Part shown: one piece after another, positions 1-64,000 of the stretch
Layout of the letters: every line of letters starts with the position of its first letter
How positions within the stretch are numbered: position 1 is the first letter of the stretch
NCBI GenBank assembly: GCA_025917655.1
Contig: CP084612.1
Location: forward strand, 1,550,001 to 1,614,000
From: Chlorella sorokiniana
Taxonomy: Eukaryota; Chlorophyta; Trebouxiophyceae; Chlorellales; Chlorellaceae
Reading direction: 5' to 3'
DNA length: 64,000 nucleotides
Made by a program: the position numbers and the translations under genes
The notes under the pieces: generated by a model
Databases searched by the model: none
What the model was told of the DNA's origin: nothing
What the model saw: the letters and a program-made list of their open reading frames with translations, nothing else

Positions 1-1737
1 GCAGGGTGCCGAGGCCCCTGGACACCCGCTGCGCTCCTGGGCATGCTGCTGAGATGAATGATGAGTTTGCGGCTCTGCATTTTGCAGGGAATGAGCAGCA
101 CAGATGGGCCGTGAGCGGCGGCGGCGGCGGCGAGGCCTTTGCCCAGAGCAACCTGGCGCAACCGCTGTCGGCCTTGCAGAATGGAGTCGCGGTATACCTT
201 GCATAGTCGATACGTGCACGGACGCTGGCGTCCAGCGTTCTGAGGAAAAGCCTGCGCAGCATCGCGGCTGCCGCAGCTCGTCCAGGCAGGAGCCTGCTGG
301 TGAGTAAAGGTCCTGAACTGTTGCAGGATCAGCTTATCCCCATCCAAGGCGCAATGGCCCAGTAAGCATGCGTGGAAAGGCACACGAATGCAAGTTAGGC
401 GACTCTTTTCCCTCCAAACGACGATAGTGTAAGGCTTGATAGGTGCACGAGAAGGAATTCAGGGGGCAGGCATTCCTCCGACATCTCAAATGGCAGTAAA
501 CACGCCGTCCCGCAGGCTCCCGCCCGCCTCAACCATGGCACCCCCAACCCCAGTACTTTCCCGTCTGGGTGTCGAGGGATGTGCCTTTTTACCACTAAAC
601 AACAGCATGTGCTTGATCATTCAGCTTTGCGGCTGAAACTTGTGCATCTCAGGGGCGCCAGCAACCACTTAAATGGTTAGAGCCAACGGCTCTGACCATT
701 CAGGGGGATCACCCGCATGGATGTCTGTAAGCTTCATGCCCGCCAGTGTGTGCTGCAACCATGATAAAAACTGACACTGAAAACGTGTTGTGCATGGCCT
801 CGGCCAGTCAGCCAATGCTTGGTGTACATCCTGCGGTGCTGCTGCTGCGACGGAACTGCTTGGCGCACGTGCTGCAGCGCGCGAGCAGGACCCTGGCGTG
901 AGGTATAACAAGAGGTCTGGTCCATCCAACACACAGTGAGCTGAACGAGCTGCAGCACAGCACCCAATGCTGTGCTGCAGAACAGCAGAACAGGGTTCCG
1001 ACTCCCGCCGCAGGAGCTGGCCCGCCTCAGCCTGTGTGTTCCCGGCGCCCAAGCACGCAGCCTACGCTATGTTCCTTCGCATACGGAACACTGATCGTGT
1101 GAGCTGCAGTGTGTTGTTTTACCCCATAGGTTTTTGTACCCCATAGGGGAAAACCTTGGCGATCATCTCGAGCTTGTGCAGACCCACACCACCGAAGCTG
1201 AAGTTTTAAATCGTAGTAAATGTGAACGAAAGTTGCAATCGTTAAATAAAGCAAGGTCTGATGGCAGGGGCGGTGGACGTGGCACTACACCTGATTCTAG
1301 AGCTTCGCCCGCTGGCTAGGGAATGCATTGTTTACCTAGCTATAATGCTGCTACGCCAGGCTAGGCGGCTTGTCAGTGGCTTGGGGCCCCGCCCCAGCGG
1401 GCTGGTGAGTGGGCAGAAAGGACATGCCACTGATGGCTGGTTTCAGCCCCTGTGAAGCGCCGTTGATCGCGGCATTATGCTTTATTCACATGCAGGCAGC
1501 TCCATGGAGCGACGTGAGGGCACTTAGGTGAGTCGGTCTTCAGGCATTGCCTCTGGCAGAACCCAAACCTCCGCTTGCTTTTCAAAGCATCACAGCTGCG
1601 TGGAATGCGTGAAGGAATCCTGCCACCGGGGCTTGGCGCGGTTGAAAGTTCTTGCGCCGCCTTGCTGCTGCTGCGGCGGCATGCTGACAAGCCCGTCTGC
1701 TGCTCCTGCTCATGATTGCAGCTCCTCTGCTGCCCGC
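1..1737. other. Upstream region of HSP70C with a possible transit-peptide exon
   Basis: No complete gene is supported here. The first 50 bases could hold the tail of an upstream gene: one plus frame runs to a TGA near base 50. Around 209-300 a plus frame reads as a basic, Ala- and Ser-rich, acid-free peptide (LASSVLRKSLRSIAAAAARP) and ends at a good GTGAGT donor at 301, which is what a mitochondrial presequence exon looks like. It has no ATG in its own exon and its phase does not join the exon before 1738 without one base of change, so its link to HSP70C is only a candidate. The remainder looks like intron, 5' leader or intergenic DNA. Confidence 0.35.
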
Positions 1738-6480
<4,743 letters not shown>

Positions 6481-6916
6481 GGCGGCGGCGGTGGCCACGC
6501 CCGGCTGGCCGCGCAGGCTGCCAGGCTGGCGGGGCGCACGTGCCCTTGCGGCTGCCCTGCGCTGCCATGCATACCACGCAGCCAGCCAACAGGCCCACCT
6601 GTTGTCTCACATTGAGTCAGCACATTCATTGTTTTTCTTCATATGATCATGCACATGAATCTTGCAACACAGCCAGCAGCAGGGGCTCAACAGGGCACAG
6701 AAGCAGGGCATTTACGACGACGTCAGCCCGACTGGCTGGCGGCATCAAGCTTGTATGGTGTCGAGGGTCCACTCTACTGCGCATCGCACTCTCAAGCTCC
6801 CCTTAAATCTGCATTTAACTTTTCCAGCGTGCACACACCCCTCTGAGAGGAGCAAACGCGGTGCCCACCAACCAGGCGCAACCATGTGCCGGTAGCCGCC
6901 GTCAAGCAGCTTCGCA
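6481..6916. other. Intergenic: HSP70C 3' UTR and PATROL1-like promoter
   Basis: There is no convincing coding frame. The first part follows the HSP70C stop and is presumably 3' UTR. The stretch from 6600 on is less GC-rich than its surroundings and should contain the promoter of the next plus-strand gene. I see no clear TATA box or other motif. Confidence 0.5.
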
Positions 6917-9900
6917 ATGCAACAATTAGCCCAGGATCGGCGGGCGCTGCTGCGCTACTTGCTGCAAGTGAGGCGGGTAGTTCGTCACTGTCATTCGTGC
7001 GATCTGGAGCCCGTCAGGGCGCCCGCCAACATCCGCAGGGCATGGCCTTCCTGCCAGCGGCGCACCGAGACGCGCTCCGCGACAAGTCCTCCACCCAACC
7101 CCACCCGCCGCCCGCCGCCGCCCGCAGGATTTGAAGGCGCGCGGCAAGGATGTGCTGCTGCCGGTCGGCTGCTCCGACTTTGACGAGTGGCTGCTGGACG
7201 CGCTGAGCGTGGAGCGGCTGCTGAAGCAGCTGCGCAGCGACCCGCCGACGCTTGACCTCATCAATGCCTGCGTCTCCGCCTCCACCCTCCCCCGGCCGCT
7301 CCTCGCTGGCCACGCCGCCCGCGGCAGCTCCTCCCTCGCGGCGGCGGGGGAGGAGGAGGGCGGCATCGTGGACTTCCGCACGCTGATGTCCAGGGAGGGG
7401 ACGCCCGGCGGCACGCCGGCCACGGTCCCAGCCGCGGCCGCAGACGACGATGAGGATTCGCGGGCGCCGCGCCTGCGCCTCCGATCCTCCAAGTCGGTGC
7501 GCGGGCGGGCACATCGCGGCTCCTGCCGCGCTCGCTTGCATGCTCAGTGTGTCTCAGCAATCCATCAGAGGGGCACCGCTGCGGTCCTTTGCCGATTGCC
7601 CCGCGCCGCCGGCTTGCCCGGCTGTTGCGGCAGGCTCTATGAGCCTGACACCCACCCGCATTCGCCCAGCTGCCCTGCTCTCCATGCCATCCACCCATGC
7701 CCATTCCCTAGCCTAATCATGTCAGCACACTCCATCCCATCAACTCCCCTCCCCCTTACCCCCTTCTTTTCTTCTTCTGCCGCAGCGGGGCTGGCCGAGT
7801 ACCAGCTCAAGGAGCTGGCCTACGCCATCTTCCTGTCGTGCGGCGGCGCCGCCGCCTCGCGCGGCCTGCTCGCCGACCTGCGCGCCTGCCTGGAGCTGAA
7901 CGAGACGCGGGCCGCTGAGCTGGCACGCATCACGGAGGTGGTGGGGAGCCAGGAGTCACCTCGCTGGCCACCCTGGAGATGCACGTCAAGCTGCTGCAGG
8001 TGCGGCCCGGCGGCGGCCGACGGCGCCGGCGATAGTTGCTCAGGGTCTGTGTGTGTTTGGTGTGTGTGGGGGGAGCTTGATCAAGTTGTGATGAAACAGC
8101 AAGCAGAGGAGCTCGCTTGCACCTGTGGTGCGCCAGCATAGCAGCAGGGTGTGCACACGCGCTCAACCCCGCCCCCCGCCCCCACCCTCTGCTCCAGCTG
8201 GTGCGCCCCACCGCCTTTGACTCCTTCCGCAACTTTGTCAAGTGGCGCGAGACGGTCACCTCCGTCGTCTGGCTGGTGCTCAGCCAGGCGGTGCGGGACG
8301 GGTGGAGCGGCGGCGGCGGCGCCGCCGCGCCCCGACGCCTCTGCCCGCACGCTGCTGGCGCGCCTCAAGGGCGGACTGCGGCGGCTGGATGTGCGGGTGG
8401 CCGACGACTACGACGACGCAGAGTACGGGGAGGCGGCGGAGGCCGTGTTTGCTGCCGCGGACGCGCTGGCGCAGCGCTGCAAAACGGGTGCGTGTGGGAG
8501 GGGGAAGGGCGGCATCTGGAGGCAGCGGCGGCAGCACGACTGGCATGCATGGCAGGCAGCGTGATGCCTCACAGGCTGGGCCGACAGCGGCGCGGTTTAC
8601 CTCTGGCTGCTCTTGTGTCGGTGTCTTCAGTGCCAGCATTTGCTCGCTCGATCCCCTCCCCCCAGCATACACTCTTCTCGTCAGCCCCCACAGTTGCATC
8701 TCGCGCCCCCTGCCCTGCTGCCAGACCCTCACAATCTCCTCTCCACCCCTCTTCGCCCCCATCACACATTCACACGCAGGCTGGAGTTTTCCCTGGGGCC
8801 TGCGCGCCCGCCTGGCGGAGCTGCTGCTGCGCGGCATCTTCGACACCCTGGACGAGGGGCAGTACAACGACCACCGCCAGGAGCTGCTCAAGCTGCTGCA
8901 GGTGGGGGCCCTGGGTGTGTGGCAGGGCGGCAGGGAGGCAGCCTACAACTGCAGGGCCTCTGCGTGCGCCAGCAGCTGCGTCTGTTGGCTGGCGGCGGCA
9001 GTCTTCTCCTGCGCTGGCACGTCGGGCTGCGGCTGCCCATGCGCCCTCACCGCAAGCTCACGCCGAGGCGCCGGCGCCCCCGCAGGGCGGCGTGTGGCGC
9101 CAGCTGGGCATCACCCCGACGTGCACAGCGCCGTCTTCGCCTGGGTGCACTACCGCCAGTTTGCGCTGAGCCAGGAGCTGCTGCTGCTGGAGGTGGCGCG
9201 CCAGGCGGTGCAGGCCGTGCGCGGCGGCGGCGGCGGCGGCGGCGTCAGCTCACGGGAGGGCTCGCCGCAGCCTGCGGCCAATGGTGCGCCGCAAATGCCG
9301 CCGCACCGCAGCTGCAGCAGCCGCGTGAGGCTGCGCTCGGCGGCGGGGCCCGGCTCCCCCCCGGCTGCCGCCCCTGAACCTGCAGCCTGCAGCCTGGCTT
9401 TGAACCCCCGCGCCTTTTTCACCCGCCGACGCCTGCTGCTGCTGCCGCTGTCTATCCCCTCAGGCGATGCGGGCGGCGACCCCTTCCCACTGGAGGTGAT
9501 GGAGTGTGTGGCGCAGAGCGTGTGCGCCACCCTGAGCAACTACCACGCCACGGTGGAGGACCCGCGTGTGATGAAGGTGGGGGTTAGGGGGCTGGGGCAA
9601 CGTCTGTGCGTGTGTGGTGGTGTCGGTTTGCGTCCGCCATGATGTCCTTTTGGCGGGCGGGTGCGGAAGTGCATGGGGGAGGCAAGGGGGCAGGGCACGG
9701 GTGTTTGTGGGCCACAGCGTTTGGGCAAAGCGGCACCCGACACAGTCACAGCGACGTGGGGAGGAAGCGCCCGCCGGAGGCTTCGGCGAGGCGGAGGCTG
9801 TGCCTGGGGCAGCGCGGCAGCCTCGGCGCCCGGCTCCCACCTGCGCTCCACGCCCGCTGCAGGGCCTGATTGGGCTGCTGGACGCGGCGGAGGCGGCCTG

Positions 9901-12900
9901 CGGGCGGCGAGACCAGCTGCCCGCGCTGCTGCAGGGCTGCATTGCGGCGTCGGTGGAGGCGGCCTTTGAGGCCAGCCTGGCGGAACTTTCCACCAACGTG
10001 GATGCAGGTGGGCGGACAGCTGGGTGGGGTGGCTTGGCATGAGAGCAGGTGGCCGGCTGCTGCAAGGCAGCAGGAGCTTTGCAGCCACCCGGCAGGGCAG
10101 GGCAGCGGGTTATGAGACAGCAGCTCCCCACCTGGCCGGCCGGCAGCTTTGTGCGCTTGATGCCTGCGCCCCGCTCGCCAGCGAGATGGGTGCATGCCCC
10201 AGCATGCTCGGCCCGCCCACCCCCAATCCTGCCCCCGCGCATCCTCCTTTCTTCCTTTTTTTTTCGATTGTTTGATTGTGCTTTCCTTCCTGGCACTGGC
10301 ACGGTGCCCCGCAGAGGAGGACCGCATCGTGCTGCTGGCCGCCGCCTCCACCGAGCTCTTCCGCGCCGAGGCCGCCACCTACGCGCCCCTGCTGACCGCG
10401 CACCAGCCCGCGGCGCGGCGCATCGCCGCCGCCGCCCTGCACGAGGTGTACGGCGCGCGCATGCTGCCCTGGCTCATCGGCGGTGAGGCAGGAGGGTGGG
10501 GATACTCGGGGGAGGGGGAGACAGTGCGGGCCTCGTCCTGCTGAGCTTGCGCCGTCCAGCGTGTTGCAGACAGCCGCCCCGACTGCCAAAGCCCCGAGCG
10601 GCTGGCTTGGGCAGCAGTCGAGTCAAAGCACTCGTCTGCAAGGCCTCTGCATTTCTTTCCTGCCCCATACCCCTGTCATCCCGCTCTACCCCCTGTTTCT
10701 ACCTGCTACCACCCCTGGCCGCTCACCGCTGCCTGTGCCCCTCCCTCTCCCTCCCCCTTCCCACCCACCCGGACAGTCAACGGGCTGACCAAGAGCGCGC
10801 TGGAGGCGATACGGGCGTCCATGGCCCTGGAGGAGCTGCTGCTGGAGGAGTGCCGGGGGGGGACCCCCACCCCCTGGGGCACCGTGGAGCGGCTCTCACC
10901 CCTGCTCTACACCTGGGCCCAGGTGGGCGCGTTGCTGAAGCGTGGCTGGGCGGGCAGCTGAAGCGCATCGGGCGGCCGAAGCGTGTCTGGGTGGCTGGCT
11001 GGCTGAAGCTTGTCGTGCATATGTGTGGGGTGGGGCGCTTGGACGAGCGGTGACCGACCGTGCATACATCACATGCCTCAAACCTGAGTTGCCGGCCTGT
11101 AGTGCCGACCCGGCGCGGTCCCCCTCCCCGTCCCCCTCAGCCCCGCTCTCGCCCTGCCTGCTCCAAGCTCGCCCTCCCCGCTGTCATCCCCCACTCTCAC
11201 CCCCTGCAGGGCCAGATCACCATGCTGGGAGGCTGGCTGGACCGCATCCTGGCGGCAGAGGACTGGGCCCGCGTGTCCAAGCAGCGCGCCCACGGCTCCA
11301 GGTGTGTGGGTGCCGCCGCGCCGCCGCAGCCCCCGACCGGCGCTGCCCGGCTGCGCTGCGCTGTGCGCTGGCAGGCGGCCTCGCCCGCCTTGGGGCCCGG
11401 CCTGCGTGGTTTCGTTGGCCTGCCCAGCGCCTCAAACCCCTCTGCCCTCCTGGCCCCCCGCCCGTCGCTTCCCGCAACACTCCATGATCAAGGCAACAAA
11501 TCACCTGGCCATCAATCCCCTCCGCTCCTGCCCCCCTCCCCCCAAAAAAAAAAATAATAATAAAAAACGGCAAGCAGGTCGGTGGTTGAGACGATCAAGA
11601 TTGTGACGGAAACGCTGGAGGCTCTGTTTGACATGCGGCTGGCCATACCCGCCGGGGTGGTGCGCTGCCTGACCGAGGGGGTGGACCTGGCCATGCAGAA
11701 GTGAGCGGCATTTTGTGGCGGCCTCCTGGCTGTAGGGCGTGTGTGGGGCTGGGGATGTATGTTTTGTGAGTTTGTGTGTGTGGTGTGTGGGTGTGTAGGG
11801 TGGGTGGGGGGGAGGCGGGGATTAAGCCGTCGCGTGGAAAGGGTTGTGGCTGCTGGGACGGTGCCGTTCCCGCAGGCAGCGGGGCGGCAGCCTCAAGCGG
11901 GGCACTGCCGAGCACATGACATGCCCCTCCCCCTCCCCTCCCGCCCCTGGGCCCCCCAAAATCCATTGGCACCTACCACCGACCCAGTTTCTGCCCCCCC
12001 CGCCCCTGCCCTGCCCCGCAGGTACTGCGACTTTGTGCGCAGCCAGGTGGGCACGCCTGCGGCCATCGTGCCGCCCCGCCCGCCCCTCACGCGGTACAAG
12101 CGCGAGCTGGCGGTGGCCGCGGAGGGGCAGGCGGCGGCGGCGGCGGGGGGACAGGCGCCCTCAGGGCTGGCCAAGGGGCGCAGCAAGGTGTCGGAGGTCA
12201 ACATCAACTGGCTGCCGCCGCTGGGGGCCACCGGTGAGCGGGCTGGGCGGCGGCGCTGGGCCAGCTGCGAGCGTGTGTGTGTGTGTGGAGGGGGTCCGCT
12301 CGAGCTGCCAGCCTGCCGTGCACGCTGCAGAGCCTGATGTCTGCGCCCTGCGCGCCTGCAAGCACGTCGGCCGTGGGCGCACTGCCCGTGGCCGCAGCCC
12401 AGGCTGCCTTCAGCAAGCCGCCGCTGCTTATGTTGCCTGCGCACCGCGCTCCCCAGTGTTTTACACCCCCTGGTCTGGCACCCACGTGTGGAAGTCCCCC
12501 TCCCCAACATACACACCCACCCACCACCCGCCGCCCCCTGCCCCGCAGAGGAGGAGCGGCGCGTGGTGTCCCTGCCCTACGACTCCCTGGTGGTGCGCCT
12601 CAACTCGGTGCAGCACCTGCTGGACAGCCTGGCGGGGCTGGAGCGCATGGTGGTGGACAGGCGAGTGTGCGAGTGTGTGGAGGGGGTGCCTTAGTGTGGA
12701 GTGGAAATCGATGAAGTGGGAGAAGGGCGCATGGCAGCGGCGGGAGGTCATTTGGTTGGCAGTGCGCAGCAGCGACGGCGGCGGCCCCCTGGCCTGCTTC
12801 GCAACGACGGGGTTGGCTGCCGGCTGCAGGCTTCTGCCGCTGCGGCGCCTGCCTCCCGCCGCCGGGGGTGCGCAGCGTTTACCTGAGCTGGTTGCACCTT

Positions 12901-14620
12901 CCGCTGTGCGTTGCAGGTGGGACGACGGGCGGCCCAGCTCTGCCAAGGCGCGGGAGGGGCGGCACGCGTACGACTGGATCGCGGGGCTGTTTGACGGCGC
13001 GCGGCGTGCGGCGCAGCGAGCCCGCGACCACCTGGTCAACTTCATCGCCATCCGGGTGAGGGGGCGTTGCAGGCTACGTGTTGAGGACTAGCGAGCGCTT
13101 GCTCTGGCCTGAGGGGTTGGCCAGGCTGCCCGGAGGGCGTGAGAATGGTTTTCATGAACGTGCGGCTCAGTTTTTGTCTCAGTTCTTGTCCCACCCATCC
13201 ACCCGCCGCCACCACCCTGCAGCTGGTGTACGGAGAGCTGCGGGAGCTGATCTTCGAGCGACTGTACCGCTTCCACGTCCAAGTGTCCCGCCTGGAAATG
13301 GTGCTGCAGGTGCGGGGGTGCGTTGGGAGGGGAGGGTGCAGGGTTGGGTCGAGAGTCTGCACGAACATTAAACGCTTGGCAATGCTTTCCCAATGTGTGC
13401 TGTGCTGGCTGCTGCTGCCGCTGCTTCTGCTTGCCTCCCCAATCCTCTTGAGCCCCTGCCCAAGCAGAGCGTTCCCGACCAGAGCATGCGCCCGCCCGCC
13501 CCCAGGAGCTGGACCGGCTGCTGGCCGACATCTGTGCCCACGTGCACGACGCGCTGCCGCCGCACCTGGGCCGCGGCGTGTGCGCTGCGCTGGCCGCGGC
13601 GGTGCAGAGCGTGCTGCTGGACGGCGGGCCGTACCGCCTGTTCACCCCCAGGACGTGGACATGCTGGAGGTGGACATGGCGCAGGTGGGGCGTTGTGGCG
13701 CGCTCACCTTTATTGCAGTGGTTCAGCTTGCAGGCTGAAGTGAAGTGTGTTGTTACAAGCAATGGTTGGGAATGTCCAAGGGGCCGCTTGTGGGAGGCGG
13801 CACTGGGGGTCTCTGACAGCCAGTCCTGCCCAGCCTTGCAGCCGCTGGCCCCCGCCCGCTCCCCTCTACTCTCACCCATTGACACCCACCCACACACCAT
13901 TCGCCTGCCGGGTGCGGCGCAGATGCGCGCCGTGTTCTTCGCCGACGGCGAGGGCATCTCCCTGGAGGAGGTGGACGCGCTGTGCCGCTCGCTGAGCGAC
14001 GTGGTGGACCTGATGCAGCTGGACACCGGGCTCATCATCCAGAACCTGAAGCAGGTGGGCGGGTGGCGGGTTGTGGGGGCCTGTTGCTGGCGCCGTGGTG
14101 CGGCGCTCAAGTGTTTTTTGCGCTGTGCCGAGTGTTGAGTCACCAGAGCGAAGGCCAAGGCCGTCGATGAGCCAAAACAGGCTGGCAGAGATGGTGGTGG
14201 CGGCCGTCGCTGTGCTGCCCTCCGGTGGAGCTCACTGCCGTCCGCCACCACGCCCGCCGCGGCACCGCAAACCCCACCGCGCCGCAGGCCAAGCACACGC
14301 TGGGCAAGCACGGCAAGTCGCCGCGGGGCACACCTGCCGCCATGGACCCGGACGTGCTGCTGCGCATACTGTGCCACCGCGCCGACCACGCGGCCTCCAA
14401 GTACCTGAAGAAGGAGCACAAGATCCCCAAGAAGATCCCGGGATCCCTGTCCACCTCCGTCTCAGACATCACACACAAAGCCACCGGCGGCCTGCTGCGT
14501 CGGGGAAGACCGCGTGAGCGCTGCACCGGCAGCTTTGCGCTGAGGGCCTACCAGCAGGCCTCCCGAGTTGCTAAGTTTTTTAATGGCAAGGATGCGCTCC
14601 GCTGGGCACAGCAGATGTAA
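6917..14620 (+). CDS. PATROL1-like MUN-domain (DUF810) trafficking protein
   Basis: Homologue of Arabidopsis PATROL1, a Munc13-like protein known to help deliver the plasma-membrane proton ATPase; here the role is inferred to be vesicle tethering. About 18 exons. Diagnostic stretches in order are QDRRALLRYLLQ (start), FDEWLLDALSVERLLKQL, LKELAYAIFLSCGG, FDSFRNFVKWRETVTSVVWL, IFDTLDEGQYNDHRQELLKL, VFAWVHYRQFALSQELLLLE, RIVLLAAASTELFRAEA, VVETIKIVTETLEALFDMRL (11580), YKRELAVAAEG, VYGELRELIFERLYRF, LDTGLIIQNLKQ and a tail near 14340-14450 with VLLRILCHRADHAASKYLKK then EHKIPKKIPG. The plant protein ends very soon after the matching segment; here the frame continues about 45 residues to TAA at 14618, the last part lying in the repeat array. 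Several exon joins do not fit perfectly, for example near 7492/7787, as elsewhere in the window. Confidence 0.88.
11544..11567 (+). repeat. A-rich tract in a PATROL1-like intron
   Basis: A run of A followed by AAT triplets lies about 10 bases before the acceptor CAAGCAG at about 11578. It is striking in such a GC-rich region. A similar tract sits in an intron of the TauE-like gene. Confidence 0.7.
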
Positions 14621-15026
14621 TCGCAAGGGCTGTCAAGCGGCTGCATACACGGAGGCCTCACAGCACATTTGCTCAGATCTCATGTGTCTGGTGCTGGTGA
14701 AGCTCAGTTGCCTGCGCAGTTGCCTCGGTGGAGTCTCCGCTGCACAGTCTGCCGCCTCTCGCGGCTGGTGCGCAAGCATGCGGGCATACACAAGTTGGGC
14801 CAGGGAGGAGAGCAGTGAAGCGCTGAGGACAACTACTGAGCAGCAGGAATGGCAGGAGCAGCAGCAAATGCATGTCACTGATTTCACTGAACCCCAAAGA
14901 GCCAGGCCCCATTTCTCCAGAGCAATTTGTGATAAGACCAGGGGCGTCAAGATGCACCCGCTGTCAGTCTCCATTCATGTGTCTGCCCCCTCCTATGCCT
15001 CCTCCTATGCCTGCCAAACTGCACAG

Positions 15027-15970
15027 TTACACGCTCGGCTTGGCAGCCATGTACAGCGCGGTGCCTCCAAGGCCCACCAAGCACAGGATGTAACAGCGGT
15101 CGCTGCCCGACTGCCGCAGAAACTTATCGACCTTGCTGTCAACAACACTGCCGAACTCTTCCATCTCGGTGGCCAGGCTCCCAACCTTGGCATCCAAGTC
15201 TGCAATGCTCTTTGCAACCTTGGTATCCAAGTCTGCAATGCTCTTCGCAACCTTGGTATCCAAGTCTGCAATGCTCTTCGCAATCCTGGTATCCATGTCC
15301 GCAATGCTCTTCTGCCTCTCTTCCGTGCTGGGTCAAGCTGGTCAAGCTTGACCTTCGCAGTGAAGATAGGCAGAAGAGCATCGCAGACTTGGATACCAGG
15401 ACTGCGAAGAGCATTGCAGACTTGGACACCAAGGTTGCGAAGAGCATTGCAGACTTAGACACCAAGATTGGAAGTCTGGATGCCAAGATGGAAGGGCATT
15501 GCTAGACTTGGGTGCCAAGATTGGAAGCCTGGATGAACCAGCCGGAGATGGCGCCGCCTAGCACCGCAGCCACCCCCATCACAAGGAACGCTGCCACCAC
15601 GGGAGCTTGCAGTTCCCGCAGGAAGCCCTGCACAACATGGCAGTGGGTGCAGCTTGAGGCACACCGCTCAGCATGCCAAGCAACACGCAGAAGCTGAAAC
15701 TCAAGGCAGGCCACTCCAATGTGCGTCAAACAAGCAATTGAAACCGAAACTCGCCTGCACTGGGCGGTCACCATCGCCGCCGCCGCCGCCGCCGCTGCCG
15801 CCGCCGCCTCCTCGCCGTCCGAGGGCAGCTGTACGAGAGCAGCCGTCCGAGAGCAGCTGCCGGGGAGCGCAGCGCGCCCGCCCCTGAGCCACAACGCACG
15901 AAGCCACAGCCGCGCGCCTGCGGCTTGTCTCGCGCAGCGCCGACTACCGCTATCAGCAACGTACGCATAA
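15027..15970 (-). pseudogene. Array copy A: disrupted coiled-coil membrane protein gene
   Basis: First unit of the array. The Gly-rich first exon ends at 15755 with a GC donor (CAG then GCGAGT), and exon 2 begins at 15627 with GFLRELQAPVVAAFLVMGVA. After the first membrane segment the frame stops at about 15502 because the following 300 bp are a foldback in which the coiled-coil repeats are inverted. The C-terminal half survives as a separate minus frame at 15027-15296: four KSIADLDTKVA repeats, then a stem, then ILCLVGLGGTALYMAAKP. The targeting exon is diverged and lacks the MHITC start seen in copies B to E. As it stands it cannot make the full protein; either half could still be expressed, but I infer a broken copy. 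Confidence 0.7.
15196..15490. repeat. Foldback (inverted repeat) made of 33-bp coiled-coil repeats
   Basis: The left arm 15196-15339 reads as KSIADLDTKVA repeats on the minus strand. The right arm 15354-15490 reads the same repeats on the plus strand (KSIADLDTRTA, KSIADLDTKVA, then DTKIGSLDAKM). The centre 15340-15353 is the perfect palindrome GGTCAAGCTTGACC. On either side GCTCTTCTGCCT and AGGCAGAAGAGC are exact complements. The arms should form a long hairpin. Confidence 0.85.
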
Positions 15971-16720
15971 TTACGATGTGGACAACCTACGAGGCATGAT
16001 AGAGGTGCCGAGGGCAGGGCGAGCCCGCGCCAAGGTTCCAGGAAGCTGGCGTGTATCAACTCTGTGCTCGCGGCACCTCATCCATCAGACTCAAGCTTTC
16101 GTACGAAGTGGTCAGCGACAAAGGCGCAAAGTGGCTTTGTGAGGCCTGTTGCGTCGGCGGCAGTCTGCATGAGCAGTGCGGCGGCATCTGCAATTGTGTG
16201 CTGAAGCCCTACTTGGGAGGCTATCTGAGGGCAAGATGTGTCCACCATCAACAGAAGTGATGTGTGTGCTGTGCCCCCAGATGTGATTGCAAGAGCTGTG
16301 AAGCAGCTGCATACTCGCAAGAGCTGTCAAGCAGCTGCATACACGGAGGCCTCACAGCACATTTGCTCAGATTTCGTGTGTCTGGTGCTGGTGTAGCTCA
16401 GTTGCCTGCACACTTGCCTTGGTGGAGTCTCCGCTGCACATCTGCCGCCTCACGCGGCTGGTGCGCAATCATGTGGGTGTGCACAGGTCAGGCTAGGGCG
16501 GAAGAGCAGGGAAGCGCTGAGTTTGACAACTGAGCAGCAGGATTGGCAGCAGCAGCAGATGATGAAGTTCACTGATTCAAATAGATCCCCAAAAACGCCA
16601 GCCCCAAAGCGGTGTGTGATCAGACCAGGGACGTTGTGATGCAGCCGCTGACGGTCTGGTCTGCGCATCTCCTTTCATATGTGCACCCCTGTTTTGCTGT
16701 CAAGCTGCACAGTTACACGC

Positions 16721-17482
16721 TCACCGGGGCTTGGCAGCCATGTACAGCGCGGTGCCTCCAAGGCCCACCAAGCACAGGATGTAACAGCGGTCGCTGCCCG
16801 ACTGCCGCAGAAACTTATCGACCTTGCTGTCACCACGACTGCCCCAGCTCTTTGATGCTTGTTTGCAGCTCTTTGACGCTCATTAGCAAGCCTTCCAATT
16901 GGGGGTCCAAGCTCTTGATCTCGGCGCACAGGCTGGTCCGCACAGCTTCGCTTGTGGTATCGATTTTGGTCCCCAGGCTGCCTTCAGCAGCATTGATGCT
17001 GCACCCAAGCTCGGTCAGCTTCATCGATAGCTGAATGGTGCCAAGCACTGCACCCACAATGAGCGGCGCCACCATGGCATCGCCCAGTTCACGCAAAAAG
17101 ACCTGCACACAACAGCAGTACTAGTGGGTGCAGGCATTCGAGGCAGGCCGGTTGAATGTGCGCAGACAAGAACAGGGACTTGAAGCATAGATACAAGCCA
17201 ATGGATCATGCTAGGCAAATACAACACATGGAAACAAAACTTGCCTGCGCTGGGCGGTCACCATCGCCGCCGCCACCGTTACCGCCGCCGGCCACCGCTG
17301 TAGCCTCGTCCACCGTCGCCGCCGCCTCGCTGGCTGCCGCCCTCCAACTGGGAGGAAGACAGAGCAGCTGTCCGGGGAGCGTACCGCGCCCGCCCCTGAG
17401 CCTTCACGCACGAAGTCACTGGCGCGCGCCTGCGGCTCGCTGACAGGGGTGAGATCGGCGCTGCACGGCACGTGATATGCAT
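16721..17482 (-). pseudogene. Array copy B: diverged coiled-coil membrane protein gene
   Basis: Exon 1 is 17245-17482, beginning MHITCRAAPISPLSASRRR, and exon 2 starts at 17102 with VFLRELGDAMVAPLIVGAVL. The coiled-coil region differs from the other copies (GSLGTKIDTTSEAVRT, MSVKELQTSIKELG). The C-terminus CYILCLVGLGGTALYMAAKP is nearly identical to copy A. Two things break it as written: exon 1 is 238 nt, so the Gly-rich frame does not join the start frame, and a one-base difference near 16845 puts a TGA before the last membrane segment. Either could be a sequence error, but together they suggest a decayed or poorly assembled copy. Confidence 0.6.
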
Positions 17483-18291
17483 GATGAAGACGCGGACAAT
17501 CTAGGAGGCGTGACGGAGGTGCATGAGGGCAGGGCGAGGACAGGCTCACAGCGTGCCCAGCACGCTGCATGGGGGTGCAGGGCACCCGAGTGTTCCCTTT
17601 CGGGAGAGATGGCGTGCATCAACTCTTTGATTGTGGCATGTCCATCCATTAGGCTTCACTGCTGAGACACAGGGGTCAGTGGCCAGGGCGCAAAGTAGCT
17701 TTGCGCTGCCTGCTGCGTTGGGGCAGGACAGCGTGAGCGCTGCGGCGCCTGCAGCATCCGCAACTGTGTGCTGAGGCCTACTTGGGAGGCTTCCTGACGG
17801 GCCAGGTGTTTCCCCCATTGATGTAAGCGGCGCGCTCTGCAATGCACAGCAGACAGAATCGCAGACTCTGTTGCGCAGCCGCATGCACGGAGGCGCCGCT
17901 GCAGTTGTGCTCAGATCTCATATGTCCGGTCCTGGTGAAGCGGTTGCCTGCACGATTCCCTCTGTGGAGTCTCTGCTGCACAATCTGCCGCCTCTCGCTG
18001 CTGGTGCGCAAGCATGCGGGCATACACAAGCTGGGCCAGGGAGGAGAGCAGTGAAGTGCTGAGGACAATTACTGAGCAGCAGGAATGGCAGGAGCAGCAG
18101 CAGGAATGGCAGCAGCAGCACCAGAAAAGGTCGTTAACTTTGCTGGTACCCCAAGAGCGCCGGCCCCATTTCCTCAGAGCGTTCTGTGATCAGACCAGGT
18201 ACGTCGTGATGCACCCGCTGACGGTCCAGTCTGCGCATCTCCGTTTTTGTGTCTACCCCTCCTGCGCCTGCCAAGCTGTACAGTTACACGC

Positions 18292-18980
18292 TCACCACGG
18301 CTTGGCAGCCATGTACACCACGGTGCCTCCAAGGCCCACCAAGCACAGGTTGTACCAGCGGTCATTAGCCCTTTGCGTTAGAATTGACGCAAGAATCTCG
18401 TCGAGCGTGCTGTTGAGCCGGGTGCCGAGCAAATCCATCTTGGCATCCAGGCTCCCAATCTTAGTATCCAAGTCTGCAAAGCTCTTCTGCATTGTTGCAG
18501 CGCTGCATTCAAGCTTGTCCAGCTTGCACCAGCACGAGATGGTGCCGCCCACCACCGCAGCCACCCCCACCACAAGGAACGCTGCCTCCACGGGAGCTTG
18601 CAGTTCCCGCAGGAAGCCCTGCACAACATGGCAGTGGGTGCAGCCCGCTCGAGCACACCCAGCAATCACCCAGAGCCAACAGGTCAAGGTAGGCCACTCG
18701 CTTGTGCGCTCAACAAGCATCTGGAACCGAAACTTGCCTGCGCTGGGCGGTCACCATCGCCGCCGCCACCGTTACCGCCGCCGCCGCCACCGCTGTCACC
18801 TCGTCCACCGTCGCCGCCGCCTCGCTGGCTGCCGCCCTCCAACTGGGAGGCAGACATGGCTGTAGCTGTCGGAGGGGCGTAGCGCGGCCGCCCCTGAGCC
18901 GTCACGCACGAAGCAACCGCGGCGCGCCTGCGGCTCGCTGATAGGGGTGAGATCGGCGCTGCACGGCACGTGATATGCAT
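18292..18980 (-). CDS. Array copy C: intact small coiled-coil, two-membrane-span protein (unknown family)
   Basis: The only copy that reads through without a break: 189 residues from exon 1 (18738-18980) and exon 2 (18292-18618), joined in phase 0 over a GC-AG intron. Residues 1-45 are Arg-, Ala- and Ser-rich with almost no acid (MHITCRAAPISPLSASRRR), like an organelle transit peptide. About 50-80 is a Gly/Asn-rich spacer ending DGDRPAQ. Exon 2 opens with GFLRELQAPVEAAFLVVGVA, a membrane helix. The coiled coil follows (KSFADLDTKIGSLDAKMDLL, then LNSTLDEILASILTQRANDR), then the second helix WYNLCLVGLGGTVVYMAAKP and the stop. I do not recognise a family. The layout recalls organelle membrane proteins with a coiled coil between two helices, but no motif ties it to one; function is unknown. 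Confidence 0.7.
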
Positions 18981-19590
18981 GATGAAGATGCGGACAAACT
19001 AGGAGGCGTGACGGAGGTGCATGAGGGCAGGGCGAGGACAGGCTCACAGCATGCCCAGCACGCTGCATGGGGGTGCAGGGCACCCGAGTGTTCCCTTTCG
19101 GGAGAGATGGCGTGCATCAACTCTTTGATTGTGGCGCTCCATCCATCAGACTTGAATGTTGACACAGGGGTCAGCGGCGAGGGCGCAAGAGGTTTGCATG
19201 GCCTGCTGCGTCGGGGCAGGACCGCGTGAGCACTGCGGCGCCTGCAGCATCCGCAACCGTGTGCTGAGGCCTACTTTGAAAGGCTACCTGAGGGGCCAGG
19301 TGGTTCCATCATCAATAGAAACGACGCGATCTGCGAGGCACAGCAGGTGCAATCGCGGGAGCTGTCAAGCAGCTGCATACACGGAGGCGCCGCTGCACTT
19401 GTGCTCATTGCAGCACAGCAGCAGGAAAAAGTGACTGAATTCATGTTCCCCCAGAGTACCAGTCCCAATTTCCAAAGCGGTGTATGCTCAACCACGGACG
19501 TAATGTTGACCCTGCCTGTCCAGTCAGCACATCTCCTTTCATGTGTCTATCCCCTCCTGCGCCAGCCAACCCCTCCGTAGAATTACACGC

Positions 19591-20259
19591 TCACCGCGGC
19601 TTGGCAGCCATGTACAGCGCGGTGCCCCCAGGGCCAATGCGCACATTGTATACCAGCGGTCGCGGGTTGCCTGCTGCAGGAATTGATCGAGTCGCTTGTC
19701 CACACAACTGCTGAGGGCGTCCACGCTTGTCTGCACCTGGTCCACCTTCATTTCCAGCTTGTCCAGCTTGAGATAAGACAAGGAAGACATGGTGGTGGGC
19801 CCCATCAACGCGGCCGCCCCCGCCACTACGAGCGGGGCCACCATGTCATCGCCCTGTTCACGCACAAAGCCCTGCACACACCGGCAGTGGGTGCAGGCAT
19901 TCAAGGCAGACCGCTCAGGTGGGTGCAGCAAGGACAGGAAAACCAAACTATAGGCAGGCCATTACAGCGCGCTAGGCAAGCACATGGAACCGAAACTTGC
20001 CTGCGCTGGGCGGTCGCTCCCGCCACCACCGCCGCCACCGTTACCGCCACCGCCGCCACCGTTACCGCCACCGCCGCCACCGTTACCGCCACCGCCGCTG
20101 TAGCCTCGCCGGCTGCCGCCCTCCGCCTGGGACGCAGCCAGGGCAGCTGTTCGGGGCGTACCGCGCCCGCCCCTGCGCCACCACGCACGAAGCAACCGCG
20201 GCGCGCCTGCGGCTCGCTGACAGGGGTGAGATCGGCGCTGCACGGCACGTGATATGCAT
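19591..20259 (-). CDS. Array copy D: coiled-coil membrane protein, frame disturbed
   Basis: Exon 1 is about 20001-20259 and exon 2 19591-19871. The Gly-rich spacer is the longest of the family, built from repeats of GGGGNG-type coded by an 18-21 bp CCGTTACCGCCACCGCCG-like unit. Exon 2 starts GFVREQGDDMVAPLVVAGAA and has its own coiled coil (KLDKLEMKVDQVQTSVDALS, then DKRLDQFLQQATRDRWYTM). The last helix loses frame at about 19629, where five G are present on the minus strand and six would restore the family ending GGTALYMAAKP. Exon 1 also joins only in a frame that does not begin with the shared MHITC start. This could be an active gene with under-called bases or a decaying one. Confidence 0.5.
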
Positions 20260-20955
20260 GATAAAGATGCGGACAAACTAGGAGGCGTGACAGAGGTGCA
20301 TGAGGGCAGCGCAGGAGAGGCTCACAGCATGCCCAGCACGCTGCATGGGGGTGCACCTGAGTGTTCCCTTTCGAGAGAGATGGCGTGCTCAACTCTGTGG
20401 CTTTCGACATATTCATCCATCAGACTTGTGAGACATAGGGGTCAGTGGCCAGGGCGCAAAGTAGTTTTCGCTGCCTGCTGCGCTGGGGCAGGACAGCGTG
20501 AGCGCTGCGGTGCCTGCGGCATCTGCAACCGTGTGCTTAAGGTCTGCTTGAAGGGCTGCATGAGGGGCCAGGTGTTTCATCATCTACGGAACGGCGCGCT
20601 CTGCGAGGACAGCAGATGAAATCGCAGAGGCTGTCGCGCAGCCGCATTTACGGAGGCGCCACTGCACTTGTGCTCAACTCTCATGTGTCCGGTCCTGGCT
20701 TGAAGCGGTTGCCTGCACAATTTCCTCAGTAGGGTCTCAGCTGCACAGTACCGCTGAACAGCAGGAATGGCAGCAGTAGCACCAGAAAAGGTCGTTAACT
20801 TTGCTGGTACCCCCAAGAGAGCGCCGGCCCCATTTCCCCAGAGCGGTCTGTGATCAGACCAGGGACGTCGTGATGCACCCGCTGACGGTCCAGTCTGCGC
20901 ATCTCCTCTTCTGTGTATATCCCTCCCATGCCTGCCAAACTGCTCAGTTACAAGC

Positions 20956-21700
20956 TCACCGCGGCTTGGCAGCCATGTACACCACGGTGCCTCCAAGGCC
21001 CACCAAGCACAGGTTGTACCAGCGGTCGCTGCCCGACTGCCGCAAAAACTGATCGACCTTGCTGTGAACAAGACTGCCAAACTCTTCCATCTCGGTGGCC
21101 AGGCTCTCAACCTTGGCATCCAAGTCTGCGATGCTCTTCGCAACCTTGGTATCCAAGTCTGCGATGCTCTTCGCAACCTTGGTGTCCAAGTCTGCAATGC
21201 TCTTCTGCATTGCTTCAGTGTGTGATTCAAGCTTGTCCAGCTTGCACCAGCACGAGATGGCGCCGCCCACCACCGCAGCCACCCCCACCACAAGGAACGC
21301 TGCCACCACGGGAGCTTGCAGTTCCCGCAGGAAGCCCTGCACAACATGGCAGTGGGTGCAGCTCGAGGCAGACCGCTCAGCATGCCAAGCAATCACGAAG
21401 TCAGAACTCAGGGTAGGCCACTCCAATGTGCGTCCAACAAGCAACCGGAACCGAAACTTGCCTGCGCTGGGCGGTCACCATCGCCGCCGCCACCGTTACC
21501 GCCGCCGCCGCCACCGCTGTAGCCTCGTCCACCGTCGCCGCCGCCTCGCCGGCTGCCGCCCTCTGCCTGGGAGGCAGCCAGAGCAGCTGTTCGGGGGCGT
21601 ACCGCGCCCTCCCCTGGGCCACCACGCACAAAGCAATCGCGGCGCGCCTGCGGCTCGCTGACAGGGGTGAGATCGGTGCTGCACGGCACGTGATATGCAT
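20956..21700 (-). CDS. Array copy E: coiled-coil membrane protein with 11-residue repeats
   Basis: Exon 1 is 21462-21700 and starts MHITCRAAPISPLSASRRR; exon 2 is 20956-21336. Exon 2 is fully open: GFLRELQAPVVAAFLVVGVA, the linker CWCKLDKLE, three KSIADLDTKVA repeats, ESLATEMEEFGSLVHSKVDQ, and the final helix WYNLCLVGLGGTVVYMAAKP. The repeats are 33 bp and 11 residues, a hendecad coiled-coil period. Exon 1 is 239 nt, one base short of joining in frame; the shortfall falls in a run of C near 21595, where copy B has the expected reading (YAPRTAAL). I take this as a probably functional copy with a likely sequence error. Product about 206 residues. Confidence 0.6.
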
Positions 21701-21790
21701 GATGAAGATGTGGACAAACTAGGAGGCGTGACAGAGGTGCATGAGGGTGGGGAAAGGAGAGAGGCACAGCGCACAGCGCAGAAGCCCACA

Positions 21791-22200
21791 TCACAGCGCA
21801 GTGTAGCTAAGGCAATAGCCCCTTGCGTGAAGCTTGGTACCGGGACTGCGCACCCTGAGGTGTGGGCATGGTTCAACTGCATCAACATACAGAATACTGA
21901 TCACAACAAGCCACATTGGCATCGGCAGCTGCAGCAGCACTGCGAACGCATGTGCGCACCCTCTGCATTTCAGTCTCTCTCTCTTCATGGCATGCCTGCT
22001 TTTGGTTCCTCGACTCGCTGCCAGCCTTTGTGCAAACTGCTGTCTGAGCACCCTGTCTTCGAACACAGCGTGTGCGGCCTTTGTATGACGGTCCAATTAC
22101 AGTTTCCATCGCCCAGCTGTGTGTCGCAGCAAAGCAACGGGTGTATCGGCATCACAGGAAGCCCCCGAGCCCAGGCCGCTCATGATGCCCATGGGCAGCC
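21791..22200. other. Intergenic, right flank of the array
   Basis: This is unique sequence between the array and the CSN6 stop. Short open frames exist on both strands, but none has splice-site context or family features. It probably holds the CSN6 3' UTR and the promoter of array copy E. Confidence 0.45.
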
Positions 22201-24886
22201 CTATGGTGCTGCCCATCCCCCGCCGCCGCCCTTGCGCCCACCGCCCTTGAGGCTCGTGCGGTCAAACGCCAGGTTGCACTGCGGCACGCGGGAGGCAGCA
22301 GCTAGGGGCTGGCAAAGCATTTCTTGCATCGCAGCAGCATCATCTGGTGCTTGATGGTGCTGGCCCACCCCGCCACGCTCGCAGTCCCGCCCCTTTGCGG
22401 CACTGCTGTGCGTCTCTCGGCTGGGACTCCTGACCCTGCCTGTCCGAAGACCCCCCTTCTCTCCCGTTCACGCCCCCTCCACCGCACCTTGTCCACCACG
22501 TCGTTGCAGGCGGCGGTGCCCCGGGTGAGCGCCGCCAGCAGGATGGCAAGCAGCGTGTCGTTGTGCTCCTGCGGGGGAGGGGGCGGCAGGATGAATGCGT
22601 GACAGGAAACTAAAACGGAACAGTTGGGTCTCGCCAGCCAGCAGCAACCTGCATCCACCCAGCGGGCGTCAGCCGACGCCACACGCTGCACCCGAGCAGC
22701 CGGTCGCGCGTCCAGCGGTTTCCTATAGGCTGTTGCGCTGCCAGGCTGCCGGGCAGCCCGTCCCCACCGTGGTGTAGTCCGCCCGAACTCGAGGGAGTCC
22801 ACCGCGGGCAGGCGCCGCGTGAGGCCCGCCGCCTGCCGCACCACCTCATGGTCAAAGGGCAGCTCCCCTGCAGACAGCGGCCGGGCGGTTGAGGCAGCTG
22901 GCTGGGTGGCGCGGCCACGAGAGAGGCGCGAGAGGCGCAGCAGCGAGCCGCCTGGCAGCAGCACACGGGGCGGGTGGTGCGCAGCTGGCGCGAGGCGCGG
23001 CCCCAGCTGTCCAGCCGCCCGGCAGCAGCGCACCCGACTGCATGCGCAGCAGCAGCTGGTGCAGCAGCGCGATGCGGCTGACCAGCATCTTGATGGCGCC
23101 ATGCATGGAGCCCAGGTGGGCGCTGACTGCGCGAGGAGAAGGGGTGGGGGCAGAGGGCGGGGGCATGGTGGTGGGCCGGCGGGGCATAGCCCATGGCCAA
23201 TCGGCCGTAGGATGCGTCAAGCAGGAGGGAGCCAGGGCAGCGCAGCAGGGCAACGGAATGACTACAGCTCAAGGCCACATGCAGAGTGCGTGTGCGGGCA
23301 TGCTGGCACCACAAACGTCGCCACCCGTGCGCGCACATGCGCGAGCTGCACTTACGCTGGGTGGCGCCCGTGGCGGCGCCGCCGGTGGGCAGGATCTTGG
23401 CCACCTGGTCCACTCCAATGCGCTCCGCCTCGCTGGTCTGCGGCAGCGCAGCCAAATAAAAAAGAGAATGAACAAAAGTAAACATACACAGACCAGGATT
23501 GATTGGATGGACCAGTACATGGCTGGGATGGGTGTCACTAAAGCAGAGGAACGACATGTAGTTCAGGACGACCAAAGGTGAAAAAGGCGCACAAGCGGTG
23601 AACGCAGATTGACGCGGCCACCGGAGCAGAGGCCGTGCAGGCCAGCAGAACAGCGGCGCGTGGCGGCCGCCCAGCCGGGTGCCAGGCAGAGTGGCGGCCT
23701 GGGCCCCTGGGTTGCGGCGGGTGTGGGCCCACCTCCAGCGTGTACTTGGCTGCCACAAAGGTGAACGAGGGCACGCCGTCCACAACATGCAGCTCTGCAG
23801 TCAGCGCCAAAGGAGGGGCATTGGAGAGATCGGAGCGGCCACGCCAGGACGCGCGGCACCCCGCCCCAGCATCAAGGACGAGGCTGCGCCTCACTGCTCA
23901 TCCCGGTCCTCATCCCAACCCTGCCCTGCGCACATCGCCTGGCCCCAGCGACACGCCACGACCAGCAATACAAAACATCGACGAGAGCAGGAGGAACCAA
24001 GCGGCAGCTGCGCTCACCGCTTTCATACAGGTAGACCGGCAGGTCTTTCTGCGCCGCGTCCCGCTGCGGGTCGAGGCGCAGGAAGACGGGCGACTCGTTC
24101 ACCTCCATGAGCTGGCGGGCGGGAAGAAAGAACGCATGCTCAGCGCAGGAGGGGGCCACCTCGTGCCACCGGGCGTGCAGGGCAGTGAATGGCCAGGGGG
24201 TGGTTGCGCTGCGAATGCTGGAGGGCTGGGGACCTGGCGGCAGCAGTGCTCGCAGGGCAGCGAGGGGCTGCAGGACAGCCAGCTCACGCCGTGCAGCACA
24301 GGCTGGCAGCCTGCACCCACCTTGCGCTGGATGTTCATGTGGTTGTCTGTGATCTCTGCGCCGGTGGCATACCAGCCCACCACGTCCTGCTGCGGAAATG
24401 TCTGCTTGTCTGCAAAGGGAGTGGAGAAGGGCACCTGAAAAGTGAGCGTGGCGTTCACGCTTGGCCCCGCTGCTGCGGTCACAGGCCACAATGTGCGGCT
24501 GCCCCCTGCCGCTCACACTGCTCCATCTTCTTGAGCAGAAAGGCATGGTCGATTTCTGTCGCCGAGCCCTCCTGGTAGCGCATCTCAAACGAGTTGGAGA
24601 TGTCGACAGTGCGGCCCGCCTGACTGCCCAGCAGGCACCCCAGCACAGGCACCTCCTCGCCGGGCCTAGTGTCAGAGTTTGCCCGTGTGCGAGTGTGGTG
24701 ATCAGATATGTTGATCAATACAAGCTGCAGGGCGCAGAGAAAGGCGCAAGGCTGATCAGGATGAAGAACTACGGCAGGAAGCTTGAATTCTGCGAAGCAG
24801 TCACTGCTCGTTGTCTTTACCGGGTGTAACTGGAATTGAAGACCGCTGGAGGCGGCCCTGTGCTCGGTATGCTGGTCTACATCCAT
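22201..24886 (-). CDS. CSN6: COP9 signalosome subunit 6 (MPN-minus protein)
   Basis: Subunit of the nuclear COP9 signalosome, which removes Nedd8 from cullin ligases; CSN6 is the catalytically dead MPN partner of CSN5. The N-terminus reads KLPAVVLHP, then LVLINISDHHTRTRAN, GCLLGSQAGRTVDISNSFE and IDHAFLLKKMEQYKQTFPQQ (over an intron). Next are DVVGWYATGAEITDNHMNIQ, NESPVFLRLDPQRDAAQKDL, ELHVVDGVPSFTFVAAKYTL, SEAERIGVDQVAKILPTGG, SMHGAIKMLVSRIALLHQLL and NDTLLAILLAALTRGTAACN. The last exon (22201-22359) reads NLAFDRTSLKGGGRKGGGGG and ends WAAP. No JAMM zinc ligands are present, as expected. Between LHP and LVL there is an in-frame insert of 11 residues (DQPCAFLCALQ). The start at 24886 is the first Met of the open frame and is uncertain. 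Confidence 0.88.
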
Positions 24887-25068
24887 GCCGAGCGATCGAG
24901 GCCACGATCAGGTTGGAAAGCGCAGTTGTCGATCTCGGCGAATTGCAGACACATCAAGTGGGCAGGAGGGACGACATACACCCCTGGCCTGCGTGGAGGA
25001 CAGGTCATCAGCCACCTGCATGTTCTCTGTCAACGAATGACCTGAAAACAAGCGCATTGTAACATCAC
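24887..25068. promoter_or_regulatory. Divergent promoter region between CSN6 and the lumen-type protein gene
   Basis: A 182-bp gap separates two genes transcribed away from each other, so both promoters must lie here or in the leaders. No clear core element is visible. Confidence 0.45.
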
Positions 25069-26682
25069 ATGCCTCTAATTTCGGTTGAAGCAGCCATCGA
25101 GAGGTTCCCTCCTTGCTTGAGCCGGATAGGAATGCAGTCCAGAACGGCGGCCACTGCAGGCGCCCCTGCGATGTGCAAATGGCATCGCCATATCCCACAA
25201 TGGGTCCATCAGGTGAGCGATGCGTGGCAAGCGAGTCATGCCCATCCAGTCCGCAGCGGCCGCACGGCTGCAGCGCGGGTCTGAGTGAAGGTTTGTCTCT
25301 GCTTTGTGCCCTGCAGGATTATGCAATCGCAGCATCCGCAGCTAAGACTGATCACCAGCCTGAGAATGAGCGCGTCCTGCCAGCAGCTGAACAGCTGCAC
25401 CTGCCACGGAGAGCTGCGCTGGCGACTGCAGCGGCGGCGGCCATGGCGCCCTGGGTGCTTGCCAGTGCAGCGCACGCGGTAAGCTTCAGTCCGCTCGCTG
25501 CTGTCATGCACAGCTATTGATGTTGGCAGCTGTGCAAGATACCTCAGCACTGCTCTGGGCTGGTCGCAACCTTCTCCCATGCACGGTTCCTCACGCCCGC
25601 GGCCACCCGCCCGTCGCCCCGCCAACGCCCCCTTCAGGACAACGACGCCATCAAGGCGGGGCTCAGCCGGTACGTGAAGAAGAAGAAGCTGGAGCGCATC
25701 GACACCTACATCGCGCCGCTGCTGGAGGCGAAGGGGCAGCTCGTGCGCGTGGGGCGCGTCATGCGTGAGGCGCCGCCAACGCAATCGTGCACTCCTGCTG
25801 TGCTTGATGCCCCGCGCTGCTTGCGCTGCCCTGCATCCTGCACTTGCAAGCCTTTAAGGACAGGCTTGCCTGATGTATGCGAGCGACCGTGACTGCCTGA
25901 CCTGCTTTGCTTCTGCCCTGCTGCCCTTCTGCACCACACACGCCCCCTCCCACCCTGCCCCCACTCCCACACTCCCTGCTCCCGGGCAGTGCAAGACCCA
26001 GCCGGCGCGGCAGCTGCTGCGGTCGGGCGTGTTTGCGGGGCTGCGCGACAACGTGCGCGCTGTGGGGAGTATGCATCGGAGCGCGCCAGGGACGAGTCGG
26101 GCGGGACCTCGTGCGCGGCTTCTTTACCGAGCTGGAGGGCTTCGACGCGGCGCTGCGCCAGGTGCGTCGCCCGGAAGCCGTACACAGTTTTTAGCAAGCT
26201 TGGTGCGTGCTCTGGAGCCGTAGCAGCTTTGCTGGCTGCGCAGGAGCATGGAACACGCCGCCATTCGGGTGGAGGCAGTTTGTTGCGAAGGGTGCGTGGT
26301 GCGGCTGGCGGCCGCCACGACAACTGCGTCCCACACCCTGCGCAGGCCCAGCGCACCGGCGAGGGCCTGGATGACGCCCGGCAGCGGCTGGACGGCACAG
26401 TGGTAGCCCTGGACAGGCGCGGGCAGCTGCAGCAAGCGCGATTCGTGACCTTGCTGCCGCGGACGCCGCGCCTGTGCTGGCCGGGCTGGCCAAAGGGCGT
26501 GATTCTTGCAGCTATGAACCTGGTCACCCAACCCTCACATCACCTGCAGGCTGCTTGCCACGGTGCCGGAGGATGCGATGAGCCAGGCGCAGCAGGTGGT
26601 GGAGGCGGTGGAGGCCCTGGACAAGGAGGCGGCGGATGCGGAGGCGGCGGCGGCGGCCAGCGAGTTGAGCAAGCTTCTATAG
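25069..26682 (+). CDS. Predicted thylakoid-lumen helical protein
   Basis: Exons: 25069-25212, 25319-25478 (ending SAAHA), from 25638, from about 25990, from about 26345, and about 26550-26682. Before the mature part, HLPRRAALATAAAAAMAPWV followed by LASAAHA is a twin-arginine type lumen-transfer signal with an AxA cleavage site. The mature protein starts DNDAIKAGLSRYVKKKKLER and is all helix: IDTYIAPLLEAKGQLVRVG, ARQLLRSGVFAGLRDNVRA, RGFFTELEGFDAALRQ, AQRTGEGLDDARQRLDGTVV, EDAMSQAQQVVEAVEALDK and ASELSKLL. It resembles lumen proteins with a PsbQ-like helical build, but I cannot name the family. Two bases seem missing (near 26067 and 26100). The last intron appears to use a GC donor (GACAG then GCGCGG). 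The start could be Met 25069 or Met 25132. Confidence 0.68.
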
Positions 26683-26951
26683 GCATCATGCTCCACCCCC
26701 ATTGGTCCCTTGGGCATTTACTTGCAGTTTCCACGTTATCGAGTGCGCCAGTGCTCCCATTGTTGTGAGTTGAGCATGGAAGTGGCATGACGGTACCAGC
26801 GACCGGCTGGCGACATGGTGGCACGCTGGCCACATGCGTGCACGTGAGCACACCTTCAGGAATCTTGTCTCCTTGTGTGATGCGAAGATCGCTGCACTGC
26901 TTGCAATGCCGACTTTGAGACAGTGACGACGGGCAAGGGCCGCACCCTGCC

Positions 26952-29900
26952 ATGGAGGTGGCGGTGTCGCCTGCCGTTGTGCAGTCGGTGCTTTTGCAGC
27001 TGACAAGTCGCAATGAGCGGTGCAACGATGCCTTCAGAGACGTGGTGACGGACTACCAAACCTGTCTGCAGCGGTCCAGGGAGCTGCAGGCAAGCCTTAC
27101 TGCTCAAAAACGATCACAGTTTCATTGGAGCTATATGGGACTGCCTGCGTAGCACACAAGGAGACTTCCGCCTGCAGGTCCGCAACGCGCAGCTAGACAA
27201 AGAGGCTTCCGAGCTTCGCCTCGAGAATGAGACTCTGCTGCAGAGCCTGGAGGAAGCAAAACACAGCGCCGTCCTGAGCACTCAGGTGCTGCAGTGCCTG
27301 CTCTTCCGCAGCCTTGGCTGCTCCCTGGCTGCTCCCCAAGCCCCTGGCAGCGCGCAGAACAGGCCGCCTCTGCCTGCCTGCAGTATGCGGCGTTGGAAGC
27401 GCGGGCGCAGCAGCTGCAGGAGGAGCTGACTGCGGCCTACAAAGAGAAGGCTGGGCTGGCGGAGGCGTCGCTTCAGGCCACCCGCCAGCTGCAGGTGGGT
27501 GGGTGGGCAGCCACCGCAGCACGTGTGGCCTAGCCTCAACGATTCGTCGCCGGTGACACGTGGCGGCTGCCGTTGTCGGCGCTGCTGTGGCTGCCCCCGC
27601 CTCTGCCTTGCCCGCTGCTCGGGTGCCTGGATGGCATGCTCGCGCGACTCTGCAAGCCTGTCCTCCTCCCCTACGCCGGCTGGGCCCCCAATGCTGCAAC
27701 TCCGCAGGTGGTGCGCGACATCAACGAGCGTCAGGCGAAGGAGCTGGCGGATGCGGCGGAGGAGGCGCGGCGTCTGCGGGAGCAGGTGCCCCTTGCTCGC
27801 CGGCCGCCGCCGCCGCCGCCGCCTTCAGGGCACCCTGCTGGCCCCCGGGCGCCCCTGGCTGCAGACGGCATGCGGCCTTTCTGCACGTAGAGCCTCCCGT
27901 TGCAGCCGGGAGGACTCAGCACGGACTAACAGTGTGGTTCATCAACAGTTTCTGGAGTGTCCAACCAACATGTGGGGGCCTGCGTGCGCCGCTTGCAGAT
28001 GCGGGAGCTCAGGGGGCGGGTGGATCACTTCCGGGAGGCGCACAGCACGGTCAGCAAGGAGCTGGAGGTGGGGCTGCAACAGGAGCGGCAGTGTCTTGAA
28101 TCAGTCATGCCGGCTGGGTGATGCCAACAGGCTGCCCTGAACCGGGCGCTGCCTGCTCTTCTTGCGGCCCTGCGCACCTCGCGCCGCACCCCTGGCTGCT
28201 TTCTGGCTGCTCCCACGCCGGCGGCCGCTCGTCGAGCCGAACCTGCACCCTCGTGCATCCTCCCAAAGACCCCATTCAATCGCTTCCCACTTTTTACCCA
28301 ACCACCTTCACAACCCCACCCTTCCCGCCCCCCCCGCCCTGCACAGGCGCGGCTGGCCGAGGCGCAGGCGGCCAGCGCACGCGCCGCGCGGCTGGAGGGC
28401 GAGAGCGCGGAGCTCGTGCGGCGCATCATAGAGATGAAGGACGCGGAGGCGCACCGGCTGAACGAGCTGAACCGCCAAGAGGCGGAGACGGTGTGTGCAG
28501 GGAGGGGGTGGCGCGTGTGTGGTTGGGCGGGTGTTTTTTGAGCAGCCAATGCTGTCCTGCTCATGCGGGCGGGAGGTGCCACAGGTTGTTGCGCGGGACT
28601 GCTTGCCAACGGGGCTGCAGATCCCACAGGCTGCACTGCAGCGCACTGAAGCGCGTGAAGTGAAGAGCGCCCAGATTCTGTGCCTTGGTTGATGACGATG
28701 CGTCAGGGGGCGCGTCGCCATGGCCCCACCCCTCTTGCTGGCCCCCGCAGCTGGCCCAGGCGCATCAACAGGCGGCGGCCATTCTGGCGGAAGCGCGGGC
28801 CAAGGTGCTGGCGACCCTGGGCCCGCGCGGCGCGGGGGCGACACCGCCGCGGCGGTGACCGCTGCGCTGAGCGGGCTGAGCGTGGGGGACGGCGCGGAGG
28901 CGGAGCAGCCCGCCGTGCTGCTCAGGAGGTGAGGCCCCGCCAGGGCAAGCACTGCTGGTAGAGCGAAGGCGTGACGCTGGGTGCATTGTAGCGTTGGTGT
29001 GCGCCACCGTTGCTTGCATGCCCTTTGCGAGAGGCAGGGACACTAAATGAACAGCCCCTTCCCGTCCTTGGGCACCGACCGCGCCGCCGCAAGCCACAGC
29101 TCAGCGTCCCATGGTGCCTCCCCCTGCCTGCCACCGCACGATTGCACCGCACGCTCAGGGTCCTTGAAGCCTTGCCCCCCCCTTTCGCAGCGTGCCGGCC
29201 CACGAGGGCGGCTGCTTCGGCCTGGCCTTCAGCCGCACCGGCGCCCTGCTGGCCTCCGGCGGCTCCGACAAGGCGGTGAAGCTGTGGGAGCCTGCCACCG
29301 CCACCCTCACCTCGACGCTTCAGGTGAGCTGCGCTGGGCTGGTGGTTATGTGGTGTGCGATGGTGTGTGTGTGTGTATGTGTGGGTGGGTGGGTGGGTGG
29401 GGGATGCATGTGGTGCAGAGGGCCGAAGAGTGGGGAAGGGGTAGCCGAGACGTCTGCACAGGTGGCGTGGCCCCACACATCACTCGCAGCCCAGCCTGCC
29501 CCGGCGGCCCCCTCGGCCAAGGCGTAGCGCGCGGCGCCGGCCCTTGACCGACCGTGCATGGCGTGTGGGGTTGTTCTGCGCGCAGGGCGCCTTTGAGGGC
29601 ATCAACGCGGTCGCCTTCACTTCGGATGCCAAGCTCGTGCTGGCAGCGGAGAACAACAAGGCAAGCCGGGCAGGGAGGAGGCGCGGCGCGCGGCGGCGGG
29701 ATGGCTGCCGGGCCGCATGCGGCTGTGCATTTGCTTGGAGTGCTGTGAGGGCTGGCGGCGGCTGCAATGCGCCGGGGCTGTGCTTTCTTGCAAGGACACC
29801 TGCAGGGTGCCCAGCCAACCCCGGGGAAGAAGACTGTGCAGACATATGTACACCGTCGCCGCCCGCCCCTGCAGGCCGTGCGTGTGTGGGATGTGGCCAC

Positions 29901-31853
29901 CGGCCGGCTGCGGCTGTCGCTGACGGGGCACACGGGGCGGGTGACGGGCGTGGGGTGCAGCCCGGCAGACGCGCACGTCGTGGCCACCTGCGCCGCTGAC
30001 CGCACGATCAAGGTAGGGCGGTGCGCGTGGCGCGTGCGGCGTGTATGTGGGACGTGCGGCGTGCATGGCGCGCGGCCACGCCGTGCTGCAGCCGCCTGCG
30101 TGCGGCGTGGGATAACTAACGGCATTATGCCTCCGTGCCTGGGAGCAGCAGCCGTTTCACGCACGCGGTCGCCCGCCATGAGTCAAGCTCCCCCTGGCCC
30201 CGGCCGACGCGCGCGCCCCGGCCCCCCCGCCCCCTGCGCGTGCAGCTGTGGGGCCTGGAGAAGGGCTACTGCCTGCGCACCCTGCTCTGCCCCTCCAGCT
30301 GCAACGCGCTGGCGCTGAGCGCCGACGGCGCGCTGCTGGCCTCTGGGCACTTTGACGGCGCGCTGCGCTTCTGGGATGTGCGCAGCGGGCGGCAGGCGTA
30401 TGAGGTGGCGGGGCTGCACAGCCAGCAGATCACCTCGGTGGACGCGGGGCTCAGGTGGGTGGGCGCCCTGCTTGCATGGCGGCACCCGGCCCCGCCCCCG
30501 CTGGCAGCGCACCGCACAGCAAGGCTCCCGCCTGTCTGCAGCTGAAAGAGCGCTGCTGATGTCTGTTGGGAAGGCATGCTGCGCTGCAACCATCAGCACA
30601 CTGCTGCGTCAGCTGCCTGGCAGAGTGGGCCGTCGGCCGTCGAACGGCGCGGCTGGCAGGTGCATGGCGCAGAGGACGCTGCCTCCCCACCCACCCCCGC
30701 CCTCAACCCCCCACACACCTCCCCAGCGGCGCTCTGGTGCTTACTTGCGGCAAGGACAACCTACTGCGCTGCGTGGACGTGCGCCGCTTTGAGGTGAGAA
30801 AGATTGGAGGAAAAAGGGTGCTGCGCTGGCTGTGCCGCCGACAAGCCGCCGCTTGCACTGGGCTTTGAGGGCTGGGGCGGCTGTGCACGGCAACTGCTGG
30901 CGCGTGCCAGCCCACCGTGGTGTGTCGGCAAGGGTTCGCCTTCCGGCAGGGATGAGGGGCTGGCGGTGGGTTGGGGGGTGACCTGCTAACGTGTTTCAAG
31001 CATGGCAGCTGATTGTGCCCGCCTCCACCGCCGCCTCTGCAGGTGCGGCACACGCTCTCAGCCCCCGCCTTCACCGTGGGGGCCCCTGGGCGGCAGCATG
31101 CCTCAGGTGCGCGGCGCGGCTCCTTGTGCCGATGCGGCGCCGCCGCCGCTGCTTGCCAGGCGCTGCCAGGGACCCCTCTGCCCCCCGGTGTGGTGGCTGC
31201 CTGCTGCAGGCCCAGGCTGCAGCAGGCCCGGCAACCCTGCCGCCGCGGACTGACCCTTCCCCCTTCCTTACCCCCCCAATATCGCTGCCCCCAGCCCGAG
31301 CGAGAGGCAGGCAGCAGCCCCAGGCGGCGACGGCACGCTGTTTGTCTGGGACCTGGCCAAGTCGGCGGTGGCGGCCCGCCTGCGCGACGGCAAGCACGGC
31401 CAGCCCGGGGTGGCCTGCGCCTGGTGTCCGCTGGGGCTGCCGCTGGTGGCGGGCGACAAGGCTGGGGTGCTCTCATTCTGGACGGGCGGCGGCGGCGGCG
31501 GCGGCAGCCAGGCCGCGGCGTCGCCCGCAGCCCGGGCCTGCGCTGGTGAGGGCTGCTTGCCTGCCGCTGCATCTTCCGCACCTTGTGTATATCAGAACAA
31601 ATGCCTACCTACCTACCCTCTGTGTGTCTGGCTACCTGTCTATCAACCCGCTATGCGCCTTGCCCCCTCCATTGCCGGCTGGCACGTGCCCGCCTGCATA
31701 GCGCTGCTGTTCACCCCCAAATCGGGAGGTTGTAACATCATGCGGCATCACAGCTGCAGCTGCACTGCCGCTGCGCAAGCAACGTTTGCGCGGCAGGCTG
31801 CGCACAAGTTCGCTGTCAGCACCAGCTGCATCACTTCTTGCCAAAGCCCTTGA
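26952..31853 (+). CDS. ATG16: Autophagy protein ATG16 (coiled coil plus WD40 propeller)
   Basis: Partner of ATG12-ATG5 that places ATG8 lipidation on the growing autophagosome. The N-terminus (MEVAVSPAVVQSVLLQLTSR, then RNERCNDAFRDVVTDY) fits the ATG5-binding helix. A long coiled coil follows over several exons (LDKEASELRLENETLLQSLE, LEARAQQLQEELTAAYKEKA, VRDINERQAKELADAAEEAR, RRIIEMKDAEAHRLNELNRQ). From 29190 comes a WD40 propeller: AHEGGCFGLAFSRTGALLAS, SDKAVKLWEPAT, GAFEGINAVAFTSDAKLVLA, VRVWDVATGRLRLSLTGHTG, ALSADGALLASGHFDGALRF, LVLTCGKDNLLRCVDVRRFE, GDGTLFVWDLAKS and LVAGDKAGVLSFWT. Single bases seem missing near 28834 and 31087. The true stop is unclear: the last WD40 exon is open to 31853, 23 bases past the stop of the convergent neighbour, or a further donor near 31545 is used. 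Confidence 0.86.
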
Positions 31854-32700
31854 ACTCCTCCGCCGCCTTCTCCGCCTTGACTGCCGCCTTGGACGCCGCC
31901 TTTTTGCTGGGTCCAGCGCCGCTGCGACATGCACGGAATGGTGGAAAGCCTCAACAACGAGAAGACAGCAGGCAGGCCAGCAGGGGCAGGAACGGCATGT
32001 CACGAGCTTGGAGGAGCAGTGTGCGAGCGGAGCTCACTTGGCGCTGGGGCGGAAGCTCTCCACACGCCGCCGGTCCTCCTTCTCGATGCGGCTGTCGTTC
32101 CAGGAGGTGAAGGAAAGGTAGGCCACGCCCAGGGTCACGACGGTGAGCGCCGCGACTGCAAGGAGCGAGGGAGGAGAGCCGGGGCCGGCGGGGCGGCGCG
32201 CGGTCAGGCCAGGAGTGCACGGCTGGCTCTGCCGTGAATTTTCACGGCTTGCAGATATCAAGCACGTGGAACATTCACCGGAGAGGGAGCACATATGCAT
32301 GGCGGCTGCAACACAGCGCCGCACCCGCCACTGTGAAGAGAGCGGTGAAGAGCAGGTCGGTGGGGTCGTTCTCTGCCGCCGCTGCAGCGGCAGCGGAGGC
32401 CTGTGCCGCCGGCGCGCCGCCGAATGCTGCCTGCTGCACCGCTTCCTCCGCGCCCGCTGGCAGCGTGATGCCGGCAGCGGCCAGCGCGGCTGCCAGCGGC
32501 AGCGCGTCGGCCAGCAGCGGCGGGGGCTGCCGCTGCCCTGCCGCCGCCACTGCTAGGCACCGCTGGGGCTGCCGGGCGACGCTGCGTGCTGCTGACAATG
32601 ACCGAATGATGCTGCGAGTGTGGACCAGGGCTGGGAAGGAGGCCAGCTGGGTGCAAGCAAGGGGTGGCATGTTGTAGGGCAGCAGCGGCTGGCCGAGCAA
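31831..32700 (-). CDS. Small plastid-type membrane protein of unknown function
   Basis: Three exons: 32325-32700, 32038-32155 and 31831-31921; all joins keep frame. The N-terminus is rich in Ser, Arg and Ala and lacks acids (SIIRSLSAARSVARQPQRCL), fitting a chloroplast transit peptide. A hydrophobic Ala/Leu stretch follows, then the acidic PTDLLFTALFTVAV leading straight into the helix LTVVTLGVAYLSFTSWND. The soluble tail is basic (DSRIEKEDRRRVESF, then KKAASKAAVKAEKAAEEFKG) and ends FGKK. Length about 194 residues, or about 184 if Met 32670 is used. I do not recognise the family; a thylakoid or envelope protein is an inference from the targeting signal. Its 3' end meets that of ATG16. Confidence 0.68.
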
Positions 32701-32823
32701 ACTACAAACTGCGCAGATCAGGGTTGGTCAATGCGCCGCATGAGGACGGCGATGGCTCGCCAACTTCATCAAGCTATCGTGTACCGGCTGAGGGGTACCG
32801 CAGCACCACGTTAGTTAAGGAGC
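32701..32823. promoter_or_regulatory. Divergent promoter gap of 123 bp
   Basis: It separates the minus-strand plastid membrane protein from the plus-strand PAM2-motif protein. No distinct core motif is visible, and the starts on both sides are approximate. Confidence 0.4.
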
Positions 32824-35393
32824 GTGGAGCGCATCGGGACTGTGAGCGCGAACCCAACTTGTGGCGTCATGTCAACAACCAGTAGAAGCTCTTCCGGAGG
32901 GGAGGGCAGCCTTCGTGCCGACGCGCAGGAGTTCCAGCCTCAGGTGGGCGTGTCGCGTTTTCAGCGACCCATGACAGCGCCATCGACATTTTCAACGGCA
33001 GTCTGGCTGCCTTGCCCCAGCAGTCGCTGCCCCTTGGGCCTTCCGCGCCCGCATTGCAGTTGGGAGGGCGCTTAACAATCCCACCTCCCGGGCTCTCACG
33101 TCGCAGGTGGCACGCAAAGAGAGCCCTGTGAAGCCGATTAGGACGCATGGCCGGCGAGGCGATGTCCTGGCCAACCTGGATGCCAGTGAGTACAGCTCGG
33201 CGCCCTCCGACAGCGCCTGCCGGGCAGCGGCCGCGCCGGCCGCCTGCGGTATCGTGAGCAACTGCCAATGCCGACCCACCTTCTTAAACGCAATTGATTG
33301 AGAGCCATGCACGCCTTTTCCCACCTGCAGTTCCCTTCACGCCCTCCCAGGGGGTGTGCACCCCGAGCCCGACCAACATGGCGGCGATGTGGGTGCCGCA
33401 CCCCTTCTTCCACCAGCACGCCTGGGGCACCATGGTGCGTTGTTTGAACAATAACAATTGCTTCAAAGTCAAACCAATGTGCAGGGGTCAGCCATGCTTG
33501 CCGTTTCAGGTTCCAGTTGGCGTGTGCGGGTGCGACACAAGCGTCGACCTGGCCCCTCATCGACCGGCGGGCCCCTGCAGCTGCAGCAGCAGCGCCCGCT
33601 CAACCAGCAAGTGCACCATGTTACCCTTGCAGGGCGCTTACACGGGCAGCCCCGGGCGCAGCAGCGGCGGCTCCGACAGCAGCATGCTGCACAGCGGCGC
33701 CTCGCAGCCAGGCACGCCCGGCGGCGGCGGCGCAGCCATGTACGGCGGCCAGCCGGTGATGTGGGGCGGCTACTGCCAGCCGCTGCCCTACAGCCCCACC
33801 GCGCTGCAGATCGCGGCAGCCTCTTGGGCCCTGGGCTCCGACCCTAGCACCCCGGTTCGGGGGCGCCGCGCAAGCGGCGGCGGCAGCGGCGGCGGCAGCA
33901 TGGTTGCGGGCGGGCCCTTCCTGGCCGTCATGCCAGGCAGCCCCATGATGGCCAGCCCCGGCCACATGATGTTTGCACAGGTGCGCGCCGGCTTCTCTGC
34001 TTTTGCACAGAAAGAGGCCACCGGGGAAGGATGCCATGCACCCACGGCAGGCGCTCCATCCCTGCAGCAAGCACCCGCCCCCACCCCCCCGCAGTACTTT
34101 GGCGGCGGCCACCAGGGCGGCAGCGGCAAGTCGCACTCCCCGCCGGAGAGCCGCGACAGCAGCGGTTCCGGCGACGAGGGGGAGGGGTCGGACGCCATGA
34201 GCAGCGCGTGCAGCGGCGGGGTGGAGGTGTGCGATGCCGCGCGCCAGATTGCCTCGGCCATGTGCGCGGCGCAGCAGCTGCCCGGCGACCCGCCCACGCA
34301 GGTGAGAGAACCTGGCCTGGTGTGTGCGGTTCTGTTGGGTTGTAGGGGGTGCCTGTTTGAAGTGTGTCTTAGCGGGCACGGGAAAGAGGGTCAGAGCAGA
34401 GCGGGTGTTCCCGGGGCTTTCCCGGCAGTTCAGCTGCACTGAGCTGTTTCCTATGAGCAGGTCATGAGCACGGCTGAGCCCTGCCTCGTTCCCCTGGCCT
34501 CTGCCTCTGCAGCTGCTTGAGCTCGCCTCCTTGCTGCACTCGTACGGACTAGTGTCAGCGGTGCCAACCCACACCGCGCCGCACTCGGCAGCCGCGCCGC
34601 ACGGGCCGCCGTCCCCAGACCGCCGCAGCAGCGGGCGGCCCCACCCCAGGCGGCCCCCAGGCTCAACCCCGACGGCTCCGTGCGGCTCAACGCGCGGCAG
34701 CGGCGCACCCTGCGGCGGGCGCAGGAGCGGGCGATGAAGGCGCTGCTGGAGGCGCAGACCAGGGTGCATGGAATCAGCGCGGAACAGGTGTGTGTGGTGG
34801 TGGTGGGGGCTGCAATGGCAACTCAGCCAAAAGGCTGTTTGTGGGAACGGGTGAACTCGGATGCCAGGGCAGTGTTCCACAGCAAGGCAGCGGGGTGAGC
34901 TGGAGGTGGATCGGGGAGGTGGGTGCCGACGCGTTCCCACATGCTGCACACATTCCTCACCCGCAGGCAGCCAGCAACCTGGCCAACATCGGCGTGGCGT
35001 CCATGCTGCTGGGCAGCCCGCCGCCCGGCCCTCGCCCATGCACAGCCCGCCTCACATGCCGGGCATGCCGTACGCTGCGCCGCCGGCCATGGCGCTGGGC
35101 TCTGGAGCTCTGCCGCCGGGCATGGTGCCTCTGGACAATGGGATGCACCCGGCCATGGCGCAGCACCCCGGCTATGAGGTGTACGGAATGCAGGTGGCAG
35201 GCGGCGACATGGGCCTGCAGATGCAGATGCCTGTGCACGGCGCGGGATGGGCACGCCGCAGGCGCACCGCTTTGCCGGCGCTCGGTCGGGGCCCGGCGGC
35301 TTCAGCCCACCTGGGCCCCGCGGCTATCGCGGCACGCCCAGCGGCGGCCGCATGAGTCGCTCGCGCGCCCAGGACGCCGTGGCGGCGTTCTAG
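32824..35393 (+). CDS. Disordered PAM2-motif protein (possible poly(A)-binding-protein partner)
   Basis: Near residue 28 it has SLRADAQEFQPQ, which fits the PAM2 consensus (hydrophobic-x-x-x-A-x-x-F-x-P) bound by the MLLE domain of poly(A)-binding protein. The next exons give KESPVKPIRTHGRRGD, FTPSQGVCTPSPTNMAAMWV, then long Gly-, Ser- and Met-rich runs (PGRSSGGSDSSMLHSGAS, FLAVMPGSPMMASPGHMMF). A helical segment ARQIASAMCAAQQLPGDPP and a basic helix RLNARQRRTLRRAQERAMKA follow, and then a Pro/Met/Gly-rich tail ending AQDAVAAF. No RNA-binding domain is seen. PAM2 proteins usually act in mRNA translation or decay, so that role is inferred. Frame breaks of one base occur around 34600-34650 and near 35245. 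The real start could differ; the PAM2 exon ends at 32943. Confidence 0.6.
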
Positions 35394-36236
35394 GCGGCGG
35401 CAGCGCGGGCTGGCGGCGCTGAACTCCGGTCGGCACTGGGGACAGGCGCCGCGCCGAGTGCAGCTCTTCCAGCCGCAGACCGCCCAGCTGCATAGGGTTA
35501 GGTAGGCCTCGCATCTATTGAAACCCAACAACCGTAGGCAGGCCTGCCAGCTTTGCCACACTGAAATTTTGAGCTCTCAATGTCCGCTCCCTCACCCGTT
35601 TGTATGCCCGTCCATGTAAGGCGGCGAAGGCCTGCACAATCGCGGCCGCCGCTGCGCCCTGCTTTGCCACGATCGCTTTCAGAAGCCCTTCTTTTGTCCC
35701 TGCCCTACCTCCAGTCTACCCATTTAACCTGCGGGGTGCCTATCAGTAACGTTTGCCTCCATGAGACAAGGTTGCCAGCGCGGCTATGGCAGGACGGCAG
35801 GAACTCTGGGCTACAGCAGCACAGGCAACCATGTTCAATTATGCATGTGAATGTATATGAACCTATACCTATGCATATGTATATGAACCTTCTATGAACC
35901 TAAACGCCAAGGGGACTTTGGCTGTCCCAAAACACTCGTTGGGCATTTCCCTCTTGCGCAGCGGCAGGTGCTGCCGCCAGCACTGTGGAGGCGGCCTGGA
36001 ACCCCAAGCGCTGCGCCGGAGGAGGCATGGCGCTGAGAGCATTGTGCCACGACAATGTCACTGCGCTGATGGCCAAACCCGCCCAAATCTTCACGCGCCC
36101 CACGTGGATGCATCAGGAGCCGCACAGTGGGCTGGTGGCACACAAAGGCTATATCGATTGCCACCTGGTCTTTGTCAGCCCTTTGCGGAAACCAGCCTCG
36201 CCTAGACAGCTAGCGTTCACCTGCCGCGCCGTTATC
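35394..36236. other. Intergenic stretch, 843 bp
   Basis: No gene is supported. Around 35835-35900 the sequence is AT-rich with repeated TATATGAACCTAT-like units. A plus frame at 35985-36236 runs into the next gene's start but has no features of its own. The region probably holds a 3' UTR and the promoter of the next gene. Confidence 0.45.
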
Positions 36237-37385
36237 ATGGCCCTCACCTGCAGCACCGCGCGGCCTCTGCGTGTGCTAGCAGCGTCTGGAGGGCTACATT
36301 CTCGAAATCCCGCGGGCGCTGGCAAGCAGGTGAGCCTGCGGCCCGGCTGCCAGCAACTGAAACTCCCTGCCTTGTTACTCTGTTCCTGCGCTTGTTATGC
36401 CCTCTAGCCGCTTTTCTCGATGAAAAGCCAGCAGCCGCAGCGTTTCCGGCGCCCGGGAGACAACTCTTGCCGCTAGCCATGTGGCCGCCGGTTCCGGACG
36501 TCAGACTTGGCCACCAGGCACCTGCCTGTGCCAGCACTAGCGGGTCATTGCGTCACCACTCTGTCCCCATGCTGCAGGTGCCTGTACGCCTTCCCAAGCG
36601 TCCCCAAGACAAGCCCAAGCTGTCGCTGCCCGCCCCGCTGGCTGGGTTGGCCGCCGCGGCACAGCTGGGGCTTTTCCCACAAGGTGCGGCTCGGGCTGCC
36701 CTGCCTCCGCTTCAGCAGCCTGCCGCCCAGCTGGTCGTCTTCTGCATCGGCGTGACGGTGCAGCCCTCATTGCAGCATTGCCTGTTTCTTGGCCTCCACT
36801 GCCTGTTTCGGCAATGGACAACCAATGGACAACCGTTGCTGCGCCCCTGCCGCAGAGCCCAGCATGGCGGCCGCAGACGAGCAGGCGCTGCTGCCCGCGG
36901 CGGCCCCGGGCGCCTGCCCCCGCAAGCGCAACAAGAAGATGGCGCAGCAGACGTGGGACATGCTGCTGGCGGGGCTGTCCATCCTGCTGGTGCTGACGTG
37001 CTGCCCGCTGGGGCTGCTGGTGGCGGCGGCGCTCAGCCTGTCCAGCCTGGTGCTGGACGCCCTCTGCCAGGTGGTGGTCAGCTGCCAGCTGGACCCCCTC
37101 TACACGCTGTTTGGACCCCTCACCTTTGGCGTCATGCGCTGGCTGCGCTCCGGCGCGGTGCGGCACGCTGTGTGCAGCGTGCACGGCACGGCAAAGCGCT
37201 TCCGCCGCCTGGCCCGCGTCTTGCTGGCACGCGGCGTGCAGGCGCTGCAGCTGCAGCCCCCGGGAGTGAGCGGCGCGCGGCCCAGCCGGGCGCCGTTGTG
37301 GGGCATGCTGCTCGCAGCGCCCGCCTGGCAGCCCCCAGCCCCAAAGCAAAGCAGCGTTGCGATAGCGAGCCAGCGACGAGTTTGA
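36237..37385 (+). CDS. Membrane protein of unknown function with plastid-like N-terminus
   Basis: Three exons join in frame: 36237-36329, 36578-36683 and 36856-37385, giving 242 residues. The N-terminus MALTCSTARPLRVLAASGG is Ser-, Arg- and Ala-rich like a transit peptide. A basic Pro-rich stretch follows (RLPKRPQDKPKLSLPAP), then a weakly hydrophobic LAGLAAAAQLGLF. The core is one strong hydrophobic region, MLLAGLSILLVLTCCPLGLL continuing into VAAALSLSSLVLDALCQVVV, enough for one or two membrane helices. The C-terminal third is basic (KRFRRLARVLLARGVQALQL). I do not recognise the family. If translation instead began at Met 36864 in exon 3, the targeting part would be lost. Confidence 0.55.
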
Positions 37386-38151
37386 GAGCCATAGAGCCCC
37401 CATTTTGACTGCGGACAGTGCACCCAACAGCTGCTTTTGCGGACTCCAGTTAAACCCAACACGCACTCCCCTTGAGCGGGAGCCTGCCGCCTTGCTTCCT
37501 CTTTTCCACCAATGTATACATATGCCCTGCCACTCAGCCAGCAAACCTTGATGTTGCGCCTGCTTTTTTGTTCTGCCTCCCTGCCTGCCCTGAGGCTTAA
37601 CCCACATTCATCATCGGTCTCGCGGCAGTCCTGACCCTCTGCTGGGTTCTCCTTTCCATCGCCTTTGATCCGCAGTTTGATCTGCTGGAAGGTCTCGTGA
37701 CTGCCACACTTGACGATGCTCCCTTCCGTTTTCTTGTCACTTTTGCCTTGTGTTTCCAGACTTGCGCTGTACCAGTAGCGCTGCATGCCTGCCCTGGCCG
37801 TGTAACAGACCCCAACACAGCCGGGTGTTGTTGTCCAGCTGAGTGCCATTGCAAGAGCTGCATATGTGCGGTCTGCAGGAGCTGCTGAGCGGGCCTGGGC
37901 TGGGTCTGGGCTGGATTCGCATATTGATCTGATGCTCAGTCTCTACCTGCTTTTACTCATTAATGCTCCTTTCCAAGAAGTGATCAGCAACCTTACCTCC
38001 TGCAAGGTTCAAGAAGCTGCGCTGCAGCTGGCAAGAAAGCACCGCTGGCCTCTCATCCTGCTGCTTGAGGCCCTGGGGCGGCCTCCTGGGTGTAGCTTAG
38101 GCTTGAAAGCAACTGTAGAGCTGAACCATACACTACTCCGAGACGGCCGGG
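37386..38151. other. Intergenic stretch, 766 bp
   Basis: No supported gene. An open frame at 37866-38168 (plus) has a hydrophobic patch LMLSLYLLLLINAPF but no splice or family support. It is probably 3' UTR and promoter sequence. Confidence 0.4.
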
Positions 38152-40942
38152 ATGTTGATCAGAGTTAGTGCGGAGCTGCCGCTCAGCGCAGAGACCTACC
38201 TGCTGGAGAGGGACGGGTCAGCCTTCCGCAGTTTCATGGCTGAGGTATGCTGCTGCTGGCCAGCGTGCAGCATCCAAGGTTCCGGCGGCGGCAGGGGATG
38301 GCGACGACACTGCCCTGCCGCCACCTGCTCTCAACTGGCGGCACGCACTCAGTGCGGCATGTTATTGCGTCTTCCACGTGTCATACGCAGGAGATGAGTT
38401 TGCAGGAGTACGAAATCGAGGAGTGCTGGAAAGAGGGAGCAGCCACCGTGATCCGTTTGTGCAGCAAGCCGGATGTCTCAGCCTGGGTGCGGGGCTTGAC
38501 AGCCAAGTGGCAGCTACAGCCTGCCTGCCTGCCCGCATTGCTGCAGCCAGGCATGCGCAGAAGCTGCTGCCACCCACTCGATCGGCTCTCGACTGCAGAT
38601 CCCCGGGTCCCTTGCCAAATCCATCCCAGACAAGTTTGAGTACTTCGACATTGTACGGGTGGGCAGCTTGCCTGGCTCCGTGCGCACCGGCAGCCAAGCG
38701 CCATGCGTGCGCGTCGGTTGTGCTTGCGTTGTGTGTCCTGATGCCTAGAAACCTCGCCTCATCCTGCAGTACGACCCTGCCAAGCTGGCAGCGCCGCCAT
38801 ATGAGCTGTCCATCAGAAGCGAGGCTCCCTTCCTGGGGGATAAGGTTAGGGGGACCGACCAGTGCCAGCGGTGTGCTTGCCGCCGCCGCCACTGGTGTCA
38901 GTGCTTCCTGCTCCTGGCCCTTTACCCTCAAGGGGCCACCCTACACCCTAAAGGGTATTGTGTTGGGGTATGAAACGGCTTGCATCGCACAAATGGGGGC
39001 GTAGGCAAGCATAAGCCATCCGTGCCTGCAGGGTCACTTTGTGTCGCGGACAATCATTGAGCCGCTAGGCCCCAACCGCTGCCGTCACGTGCTGGAACAA
39101 ACGATTGAGTGAGCGAGTAACGCGTTCTCCTGCTGCTACTTGCACCTTGAAGCCCACAATCGCCATTCATCAATGGTCAAGGGGCGGGGGTTGGTACTCG
39201 CCCGTTACGGCAAGCTCTGGTCATGCAGTGCCCGCTGGGCTTCCAGCACGCCTTCCCACCCGCAATTGCGCTGGCTGCTTGCAGGATGAAGGGCCTGTTT
39301 GGGCTGGGCGGCGTTGCCAAGAAGCTGGCCAAGAAGTCGCTGCAGGACAGCTTTGAGGAGATGCCGCGCTGATGGAGAAGTGAGGGGGCTCTGCTGGGTG
39401 GGCGGCTTGCCAGCTTCACGCTTGCTTCCCGCTGAGAAGAGTTGCGTGCGACTTCGTGATAGTCCGAGCAACGATGGTCAGGGCATTTCAGTTGTCATGC
39501 CCCAAAGTTTGAGTTGGGTGTCAACGGAGCTGCAGCCCATTGCTGCATGAGCAGGTGGGTTGAGGTTCGGCAAGAGTTGCTGGCGACCCCGCACGGCCGC
39601 GCCCGGTTGCTTGCGGGGCGGCCCAGGGTGGAGGGAGTGGCATGGATGGAGGAGCTTGCGGCGGCGGTGCAGCAGGTGGGTGGCATGGCAGCAGTGCGGC
39701 ACGTTCTTGTGCGTGAAAGGCACACCACCACTGCCGCTGTGGACGTGTCAACAGGGATTGTCGGCTGTTTTGTGCACCCTCGTGCGCCAGTACTTAGACC
39801 CCCCTTTTGGCCATCATGACCCCTCCTTGCAGCAATCTGCCGCCCAGACCAAGCAGCGCCGCAATGCGGCTGGCAAGCACCGCCGCCACGAACGGCCCTC
39901 GCCCAAGGCAGTCCAGCTGGCAACCGAGGCGGCGGCAGCGGCGCATGGCAAGCCGGGGCGGGCCTGGAGCCTGCCGCAGCCGCAGCGGCGTCTGTGTCCG
40001 TTCCCCTCCCCAGCGCCTTTGCGGCGGCGGCGGCACAGGGCAGCGCAATGGTGGGGGCCCAGCGGGAGGGCAGCCTGCCTGCAGCCGCGGGCGGCGTCGC
40101 CGACTCCGCCGCCGCCGGCCAAGGCAGCATGTACTGGGACGCGGCAGAGGCCCGCCCTACGCGGCAAGGCACCGGAGCCACCACCTACCTCACGCCCGAG
40201 GCCTCGCTGGCCCCGTCGGCAAGCCAGGGACCGCCGCCGCCCCCGACGCGAAGCGAGCCACCCGGCGAAGCTGCCGACGCACCTGCGGGAGCGGGAGGGG
40301 GAGCAGGCCGCCCCGGCGACGTGCAGGTGCACCGCCTCGGGCCGCCATCCGGGGATTCCACGCCCTGGATGGCGAGCTTGCTGACAGGAGCTCCTCAGGG
40401 GAGGCCGATGAGGAGGATGCCGCCCAGGTGGCCCCCCGCAGCGCTGCCAAGCATGTGAAAGCCCGCTGCTGCTGGTTTGAAGGCCGCCTGCACCCCTCCA
40501 GCAAGCACAGCTGCTGGATCGGTCCAAAATTGGGCATGTTATGCGCGCGAGCCCCGCCCCCCTTTATTTTTAGGAGTGGGCCAGCTCTGCCCCCTGGCGC
40601 GACTACTACCACCAACACGGGCTGCAGCCATTGCGGCGGGACCTAAGCCTGGACCCGCGCCTCGTCAAGCGCTTCATCCCCAGTAAGCTGCGACCCTGGA
40701 GCGCGCGGCTGGCAGCGAGGCAGCATGGCAGCGATTGGCCTCTGTTTACGTCATTGTAGCGCCGCCAACAGTGTCCCGGCCATGCCAGCCCTAATGGTGG
40801 GTGTCCCCTTGCGCCTGCAGAGAAGCGGCCGCAGCCCGTGCAGGCGCGCAGGCTGGGCGGCGGCAGCAGCGATGGTGGCACGGGCGGGCGCAGGCGGCGG
40901 AGCATGTGGCGGATGTGTGGCGGAGACGCTGCGGTGGATTGA
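38152..40942 (+). CDS. START/SRPBCC-like domain protein (DUF2505-like) with long disordered tail
   Basis: The first about 200 residues come from short exons: VSAELPLSAETYLLERDGSA, MSLQEYEIEECWKEGAATVI, IPGSLAKSIPDKFEYFDIVR, YELSIRSEAPFLGDK, GHFVSRTIIEPLGPNRCRHV and FGLGGVAKKLAKKSLQDSFE. The alternation of strand-like segments and the closing amphipathic helix fit the helix-grip lipid-binding fold of the START/SRPBCC class, closest in feel to DUF2505; the ligand is unknown. The next exons add WVEVRQELLATPHGRARLLA and a basic, Ala/Pro/Gly-rich region of about 250 residues. A final conserved-looking piece reads WRDYYHQHGLQPLRRDLSLD, PRLVKRFIP, and the protein ends GGDAAVD. One base seems missing near 39368 (EEMP then LMEK) and the frame is unclear between about 40000 and 40570. 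Family assignment is tentative. Confidence 0.55.
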
Positions 40943-41138
40943 GCACGCCATTCAGGCTCGACATTATGTGCTGCAAGCAGCGTTGTCAATCAAAATGGAC
41001 CAAAAAGGAGCAAAGCAGTTCCACAAATGAGGGAATGCATCTCTCACATGCCGTGGGGCACAAGAACTTGCACCCATGTCCAGCCGTGCCGCGGCGCCCC
41101 CGGAACAGGTGCCGCATCTCCCGCCATGCCGCCAGGCG

Positions 41139-42891
41139 TCACTGCGCAAAGATGTCGCTCACGTGCACCGGCATCTCCTCAATCGGCTTCTCCGAGAACT
41201 CCTCCACCTGCGGGAAGCACCAGGGCCAAGCAGTGCCAAGCAGGCATGCTTGCATTGCACTGACGAGCCCCCCAGTTCAGGGCGCCAAGGCGGGAAGACC
41301 CTCAAAAGAGAAAACCAGGTGACCCCGATGCCAGGGCTGCCGATCGACCGTCTCATGCACGCCACTGCACCCATCAGCTCGTGCAGCCCCTCCTGCTCCC
41401 CAACAACACAAACAAGTAAAGCCTCCGACCTGCCGGAACTCCTCCAGCTGCCCCGCCACGGCAAAGTTGACCGCGATGCGCTGCCCTCCCGCCCTGCTGC
41501 GGCTGCCCAGCACCGAGGATATGCGGCGAAGGTAGGCCTCCTGCGCAAGGGGAGGGGAACCTGGATGCACGCTGGCAGAAAGAAGCCGAAGCAAAGGAGC
41601 TGCCGAGGCAATAAGGCAGGCACAGGGTCTCGAAAAGAGACAGGCCGGCGTTGCGGTGGGGCTGAGCAGGGGTCGAGCAGACGGTAGCGCGCCCGCCGGC
41701 GACGGGCGAGAGCGTGCTGCTAGCGCCGGGCCTTGCGTTGCGCTGCACAAGGCTGAGCGGGTCACCTTGCGGGCGGGGAGGTCGTAGGATATGAGCAGGG
41801 TGGGGCCCAGGGGCAGCGCCTCCTTTGGCACGGGGCGCATGCCCGCATCCGTGGCGGCCAGCACCTGTGGGCGGCAGCCCGGGGCGGCAGCGGTGGGGCG
41901 CTGCCGGGGTGCAGGGGGTAGACAAAGGCAGCCGCGTGGCGTCGGTCGGCTGCTGCGAGGATGCCGGCGGGCAGCAGAGGCTCACCCCTACAAAGCGCTT
42001 GGCGGCCGCCAGCAGCCGCACCGCCTCGCTGGACGACGCCTCTCCCTCGCCCTCCAGCCCTCTCCGCCTCCGCGGCGGCTCCTGCTGCTGCTCCTCCGCC
42101 TCCTCCGCAGCGTTCCCCATAGGCTGCTGCCGCTCTGCCGGCGGCTGCCCGTCGTCCTGCCGCCGCAGCTCGGGCAGGGGCGCGATTGCCGCCTGGTAGT
42201 CATGCACCGTTGCCTCCACCTCCCTCTCGCTCATATCGGCATGCTGCAGCAGAGGGGCAAAGAGGAGGGAGGTGCAGCCCTGCCCCGGGTGTGGCACACC
42301 AGCCGCAGGGGCAGCCACGGCGCCGAGCTCACCAGCACCCACACACGGCAGTGCGGCACTGCGACTGCCGCTGCTGACACCGCATCCAAGCTGTGTCTGG
42401 ATCTACAGGAACAATTGCAAAGGATGGAGGGTACTGATGAAGAGGGACTGAGAAGCCCTGCCGCACGCCACGGACGCCACCGGCAGCGCAAGCGGCGTGG
42501 ACTCAGAACGGGGCCCTCACCCACAGCACACCACAACAGAAAGCGGCGCTGCAGCATCAAATGCTCGCAGCAGGTCGATCAATGTAGCCTGCAGGGGTGT
42601 ATTATGTGGTTGGCAACAGCGGACGTGGACAGCGGTGCCTTGGTTTCAGCTGGCATCAGCGGCGGAGCCAGCCGTGCAAGCTGCTGGGCATCGCTGCGTC
42701 GGTTCACTCGCCAGCTTGTTCTCCATTGAGCTCACTGCCACATAATACTGGCGCAGGGCGTGGCCTTTGCCGTCCATGAGCCCAAGTTGCAGCGATGGCA
42801 AGTGATCTGGGCAGATGGAAGACCTGGGGCGACTCAGCCGAGAAAGTGGGCTTGCGCTGACAACGCTGTACAACCGAATTGCCCGTTCCAT
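41139..42891 (-). CDS. Truncated eIF4A-like protein: RecA2 domain only, degenerate
   Basis: Colinear with the second RecA half of eIF4A-type DEAD-box helicases. Start MERAIRLYSVVS (exon 1, 42736-42891) leads to LRQYYVA, matching the eIF4A linker. Then come ATLIDLLRAFD, SVVVCCGSRHSLDAV (motif IV position), HADMSEREVEATVHDYQAA (HGEMxQxER region), VLAATDAGMRPVP (motif V position), GPTLLISYDLPARKEAYLRR (VINYDLP region), ISSVLGSRSRAGGQRIAVNF (motif VI region) and FSEKPIEEMPVHVSDIF, the usual eIF4A ending. Motif V lacks ARGID and motif VI lacks HRIGRxxR, so ATP hydrolysis is not expected. An acidic Gln/Glu/Arg-rich insert of about 60 residues sits after DYQAA. No RecA1 half (Walker A, DEAD) is found, and the divergent neighbour starts 123 bp upstream, leaving no room for it. 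Confidence 0.72.
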
Positions 42892-43014
42892 TTCGCCGAA
42901 AGTTTGTGCCAGCCTGTCGGAATTTCTCCACTTGCCTCCCCTTCCTTTCCCGTCACCACCTGTTCTCGCCCATCGACAACATAAGATGTTAGCCACAGCG
43001 CACCAAGCGCCTTT
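42892..43014. promoter_or_regulatory. Divergent promoter gap of 123 bp
   Basis: It lies between the minus-strand RecA2-only protein and the plus-strand small membrane protein. It must serve both, or their promoters extend into the leaders. No core element is obvious. Confidence 0.4.
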
Positions 43015-43340
43015 ATGAAGCCCCAGCTGAAGAGCGCTCTCACAGTCGCAGCCATTTGCGGCCTCATAGCCGCTGCCGCCTACCCCATTGTTATAGTGAG
43101 CGATGTCTGAGCTTTCAGCGCCCAACAGAGCCTGGCAAAAGCGCTGCATGGGCAAGGCTTTGGGCAGTGGTAGTGGCGGTGGCGCTGCCGCTGCGAGAGA
43201 CTCAAGCTGGGGTGCTTGTCCCCATTGTTTGCCAGCTGCCGCTGCAGGACAAAACAGTACGCGAGGCCCCTGCGGCAGGCTTCAGCAAGAAGGGCATGTG
43301 GGGCAGCATCGACGACGCAGCCAAAGCCAGGAAGCAATAG
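43015..43340 (+). CDS. 57-residue single-span protein, MITRAC7/SMIM20-like
   Basis: Two short exons, 43015-43095 and 43248-43340, join in phase 0 with GTGAGC and CTGCAG sites. The protein begins MKPQLKSALTVAAICGLIAA and continues AAYPIVI, one membrane helix after a basic start. The tail is DKTVREAPAAGFSKKGMWGS and ends IDDAAKARKQ. The pattern of basic residues, a helix with small residues and then YPI resembles SMIM20/MITRAC7, the small mitochondrial inner-membrane protein that helps build cytochrome c oxidase. Length fits. The match is short, so it could be another mitochondrial microprotein. It is easy to miss because neither exon makes a long open frame. Confidence 0.55.
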
Positions 43341-43448
43341 CACGGAGAGCAGGTGGTAGCCTGCGCGCCCCCTCTTCTCGCGGCTGGCCTTGCAGCCAGC
43401 AAGCGCAATCTAGTTGTGGTTTTGGAGTTGCAACAGTTTTAGCACAGA

Positions 43449-45213
43449 ATGCTGGCAGTGCTGGGCCGGGAGGCCCGTCGCCGGGCATCAGAGCAGCTGG
43501 CAGCGGCGGCTGCGGCAGAGATGCGCGCAAGCGGCGGCGGCGGTGCCGCCCTGCAGGCAGCCAGGCATTGGCAGTTGCAGCCCAGCCGCTGCGTGGTGGC
43601 CGGCGCCGCCAGCGCCGACCAGGCCGCTGTGCTTGCCAAGGCGCGGCGGCTGTCTGGGCCTGTGGGCATACTTGCTGGTGGGTCGTGGCTCGCCCCTGAG
43701 GACAAGGCACTCCAACAAATTGCATGGCTGCTGCAAGCGGCCGTTCTGGAGCATCGGCCGTTCTGGAGCATCGCCGCCTGCATTCATCAAAGTTGCTCGC
43801 CGCCTCCATGCGGCTGCCTGCAGGCGCGTTTGGGTCAGTCTGCGGCGTGGGTGGCGGCGTCATCATCGTACCGGCCATCGTCTCCTCCTGCAAAACCATC
43901 CCGCAGCGGTGCGCCTGCTCTTGTGTGTGCGCTGACCTCACGCTGAGCGCGCTGTGTGCTGACCCCGCACGCCGCCGCACGCAGCGCCGCGCCCTCTTCC
44001 ATGTTGCTGCCCCCTGCCCACCCCATAAAGAAAAACCATAAAAAATAAAAATAAATAATAATAATAAAAATGACCAACCCTGCCGCTGCACTCGCCCCCG
44101 CTGCTGTCGGCAGGCTGGTGTCTGGCACGTCCCTGGCGGCAGTGCTCAGCACAGCCCTGGTGTCGGCCTACACCTACAGCTCCTCTGGCTGCGTGGACCT
44201 GGCGGCGGCCAGCCTGGTCAGCCCAGCCGCCATGCTGACCGCGCCGCTGGGCGCCCGCCTGACCACCCGCCTGGACTGCGCCGCCCTGCGCCGCATCCTG
44301 GGGTACTTCCTGCTGGCCGCCGCGCCGCTGGTACCGCTGAAGGTACGGCCGGCTGCCTGTGTAAGCTGCAGCTTCACGGCTGGGAGGCGCAAGGGTCTGC
44401 GCTGTCAGCTGCGGCCGGGAGCCTGCAGCTGCCGCATGCTGCCGCATGCTGCCCGGCAGAGTCACCGGACTTGCCTTGCTTGCCTGCAGGCGTATCTCCT
44501 GGCTTCTCAGCAGGATGAAGCTGATGCAGGGACGGACGCAGAGAGCAGCAGCAGCAGCAGCAGCGGCAGCGGCGGCGGCAGTGTCAGCGGCAGCAGGTGC
44601 CAGCAGCCCGAGCCCGCCGCCGCCGCCCTTCCGAGCCCGCCGGCCAGCGCCCAGGAGGGCCTGCGCTATCCGGCCCCTGCCACCTGTGCGATGCTGGCGG
44701 CCACGGGCGCCGCGGCGGGGCTGGCCTCTGGGCTGCTGGGGGTGGGGGCGGCGTGGTGGTCACCCCGCTGCTGGCGCTGCTCATGCCCTTCCCCCAGGCC
44801 ACCGTGCTGGGCACATCCCTGCTGGCCATGATCCCGCCCGCCTCAGTCGCGCTGCTGCAGCACCAGAGGTGGGCGCCCCGTGCGGCTGATGCGGTTGGCG
44901 CCCGCTGAGCCGCCCAAACATCGCCTCCTGCTGCCTCCTACACATCGTTCCTCGCCAGCTTCTGCGTGCACCCCCTGCTTCACACCGTTTACCTCCTTAC
45001 ACTCTTCATCCGCAACGGGCCCTCCTCCTCAATCGCTTGTGCAGGCTGGGCAACGTGGACTGGCGCATGGCGGCGGCGCTGGCGGCGGGCACCGCTGTGG
45101 GCGGCGCCGGCGGCAGCAGCCTGGCGGTGCAGGCGCCGCCCGGCGTGCTGGAGGCGGCCTTCTGCCTGGGCATGCTGTTCCTGGGGCGCAAGACGCTGGC
45201 CACAGCCAGATAG
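43449..45213 (+). CDS. TauE/SafE-family membrane transporter (TSUP)
   Basis: Anion exporter family (sulfite, organosulfonate and related anions); the actual substrate is unknown. The start MLAVLGREARRRASEQLAAA is basic and Ala-rich and could target an organelle. The first repeat half reads FGSVCGVGGGVIIVPAIVSS, GTSLAAVLSTALVSAYTY, LAAASLVSPAAMLTAPLGAR and LRRILGYFLLAAAPLVPLK. A Ser/Gly-rich loop separates it from the second half: GLASGLLGVGGGVVVTPLLA, FPQATVLGTSLLAMIPPASV, LGNVDWRMAAALAAGTAVGG and VLEAAFCLGMLFLGRKTL. The GVGGG and GTSL signatures occur twice, as the family requires. One G seems missing at about 44748 (the GVGGGVVV stretch). The exon around 43660-43920 has unclear joins. It ends at TAG 45211-45213. 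Confidence 0.82.
44025..44071 (+). repeat. A/AAT-rich tract in a TauE-like intron
   Basis: AAT triplets and A runs lie about 50 bases upstream of the acceptor TCGGCAG at about 44111. It resembles the tract in the PATROL1-like intron. Confidence 0.7.
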
Positions 45214-45432
45214 AGCGTGGCTGCTCGTGATGGGGAGCATGCCCCGGGCTGCTACACTCGCTGATGCAGGCCTGAGCACTGTGCTTGCCAACATGCTGTG
45301 CAGTCTTTGCAATTGTATCATCAACCTGTTTATTTGGAACTGAATTGGGAAGATGTGTGGCTGAAGGGCTGTGCAGCGGCAAAAATTGCGTGGTGCAGGC
45401 TAGAAGGCACTGGGCTCAACACGGTTGCTGTT

Positions 45433-47117
45433 TCAAACATTCTGCGTGAAGGTGGCGGCGTCGCCGCCGTTGCCGGGCGGGAGATAGCGGCAGGTGACCA
45501 AGTACTCTGCGCAGTTGGGGGGTTGGGGCAAGGGGCTGTGCGAGGTAGCGAGTGCGGGAGTGACGGGGAGGGGTCACACCCAACAGCAGCGGCAACCTGA
45601 ATTATACATGTTTCTGTGCAGCACAGTTGGCCTTGGAACAGCTTTGGTGCTGATGGGACGCTACAGCAGTCTGGTTCCCTCACCGGGGCCAAAGCTTCCG
45701 TCGCCGCACTTCGCAATGCCGCACCCAACCTGGTTGGTGGCCTTCCACACAACCTGTGGTGGAGGATGGAGTTGCACTAGGGGTGGGAGAAGCGCTCAGA
45801 ATGTGAGGGTGCGTAGGGCACATAACAGCTCGCGCTCGGGCTCTCATCGGCGCCAGCTGGGCTGTGCCAGCTGGCTCCCCACCTGGGTGAAGTGCTGGGC
45901 GTCTGCAGGTGGGGGGGAGGGCAGGGGGCACACAGCTCAATAGCCACGGGGGGATGAGAGAGCCGCATGCCAGAGTAGCGGCGGTACAGGAGATGCATCT
46001 GCCAGGTGCATTCCAACAATCGTTTGAAAGCTGCCAGGCAGGCGTTGCTCACTGAAGTTGGTAGGGTCCTGGGGGCTGAAGAGGGCCTGCTCCTCCAGCC
46101 AGGTCTCCACGGCCGTCCTGCACTCGCCCGTCTGTGCAGGCGGAAGGGGCGGGAAGACAGGCGGGCACCATCAGGCAGTGGCGCACATGGCCCAGAACCC
46201 AGCAGTCTCAGGGTGTGGCATCGGGGCGCGATTTCTGCCGGCTGGCGCTGCACTCACCTTGCTCTCAAACCAGCCTGCATGGAACACGGCGAGGAAGGAT
46301 GGTCATGTTGCTGCACACCAGCAGCTGCCTAGAGCTGCGTGTGACTCCCTCGCTGGCCGGGCAGCTGCCCTGGACGTTTCCAATCAACCAGGCCAACTGA
46401 CCCTTGCACGCAGCCCCCGCCCACCCAGGCTCTCTCCAAAGCCGCCAGACAGGAAGTCATCGGCGTGCGCATAGGCAGCGCCGTCCTTCTCGCACTGGCC
46501 GCTCCAGGCGGCGGCGTCCCGCGCCAGCTGATCACTGTACTGCAGCGGGGCGGCTCCTCGGGCTGCGCGGGCACGGTTGTGCAGATCAAGCACGGTCTGC
46601 TGGTCGGGGCAGGGGATGCCGTTGCCGTTGGTGGCCAGCGGGCCGCTGGGGGCACCTGAGGGGTTGCTGGGAGCGGTGCCGTCTGAGGTGGCTGTTGTGC
46701 TGCCGGGGCCTGCTACAACGCTGCCCATGCCAGGCGTGTTGAGGCCTGAGGCAGTACTGAGGCCTGAGGCAGCCGAGCTGGGTCTGGCAACAGGGATGGC
46801 GGGGGCCACTGCAGCAGCTTGCGGGCTGTTGAGGGAGAAGGGGCGGTCTTTCAGGGGCTGTTCAAGCGGCCAAATGGCGGCGCGCCCTAAGGGGCGGTGA
46901 TTAGGCAGCGCTGGGATTGGGCGAGCCGGTGTGTTGTGCTGTTGTGCCGCAGGACGCGTAGCCCTGCTGTGCTGCACATGAAAACAGCTGGTTGCCGACC
47001 TTCATGCTGATTTGGGGAGCCAGGCACACCTGAAAGGCCTGCAGCTGAAGGCATGGCTGCTGCCTGGGCAGCCACACACATGAACGCCAGGAGGCAGGAC
47101 AGCACTGAGCGACACAT
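45433..47117 (-). CDS. Secreted CAP-superfamily (PR-1/SCP) protein
   Basis: The N-terminus MCRSVLSCLLAFMCVAAQAA is a signal peptide, so the protein is expected in the secretory route or cell wall. A Ser/Thr/Pro/Gly-rich linker (TASGLNTPGMGSVVAGPGS) follows. The CAP domain is complete across exons: VLDLHNRARAARGAAPLQYS, DQLARDAAAWSGQCEKDG, AHADDFLSGGFGES, TGECRTAVETWLEEQALFSP, AQHFTQVVWKATNQVGCGIA and NCAEYLVTCRYLPPGN, ending ATFTQNV. The HNxxR His, the second His in HFTQ and the CRYxPPGN signature are in place; the usual GEN is GES here. The role is unknown; CAP proteins bind sterols or act in defence or wall remodelling in other organisms. Confidence 0.85.
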
Positions 47118-47308
47118 CTCGGCGGTTTGTGCACACGTAAGGTGGCTGTGGTGTGGCCATGGCCTTGAGGCATCCCAGTCAAGGGTTGCAGTACATAAAA
47201 GCGGCGGCGGCGGCGATACCTCGTTCCATGGGATGAGTCAAACGCACCATCCGGACAACATCACGCGTTCTGACAAAGCTTCAAGGGGCGTGTTCATCTC
47301 GCTAGCCA

Positions 47309-48165
47309 TGATTGGCGGGTTTCCACGTTCGCTGGCCGCTCAGTTTGCGGAGTCGCCGCTTGTAGCTCGCTTGTCGGCCTCCCAATCACGTCCTCAAAGG
47401 CGCTTGGTGGTCTCACTGGCTGCATCGTCCCAGCAGCCCGGGCCGCAGCCGCCCCCGGCGACGGCAGCGGTTGCGGCGGGAGGCACCCCTGGTGCACATT
47501 GAGTACCGCGGCAGGAGGCTGCAGGTGTGTGCAGGCGTCCGTCGCAACTCCCGATTGTATTGTTTGGAGCTTTAGGCTTAAACAACTGCGCAAATCGATT
47601 TCCACAGGCGCCGCGAGGCGGCACGCTGCGCACGGCGCTGCTTGAGGGCGGGGTGACGCCGCACAACGGCCGCGCGGCGCTGATCAACTGCCGCGGCCTG
47701 GGCACCTGCGGCACGTGCGCGGTGGAGGTGCAGGGGGAGGTGGAGCCGCGGGGCTGGACGCCGCAGGAGCGGCTGCGCCTTAACTTCCCGCCGCACGCGC
47801 CGCCGCGCAACGCGCGGCTGCGGCTGGCCTGCCAGGTGGGCGGGGGCCATGGCTGAGCTGCTACCCACACGCAGGTCGCTGTGATGGAGTCAAAGCTGGC
47901 GCCAGCTGCTGCATCTCAGACCAACGAAAGGAAAGAGGCATCTGCCGCTGATGGCTCACAACCGCCCCGCCGACTGTGCTTCCCCCACCCGGCGCAGGTG
48001 GCTTGCCAGGGCGACCTGCGGGTGGTCAAGCGCAGCGGCTTTTGGGGCCAGGGCGCCGACATACTGACCGACCTGCCGGCGGGGAGCGAGCAAGCGGCAG
48101 CGGCAGAGGTGCAGCCGTTGGGGCAGCTCGAGTTTGTGCTGGACCGGCGGCGGCGTGAGCGGTGA
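47309..48165 (+). CDS. Plant-type 2Fe-2S protein, PnsB3/NDF4-like
   Basis: The N-terminus MIGGFPRSLAAQFAESPLVA continues ARLSASQSRPQRRLVVSLAA, a plastid-like transit peptide. After HIEYRGRRLQ and an intron comes the ferredoxin-like fold: GGTLRTALLEGGVTPHNGRA, INCRGLGTCGTCAVEV, then LRLACQ and, over the last intron, VACQGDLRVVKRSGFWGQG. The Cys spacing C-x5-C-x2-C plus a later Cys matches the PnsB3/NDF4 group rather than ordinary ferredoxin (C-x4-C-x2-C). In land plants PnsB3 is part of the chloroplast NDH complex. Green algae of this type are thought to lack plastid ndh genes, so the role here is probably different. A one-base frame break lies near 47480-47490, before PLVHIEYRG. Met 47231 is an alternative start. 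Confidence 0.75.
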
Positions 48166-48808
48166 CGGGCAAGCTGGTGCAGCAGGATGGCAGGGAGGAT
48201 GGCCGCGCTGCAGAAGCGACGTTGTGATGCGCAGCGCCCTTGCTTCCACCTTGCTTGGGCCATTCAGGCGAACTTCTGACCATGTGAATCCGCTGTGTTT
48301 TACTGCTTGGTGTGAAGGACAGGTGGCTGCCCATGTGATGGAAACATCGGTTTTATCTGTCGGCCTGCTGCTGTTGCTGCTGCTGCCGAGTAGACTTCAG
48401 CGCCAGGCGCACATGCCAGTCTGCCTGGCAGTGGGGTCAGCAGTCGGTGCCGCAGTATAAGGCCACACGCGCATTGCCAGGGCCGCCAGTTCCTTCCTTT
48501 TGCAATGCAACCCCTTTAAATCATTAGGCTGGTGGACGCGGGACCTGACTTGGAAGCAACACTCGTGACTTTAGAATCAACATTCAGGCAGCAGCGTGCA
48601 ACGTTGGCTGCCGCCGCTGCCGAGTCCTCCCCTGGCCCGCCTCCTGCGGGCGTCAGTGCCGCGTGTAGAACTGCGTGTGCAAGGGCAAACAACCTGATGA
48701 AGTCGTGCAGCTCTGGGAGCAGCAAGCTCTGCCCCGGATTGATTGGAAAGGATGAAACCATGAGTGCATGCTTGCGAGCGGCCGTGGCCAGGAAGCCGCC
48801 CGAGCCCA
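48166..48808. other. Intergenic stretch, 643 bp
   Basis: A minus frame at 48516-48818 contains ELHDFIRLFALAHAVLHAAL and could be an alternative last exon of the next minus-strand gene, but nothing else supports it. The rest shows no feature. Confidence 0.4.
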
Positions 48809-50506
48809 CTACCAGCAACGCGCCGCCCCTCGCACGTCATTGGGCAGGATCTGGTGCTCATCCCGGGTGCGCTGCTCCGCGGGGTTGTCACCCGCAGCCT
48901 CGTCGGTCAGCTGCTTGCGGGCATGGCGGGACAGGGGAAGAGGCTGAAGTTGTGCCTTCCAGCGTGTGCCCTGCTTTGTGAACAGCTCCCCAGGCTGTCC
49001 ATGACCGCTGATCTCCCCCAGGGCAAATTGCAAGAGTTCAACGCAACCTGCTCATCGAGCGGATCCATGCATCTTCCAGCCAATTACGCGCAACAGCGCT
49101 GTTGCCACCAAGCAGCCAGCACCCACCTGGCTCTTCCTGTCCTTGTTCGTTGCGGCCTTCTGCTCCTCGCTGCGGCTCGCCTCCCATTGTGCCCTCGCGC
49201 TGGGCACGCTCTGCGGGTCCCCCAGCGCCTCCTCGACAGCCTCCGAAGCCCTGTTGTCCCAGGTTGGGGACAGGGAGTCGAGTGGACCCCACGGCAGCGG
49301 CGTCCGCAGCAAGCTTCTGCAGCAGGGTATGCTGCCGCTGCTGTACACACCCGCCTGCCTAGCAGAACATACACCTGTGCAGCTTCCACCCCACAGGCTC
49401 ACCGCGAGGCAGCCTGCGACACCTTGGCGCCAACCGACTCGGCGGCAGCGCCAAGACCGCTCCCCTTGCTGCCGTTGCGTGCCATTTGCTTCACCTGCAA
49501 AGAAAGCACAGGATCGCGACAGCCAACCTGAGACGAGCAACAGAGCAGACGATGCTTGGCAGCGCTCATGCGTGCAGCTCCAACTGGCCAGCAGGCAGGA
49601 GTGGCAGCAACCCTTCAGGGGCTCCTCACGTCTTTGAGCCCCGCCCGCGCCATCGCCTCCTTGGCATGAGTGGTGATGTCCTGGGTGGCCCGCTTGGTGG
49701 CCTCGTACACCTGCGGTACACAGCTGGGCAGCCTTGCCCGTACTGCGGCTTGCAGGCCAGCAGCCGCCGCCACTGTAGGAGCAGGCTGCTGTGCAGACTT
49801 GAGCGCGCAGATCGTGCAGCTGTTGTGCCGCCGCCAATTTTCCTGAACAGGTTGTGCTGGATGCTGTGGAGCAACGCAACTGTATCCTGGCGGGCCCCCA
49901 AGAACAAACGTTGTCACCTGCTCAGCGGAGTCGCTGTAGGGCGAAGCATGCTCCTTGCTGCCCTGCATCCATTCCCTGCCGGCAAGCAGGGGAAGTTGGT
50001 TGGGCCAGGTGCAGAGCGAAAAGGGTGTCTGCTGTGGCGGTGGGGTGGTCGGGGGTGGAGGAAAGAAGGTGCCTGCCCCAAGGCAAGCCCCCATCACCAA
50101 CCCAGCTGGCGTCAGGGAGCGGCTGCTCACTTCACGGGGTCGCCGCTCTGGCTGGCCACGCGCTTCATCCTCTCGTAGGTGCTCTCGTCGTTGGAGCCAT
50201 CCTGTCAAACAGTCGCGTGTGGCCTTTCAGGGCACCTGGCTGCGACAGCCTGCGAGCTCTCGGCTGATAGAACAGCAAGCAGGCGGCGGCACATGTACCC
50301 CTGACTCAGCCCCCTCTGCCGGACCTCTCCGGTGCCCTTAGCCCCCACACCTTGCCACCCTCGGCATATTGCCGCACTTGTGCTGCCAGCCGCTGGCTGA
50401 CGACGGCGCCCAGGCGCGGCTGGTAACTTTTGCCGGCAGCAATCAGGGAAGGAACCTTGGACAGCATCCTGCGATGCCTGGAGCCTCCAACGGACGCAGA
50501 GAGCAA
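48809..50506 (-). CDS. LEA-like helical protein with mitochondrial-type N-terminus (unknown)
   Basis: The N-terminus is basic and acid-poor (MLSKVPSLIAAGKSYQPRLG, then VVSQRLAAQVRQYAEGGK), fitting a mitochondrial presequence. Later exons give DESTYERMKRVASQSGDPVK, VYEATKRATQDITTHAKEAM, KQMARNGSKGSGLGAAAESV and RASEAVEEALGDPQSVPSAR; the last exon gives QLTDEAAGDNPAEQRTRDE. The sequence is hydrophilic, Ala/Lys/Glu-rich and helical, like LEA-type stress proteins, but no LEA motif is exact. Function is unknown; protection of organelle membranes or proteins is only a guess. The start at 50506 or Met about 50467, and the last two exon joins, are uncertain. Confidence 0.5.
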
Positions 50507-51485
50507 AGTGCATGCGCAGCATCAGCACGGCTTCTTAACAGGGGGCAAGCGTACTTTCCACCCCAGCGGCAAAGCGTCAGCTGCCAGCGGTTGGGCTCAC
50601 AGGCTGCAGTGCTTGCTCGCCGCGGATGTCGGATACGCTTGCAGGGTGCAAAACAGCGACAGACAAAGAGAAAGCGTGTGGTTTATGGTTCTCTGGCGCA
50701 ATCTCTGTGGCAATGAGCCGACCCAGGCAGGCAGGGACGGTGCCTGAGCCGGGCTGCAAACCGCCCAGGACAGCAACTACAATGCCAGGCTTGGACGGCC
50801 ATCACCCCTTGTTGTGTCTCGTGCCCCTTGGCTTCCATCAAAGGGGGCATCATGCCGCTCAGCCGCTGAGGCGAAGCTTCAAGGCCTATCCCTCGGTGCC
50901 CACATGCGCAGGGGCGACCGCCGCGCCTCGCCCAGCCGCCCAGCCCAAGCAGCATACCAGGAGTTACAGGGGCGGGCCGGCGCAGCCACAGCAAAATAAA
51001 ATCGCGCGCCGGCTGCTACAGACAACAGGGGCCTGGGGGCAGCAGGTGGAGGAGAAAGCTGGGGCAGGGCAGCACTAGGGGGATAGGTTTAGCAGTGTTG
51101 CATGGTGGGGGAGAGTACAGGGGCAGGCAGGCAGGTGGGGAGAAGGCGGGGCAGGGGCTGTGGGCTGCACGCAGCCGAGGGGTTCAAGCGCAGCAGGCAG
51201 CCTGCCTGCGTGGCAACAGAGAGGGGCTGAAAAACGGGGGGCGCGAGGGAGGTGCAGCCCACACACAGGGAGCAGCGCTGGGTATCGTACAGGGGCAGGC
51301 TGGGCGGAGCAGGTGGATTCATCAAGGGGCGGTGCCGGGGGTGCGCCCATATCCCCTAAAGGGCAGGAGAGGCGGGCGCACAGCAGGTGGCAAATTTGGG
51401 GGCGCGGAGCCGACCGCAGCCCGCCGCATTTCTCCAAGGAGTGGCTCACAGCCGTCGCCGCCGCGGCCGACGGCCGCGCTGGCGG
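50507..51485. other. Intergenic stretch, 979 bp
   Basis: Several open frames exist on both strands, for example minus 51075-51449, but all are low-complexity Pro/Ala/Leu-rich and lack splice or family support. The stretch 51090-51360 is strongly purine-rich on the plus strand (GGGGCAGG, GGTGGGGAGAAGG). I see no gene. Confidence 0.4.
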
Positions 51486-53500
51486 CTACTGCAGCCGCCC
51501 GGCGGCAGGCTGGGGGCTCCCTGTCGGGGGCGGCAGGTCCAGCGTGCGGGTCAGGTTGAGGCGCTGCTCCAGCGAGCGCAGCTCGTAGCCGGTGATGAGC
51601 AGCCAGTACATGAGCTGGCTGAGCTCCTCGGCCGTGCAGTCGCTCATGCCGCCCTGCCACGCCTCCTCCTCCATGCCTGCGCACGTGCCGGGAGCCCGGG
51701 GTGGGTGGGTGCGTGGGTGGAGCGCAGCCAGGCCAGCAAGGGCCGGGAGCTAGGAAGTTTGCCGGGCACCGCCGAGGCAGGCTCGGCTCCTGCCGCGGTC
51801 TGGGACGTGTTTTCACGCGTGCAGGTGGTGCCGCCATCGCAAGCCTCCCGTCCCCACCGCAAAGGAACCAAAACACCACAGGGAATAAAAGGGAGCGAGA
51901 AGCGGCCCCTGCCACCCCCACTGCCCAATAAAACGAGTGGGCACACCCAACCACCCGGGCCCGGCGGGGGGCTCCTCACCCATGAGGCGCTGCACAAAGG
52001 CGTTCATGGCCTCCAGCACGTCCTCGCTGGCGCAGTCGGTCAGCTGCACCAGCTCGTCGGCGGTCAGGCACTTGAGGTAGTCCAGCAGCTCGTTGCCCGG
52101 CATCGGGCGCAGGCGCGCGTCGCCCTCCGCAGCCCGCTGGAACGCCGCCGCCTGCTGCTCCATCTGCGGCGGCGACACAAGGCACGGGCCTGGTGAACGG
52201 CGGGTGCGCCGGCTGCGGGGCCGTCGCCCGGCCCACCGGGGCGGCCGCGGATGGCGGCAGGGGCCGCGCGGCCTCGCCCTGGGCAGCACGGAAAGCAGGC
52301 AGGGGCGGCGGCGTGCGGCGCCGCGCCCGCACCTGCTGCTTCAGCGCCGCCACCTCCGCCTCCAGCTGCTCGATGTACTGCAGCGCGGGCACCACCTCCT
52401 TGCCGTGCTCGTGGTGCCAGCGCAGCACCTCCCCCTCAACCCGCACCTTCTGCGCTTGGGACGTGTGTGTGTGTGCGCGCGGGTAAGGATGGGATGGGAT
52501 GGAGCGAGGTGCGGGTGCAGTGAGGATGGAAGCAGCAGGGAGGGGTTCCGGGGAGATATGCTGGGCTCATCGCATGCCCCAAAGCAAGAACAGCAGCAGC
52601 GCCTCGGGGCACCGGGCCAGGCTGCCTCGGCTCCCCTGGATAACCCCCATTTGGCTGGCCCCGGGCGCACCTGCGACCCGGGCGCGTATGGCGAGCCCGC
52701 CACTGCCCCCTCCAGCCCGTCCATGCTGCCGCCGCTGGACACGCTGGCCAGGGAGGCCGCCGAGGAGGAGCGGGAGGGCTCTGCCAGCAGCGCGCGCGGG
52801 TGCTCCCCAGCGAGCGCGTCAGGCTCAGCCGCGTCCAAGCGTTGGCAAACATGTAGCCCGACATCAGCACGCTGTACATGAGCTGCGGCGGCGGCCAGGG
52901 AGGCACGGGGCGGGGCGGTCGCTGGCTGCGTCGCCGCAACCTGCTGGCTCCGCAGCCGCCGCTCGCGCGTGTGGCCCGCAGGTCCCGCCCCGCTGCCCAA
53001 ACATGATACAAACAGGCGCCGAAAGGGCAAGCTTGGTGCGACTGGAAGCTTATCGCGCACCTGGGCCAGGTTCTGTGCCTCTGTGCGGATCATAACCTGG
53101 AAGTACTCGGCGGGCAGCGTGCCCAGCATGGAGGCGATCGTCTGCCGCATCGCGATGATGACCTCCGGGTGCGCCGCGTTCTCAAACTGGGCCAGCAGTG
53201 TGGGGTCCACTTCCTGCACAAAGCTGCGGAGGGGGGCGGCGTGAGAGGGGGGGGGTGAGGTAGGGCGCGAGTCCGAGCGACAGGCGTGCTGGCGGTGCGG
53301 GTAGGGTTTTAGTTGGGAGGGCAGTACTGGGAAACGGGCCTGCCAGAGGGCGCAGCGGCTCACTTGAGCAGCGCGCTCTGCCGCTCGGGCCCCGGGTTCC
53401 AGGCGTCTGAGGCAGCCGCGCCCCAGTTGTCGCCGGCAGAGGCTACCACTGCGAGTCGCCGCGCTGCCGCTGCCGCGCGTCTGGCTGCGATCTGCGCCAT
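51486..53500 (-). CDS. Plastid DUF760 protein with two DUF760 domains
   Basis: The start MAQIAARRAAAAARRLAVVA is a plastid-like transit peptide (an upstream Met at 53629 is in the same frame). The first DUF760 domain reads FVQEVDPTLLAQFENAAHPE, IIAMRQTIASMLGTLPAEYF and MIRTEAQNLAQ, then LMYSVLMSGYMFANAWTRLS. A Ser/Pro/Arg-rich linker and a coiled helix (EVVPALQYIEQLEAEVAALK) lead to the second domain: ELLDYLKCLTADELVQLTDC, ASEDVLEAMNAFVQRLMGEE, SDCTAEELSQLMYWLLITGY and ELRSLEQRLNLTRTLDLPPP. Plant DUF760 proteins are stromal and some are substrates of the Clp protease; their activity is unknown. The domain order and the EYFxV, TEAxNLAQLMY and SGYxxR marks support the call well. Confidence 0.83.
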
Positions 53501-54228
53501 TCTGCTGCTTCGGCGCGCCCAAAATCTGTGGGTGACACTGCTGCAGCGTGGGAAGCGGGCGTGTGCCGCTCTCGAGCACTGCGCGGGCGCTCCTCTCGCA
53601 GACCAGGCTGTCGCTGCGACCGGCATCATTGCCCCAATGCTCCTCGCGTAGGGATGGAAGTGGCCGAGGGTCCCGCGTGAGGGGCAGTCACCGACTGAGG
53701 CAAGCCTCCACCGTGGGGTGCGGAGTCATGCAGGGAGCCCCTGTGGGCTTGGCAGGCCTCCCTAGCGATCCGTGAGGCAATAGCAAGCCCCCAGGGCGCC
53801 GGCAGAGGCAGGAGTGGGACCCGGGCCTGGCGAGCGCAGCATAGCAGGTGCATTTTGATATGTGCGGAGCTCCAACCGTGTCTCTGAGCTTTGCCGCTTC
53901 TTGCGCTACATTCTCAACCCTCCATAAAGGTGAGCAGATGGGGTGAAGCCGAAAAGCGCCCGCCTTTGGGCGCCGAAGTGAGGACCGCTGTCTTGGGCTC
54001 CTTGCCCATAGGCTGGGCTCCCTTGCGGCCCAGCAACATTGACCTTGTTCCTGTCTGCAACTCTGACCCAGTGCCAGGAGTCTAACGCCAGCGCATGCGA
54101 CCTCTCTACCAATTCAAAGACTCGTTGCGTGTTTCAACCGGTCTGGCGGTCGTGTAACCGCGCTATCCATGCTTGGGTTACTGCAGGGCCCAGGCACCGC
54201 TCCGACCCAAGCTCCTACAGACCCCGCC
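53501..54228. other. Divergent intergenic region, 728 bp
   Basis: It lies between the DUF760 gene (minus) and the next plus-strand gene. No coding frame is convincing. The last 130 bases (54090-54220) are less GC-rich and run into the ATG at 54229. Confidence 0.4.
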
Positions 54229-55407
54229 ATGTCCGCGCCAAAGAACATCCCGCAGCTGGACATTGCTGCCGTGCAGGAGGAGGCCCGTGAGCTCCAGCGC
54301 AAGCCTTCCTTCACCAAGAAGATGAGCAAGAAGTTCAAGGTGCGTGGGGCAGGCGAAGGGCGCCGCCGCTGCATGCGCAGCTGACGAGAGGTGCGCCGCA
54401 GGCTCTTGGACTACGCAAGGCGGCGGCGGGCTCGCCCCACAACCCGCCTAGCCGCTGCCGCCGCCCAGTCGTGCGTGGCGCATTGTTGGGTATTCGGTCC
54501 TTCCCACCCTGCAAGGGCTATCTGCATGCCACCCGCGGGAAACGGGAGGCTGGGTGTGGCTGGCGCAGCTGTTCTGGGTTTCAGCCTGCCAGTGTCTCCC
54601 CACGTCTGACCCACCAGTCACCTGCCCCCCCCCAACAGAGCCTGGTGACCCCCGTGGCAACAAGACCTCCCCCACCGGCTCTGCCACCAGCGTGTCAAAC
54701 TCCTCCTCTGCCTCGCTCATCCGAGTGCCGTCGATCCCGGCCAAGAAGGCGCCCCCCCGCCGCCGCCGCTGCCGCGCCTGCGGCCCCCCAGCCGCAGCGC
54801 CCGCCCCAGCTGCCGCTCCCGTCGCTGCCAAGGCCGCCGTGGAGGCCCCGGTTGCTGCCGCTGCCGCTGCTCCGGCCCCGGCCGAGGCCCCGGCCCCTGC
54901 CCCGGCCCCTGCCCCGGCAGCGGAGGAGGCTCCCGAGCCGGCCACCCCCTGGCCGCTGAGGCGGAGCAGGCGGCGTCGCAGGAAGCTGCCAGCGAGCCAG
55001 AGCGCCCCGCCCCCGCCGCACTCGTTGAGGAGGTGGATGCCAAGGTGTCTGCCAAGGTGGAGGCCTTCAAGGCGAAGGCCGACGCTGCCGAGGTGCGTGC
55101 CCACGGCGGCAGGCGCTGCCGCTTCGTTTCGGGGGGCCGCTCCTGCGCACGCGCGCTTCGCTTGCAGGGTGGTTGTTTTGCATTCTGTTTGCGCCAGTTC
55201 TGATGCATCCGAGCGGGGCCGCGTTCCCTCTGCGCAGGCGGCCGCGGCTGAGCCCAAGAGCGGCGGCGGCTTCCCCGCGCCCTGCTGGCGGCTGTGGTGG
55301 TGGCGGCCGCCGCTGGCGCCGCCGTGGTGCTCGGCGGCGGAGCCAAGGGCTCTGCGCCGTCCGCCGCAGCGCCCGCCAAGCAGGCCAAGCCCAGCTGGCG
55401 CAAGTGA
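54229..55407 (+). CDS. Ala/Pro-rich protein with one C-terminal membrane span (unknown)
   Basis: The N-terminus MSAPKNIPQLDIAAVQEEAR continues ELQRKPSFTKKMSKKFK, an amphipathic basic start. The middle has a Ser-rich patch (SNSSSASLIRVPSIPAKK) and a long Ala/Pro run (APAPAEAPAPAPAPAPAA). Then comes a helical acidic part, AEAEQAASQEAASEPE and VDAKVSAKVEAFKAKADAAE. The last exon gives AAAAEPKSGGGFP and then, in the neighbouring frame, ALLAAVVVAAAAGAAVVLGG, a membrane helix, ending APAKQAKPSWRK. Two or three one-base breaks (about 54650, 54945 and 55280) separate these pieces. I do not recognise the family. The low-complexity linker makes exon 2 hard to fix. Confidence 0.5.
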
Positions 55408-56378
55408 AGGGCCTCCCCCTGGCTGCTTGCCGCCCGGCTCCACCGGGCGGTGCCGCGGCCGCTGCCAGCCGGGCGGAGTGGGATGGCGGGCTGGCTCCAC
55501 CCCTGCGTGTGTGTGGCTGGCGTGCACTGGGTGTTGCCCGCCCCCCCGGGCACAAACCCCAGCCTTCCAGCCCTGCTGCCGCATACACGGTTGATGCGAC
55601 CTACGGAAGATACGAACACTGTGCCGGCGCCGGCTGGCGGCGTGCCGCGACAAGCGTCACCTGAAAGGCACTGAGACCGAGAACCAAACCCAACCAACCA
55701 CGGGGCCGCCGCGTGGCATCACGTGGCGAACGCGCGGGTTGCCCCGCCCCCAGCTGATTAGAGTAGACTCCCTGCCCAGCCGTCTCCCTCATCTTTTGAA
55801 TCTCGTTTCCTTGCGACGCCACGCGCGCTTGGTGTGCTTTTGCTTGGCCCGTGGGCCCCCCTGTGTGTGCGCACTGAACGAACGAAGCGCTGCCTCTGCT
55901 CTTTTTATTGCTGCCAGCGTCGTCCCCACTTGTACCTGTCGCCCACCCGTCACCCCCTCTGCCGCGCCCCATCCAGCGGTGGTCGCCTGCCTGGCGCCCG
56001 CTGTCGGAAGGGACACGCTGCCTTCTCTCCCCAGCCCTCTGGCTTTGCTCCCTTGCGCCAGCGCGAGTTGCTCCCGCCCGCCGCGCTGGCCAGGCTCTCC
56101 CTTTCTCGTCTGCCCCGGTACACTTGTCACCCTTCAGTTGATTGATTATTTAAAAATCAGTTGCCTCCCACATCCAGCATGCTTGTGGTGCACCAGGTTG
56201 TCGCGGAGGAGTGTGCCCCCTTTGCCAGCTGGGTCACAGGCTCACATGCTTTGAAAGTGTTGGTGCTAGGGGGTCTGTCAAGAGTCTGTTCCTGCAATGG
56301 CAGGACGGCTGTGCTGGTCAGGCTGCTGGTCGAAAACATGGAGAACACCCTGCCAGCTGGCGCGTCGGGCGCCGCTGC
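55408..56378. other. Convergent intergenic region, 971 bp
   Basis: It holds the 3' ends of two convergent genes. Between about 55740 and 56160 the plus strand is pyrimidine-rich (CTCCCTTTC-like runs), so the open frames there are composition effects. No gene is supported. Confidence 0.45.
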
Positions 56379-59072
56379 TCAGGCGGGCGGCCGCGCCAGC
56401 GCCGCGCACTCCTTCACTCGCTTGTTCAGCTGCTGTATGAGGGGGTCCTGCGGGGTGTAGGCCCCGCTGGCCAGCAGCGCCTCCCGCTCGCGCAGCAGGC
56501 GCTCCACGGCGGCGCCCAGCTCGCCGCGCAGCACGGCGCCAGGTGGCGCCACGGCCGCCGCCGCCGCCGCCGCCGCCGTGTGCCCCTCGCGTTCTCCTTG
56601 CCGCCTTCCCCTCCCCGCGGCGAGGCTGGTGCAGCTTCCGGCGGCAGCCCCGAGCTTCCGCGTGCGCCCAGCGTGCCCAGCTGCAGCCCGCGCAGGCGCT
56701 GCTGCAGCGCGCCCATCTCGGCGGCGTCGCGGGCAGCCGCCGCCGCCGCCTCCTCGGCCGCCAGCGCCGCCAGCTCAGCGCCCAGCTGCGCCCGCCGTGT
56801 GCCCACCAGCTCCGCTACCTGCTGCTGCAGCGCCGCCACCTCCTGGGCCAGCCGCACGACCTGCGCTTGTGGGTTTGGGGTGGGTGGGGTGGGTGGTATA
56901 TAGTGGGTTGTGGGGTGGGTGGGGAGACGGAAGGAGTACCTAAGGCGAGAAAGGGAGGTTGGGAGAGAAACCCGGGGGGGGTGGGGGGGCAATCAGAGGA
57001 GAAGCGAAGGCAGGAGGGAGGGGGCGAAGGGAGCGAGGAACCCAACCCCACGCCGGTCAGTTGACGACAGATGATGCAGTCGTGTGAGTTGCTGGGCCCG
57101 TGGCTGCGCACCGCCCATGGCACCAGCTGCCTTGCCCCCTGCAGCCGCCCCTGCCCCCACCTGCTCCTTGTACTTGCGCTTCGTCTCCGCCGCCCGCGCC
57201 AGCCGCGCCTCGGCCGCCGCCAGCGCCTGCCGCGCCGCCTCCAGCTGCCCCCGCAGCTGCCCCGCCTCGCTGGCGCCGTGCTGCTCGCGGTGGGCCGCCA
57301 GAGCGCGCTCCGCCGCCGCGGCTCGCGCCTCGGCGGCGGCGGCGCGGCCCTCCGCGGCGGCGAGCGCCGCCGCCGCCTCCTGCCGCCGCGCGCCGCCCAA
57401 CCCCAGCTGGTGCTCGCACTCCGCCTGCAGGCGGCGCACGGCGGCCTCCGCCTCGGCAACCCGCCCAGCATGCTCGCGCTCCAGCTCCCGTCGCCGCCCG
57501 CGCGCCGCCTCCTCCGCCGCCACCACGCGCGCCTCGCGCGCGCCTCTGCCGCCCCCAGCGCCTTCCGCGCCCTGCCCTCCAGCGCGGCGTACTCGCTGCG
57601 CGCGGCGGCCACCTCGGCATCCCGCTCCTGCTCACGCTGCCGCCAGGTGGCCTCCAGGGCGGCCTGAAGCACAGCGGGCGGGGCCGATGGGGGCGGATGA
57701 AGGTCACACCGGCCGGCCGAACAGCGCAGAGCACTGACAGTTGGCCGCCAGCCCTCTCGCGGCAGCTGGTGCCCCTTGTGCCCCGCGCCCCCAATCGATT
57801 CACTCTCACCCCATTCACTCTCAGCCACCCACATTCATTTCCCCAACGGCAAGCCGACCCCCCCCCACACCCACCATGCGCTTCTCCTCCCGCTCGGAGC
57901 TCGCGCAGCCAGGCCGCCTGCTGCTCCCGCTTCCACAGCTCCACCTCCCAGGCAGCCTCCAGCTCAGCGCTGCCCGCCAGCCCGCCGCCAGCAGCGAAGG
58001 CAGGAGCAGCAGCCGGGCCAGCGGGCGCGGGCTGAGTCATCATCGGCAGCGCCGCCGCCGAAGCTGGCTGATCCACCGCTGCCTCCTGCGCCTCTCGAGG
58101 AGGGCTGGGCGGCTGGGAAGGTGCCCCGCCGCGGCCGCTGCCTACGGAAGACTCAGCCAGCTGCGCCGCTGCCGCCGCCACCGCCGCCGCCGCCGTTTCG
58201 GGCACGGGCGGTGCCGCCGCTGCCGCCTCCGCCGCGGAGGTTGCCGCTGCCCCTGGCTCTGCTGGCCCCGCTTCTTCCAGCGACATCACCAGGTGTAGAG
58301 TCCCCACCTGCACCCGTTCGTGCTGCGAGGGGTCTGCTGGCGAGGGCACCAGCGCAAACACGCCCGCCCGCCCGTCCACCCAGCTCTCCTGCAGCAGCGG
58401 CGCCAGCGGCACGTGCGCCCGCCCCAGCAGCAGGTCGTCCGACAGCCGCTCCTTGTGGTACACGTTGGCGGTCATGACGGGGCCCCTGCGGCGCCAAACC
58501 AAGGGCAGCACGATTCAGGGACAACAAGTTGGGGCAGGATGCGCTGTTGGCGGGGGCCGTGTGTTGTGCGTGGGTGACCGAGGGCCGGCACGACAGCAGT
58601 AGCGCTGCTCGTGATTCGATTTGCGATCATTGGCACAACCATTTGCAGGAACGGCCTGAACGGAGCAAACAGTTGGAGACATCAAGGTGCAGGAGGTGGG
58701 TTGCTGAGAGCCCAGCTCACTTGGCCAGCAGGGTCGCCACGCTGAGCAGCCCCGCAGCAAACTCGCAGCCCGCTCGGCCCCCCGCCAGGGGCGCTCGCTG
58801 CCGCGCGCCACCGTCGCCGCCTGCGTGCACAGCGGCGCCAGCCGCGCCGGCAGCCGCCCGTTGCTCTGCTGGATGAGCGCCGCCAGCTCGGGCGGCAGCT
58901 CCAGCTCGACCACAATGGAGGCGAGGCCCAGCGGCAGGCGCGGCCCAGCCTGGAAGTGCTGCAGATCCAGGCTGAAGGAGAAGCGGCGCAGGGAGCCCTC
59001 CGCCAGCAGGCCATGGCTCAAGCTGCCAGCCTGGGCCAGCAGCTGTGCGTCGGCGGGTGCCGCCGCCGCCAT
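56379..59072 (-). CDS. C2-domain plus coiled-coil protein, CEP120/Uni2-like
   Basis: The start MAAAAPADAQLLAQAGSLSH leads to SLRRFSFSLDLQHFQAGPRL and GLASIVVELELPPELAAL, then VYHKERLSDDLLLGRAHVPL and QVGTLHLVMSLEE. The second set has the look of a C2 domain: strand, YHKERLSDDLLLGRA, strand. A disordered Ala/Pro region of about 130 residues is followed by a coiled coil of about 300 residues (REQERDAEVAAARSEYAALE, EREHAGRVAEAEAAVRRLQA, QVVRLAQEVAALQQQVAELV). The end LLREREALLASGAYTPQDPL, IQQLNKRV matches the typical close of CEP120-type proteins (LLxTGxYTxxDxLIxxLxxxI). CEP120 (Uni2 in Chlamydomonas) acts in centriole and basal-body elongation. Frame breaks of one base lie near 58790 and in the coiled coil near 57535 and 56560. 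Confidence 0.58.
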
Positions 59073-59437
59073 GTGCGCTTGCCGCCGCCTGTGGCGCTGC
59101 TCTCAGGGCGGCAGCAAGTCGGCAGCACCGCCAATCCACTATAATGTAAAGCAAGAACCGGGGTGGTGCTCAGAAGCGCTCCTCAAGTTGCTGCTGCCGC
59201 TGCCGGTTCAAGTTTGTGGTGTGGCCCAGGAGTTTCGCTGGGCGCTTGAAAGCTGTTTACGCGAGTGTAGAGTCTGGTGGGTGCTTACTGAGTTTCGAAA
59301 CCAACTGTGGGCTGGTCAGCGGCGCAGGCAGGACATGCACACAGGGTGGAACAGGCCCCTGGGCTATTGCAAGCGATCGCATTGATTAACAAGGCAAGCA
59401 GTCGCTTCACAAGCCGACATATAGCTGCCTGGCTGCC
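59073..59437. promoter_or_regulatory. Divergent intergenic region, 365 bp
   Basis: It separates the CEP120-like gene (minus) from the ankyrin-TPR gene (plus). It is lower in GC than the coding parts. No clear motif is visible. Confidence 0.4.
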
Positions 59438-61834
59438 ATGCCAGCGACAGAGGAACAAAAGGCTGCCCTCTTTAATGCGGCCGAGGAGGGCGATTTGGAG
59501 CAGTTCCAGACTGCAGCCGCTGCAATCGATGGAACAGACATTAAACAGCTGCATGCGGCCAATGGCGCAAACTGCCTCCACATTGCCGCCCACGCTGGGC
59601 AAACGGAGCTGTGCAACTACTTGTTGGACACGCTCAGCTTCGATATAAACTCACAGGACGAGGGAGGTGCGAGCCGGGGTCTGTGGCCGCACGCCGCCAG
59701 TGCAGGCTGCAGCCGCCGCCGCCCTTGAGCGACCCTTGCCCCTCTGCCCCTCGCATCCAGCACCCAGCTCTCCTGCCGCCGTCACCTGCAGGCAAGGGCA
59801 GCACGCCGCTGGTGCTGGCGGTGGCGGGCAAGCACTGGGCCACGGCGGACGCGCTGCTCGAGCGCTCGCCGGACGTGAACCGGCAGGGCGGCAGCGGGGC
59901 GCCGCCGCGCCGCTGCACCTGGCGGTGGCCGAGGGGCGCGCGGAGCTGGTGCAGCGGCTGCTGGAGGCCGGCGCGCTGCCCAACGCGCCCAGCGGCAGCG
60001 GCACCCCGCTCATGCTGGCCGCCGCGCGGGCCAACGCCGCCGTCGTCGACCTGCTGCTGAGGCACGGCGCCGACCCTCGAGAGGCCGCCCCTAACGGCCT
60101 CACCCCCTCTTCATGGCCATCACGCTGGGCGGCGACGCGGAGGTCGTGCGGCGGCTGGTGGCGGCGGGGGCCGACGTGAACGCGCGCGCGCTGGGCGCCT
60201 TCACCCCCTCCATGTGGCCGCCGAGGGCGGCAAGGCCGAGGTGGCGCGGCTGCTGCTGGAGGTGCGGCGCGCCAGGCTGGCGCAGCAGGGCGGAGGGCCG
60301 TGCCGTGCAGACTGCATGCCTAGAACCGGCAGCTTGGGGAAGGATGGTTGGCTTGAGGCACATGCGTGGGCAGGGGCCCATCCTGGTTGAGCGCAGCCAG
60401 CCACAGCGCCCGCCTAGCGGCCCGCCTAGCAGGACCCCAAAGCGATGAGATCAGTCGCCCGCTGCCGTTTCCTGTGCAGGCGGGCGCGGACCCGGATGCG
60501 CGGGATGAGCACGGCCACACGCCGGCGCGGGTGGCGGGCATGCACAGCCACCGAGAAGTGGTGGAGCTGCTGCTGCGCCGCGGAGGCGACGGCGGCGCGG
60601 CCACGGCCGCTGCCGGCGCCAGCGCCGGCGCTGCAGACGGCGCCCAGAGCCTGGACGACTTCCTGGCGAGCAGCCGGGCGGCGCTGCGGGAGCGGGAGGC
60701 GCGCGCGGCGGCGGCGGCGCCGGCAGCGCCCGCCGCCTCCAGCCGCTCCGCCTCCTCGGCGGTACGCATCCCGCAGCCAGAGGTGCCGGACGAGGGGCTG
60801 GCGGACACCTTCAAGCGGAAAGGCAACGAGTTCTTCGTGGCCGGGGACTACGAGGGGGCGGCCAAGCTGTACGAGCTGGCGCTCAGCCACTGGACGCAGT
60901 GAGCCTTGCCTTGCTCAGCGTTGTTCTCTTCTTCACCTTGTGTAGAGTAGAGCAGATGCGGCCAGCGCCCCAACCAGCGCTCCGCAGCTGTCTTGCCCAT
61001 GACCACCGGCCTCTGCCCGTACCTGCGCCTTGGAGGGGGCTGCTGGTGCCACCAGCCGCCTCCGGGCCCCCTCCCTGTATGGAGGTACCGCCCTGAGCGC
61101 CGCCGCCGCCCGCCCCGCAGGAACCCCACGGTGTGGAGCAACCGCGCGGCGTGCCTGCTGCGGCTGGGGCGGCACCAGAAGGCGCTGCAGGATGCCCAGG
61201 TAGCCCGCACCCTGGACCCCAAATACGTCAAGGTGGGCGGCGCGGCATACTAGCGGGTGCATCCACCTCGCGCAGCTGGCCAGGCCGGCCAAGCCGCTGG
61301 CACCGCGTGCGGAAGGCGCTGCCCTGTGGCTGCGGCCTTGCGCGCCTGGCCGCTGGCTGTGCCTGCCTTGCCTTCCTGCCCCTGCCCATGGCCTTCCATC
61401 TGATGCTCTTTGCACGCGTAAACAAAAGCCCCCGCATGCGCTCTGCCACCCTGCCTCCGCACCCCCAACCCGTGCACCCATCATCCCAACAGCCCACACA
61501 TTGGTTCCCAACGCACGCGCTCCCTCCCGGCCGCAGGCTTGGTACCGCGAGGGGCGCGCCGCCGAGGGCCTGCGCGACTGGGAGGTGGCGGCCACCGCTT
61601 TCTACCAGGCGGCGCAGCTGCAGCCGGAGAGCGACGAGTTCATCCGGCTGACCAAGGAGATGATTGTGAAGGGCGCAAGGCGCTGCAGGCGCAGCAGGCG
61701 GGCGGGGCGGCGGCGCGGCGGCGGCAGCAGCGGGCGAGGCGGCAGCAGCGGCGGCGGCAGCAGCAGCGGGCGAGACGGCAGCAGGCGATGCTGCGGCGCC
61801 GCAGGGGGCGGATGCGGCGGGAGGGAAGGAGTGA
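59438..61834 (+). CDS. Ankyrin-TPR co-chaperone, TPR10-like
   Basis: Five or six ankyrin repeats and then a three-motif TPR domain. Ankyrin marks: NGANCLHIAAHAGQTELCNY, GSTPLVLAVAGKHWATADAL, PLHLAVAEGRAELVQRLLEA, GTPLMLAAARANAAVVDLLL, DAEVVRRLVAAGADVNARAL and GHTPARVAGMHSHREVVELL. TPR: ADTFKRKGNEFFVAGDYEGA, TVWSNRAACLLRLGRHQKAL and AWYREGRAAEGLRDWEVAAT. The carboxylate-clamp residues Lys and Asn (FKRKGNEFF), Asn (SNRAAC), Lys (QKAL) and Arg (WYREGRA) are present, so it should bind the EEVD tail of cytosolic Hsp70 or Hsp90, as Arabidopsis TPR10 does. A C is missing in three CCCCCT-like places (about 59905, 60108 and 60208), each in an ankyrin TPLH or TPLF site. The end is uncertain: TGA 61832-61834 in the Ala-rich frame or 61968 in another. 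Confidence 0.83.
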
Positions 61835-62772
61835 GCTGCTGCACGGTTTGCGTTGCGCCGCGCTCACATGATATGGACATGTTCAACGCCGCCATGATGC
61901 GGCAAGGGCGAGGCAACCGTGCTAGCCGAACGGCAAAGCGAGAGCAGCGAGTGGCAAGGAAGGAGTAGTGAAGTGACAGCAGGCAACCGCCAGCGCAGAG
62001 ACACGCAGACACAGAACTAGGAAGGTCTTCCGGGGCAGTGGCAGCACTGGACTGACATGAGAGACACCAAAGGCGGACGTCCAGCATGTGAAGGCAGGGA
62101 TGCTGGGCGGTCGTCTTCAAACAACAAACAGCACTACGGAACAGGAGACAGTATGGGACGCAGCACATGCACCTGCAGCATGGACTGCGCGCCAGGATCT
62201 GCTAGTGTATCAGGCGGGGCAAGGGCGCATGGGACACGCAACTCCAAAACTGGGCTTGCTAGTAGGGGTGCGGTGAGGGATGATATTGGCAAGGGGGGCG
62301 GAGATATAGACAGCGGAAGAGGGCAACACAGTCGGAGAAGAGTCTGCAGGCAACGGTGCGCTAAGGAGCGCACAGAGCACACACAGGGGCAAGACTGTCG
62401 CTGTCTGCCTCTTTGCAGGACGGAAAACACGGGGCAAAGAGTATGAAATGAAGTTTATTGTCATAGATCGCTGCGGCGCAAATCAATCACACGAGTTGGT
62501 ACATGGCGGGATGCTTTTCGCGCTGAGCAAATGCGCTGGGCTGGAAGGTTTGTGTTTGGGAGCGTTTGCAACTACCGGCTGTGGAAAGGAACTGTGGACG
62601 CTCACTTGCGCAAGGGCAGGCAGGGAGGAACGACCTGGTCCCTCCATGCCCCTGACACGACCGGCGAGGTGAGAGCACGCTTGCCGCGGCAGGCGTGGGC
62701 ATGCCGCGTCCATGCGTTCGCTGCTCAGCGCTCCTCAGAACTCTGCAGCATTGTCCGGAAGCGCTCAGCGCC
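61835..62772. other. Intergenic stretch, 938 bp
   Basis: It lies between convergent genes. Open frames here are short and have no family features. It is presumably two 3' UTRs plus spacer. Confidence 0.45.
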
Positions 62773-64000
62773 TCACTCCAGCTCCAGGGGGTCCTCGGTG
62801 GAAGCGGCCAGGGGCAGCGCCGACGCGAGCGACTGCAGCTCCCAGTCAAAGCTGCTGTTGGCGCTGCTCAGGCCTGCGGCGACGCGAGGGCACGGGGATG
62901 TGTGTGTGTGTGGGGGGATACAACGGCATTGGGAGGGCTGTTGGCGGAAGGCGATCACCGGTGTGCGGCAGGCCTTGGCCGCACAGCTGGTGGCAGCGGG
63001 GCGGCAGCGCTTGCAGCGATGCAACGCCAGCCGCCAGGTGCGGGCTGCCCCTGCACCCGGCCTGGCAGTTCGGGACAAAAGGATGCACCCGCGGCCCGCC
63101 GCCGCAGCGCCCCGCACACCGCTGGTGGCTGCACAGCTCACCTGGCTCAAGGTCGGGCACATACTCTGGCGCGGGCTGGCTTCGCAGCTTGTCCCATTCA
63201 ATGCCGGCGAAGAAGGGGTGCGCCCGCAGCTCAGCCAAGTCCGTCGCACCTGCGGGCGGAGCGGCGGCAGCGGCGCCAGCTGCTGGGCACACAGTGGCGT
63301 TGGAGCTGGGGTTGGTCCAGGCCAGCGGGCGGCCACCCACAGTCAGCCACGCAGGTGGCCGAGGTGTGTGCGGCCGCAGGCGTCGCCCATTGCTTGCAGC
63401 CGCACCGCATGCGGTTCACAGGCAGCGGTCGGCAGGGGCCGAGGCAGCGGCACGCACCGATGCGCTCAGCGGGCTCCAGCTTCAGCAGGCGGCCAACCAG
63501 GTCGGCGGCAAGCGGGGACACCCCCTCGGGCAGCTCGTACCGCGCCTCCACTATCTTCTGGAAAGTGAGGTACTCTGCAGCGCGGCAGCGCGGCAGCACT
63601 CGTCACGCTGCCCGCACTTGCGAGCAGCACGGGGCACGCGGGGAGCGAGCAGGCTGCGATGCGACGGGCAGCAAGCTGGGGGGGGGGGGCCAGCACTGGC
63701 AGCTGCGCGGCAGCCTCAGGCGCAGACGGGACCTTTGGCAGGAGCACCCAAGGGGGAAGAGGGCAGGGCGAGGAGGCGCCGGACCCACCCGAGGGCGACT
63801 TGAACGGCGGCTTGCCCGCCAGCATCTGGAACAGCACGCAGCCCAGGGCCCACAGGTCCGCAGCGCACGTCACCCCTGGTTGTTCAGCACCTGCGCCGCA
63901 GAGCGGCAGGGGCGGGGTGCAAGGGCCGGGGCAGGGCTGGTGAGCACCACGTGCACGCATGGCCGAGGCCAGAAGCGGCGGCTGGGAGGCCGGCTGCACC
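62773..64000 (-). CDS. PDK1: PDK1-type protein kinase, C-terminal part (5' end outside window)
   Basis: AGC kinase that phosphorylates the activation loop of other AGC kinases. Four exons are visible, ending at 63890 on the 5' side: VLNNQG then VTCAADLWALGCVLFQMLAG and KPPFKSPS; EYLTFQKIVEARYELPEGVS and PLAADLVGRLLKLEPAERIG; ATDLAELRAHPFFAGIEWDK and LRSQPAPEYVPDLEPG; then SSANSSFDWELQSLASALPL with the end STEDPLELE. DLWALGC is subdomain IX, and EYLxFQKI with the HPFF close fits PDK1 best. The frame stops at 62773 without the C-terminal PH domain of animal and flowering-plant PDK1. One G seems missing near 63876 (NNQG then VTCAAD). The catalytic half lies beyond the right edge; 63891-64000 is intron. 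Confidence 0.8.

What the first reader, a model, noticed from the sequence alone, without database searches (positions are those of the whole stretch)
14594..21790. Tandem five-copy family of unknown coiled-coil, two-span proteins
Each of five repeats carries the same minus-strand two-exon gene: basic targeting-like N-terminus, Gly-rich spacer, membrane helix, coiled coil, second membrane helix ending MAAKP. I can tie it to no known family. A local expansion of a small organelle-type membrane protein with a changing coiled coil suggests lineage-specific selection, for instance on oligomer partners, and is the best candidate here for an undescribed system.
Basis: partly seen in the sequence, partly recalled or inferred. 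Interest (0 to 1): 0.82.

Follow-up and report, generated by a model that had tools for sequence, protein, structure and literature searches.

The report
Tandem algal membrane coiled-coil gene family
Five side-by-side copies of a small, fast-changing green-alga gene make (or once made) a protein with one membrane anchor and a long helix; the gene family is real and was not matched to a known family, but four of the five copies look damaged and its job is unknown.

Summary
The five minus-strand repeats are real and at the stated coordinates. They belong to a family of 14 recognisable copies plus a fragment in this Chlorellaceae-like genome. Shared anatomy: conserved ATG, Arg/Ala-rich N-terminus, Gly-rich block, predicted GC-AG intron, strong membrane helix, and an amphipathic helix of about 3.6-residue period, built partly of 33-nt (11-residue) units.

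A, B and D are broken in exon 2; E has a one-base break at a C-run in exon 1. The "second membrane helix" is weak (0.73-1.46) and is missing or out of frame with the coiled coil in 7 of 12 copies assessed. Diversifying selection is not established: divergence is patchy, as gene conversion would give, with dN/dS mostly 0.5-1.4.

Database ORFs show the same stop in A and shift in B, but lack both breaks of copy J, so some damage may be homopolymer error or strain difference.

No curated family fits. Beyond this alga only one 31% coiled-coil match was found; algal proteomes could not be searched. Most likely: a young birth-and-death family of membrane-anchored rods. Function is inferred.

The parts
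15027..15968 (-). Copy A: exon 1 15755-15968, exon 2 15027-15627. Broken: in-frame TAG at codon 42 of exon 2, and an inverted copy of the hendecad block
   Evidence: same stop in database ORF P0011
16721..17482 (-). Copy B: exon 1 17245-17482 (frame lost inside the Gly block), exon 2 16721-17102 (frameshift before the last 36 codons)
   Evidence: same exon-2 reading in database ORF P0007
18292..18980 (-). Copy C: the one window copy open from ATG to stop; exon 1 18738-18980, predicted GC-AG intron 18619-18737, exon 2 18292-18618; 189-residue predicted product
   Evidence: exon 2 = P0001
19591..20259 (-). Copy D: exon 1 20001-20259 (N-terminus out of frame with the Gly block), exon 2 19591-19871 (frameshift inside the C-terminal segment); the shortest coiled coil of the five
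20956..21700 (-). Copy E: exon 1 21462-21700 (N-terminus one base out of frame with the Gly block at a C-run), exon 2 20956-21336 intact, with three near-identical 11-residue units
   Evidence: exon 2 = P0002
15182..15312 (-). 33-nt tandem repeat coding 11-residue coiled-coil units in copy A (4.0 copies)
15373..15474 (+). Inverted 33-nt repeat block in copy A (3.1 copies)
21108..21205 (-). 33-nt tandem repeat in copy E (3.0 copies)
18981..19055 (-). Conserved 5' leader just upstream of copy C's ATG: identity 0.96 (B/C) and 0.95 (C/D), above the intron of the same pairs (0.57, 0.67); C/E equal at 0.81

Best explanation
A young protein-coding gene family, seen in this search only in this alga, has spread by tandem duplication with gene conversion and frequent loss (birth and death). 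An intact copy would make a protein of about 190 residues. An Arg/Ala-rich N-terminus probably directs it to plastid or mitochondrion. A Gly-rich linker leads to one firm membrane helix that anchors it. A long straight amphipathic helix then self-associates into a rod, ending in [KR]-[LV]-D-x-[LIF]-[LI] in 10 of 12 copies read by eye (not C or G) and, in some copies, a weakly hydrophobic tail. Gain or loss of 33-nt units lengthens or shortens the rod by whole turns (11 residues = 3 turns) without changing its register. The likeliest job is an anchored spacer or scaffold at an organelle membrane. Shown: copies, anatomy, frames, first membrane helix, helix periodicity, unit-number differences. 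Inferred: splicing, targeting, oligomerisation, scaffold role.
For: 14 copies plus a fragment. ATG and GC donor in 13 of 13 aligned copies. First membrane helix kept in 5 of 8 lineages; binomial about 4e-4 at p=0.10 and 4e-3 at p=0.16. Hydrophobic period best at 3.52-3.64 in 8 of 8 copies tested, reached by at most 8 of 1000 shuffles in 6 of 8; [quoted passage not shown] N-terminal and Gly frames have the lowest N/S ratio of the three forward frames, 0.74 vs 0.90/1.08 and 0.64 vs 1.08/0.81 (weak: see against). AlphaFold gives one continuous helix 9-125 for copy E, pLDDT about 90-94 in residues 51-100. Unit-number differences among A, C and E, and in database ORF P0009.
Against: The non-coding leader used as control also has a frame at 0.80, and one reverse frame of the N-terminus is 0.73, so the frame signal is weak. 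In the first 105 nt of exon 2 the coding frame has the highest ratio of the three forward frames, 1.35 vs 0.91 and 0.89 (8 copies). Close-pair dN/dS is near 1: 1.31, 0.70, 0.98, 0.76, 1.41; one short pair (A/B tails) is 0.15 on three changes. 10 of 13 copies are not open from ATG to stop. For F and D the periodicity is weak, 38 and 74 of 1000 shuffles. The copy E model rests on 3 sequences with pLDDT 42-60 in residues 1-40, which hold the membrane helix; the copy F model has mean pLDDT 57. No RNA or protein data.
Confidence: 0.5

Rival explanations
1. A mostly dead array: duplicated, decaying copies of a dispensable orphan gene with no present function; the remaining open frames are by-products of a GC-rich genome and recent duplication.
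For: 1 of 5 window copies and 3 of 13 aligned copies are open throughout. ATG-to-Gly phase is at chance. dN/dS is near 1 in most close pairs. N1 and N2 share a stop before the tail. The stop in A and shift in B are also in database ORFs.
Against: The first membrane helix and the helix periodicity persist in lineages at 31-41% nucleotide divergence from C. Exon 2 is open to its own stop in N1, N2, F, I, K, C and E. Splice sites and ATG are conserved.
Confidence: 0.33
2. A technical layer, compatible with either of the above: many N-terminal frame breaks are homopolymer-length errors or strain differences in this assembly, so more copies are intact than it shows.
For: In D, E, G, I, J and K the frame-breaking change is placed at one C-run and is a shortening in 6 of 6. 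Database ORFs P0010 and P0012 of copy J lack both of its breaks, having one more C and one more G.
Against: A and N2 are out of frame for other reasons. Exon 2 of N1, N2, F, K and B is identical in database ORFs, including B's shift and the N1/N2 stop. P0012 stands for 2 contigs where P0010 stands for 4. The check on unrelated conserved genes did not complete.
Confidence: 0.4
3. A non-coding repeat (satellite or mobile element) misread as genes.
For: The repeat extends beyond the frames into leader and 3' flank; a fragment without exon 1 lies on another contig.
Against: Low copy number, 12 of 14 copies on one contig; conserved ATG, splice signals and membrane helix; no Rfam match in the window.
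Confidence: 0.07
4. A diverged member of a known membrane coiled-coil family such as DUF1640 (MCUR1/CCDC90) or DUF1664.
For: Similar ingredients: targeting sequence, coiled coil, membrane helix (PMC7519068, passages seen). DUF1664 is a weak match in 2 of 8 members, best E 0.03.
Against: DUF1664 is far below cut-off (14.6 against 34.6 bits), and a match above that cut-off lies elsewhere in the genome. The DUF1640 beta-layer motif is absent from the exon-2 proteins read.
Confidence: 0.05

Closest known systems
DUF1640 / MCUR1-CCDC90 / yeast Put6-Put7 (PF07798)
   Same: Membrane protein of prokaryotes and organelles with targeting sequence, coiled coil and membrane helix (PMC7519068 and PMC4786415, passages only)
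   Different: Not among the families shown; no [aliphatic]-A-T-K-[polar]-[DE] motif; here the firm membrane helix is before the coiled coil, whereas in DUF1640 it is recalled to lie after it
DUF1664 (PF07889)
   Same: Weak local match in the coiled coil (E 0.03); membrane helix before a coiled coil (recalled for DUF1664)
   Different: 14.6 against a cut-off of 34.6 bits; a match above cut-off lies on contig C12
Borrelia Bdr proteins (recalled, not tested)
   Same: Membrane-anchored paralogous family with variable numbers of 11-residue coiled-coil repeats
   Different: Bacterial; no sequence comparison made; anchor at the C-terminus as recalled
Tandem birth-and-death orphan gene families in general
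   Same: Local clusters, patchy conversion, many damaged copies, no foreign homologue found
   Different: Variation by whole 11-residue units and a donor that is GC in 13 of 13 copies are peculiar to this one

Membership tests
DUF1640 / MCUR1 (PF07798) | Profile match | tested here: inconclusive
   Not among the families shown (lists cut at 25 of 28, 25 of 27 and 25 of 40); the genome search for PF07798 did not complete
DUF1640 / MCUR1 (PF07798) | Beta-layer motif [aliphatic]-A-T-K-[polar]-[DE] at the start of the C-terminal stalk | tested here: not met
   No A-T-K in the exon-2 proteins listed (read by eye, not by script); motif from PMC4786415
DUF1664 (PF07889) | Profile match above 34.6 bits | tested here: not met
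   14.6 bits in copy E; 2 of 8 members match at E<=1, best 0.03
Birth-and-death tandem gene family | Clustered paralogues with patchy conversion and mixed intact and broken copies | tested here: met
Birth-and-death tandem gene family | Expression of intact members | not testable with these tools
   no RNA-seq
Two-span membrane protein | Two hydrophobic helices above the usual 1.6 threshold (19-residue window; threshold recalled) | tested here: not met
   First span 1.26-2.50 over 11 copies; second 0.73-1.46 over C, E, F, G, A, B; N1, N2, I and K end before it

The most novel reading that the evidence does not exclude
The proteins are membrane-to-membrane rulers: one straight helix with a membrane-seeking segment at each end, whose length is tuned in whole-turn steps by gain and loss of 33-nt units, so that a set of paralogues sets different membrane spacings in the organelle. 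A C-run in exon 1 that differs in length between copies, and for copy J between this assembly and database ORFs, would additionally switch copies on and off.
Probability: 0.06. Interest if true: 0.7.

Novelty: new member of a known kind. Interest (0 to 1): 0.33.

Why it matters
If expressed, this is a compact natural series of membrane-anchored rods that differ by whole 11-residue units, useful for asking how coiled-coil length and register evolve and how new organelle membrane proteins arise. It also shows how the length of a homopolymer run can decide whether a copy of a young gene family in a GC-rich algal assembly looks alive or dead.

Tried and rejected
Rejected or left: non-coding RNA (none in the window). 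Known domain (weak, mostly coiled-coil matches; best E 1.2e-4 for copy E, DUF7118, below cut-off; others include Baculo_PEP_C 1.4e-4 and YvrJ 1.5e-4, cut-offs not shown for those members). Solved-structure relatives (ten at E 0.7-3, best E 0.0013, apolipoprotein A-IV; fold search, no match at E<=10). A prokaryotic source: none in genome contigs. A viral source: one 31% match over residues 35-99 of copy E, locus L036, taken as repeat composition and not followed. An extra intron in exon 1 to explain the frame breaks: a GT/GC donor near TTC|GTGCGT is not shared by F, G, N1 and N2 and would join copy C into the wrong frame (read, not scripted). Diversifying selection on the coiled coil: suggested (least identical segment in 8 of 9 pairs; unit misalignment may lower it) and by N1/N2, but not carried in the other pairs. 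The N1/N2 500-nt flank (0.42) is probably not homologous over its length and was not used. Copy M was left out of the 13-copy counts, copy A out of the counts; H and M were counted as failures in the 5-of-8 figure without a hydropathy run, and K's divergence from C was not measured. Species papers: searches listed none, one search listed 12, none opened. GC-AG introns in Chlorella: listings only. Hendecad and lineage-specific families: listings; DUF1640: listing. Of these, PMC4786415 and PMC7519068 were opened for passages only. The last protein search scored only the 7987 candidates sharing most words. One search stopped with a script error after its first results; one search repeated the failed part.
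Full report
What is there. The window lies in a 38.8-Mb, 15-contig genome. Repeat analysis shows five diverged copies of one unit at 14.6-21.8 kb, 1.3-1.7 kb apart, all on the minus strand with the same layout.

Family size. Searches of the genome gave further copies: F and G (C10 about 1.158 and 1.157 Mb), H and I (1.517 and 1.519 Mb), J and K (1.491 and 1.492 Mb), M (1.487 Mb), and N1 and N2 on C4 (2.532 and 2.536 Mb). A fragment without exon 1 lies on C7. That makes 14 copies, 12 of them on C10. Such counts are lower bounds. Copy M was left out of the 13-copy alignment.

Gene anatomy. Thirteen of 13 aligned copies keep the ATG at the same place and GC at the donor place; 11 of 13 read GCRAGT, and F and J differ. 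Thirteen of 13 have CAG before the start of exon 2. The intron would be GC-AG throughout; there is no transcript evidence. Frame statistics are weak. The N-terminal and Gly frames have the lowest N/S ratio of the three forward frames (0.74 and 0.64), but one reverse frame of the N-terminus is 0.73 and the non-coding leader has a frame at 0.80. The first 105 nt of exon 2 show the opposite (1.35 in the coding frame), so purifying selection on its sequence is not seen.

Intactness. In the window only C is open from ATG to stop. A has a stop at codon 42 of exon 2 and an inverted hendecad block. B loses frame in the Gly block and again in exon 2. D loses frame before the Gly block and in the tail. 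E loses frame by one base before the Gly block but has an intact exon 2. Across 13 copies the ATG-to-Gly distance modulo 3 is 0 in five (B, C, F, H, N1), 1 in four (A, D, G, N2) and 2 in four (E, I, J, K), as chance would give. Three of 13 (C, F, N1) are open from ATG to their stop; N1 stops before the tail. In D, E, G, I, J and K the frame-breaking change is placed at one C-run and is a shortening in 6 of 6.

Other copies of the same DNA. A profile search of 5.8 billion proteins predicted from public genomes and metagenomes gave 11 proteins, and each matches this genome at 96-100%. They are identical to exon 2 of C, E, B, N1, N2, F and K. P0003 differs from I at 2 of 199 positions, one of them the start codon, and P0010 (with P0012) is J. 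P0011 has A's stop and P0007 B's shift. The sources of these two are not shown, but the longest contig holding them is 96,809 bases, shorter than this genome's 2.2-Mb contig, so they probably come from another assembly, whose independence is unknown. P0010 and P0012 (JGI) have one more G and one more C than this assembly and read in frame through both places in J. So some breaks recur and some may be homopolymer errors or strain differences. P0009 matches copy A minus one 11-residue unit; its contig is 2.2 kb, and a collapse in assembly is possible. Algal proteomes as such were not searchable, so 'only in this alga' is a statement about these searches.

Protein features. The first membrane helix scores 1.83-2.50 in C, E, F, G, A, B, N1, I and K, 1.55 in D and 1.26 in N2. 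The tail scores 0.73-1.01 in C, E, F and G and 1.46 in A and B. It is missing or out of frame with the coiled coil in B, D, I, J, K, N1 and N2, 7 of the 12 copies assessed (H and M not assessed). Neutral simulation from copy C gives 0.05-0.10 per lineage for keeping an open, hydrophobic first helix at 30-40% divergence. Five of eight lineages keep it (B, F/G, I, J/K, N). D at 1.55 does not, and H and M are counted as not. The binomial value is about 4e-4 at 0.10 and 4e-3 at 0.16. The lineages are not independent, so this is approximate. The following helix has its best hydrophobic period at 3.52-3.64 in 8 of 8 copies tested; 0-8 of 1000 shuffles reach it in six, 38 in F and 74 in D. This is close to 3.63 for a straight helix and 3.67 for hendecads (PMC4786415, passages). 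AlphaFold predicts one continuous helix in copy E (mean pLDDT 72.5, 3 sequences) and, at low confidence, in F (57.3, 7 sequences). Long single helices are a common default, so this is weak support. Foldseek found no PDB match.

Evolution. Close pairs give dN/dS of 1.31 (N1/N2, 30 against 7 changes), 0.70 (C/E), 0.98 (F/G), 0.76 (E/A tail), 1.41 (A/E membrane helix) and 0.15 (A/B tail, three changes). Nine more distant pairs give 0.52-0.84 in eight and 1.20 in one, I/D (protein-guided alignments). The coiled coil is the least identical segment in 8 of 9 pairs. Divergence is patchy: N1/N2 have 1 change in 246 sites of exon 1 and intron but 36 in 339 of exon 2 (exon 2 against intron p 1.5e-4). 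F/G lean the same way (p 0.014). C/E lean the other way, 42 in 300 against 30 in 122 (p 0.01), with 2 in 84 in the membrane helix. J/K show no difference (p 0.11). Gene conversion explains the patchwork best. Selection on oligomer partners is neither shown nor excluded.

Known families. Pfam, NCBIfam and PDB sequence searches gave weak, mostly coiled-coil matches, below cut-off wherever a cut-off was shown. A DUF1664 match above cut-off lies elsewhere in the genome. The family is therefore unassigned, but orphan tandem families are a known kind of thing.

Verdict. The anchored-rod mechanism is inference from anatomy. Interest is moderate.

Noticed in passing
L030 2355-2731 (C7:1732.85-1733.23 kb): Fragment with the exon-2 membrane helix followed by an inverted hendecad block, the same odd arrangement as copy A, beside unrelated sequence and without exon 1.
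   Followed up: partly
copy J, L029 about 2150-2460 (C10:1.49065-1.49096 Mb): Two one-base homopolymer differences (C-run in exon 1, G-run in exon 2) between this assembly and database ORFs P0010/P0012 decide whether the copy reads in frame.
   Followed up: partly
18732-18737 and the equivalent place in the other aligned copies: The intron donor is GC, never GT, in 13 of 13 aligned copies, while a PsaD intron of this genome appears to start with GT (inferred from a Val codon after the exon).
   Followed up: partly
just after the stop of copies A-G: TGTAA, recalled as the green-algal poly(A) signal, lies within about 5 bases of the stop, or overlaps it (copy A), in 7 of 7 copies checked.
   Followed up: no
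52344-53579 minus; 2796-3737 plus: ORFs matching DUF760 (PF05542) and part of HSP70 (PF00012), ordinary neighbours; 7 of the 9 ORFs scanned matched nothing.
   Followed up: no
L036 3001-3267: A viral contig matches the coiled-coil part of copy E at 31% identity; probably repeat composition.
   Followed up: no
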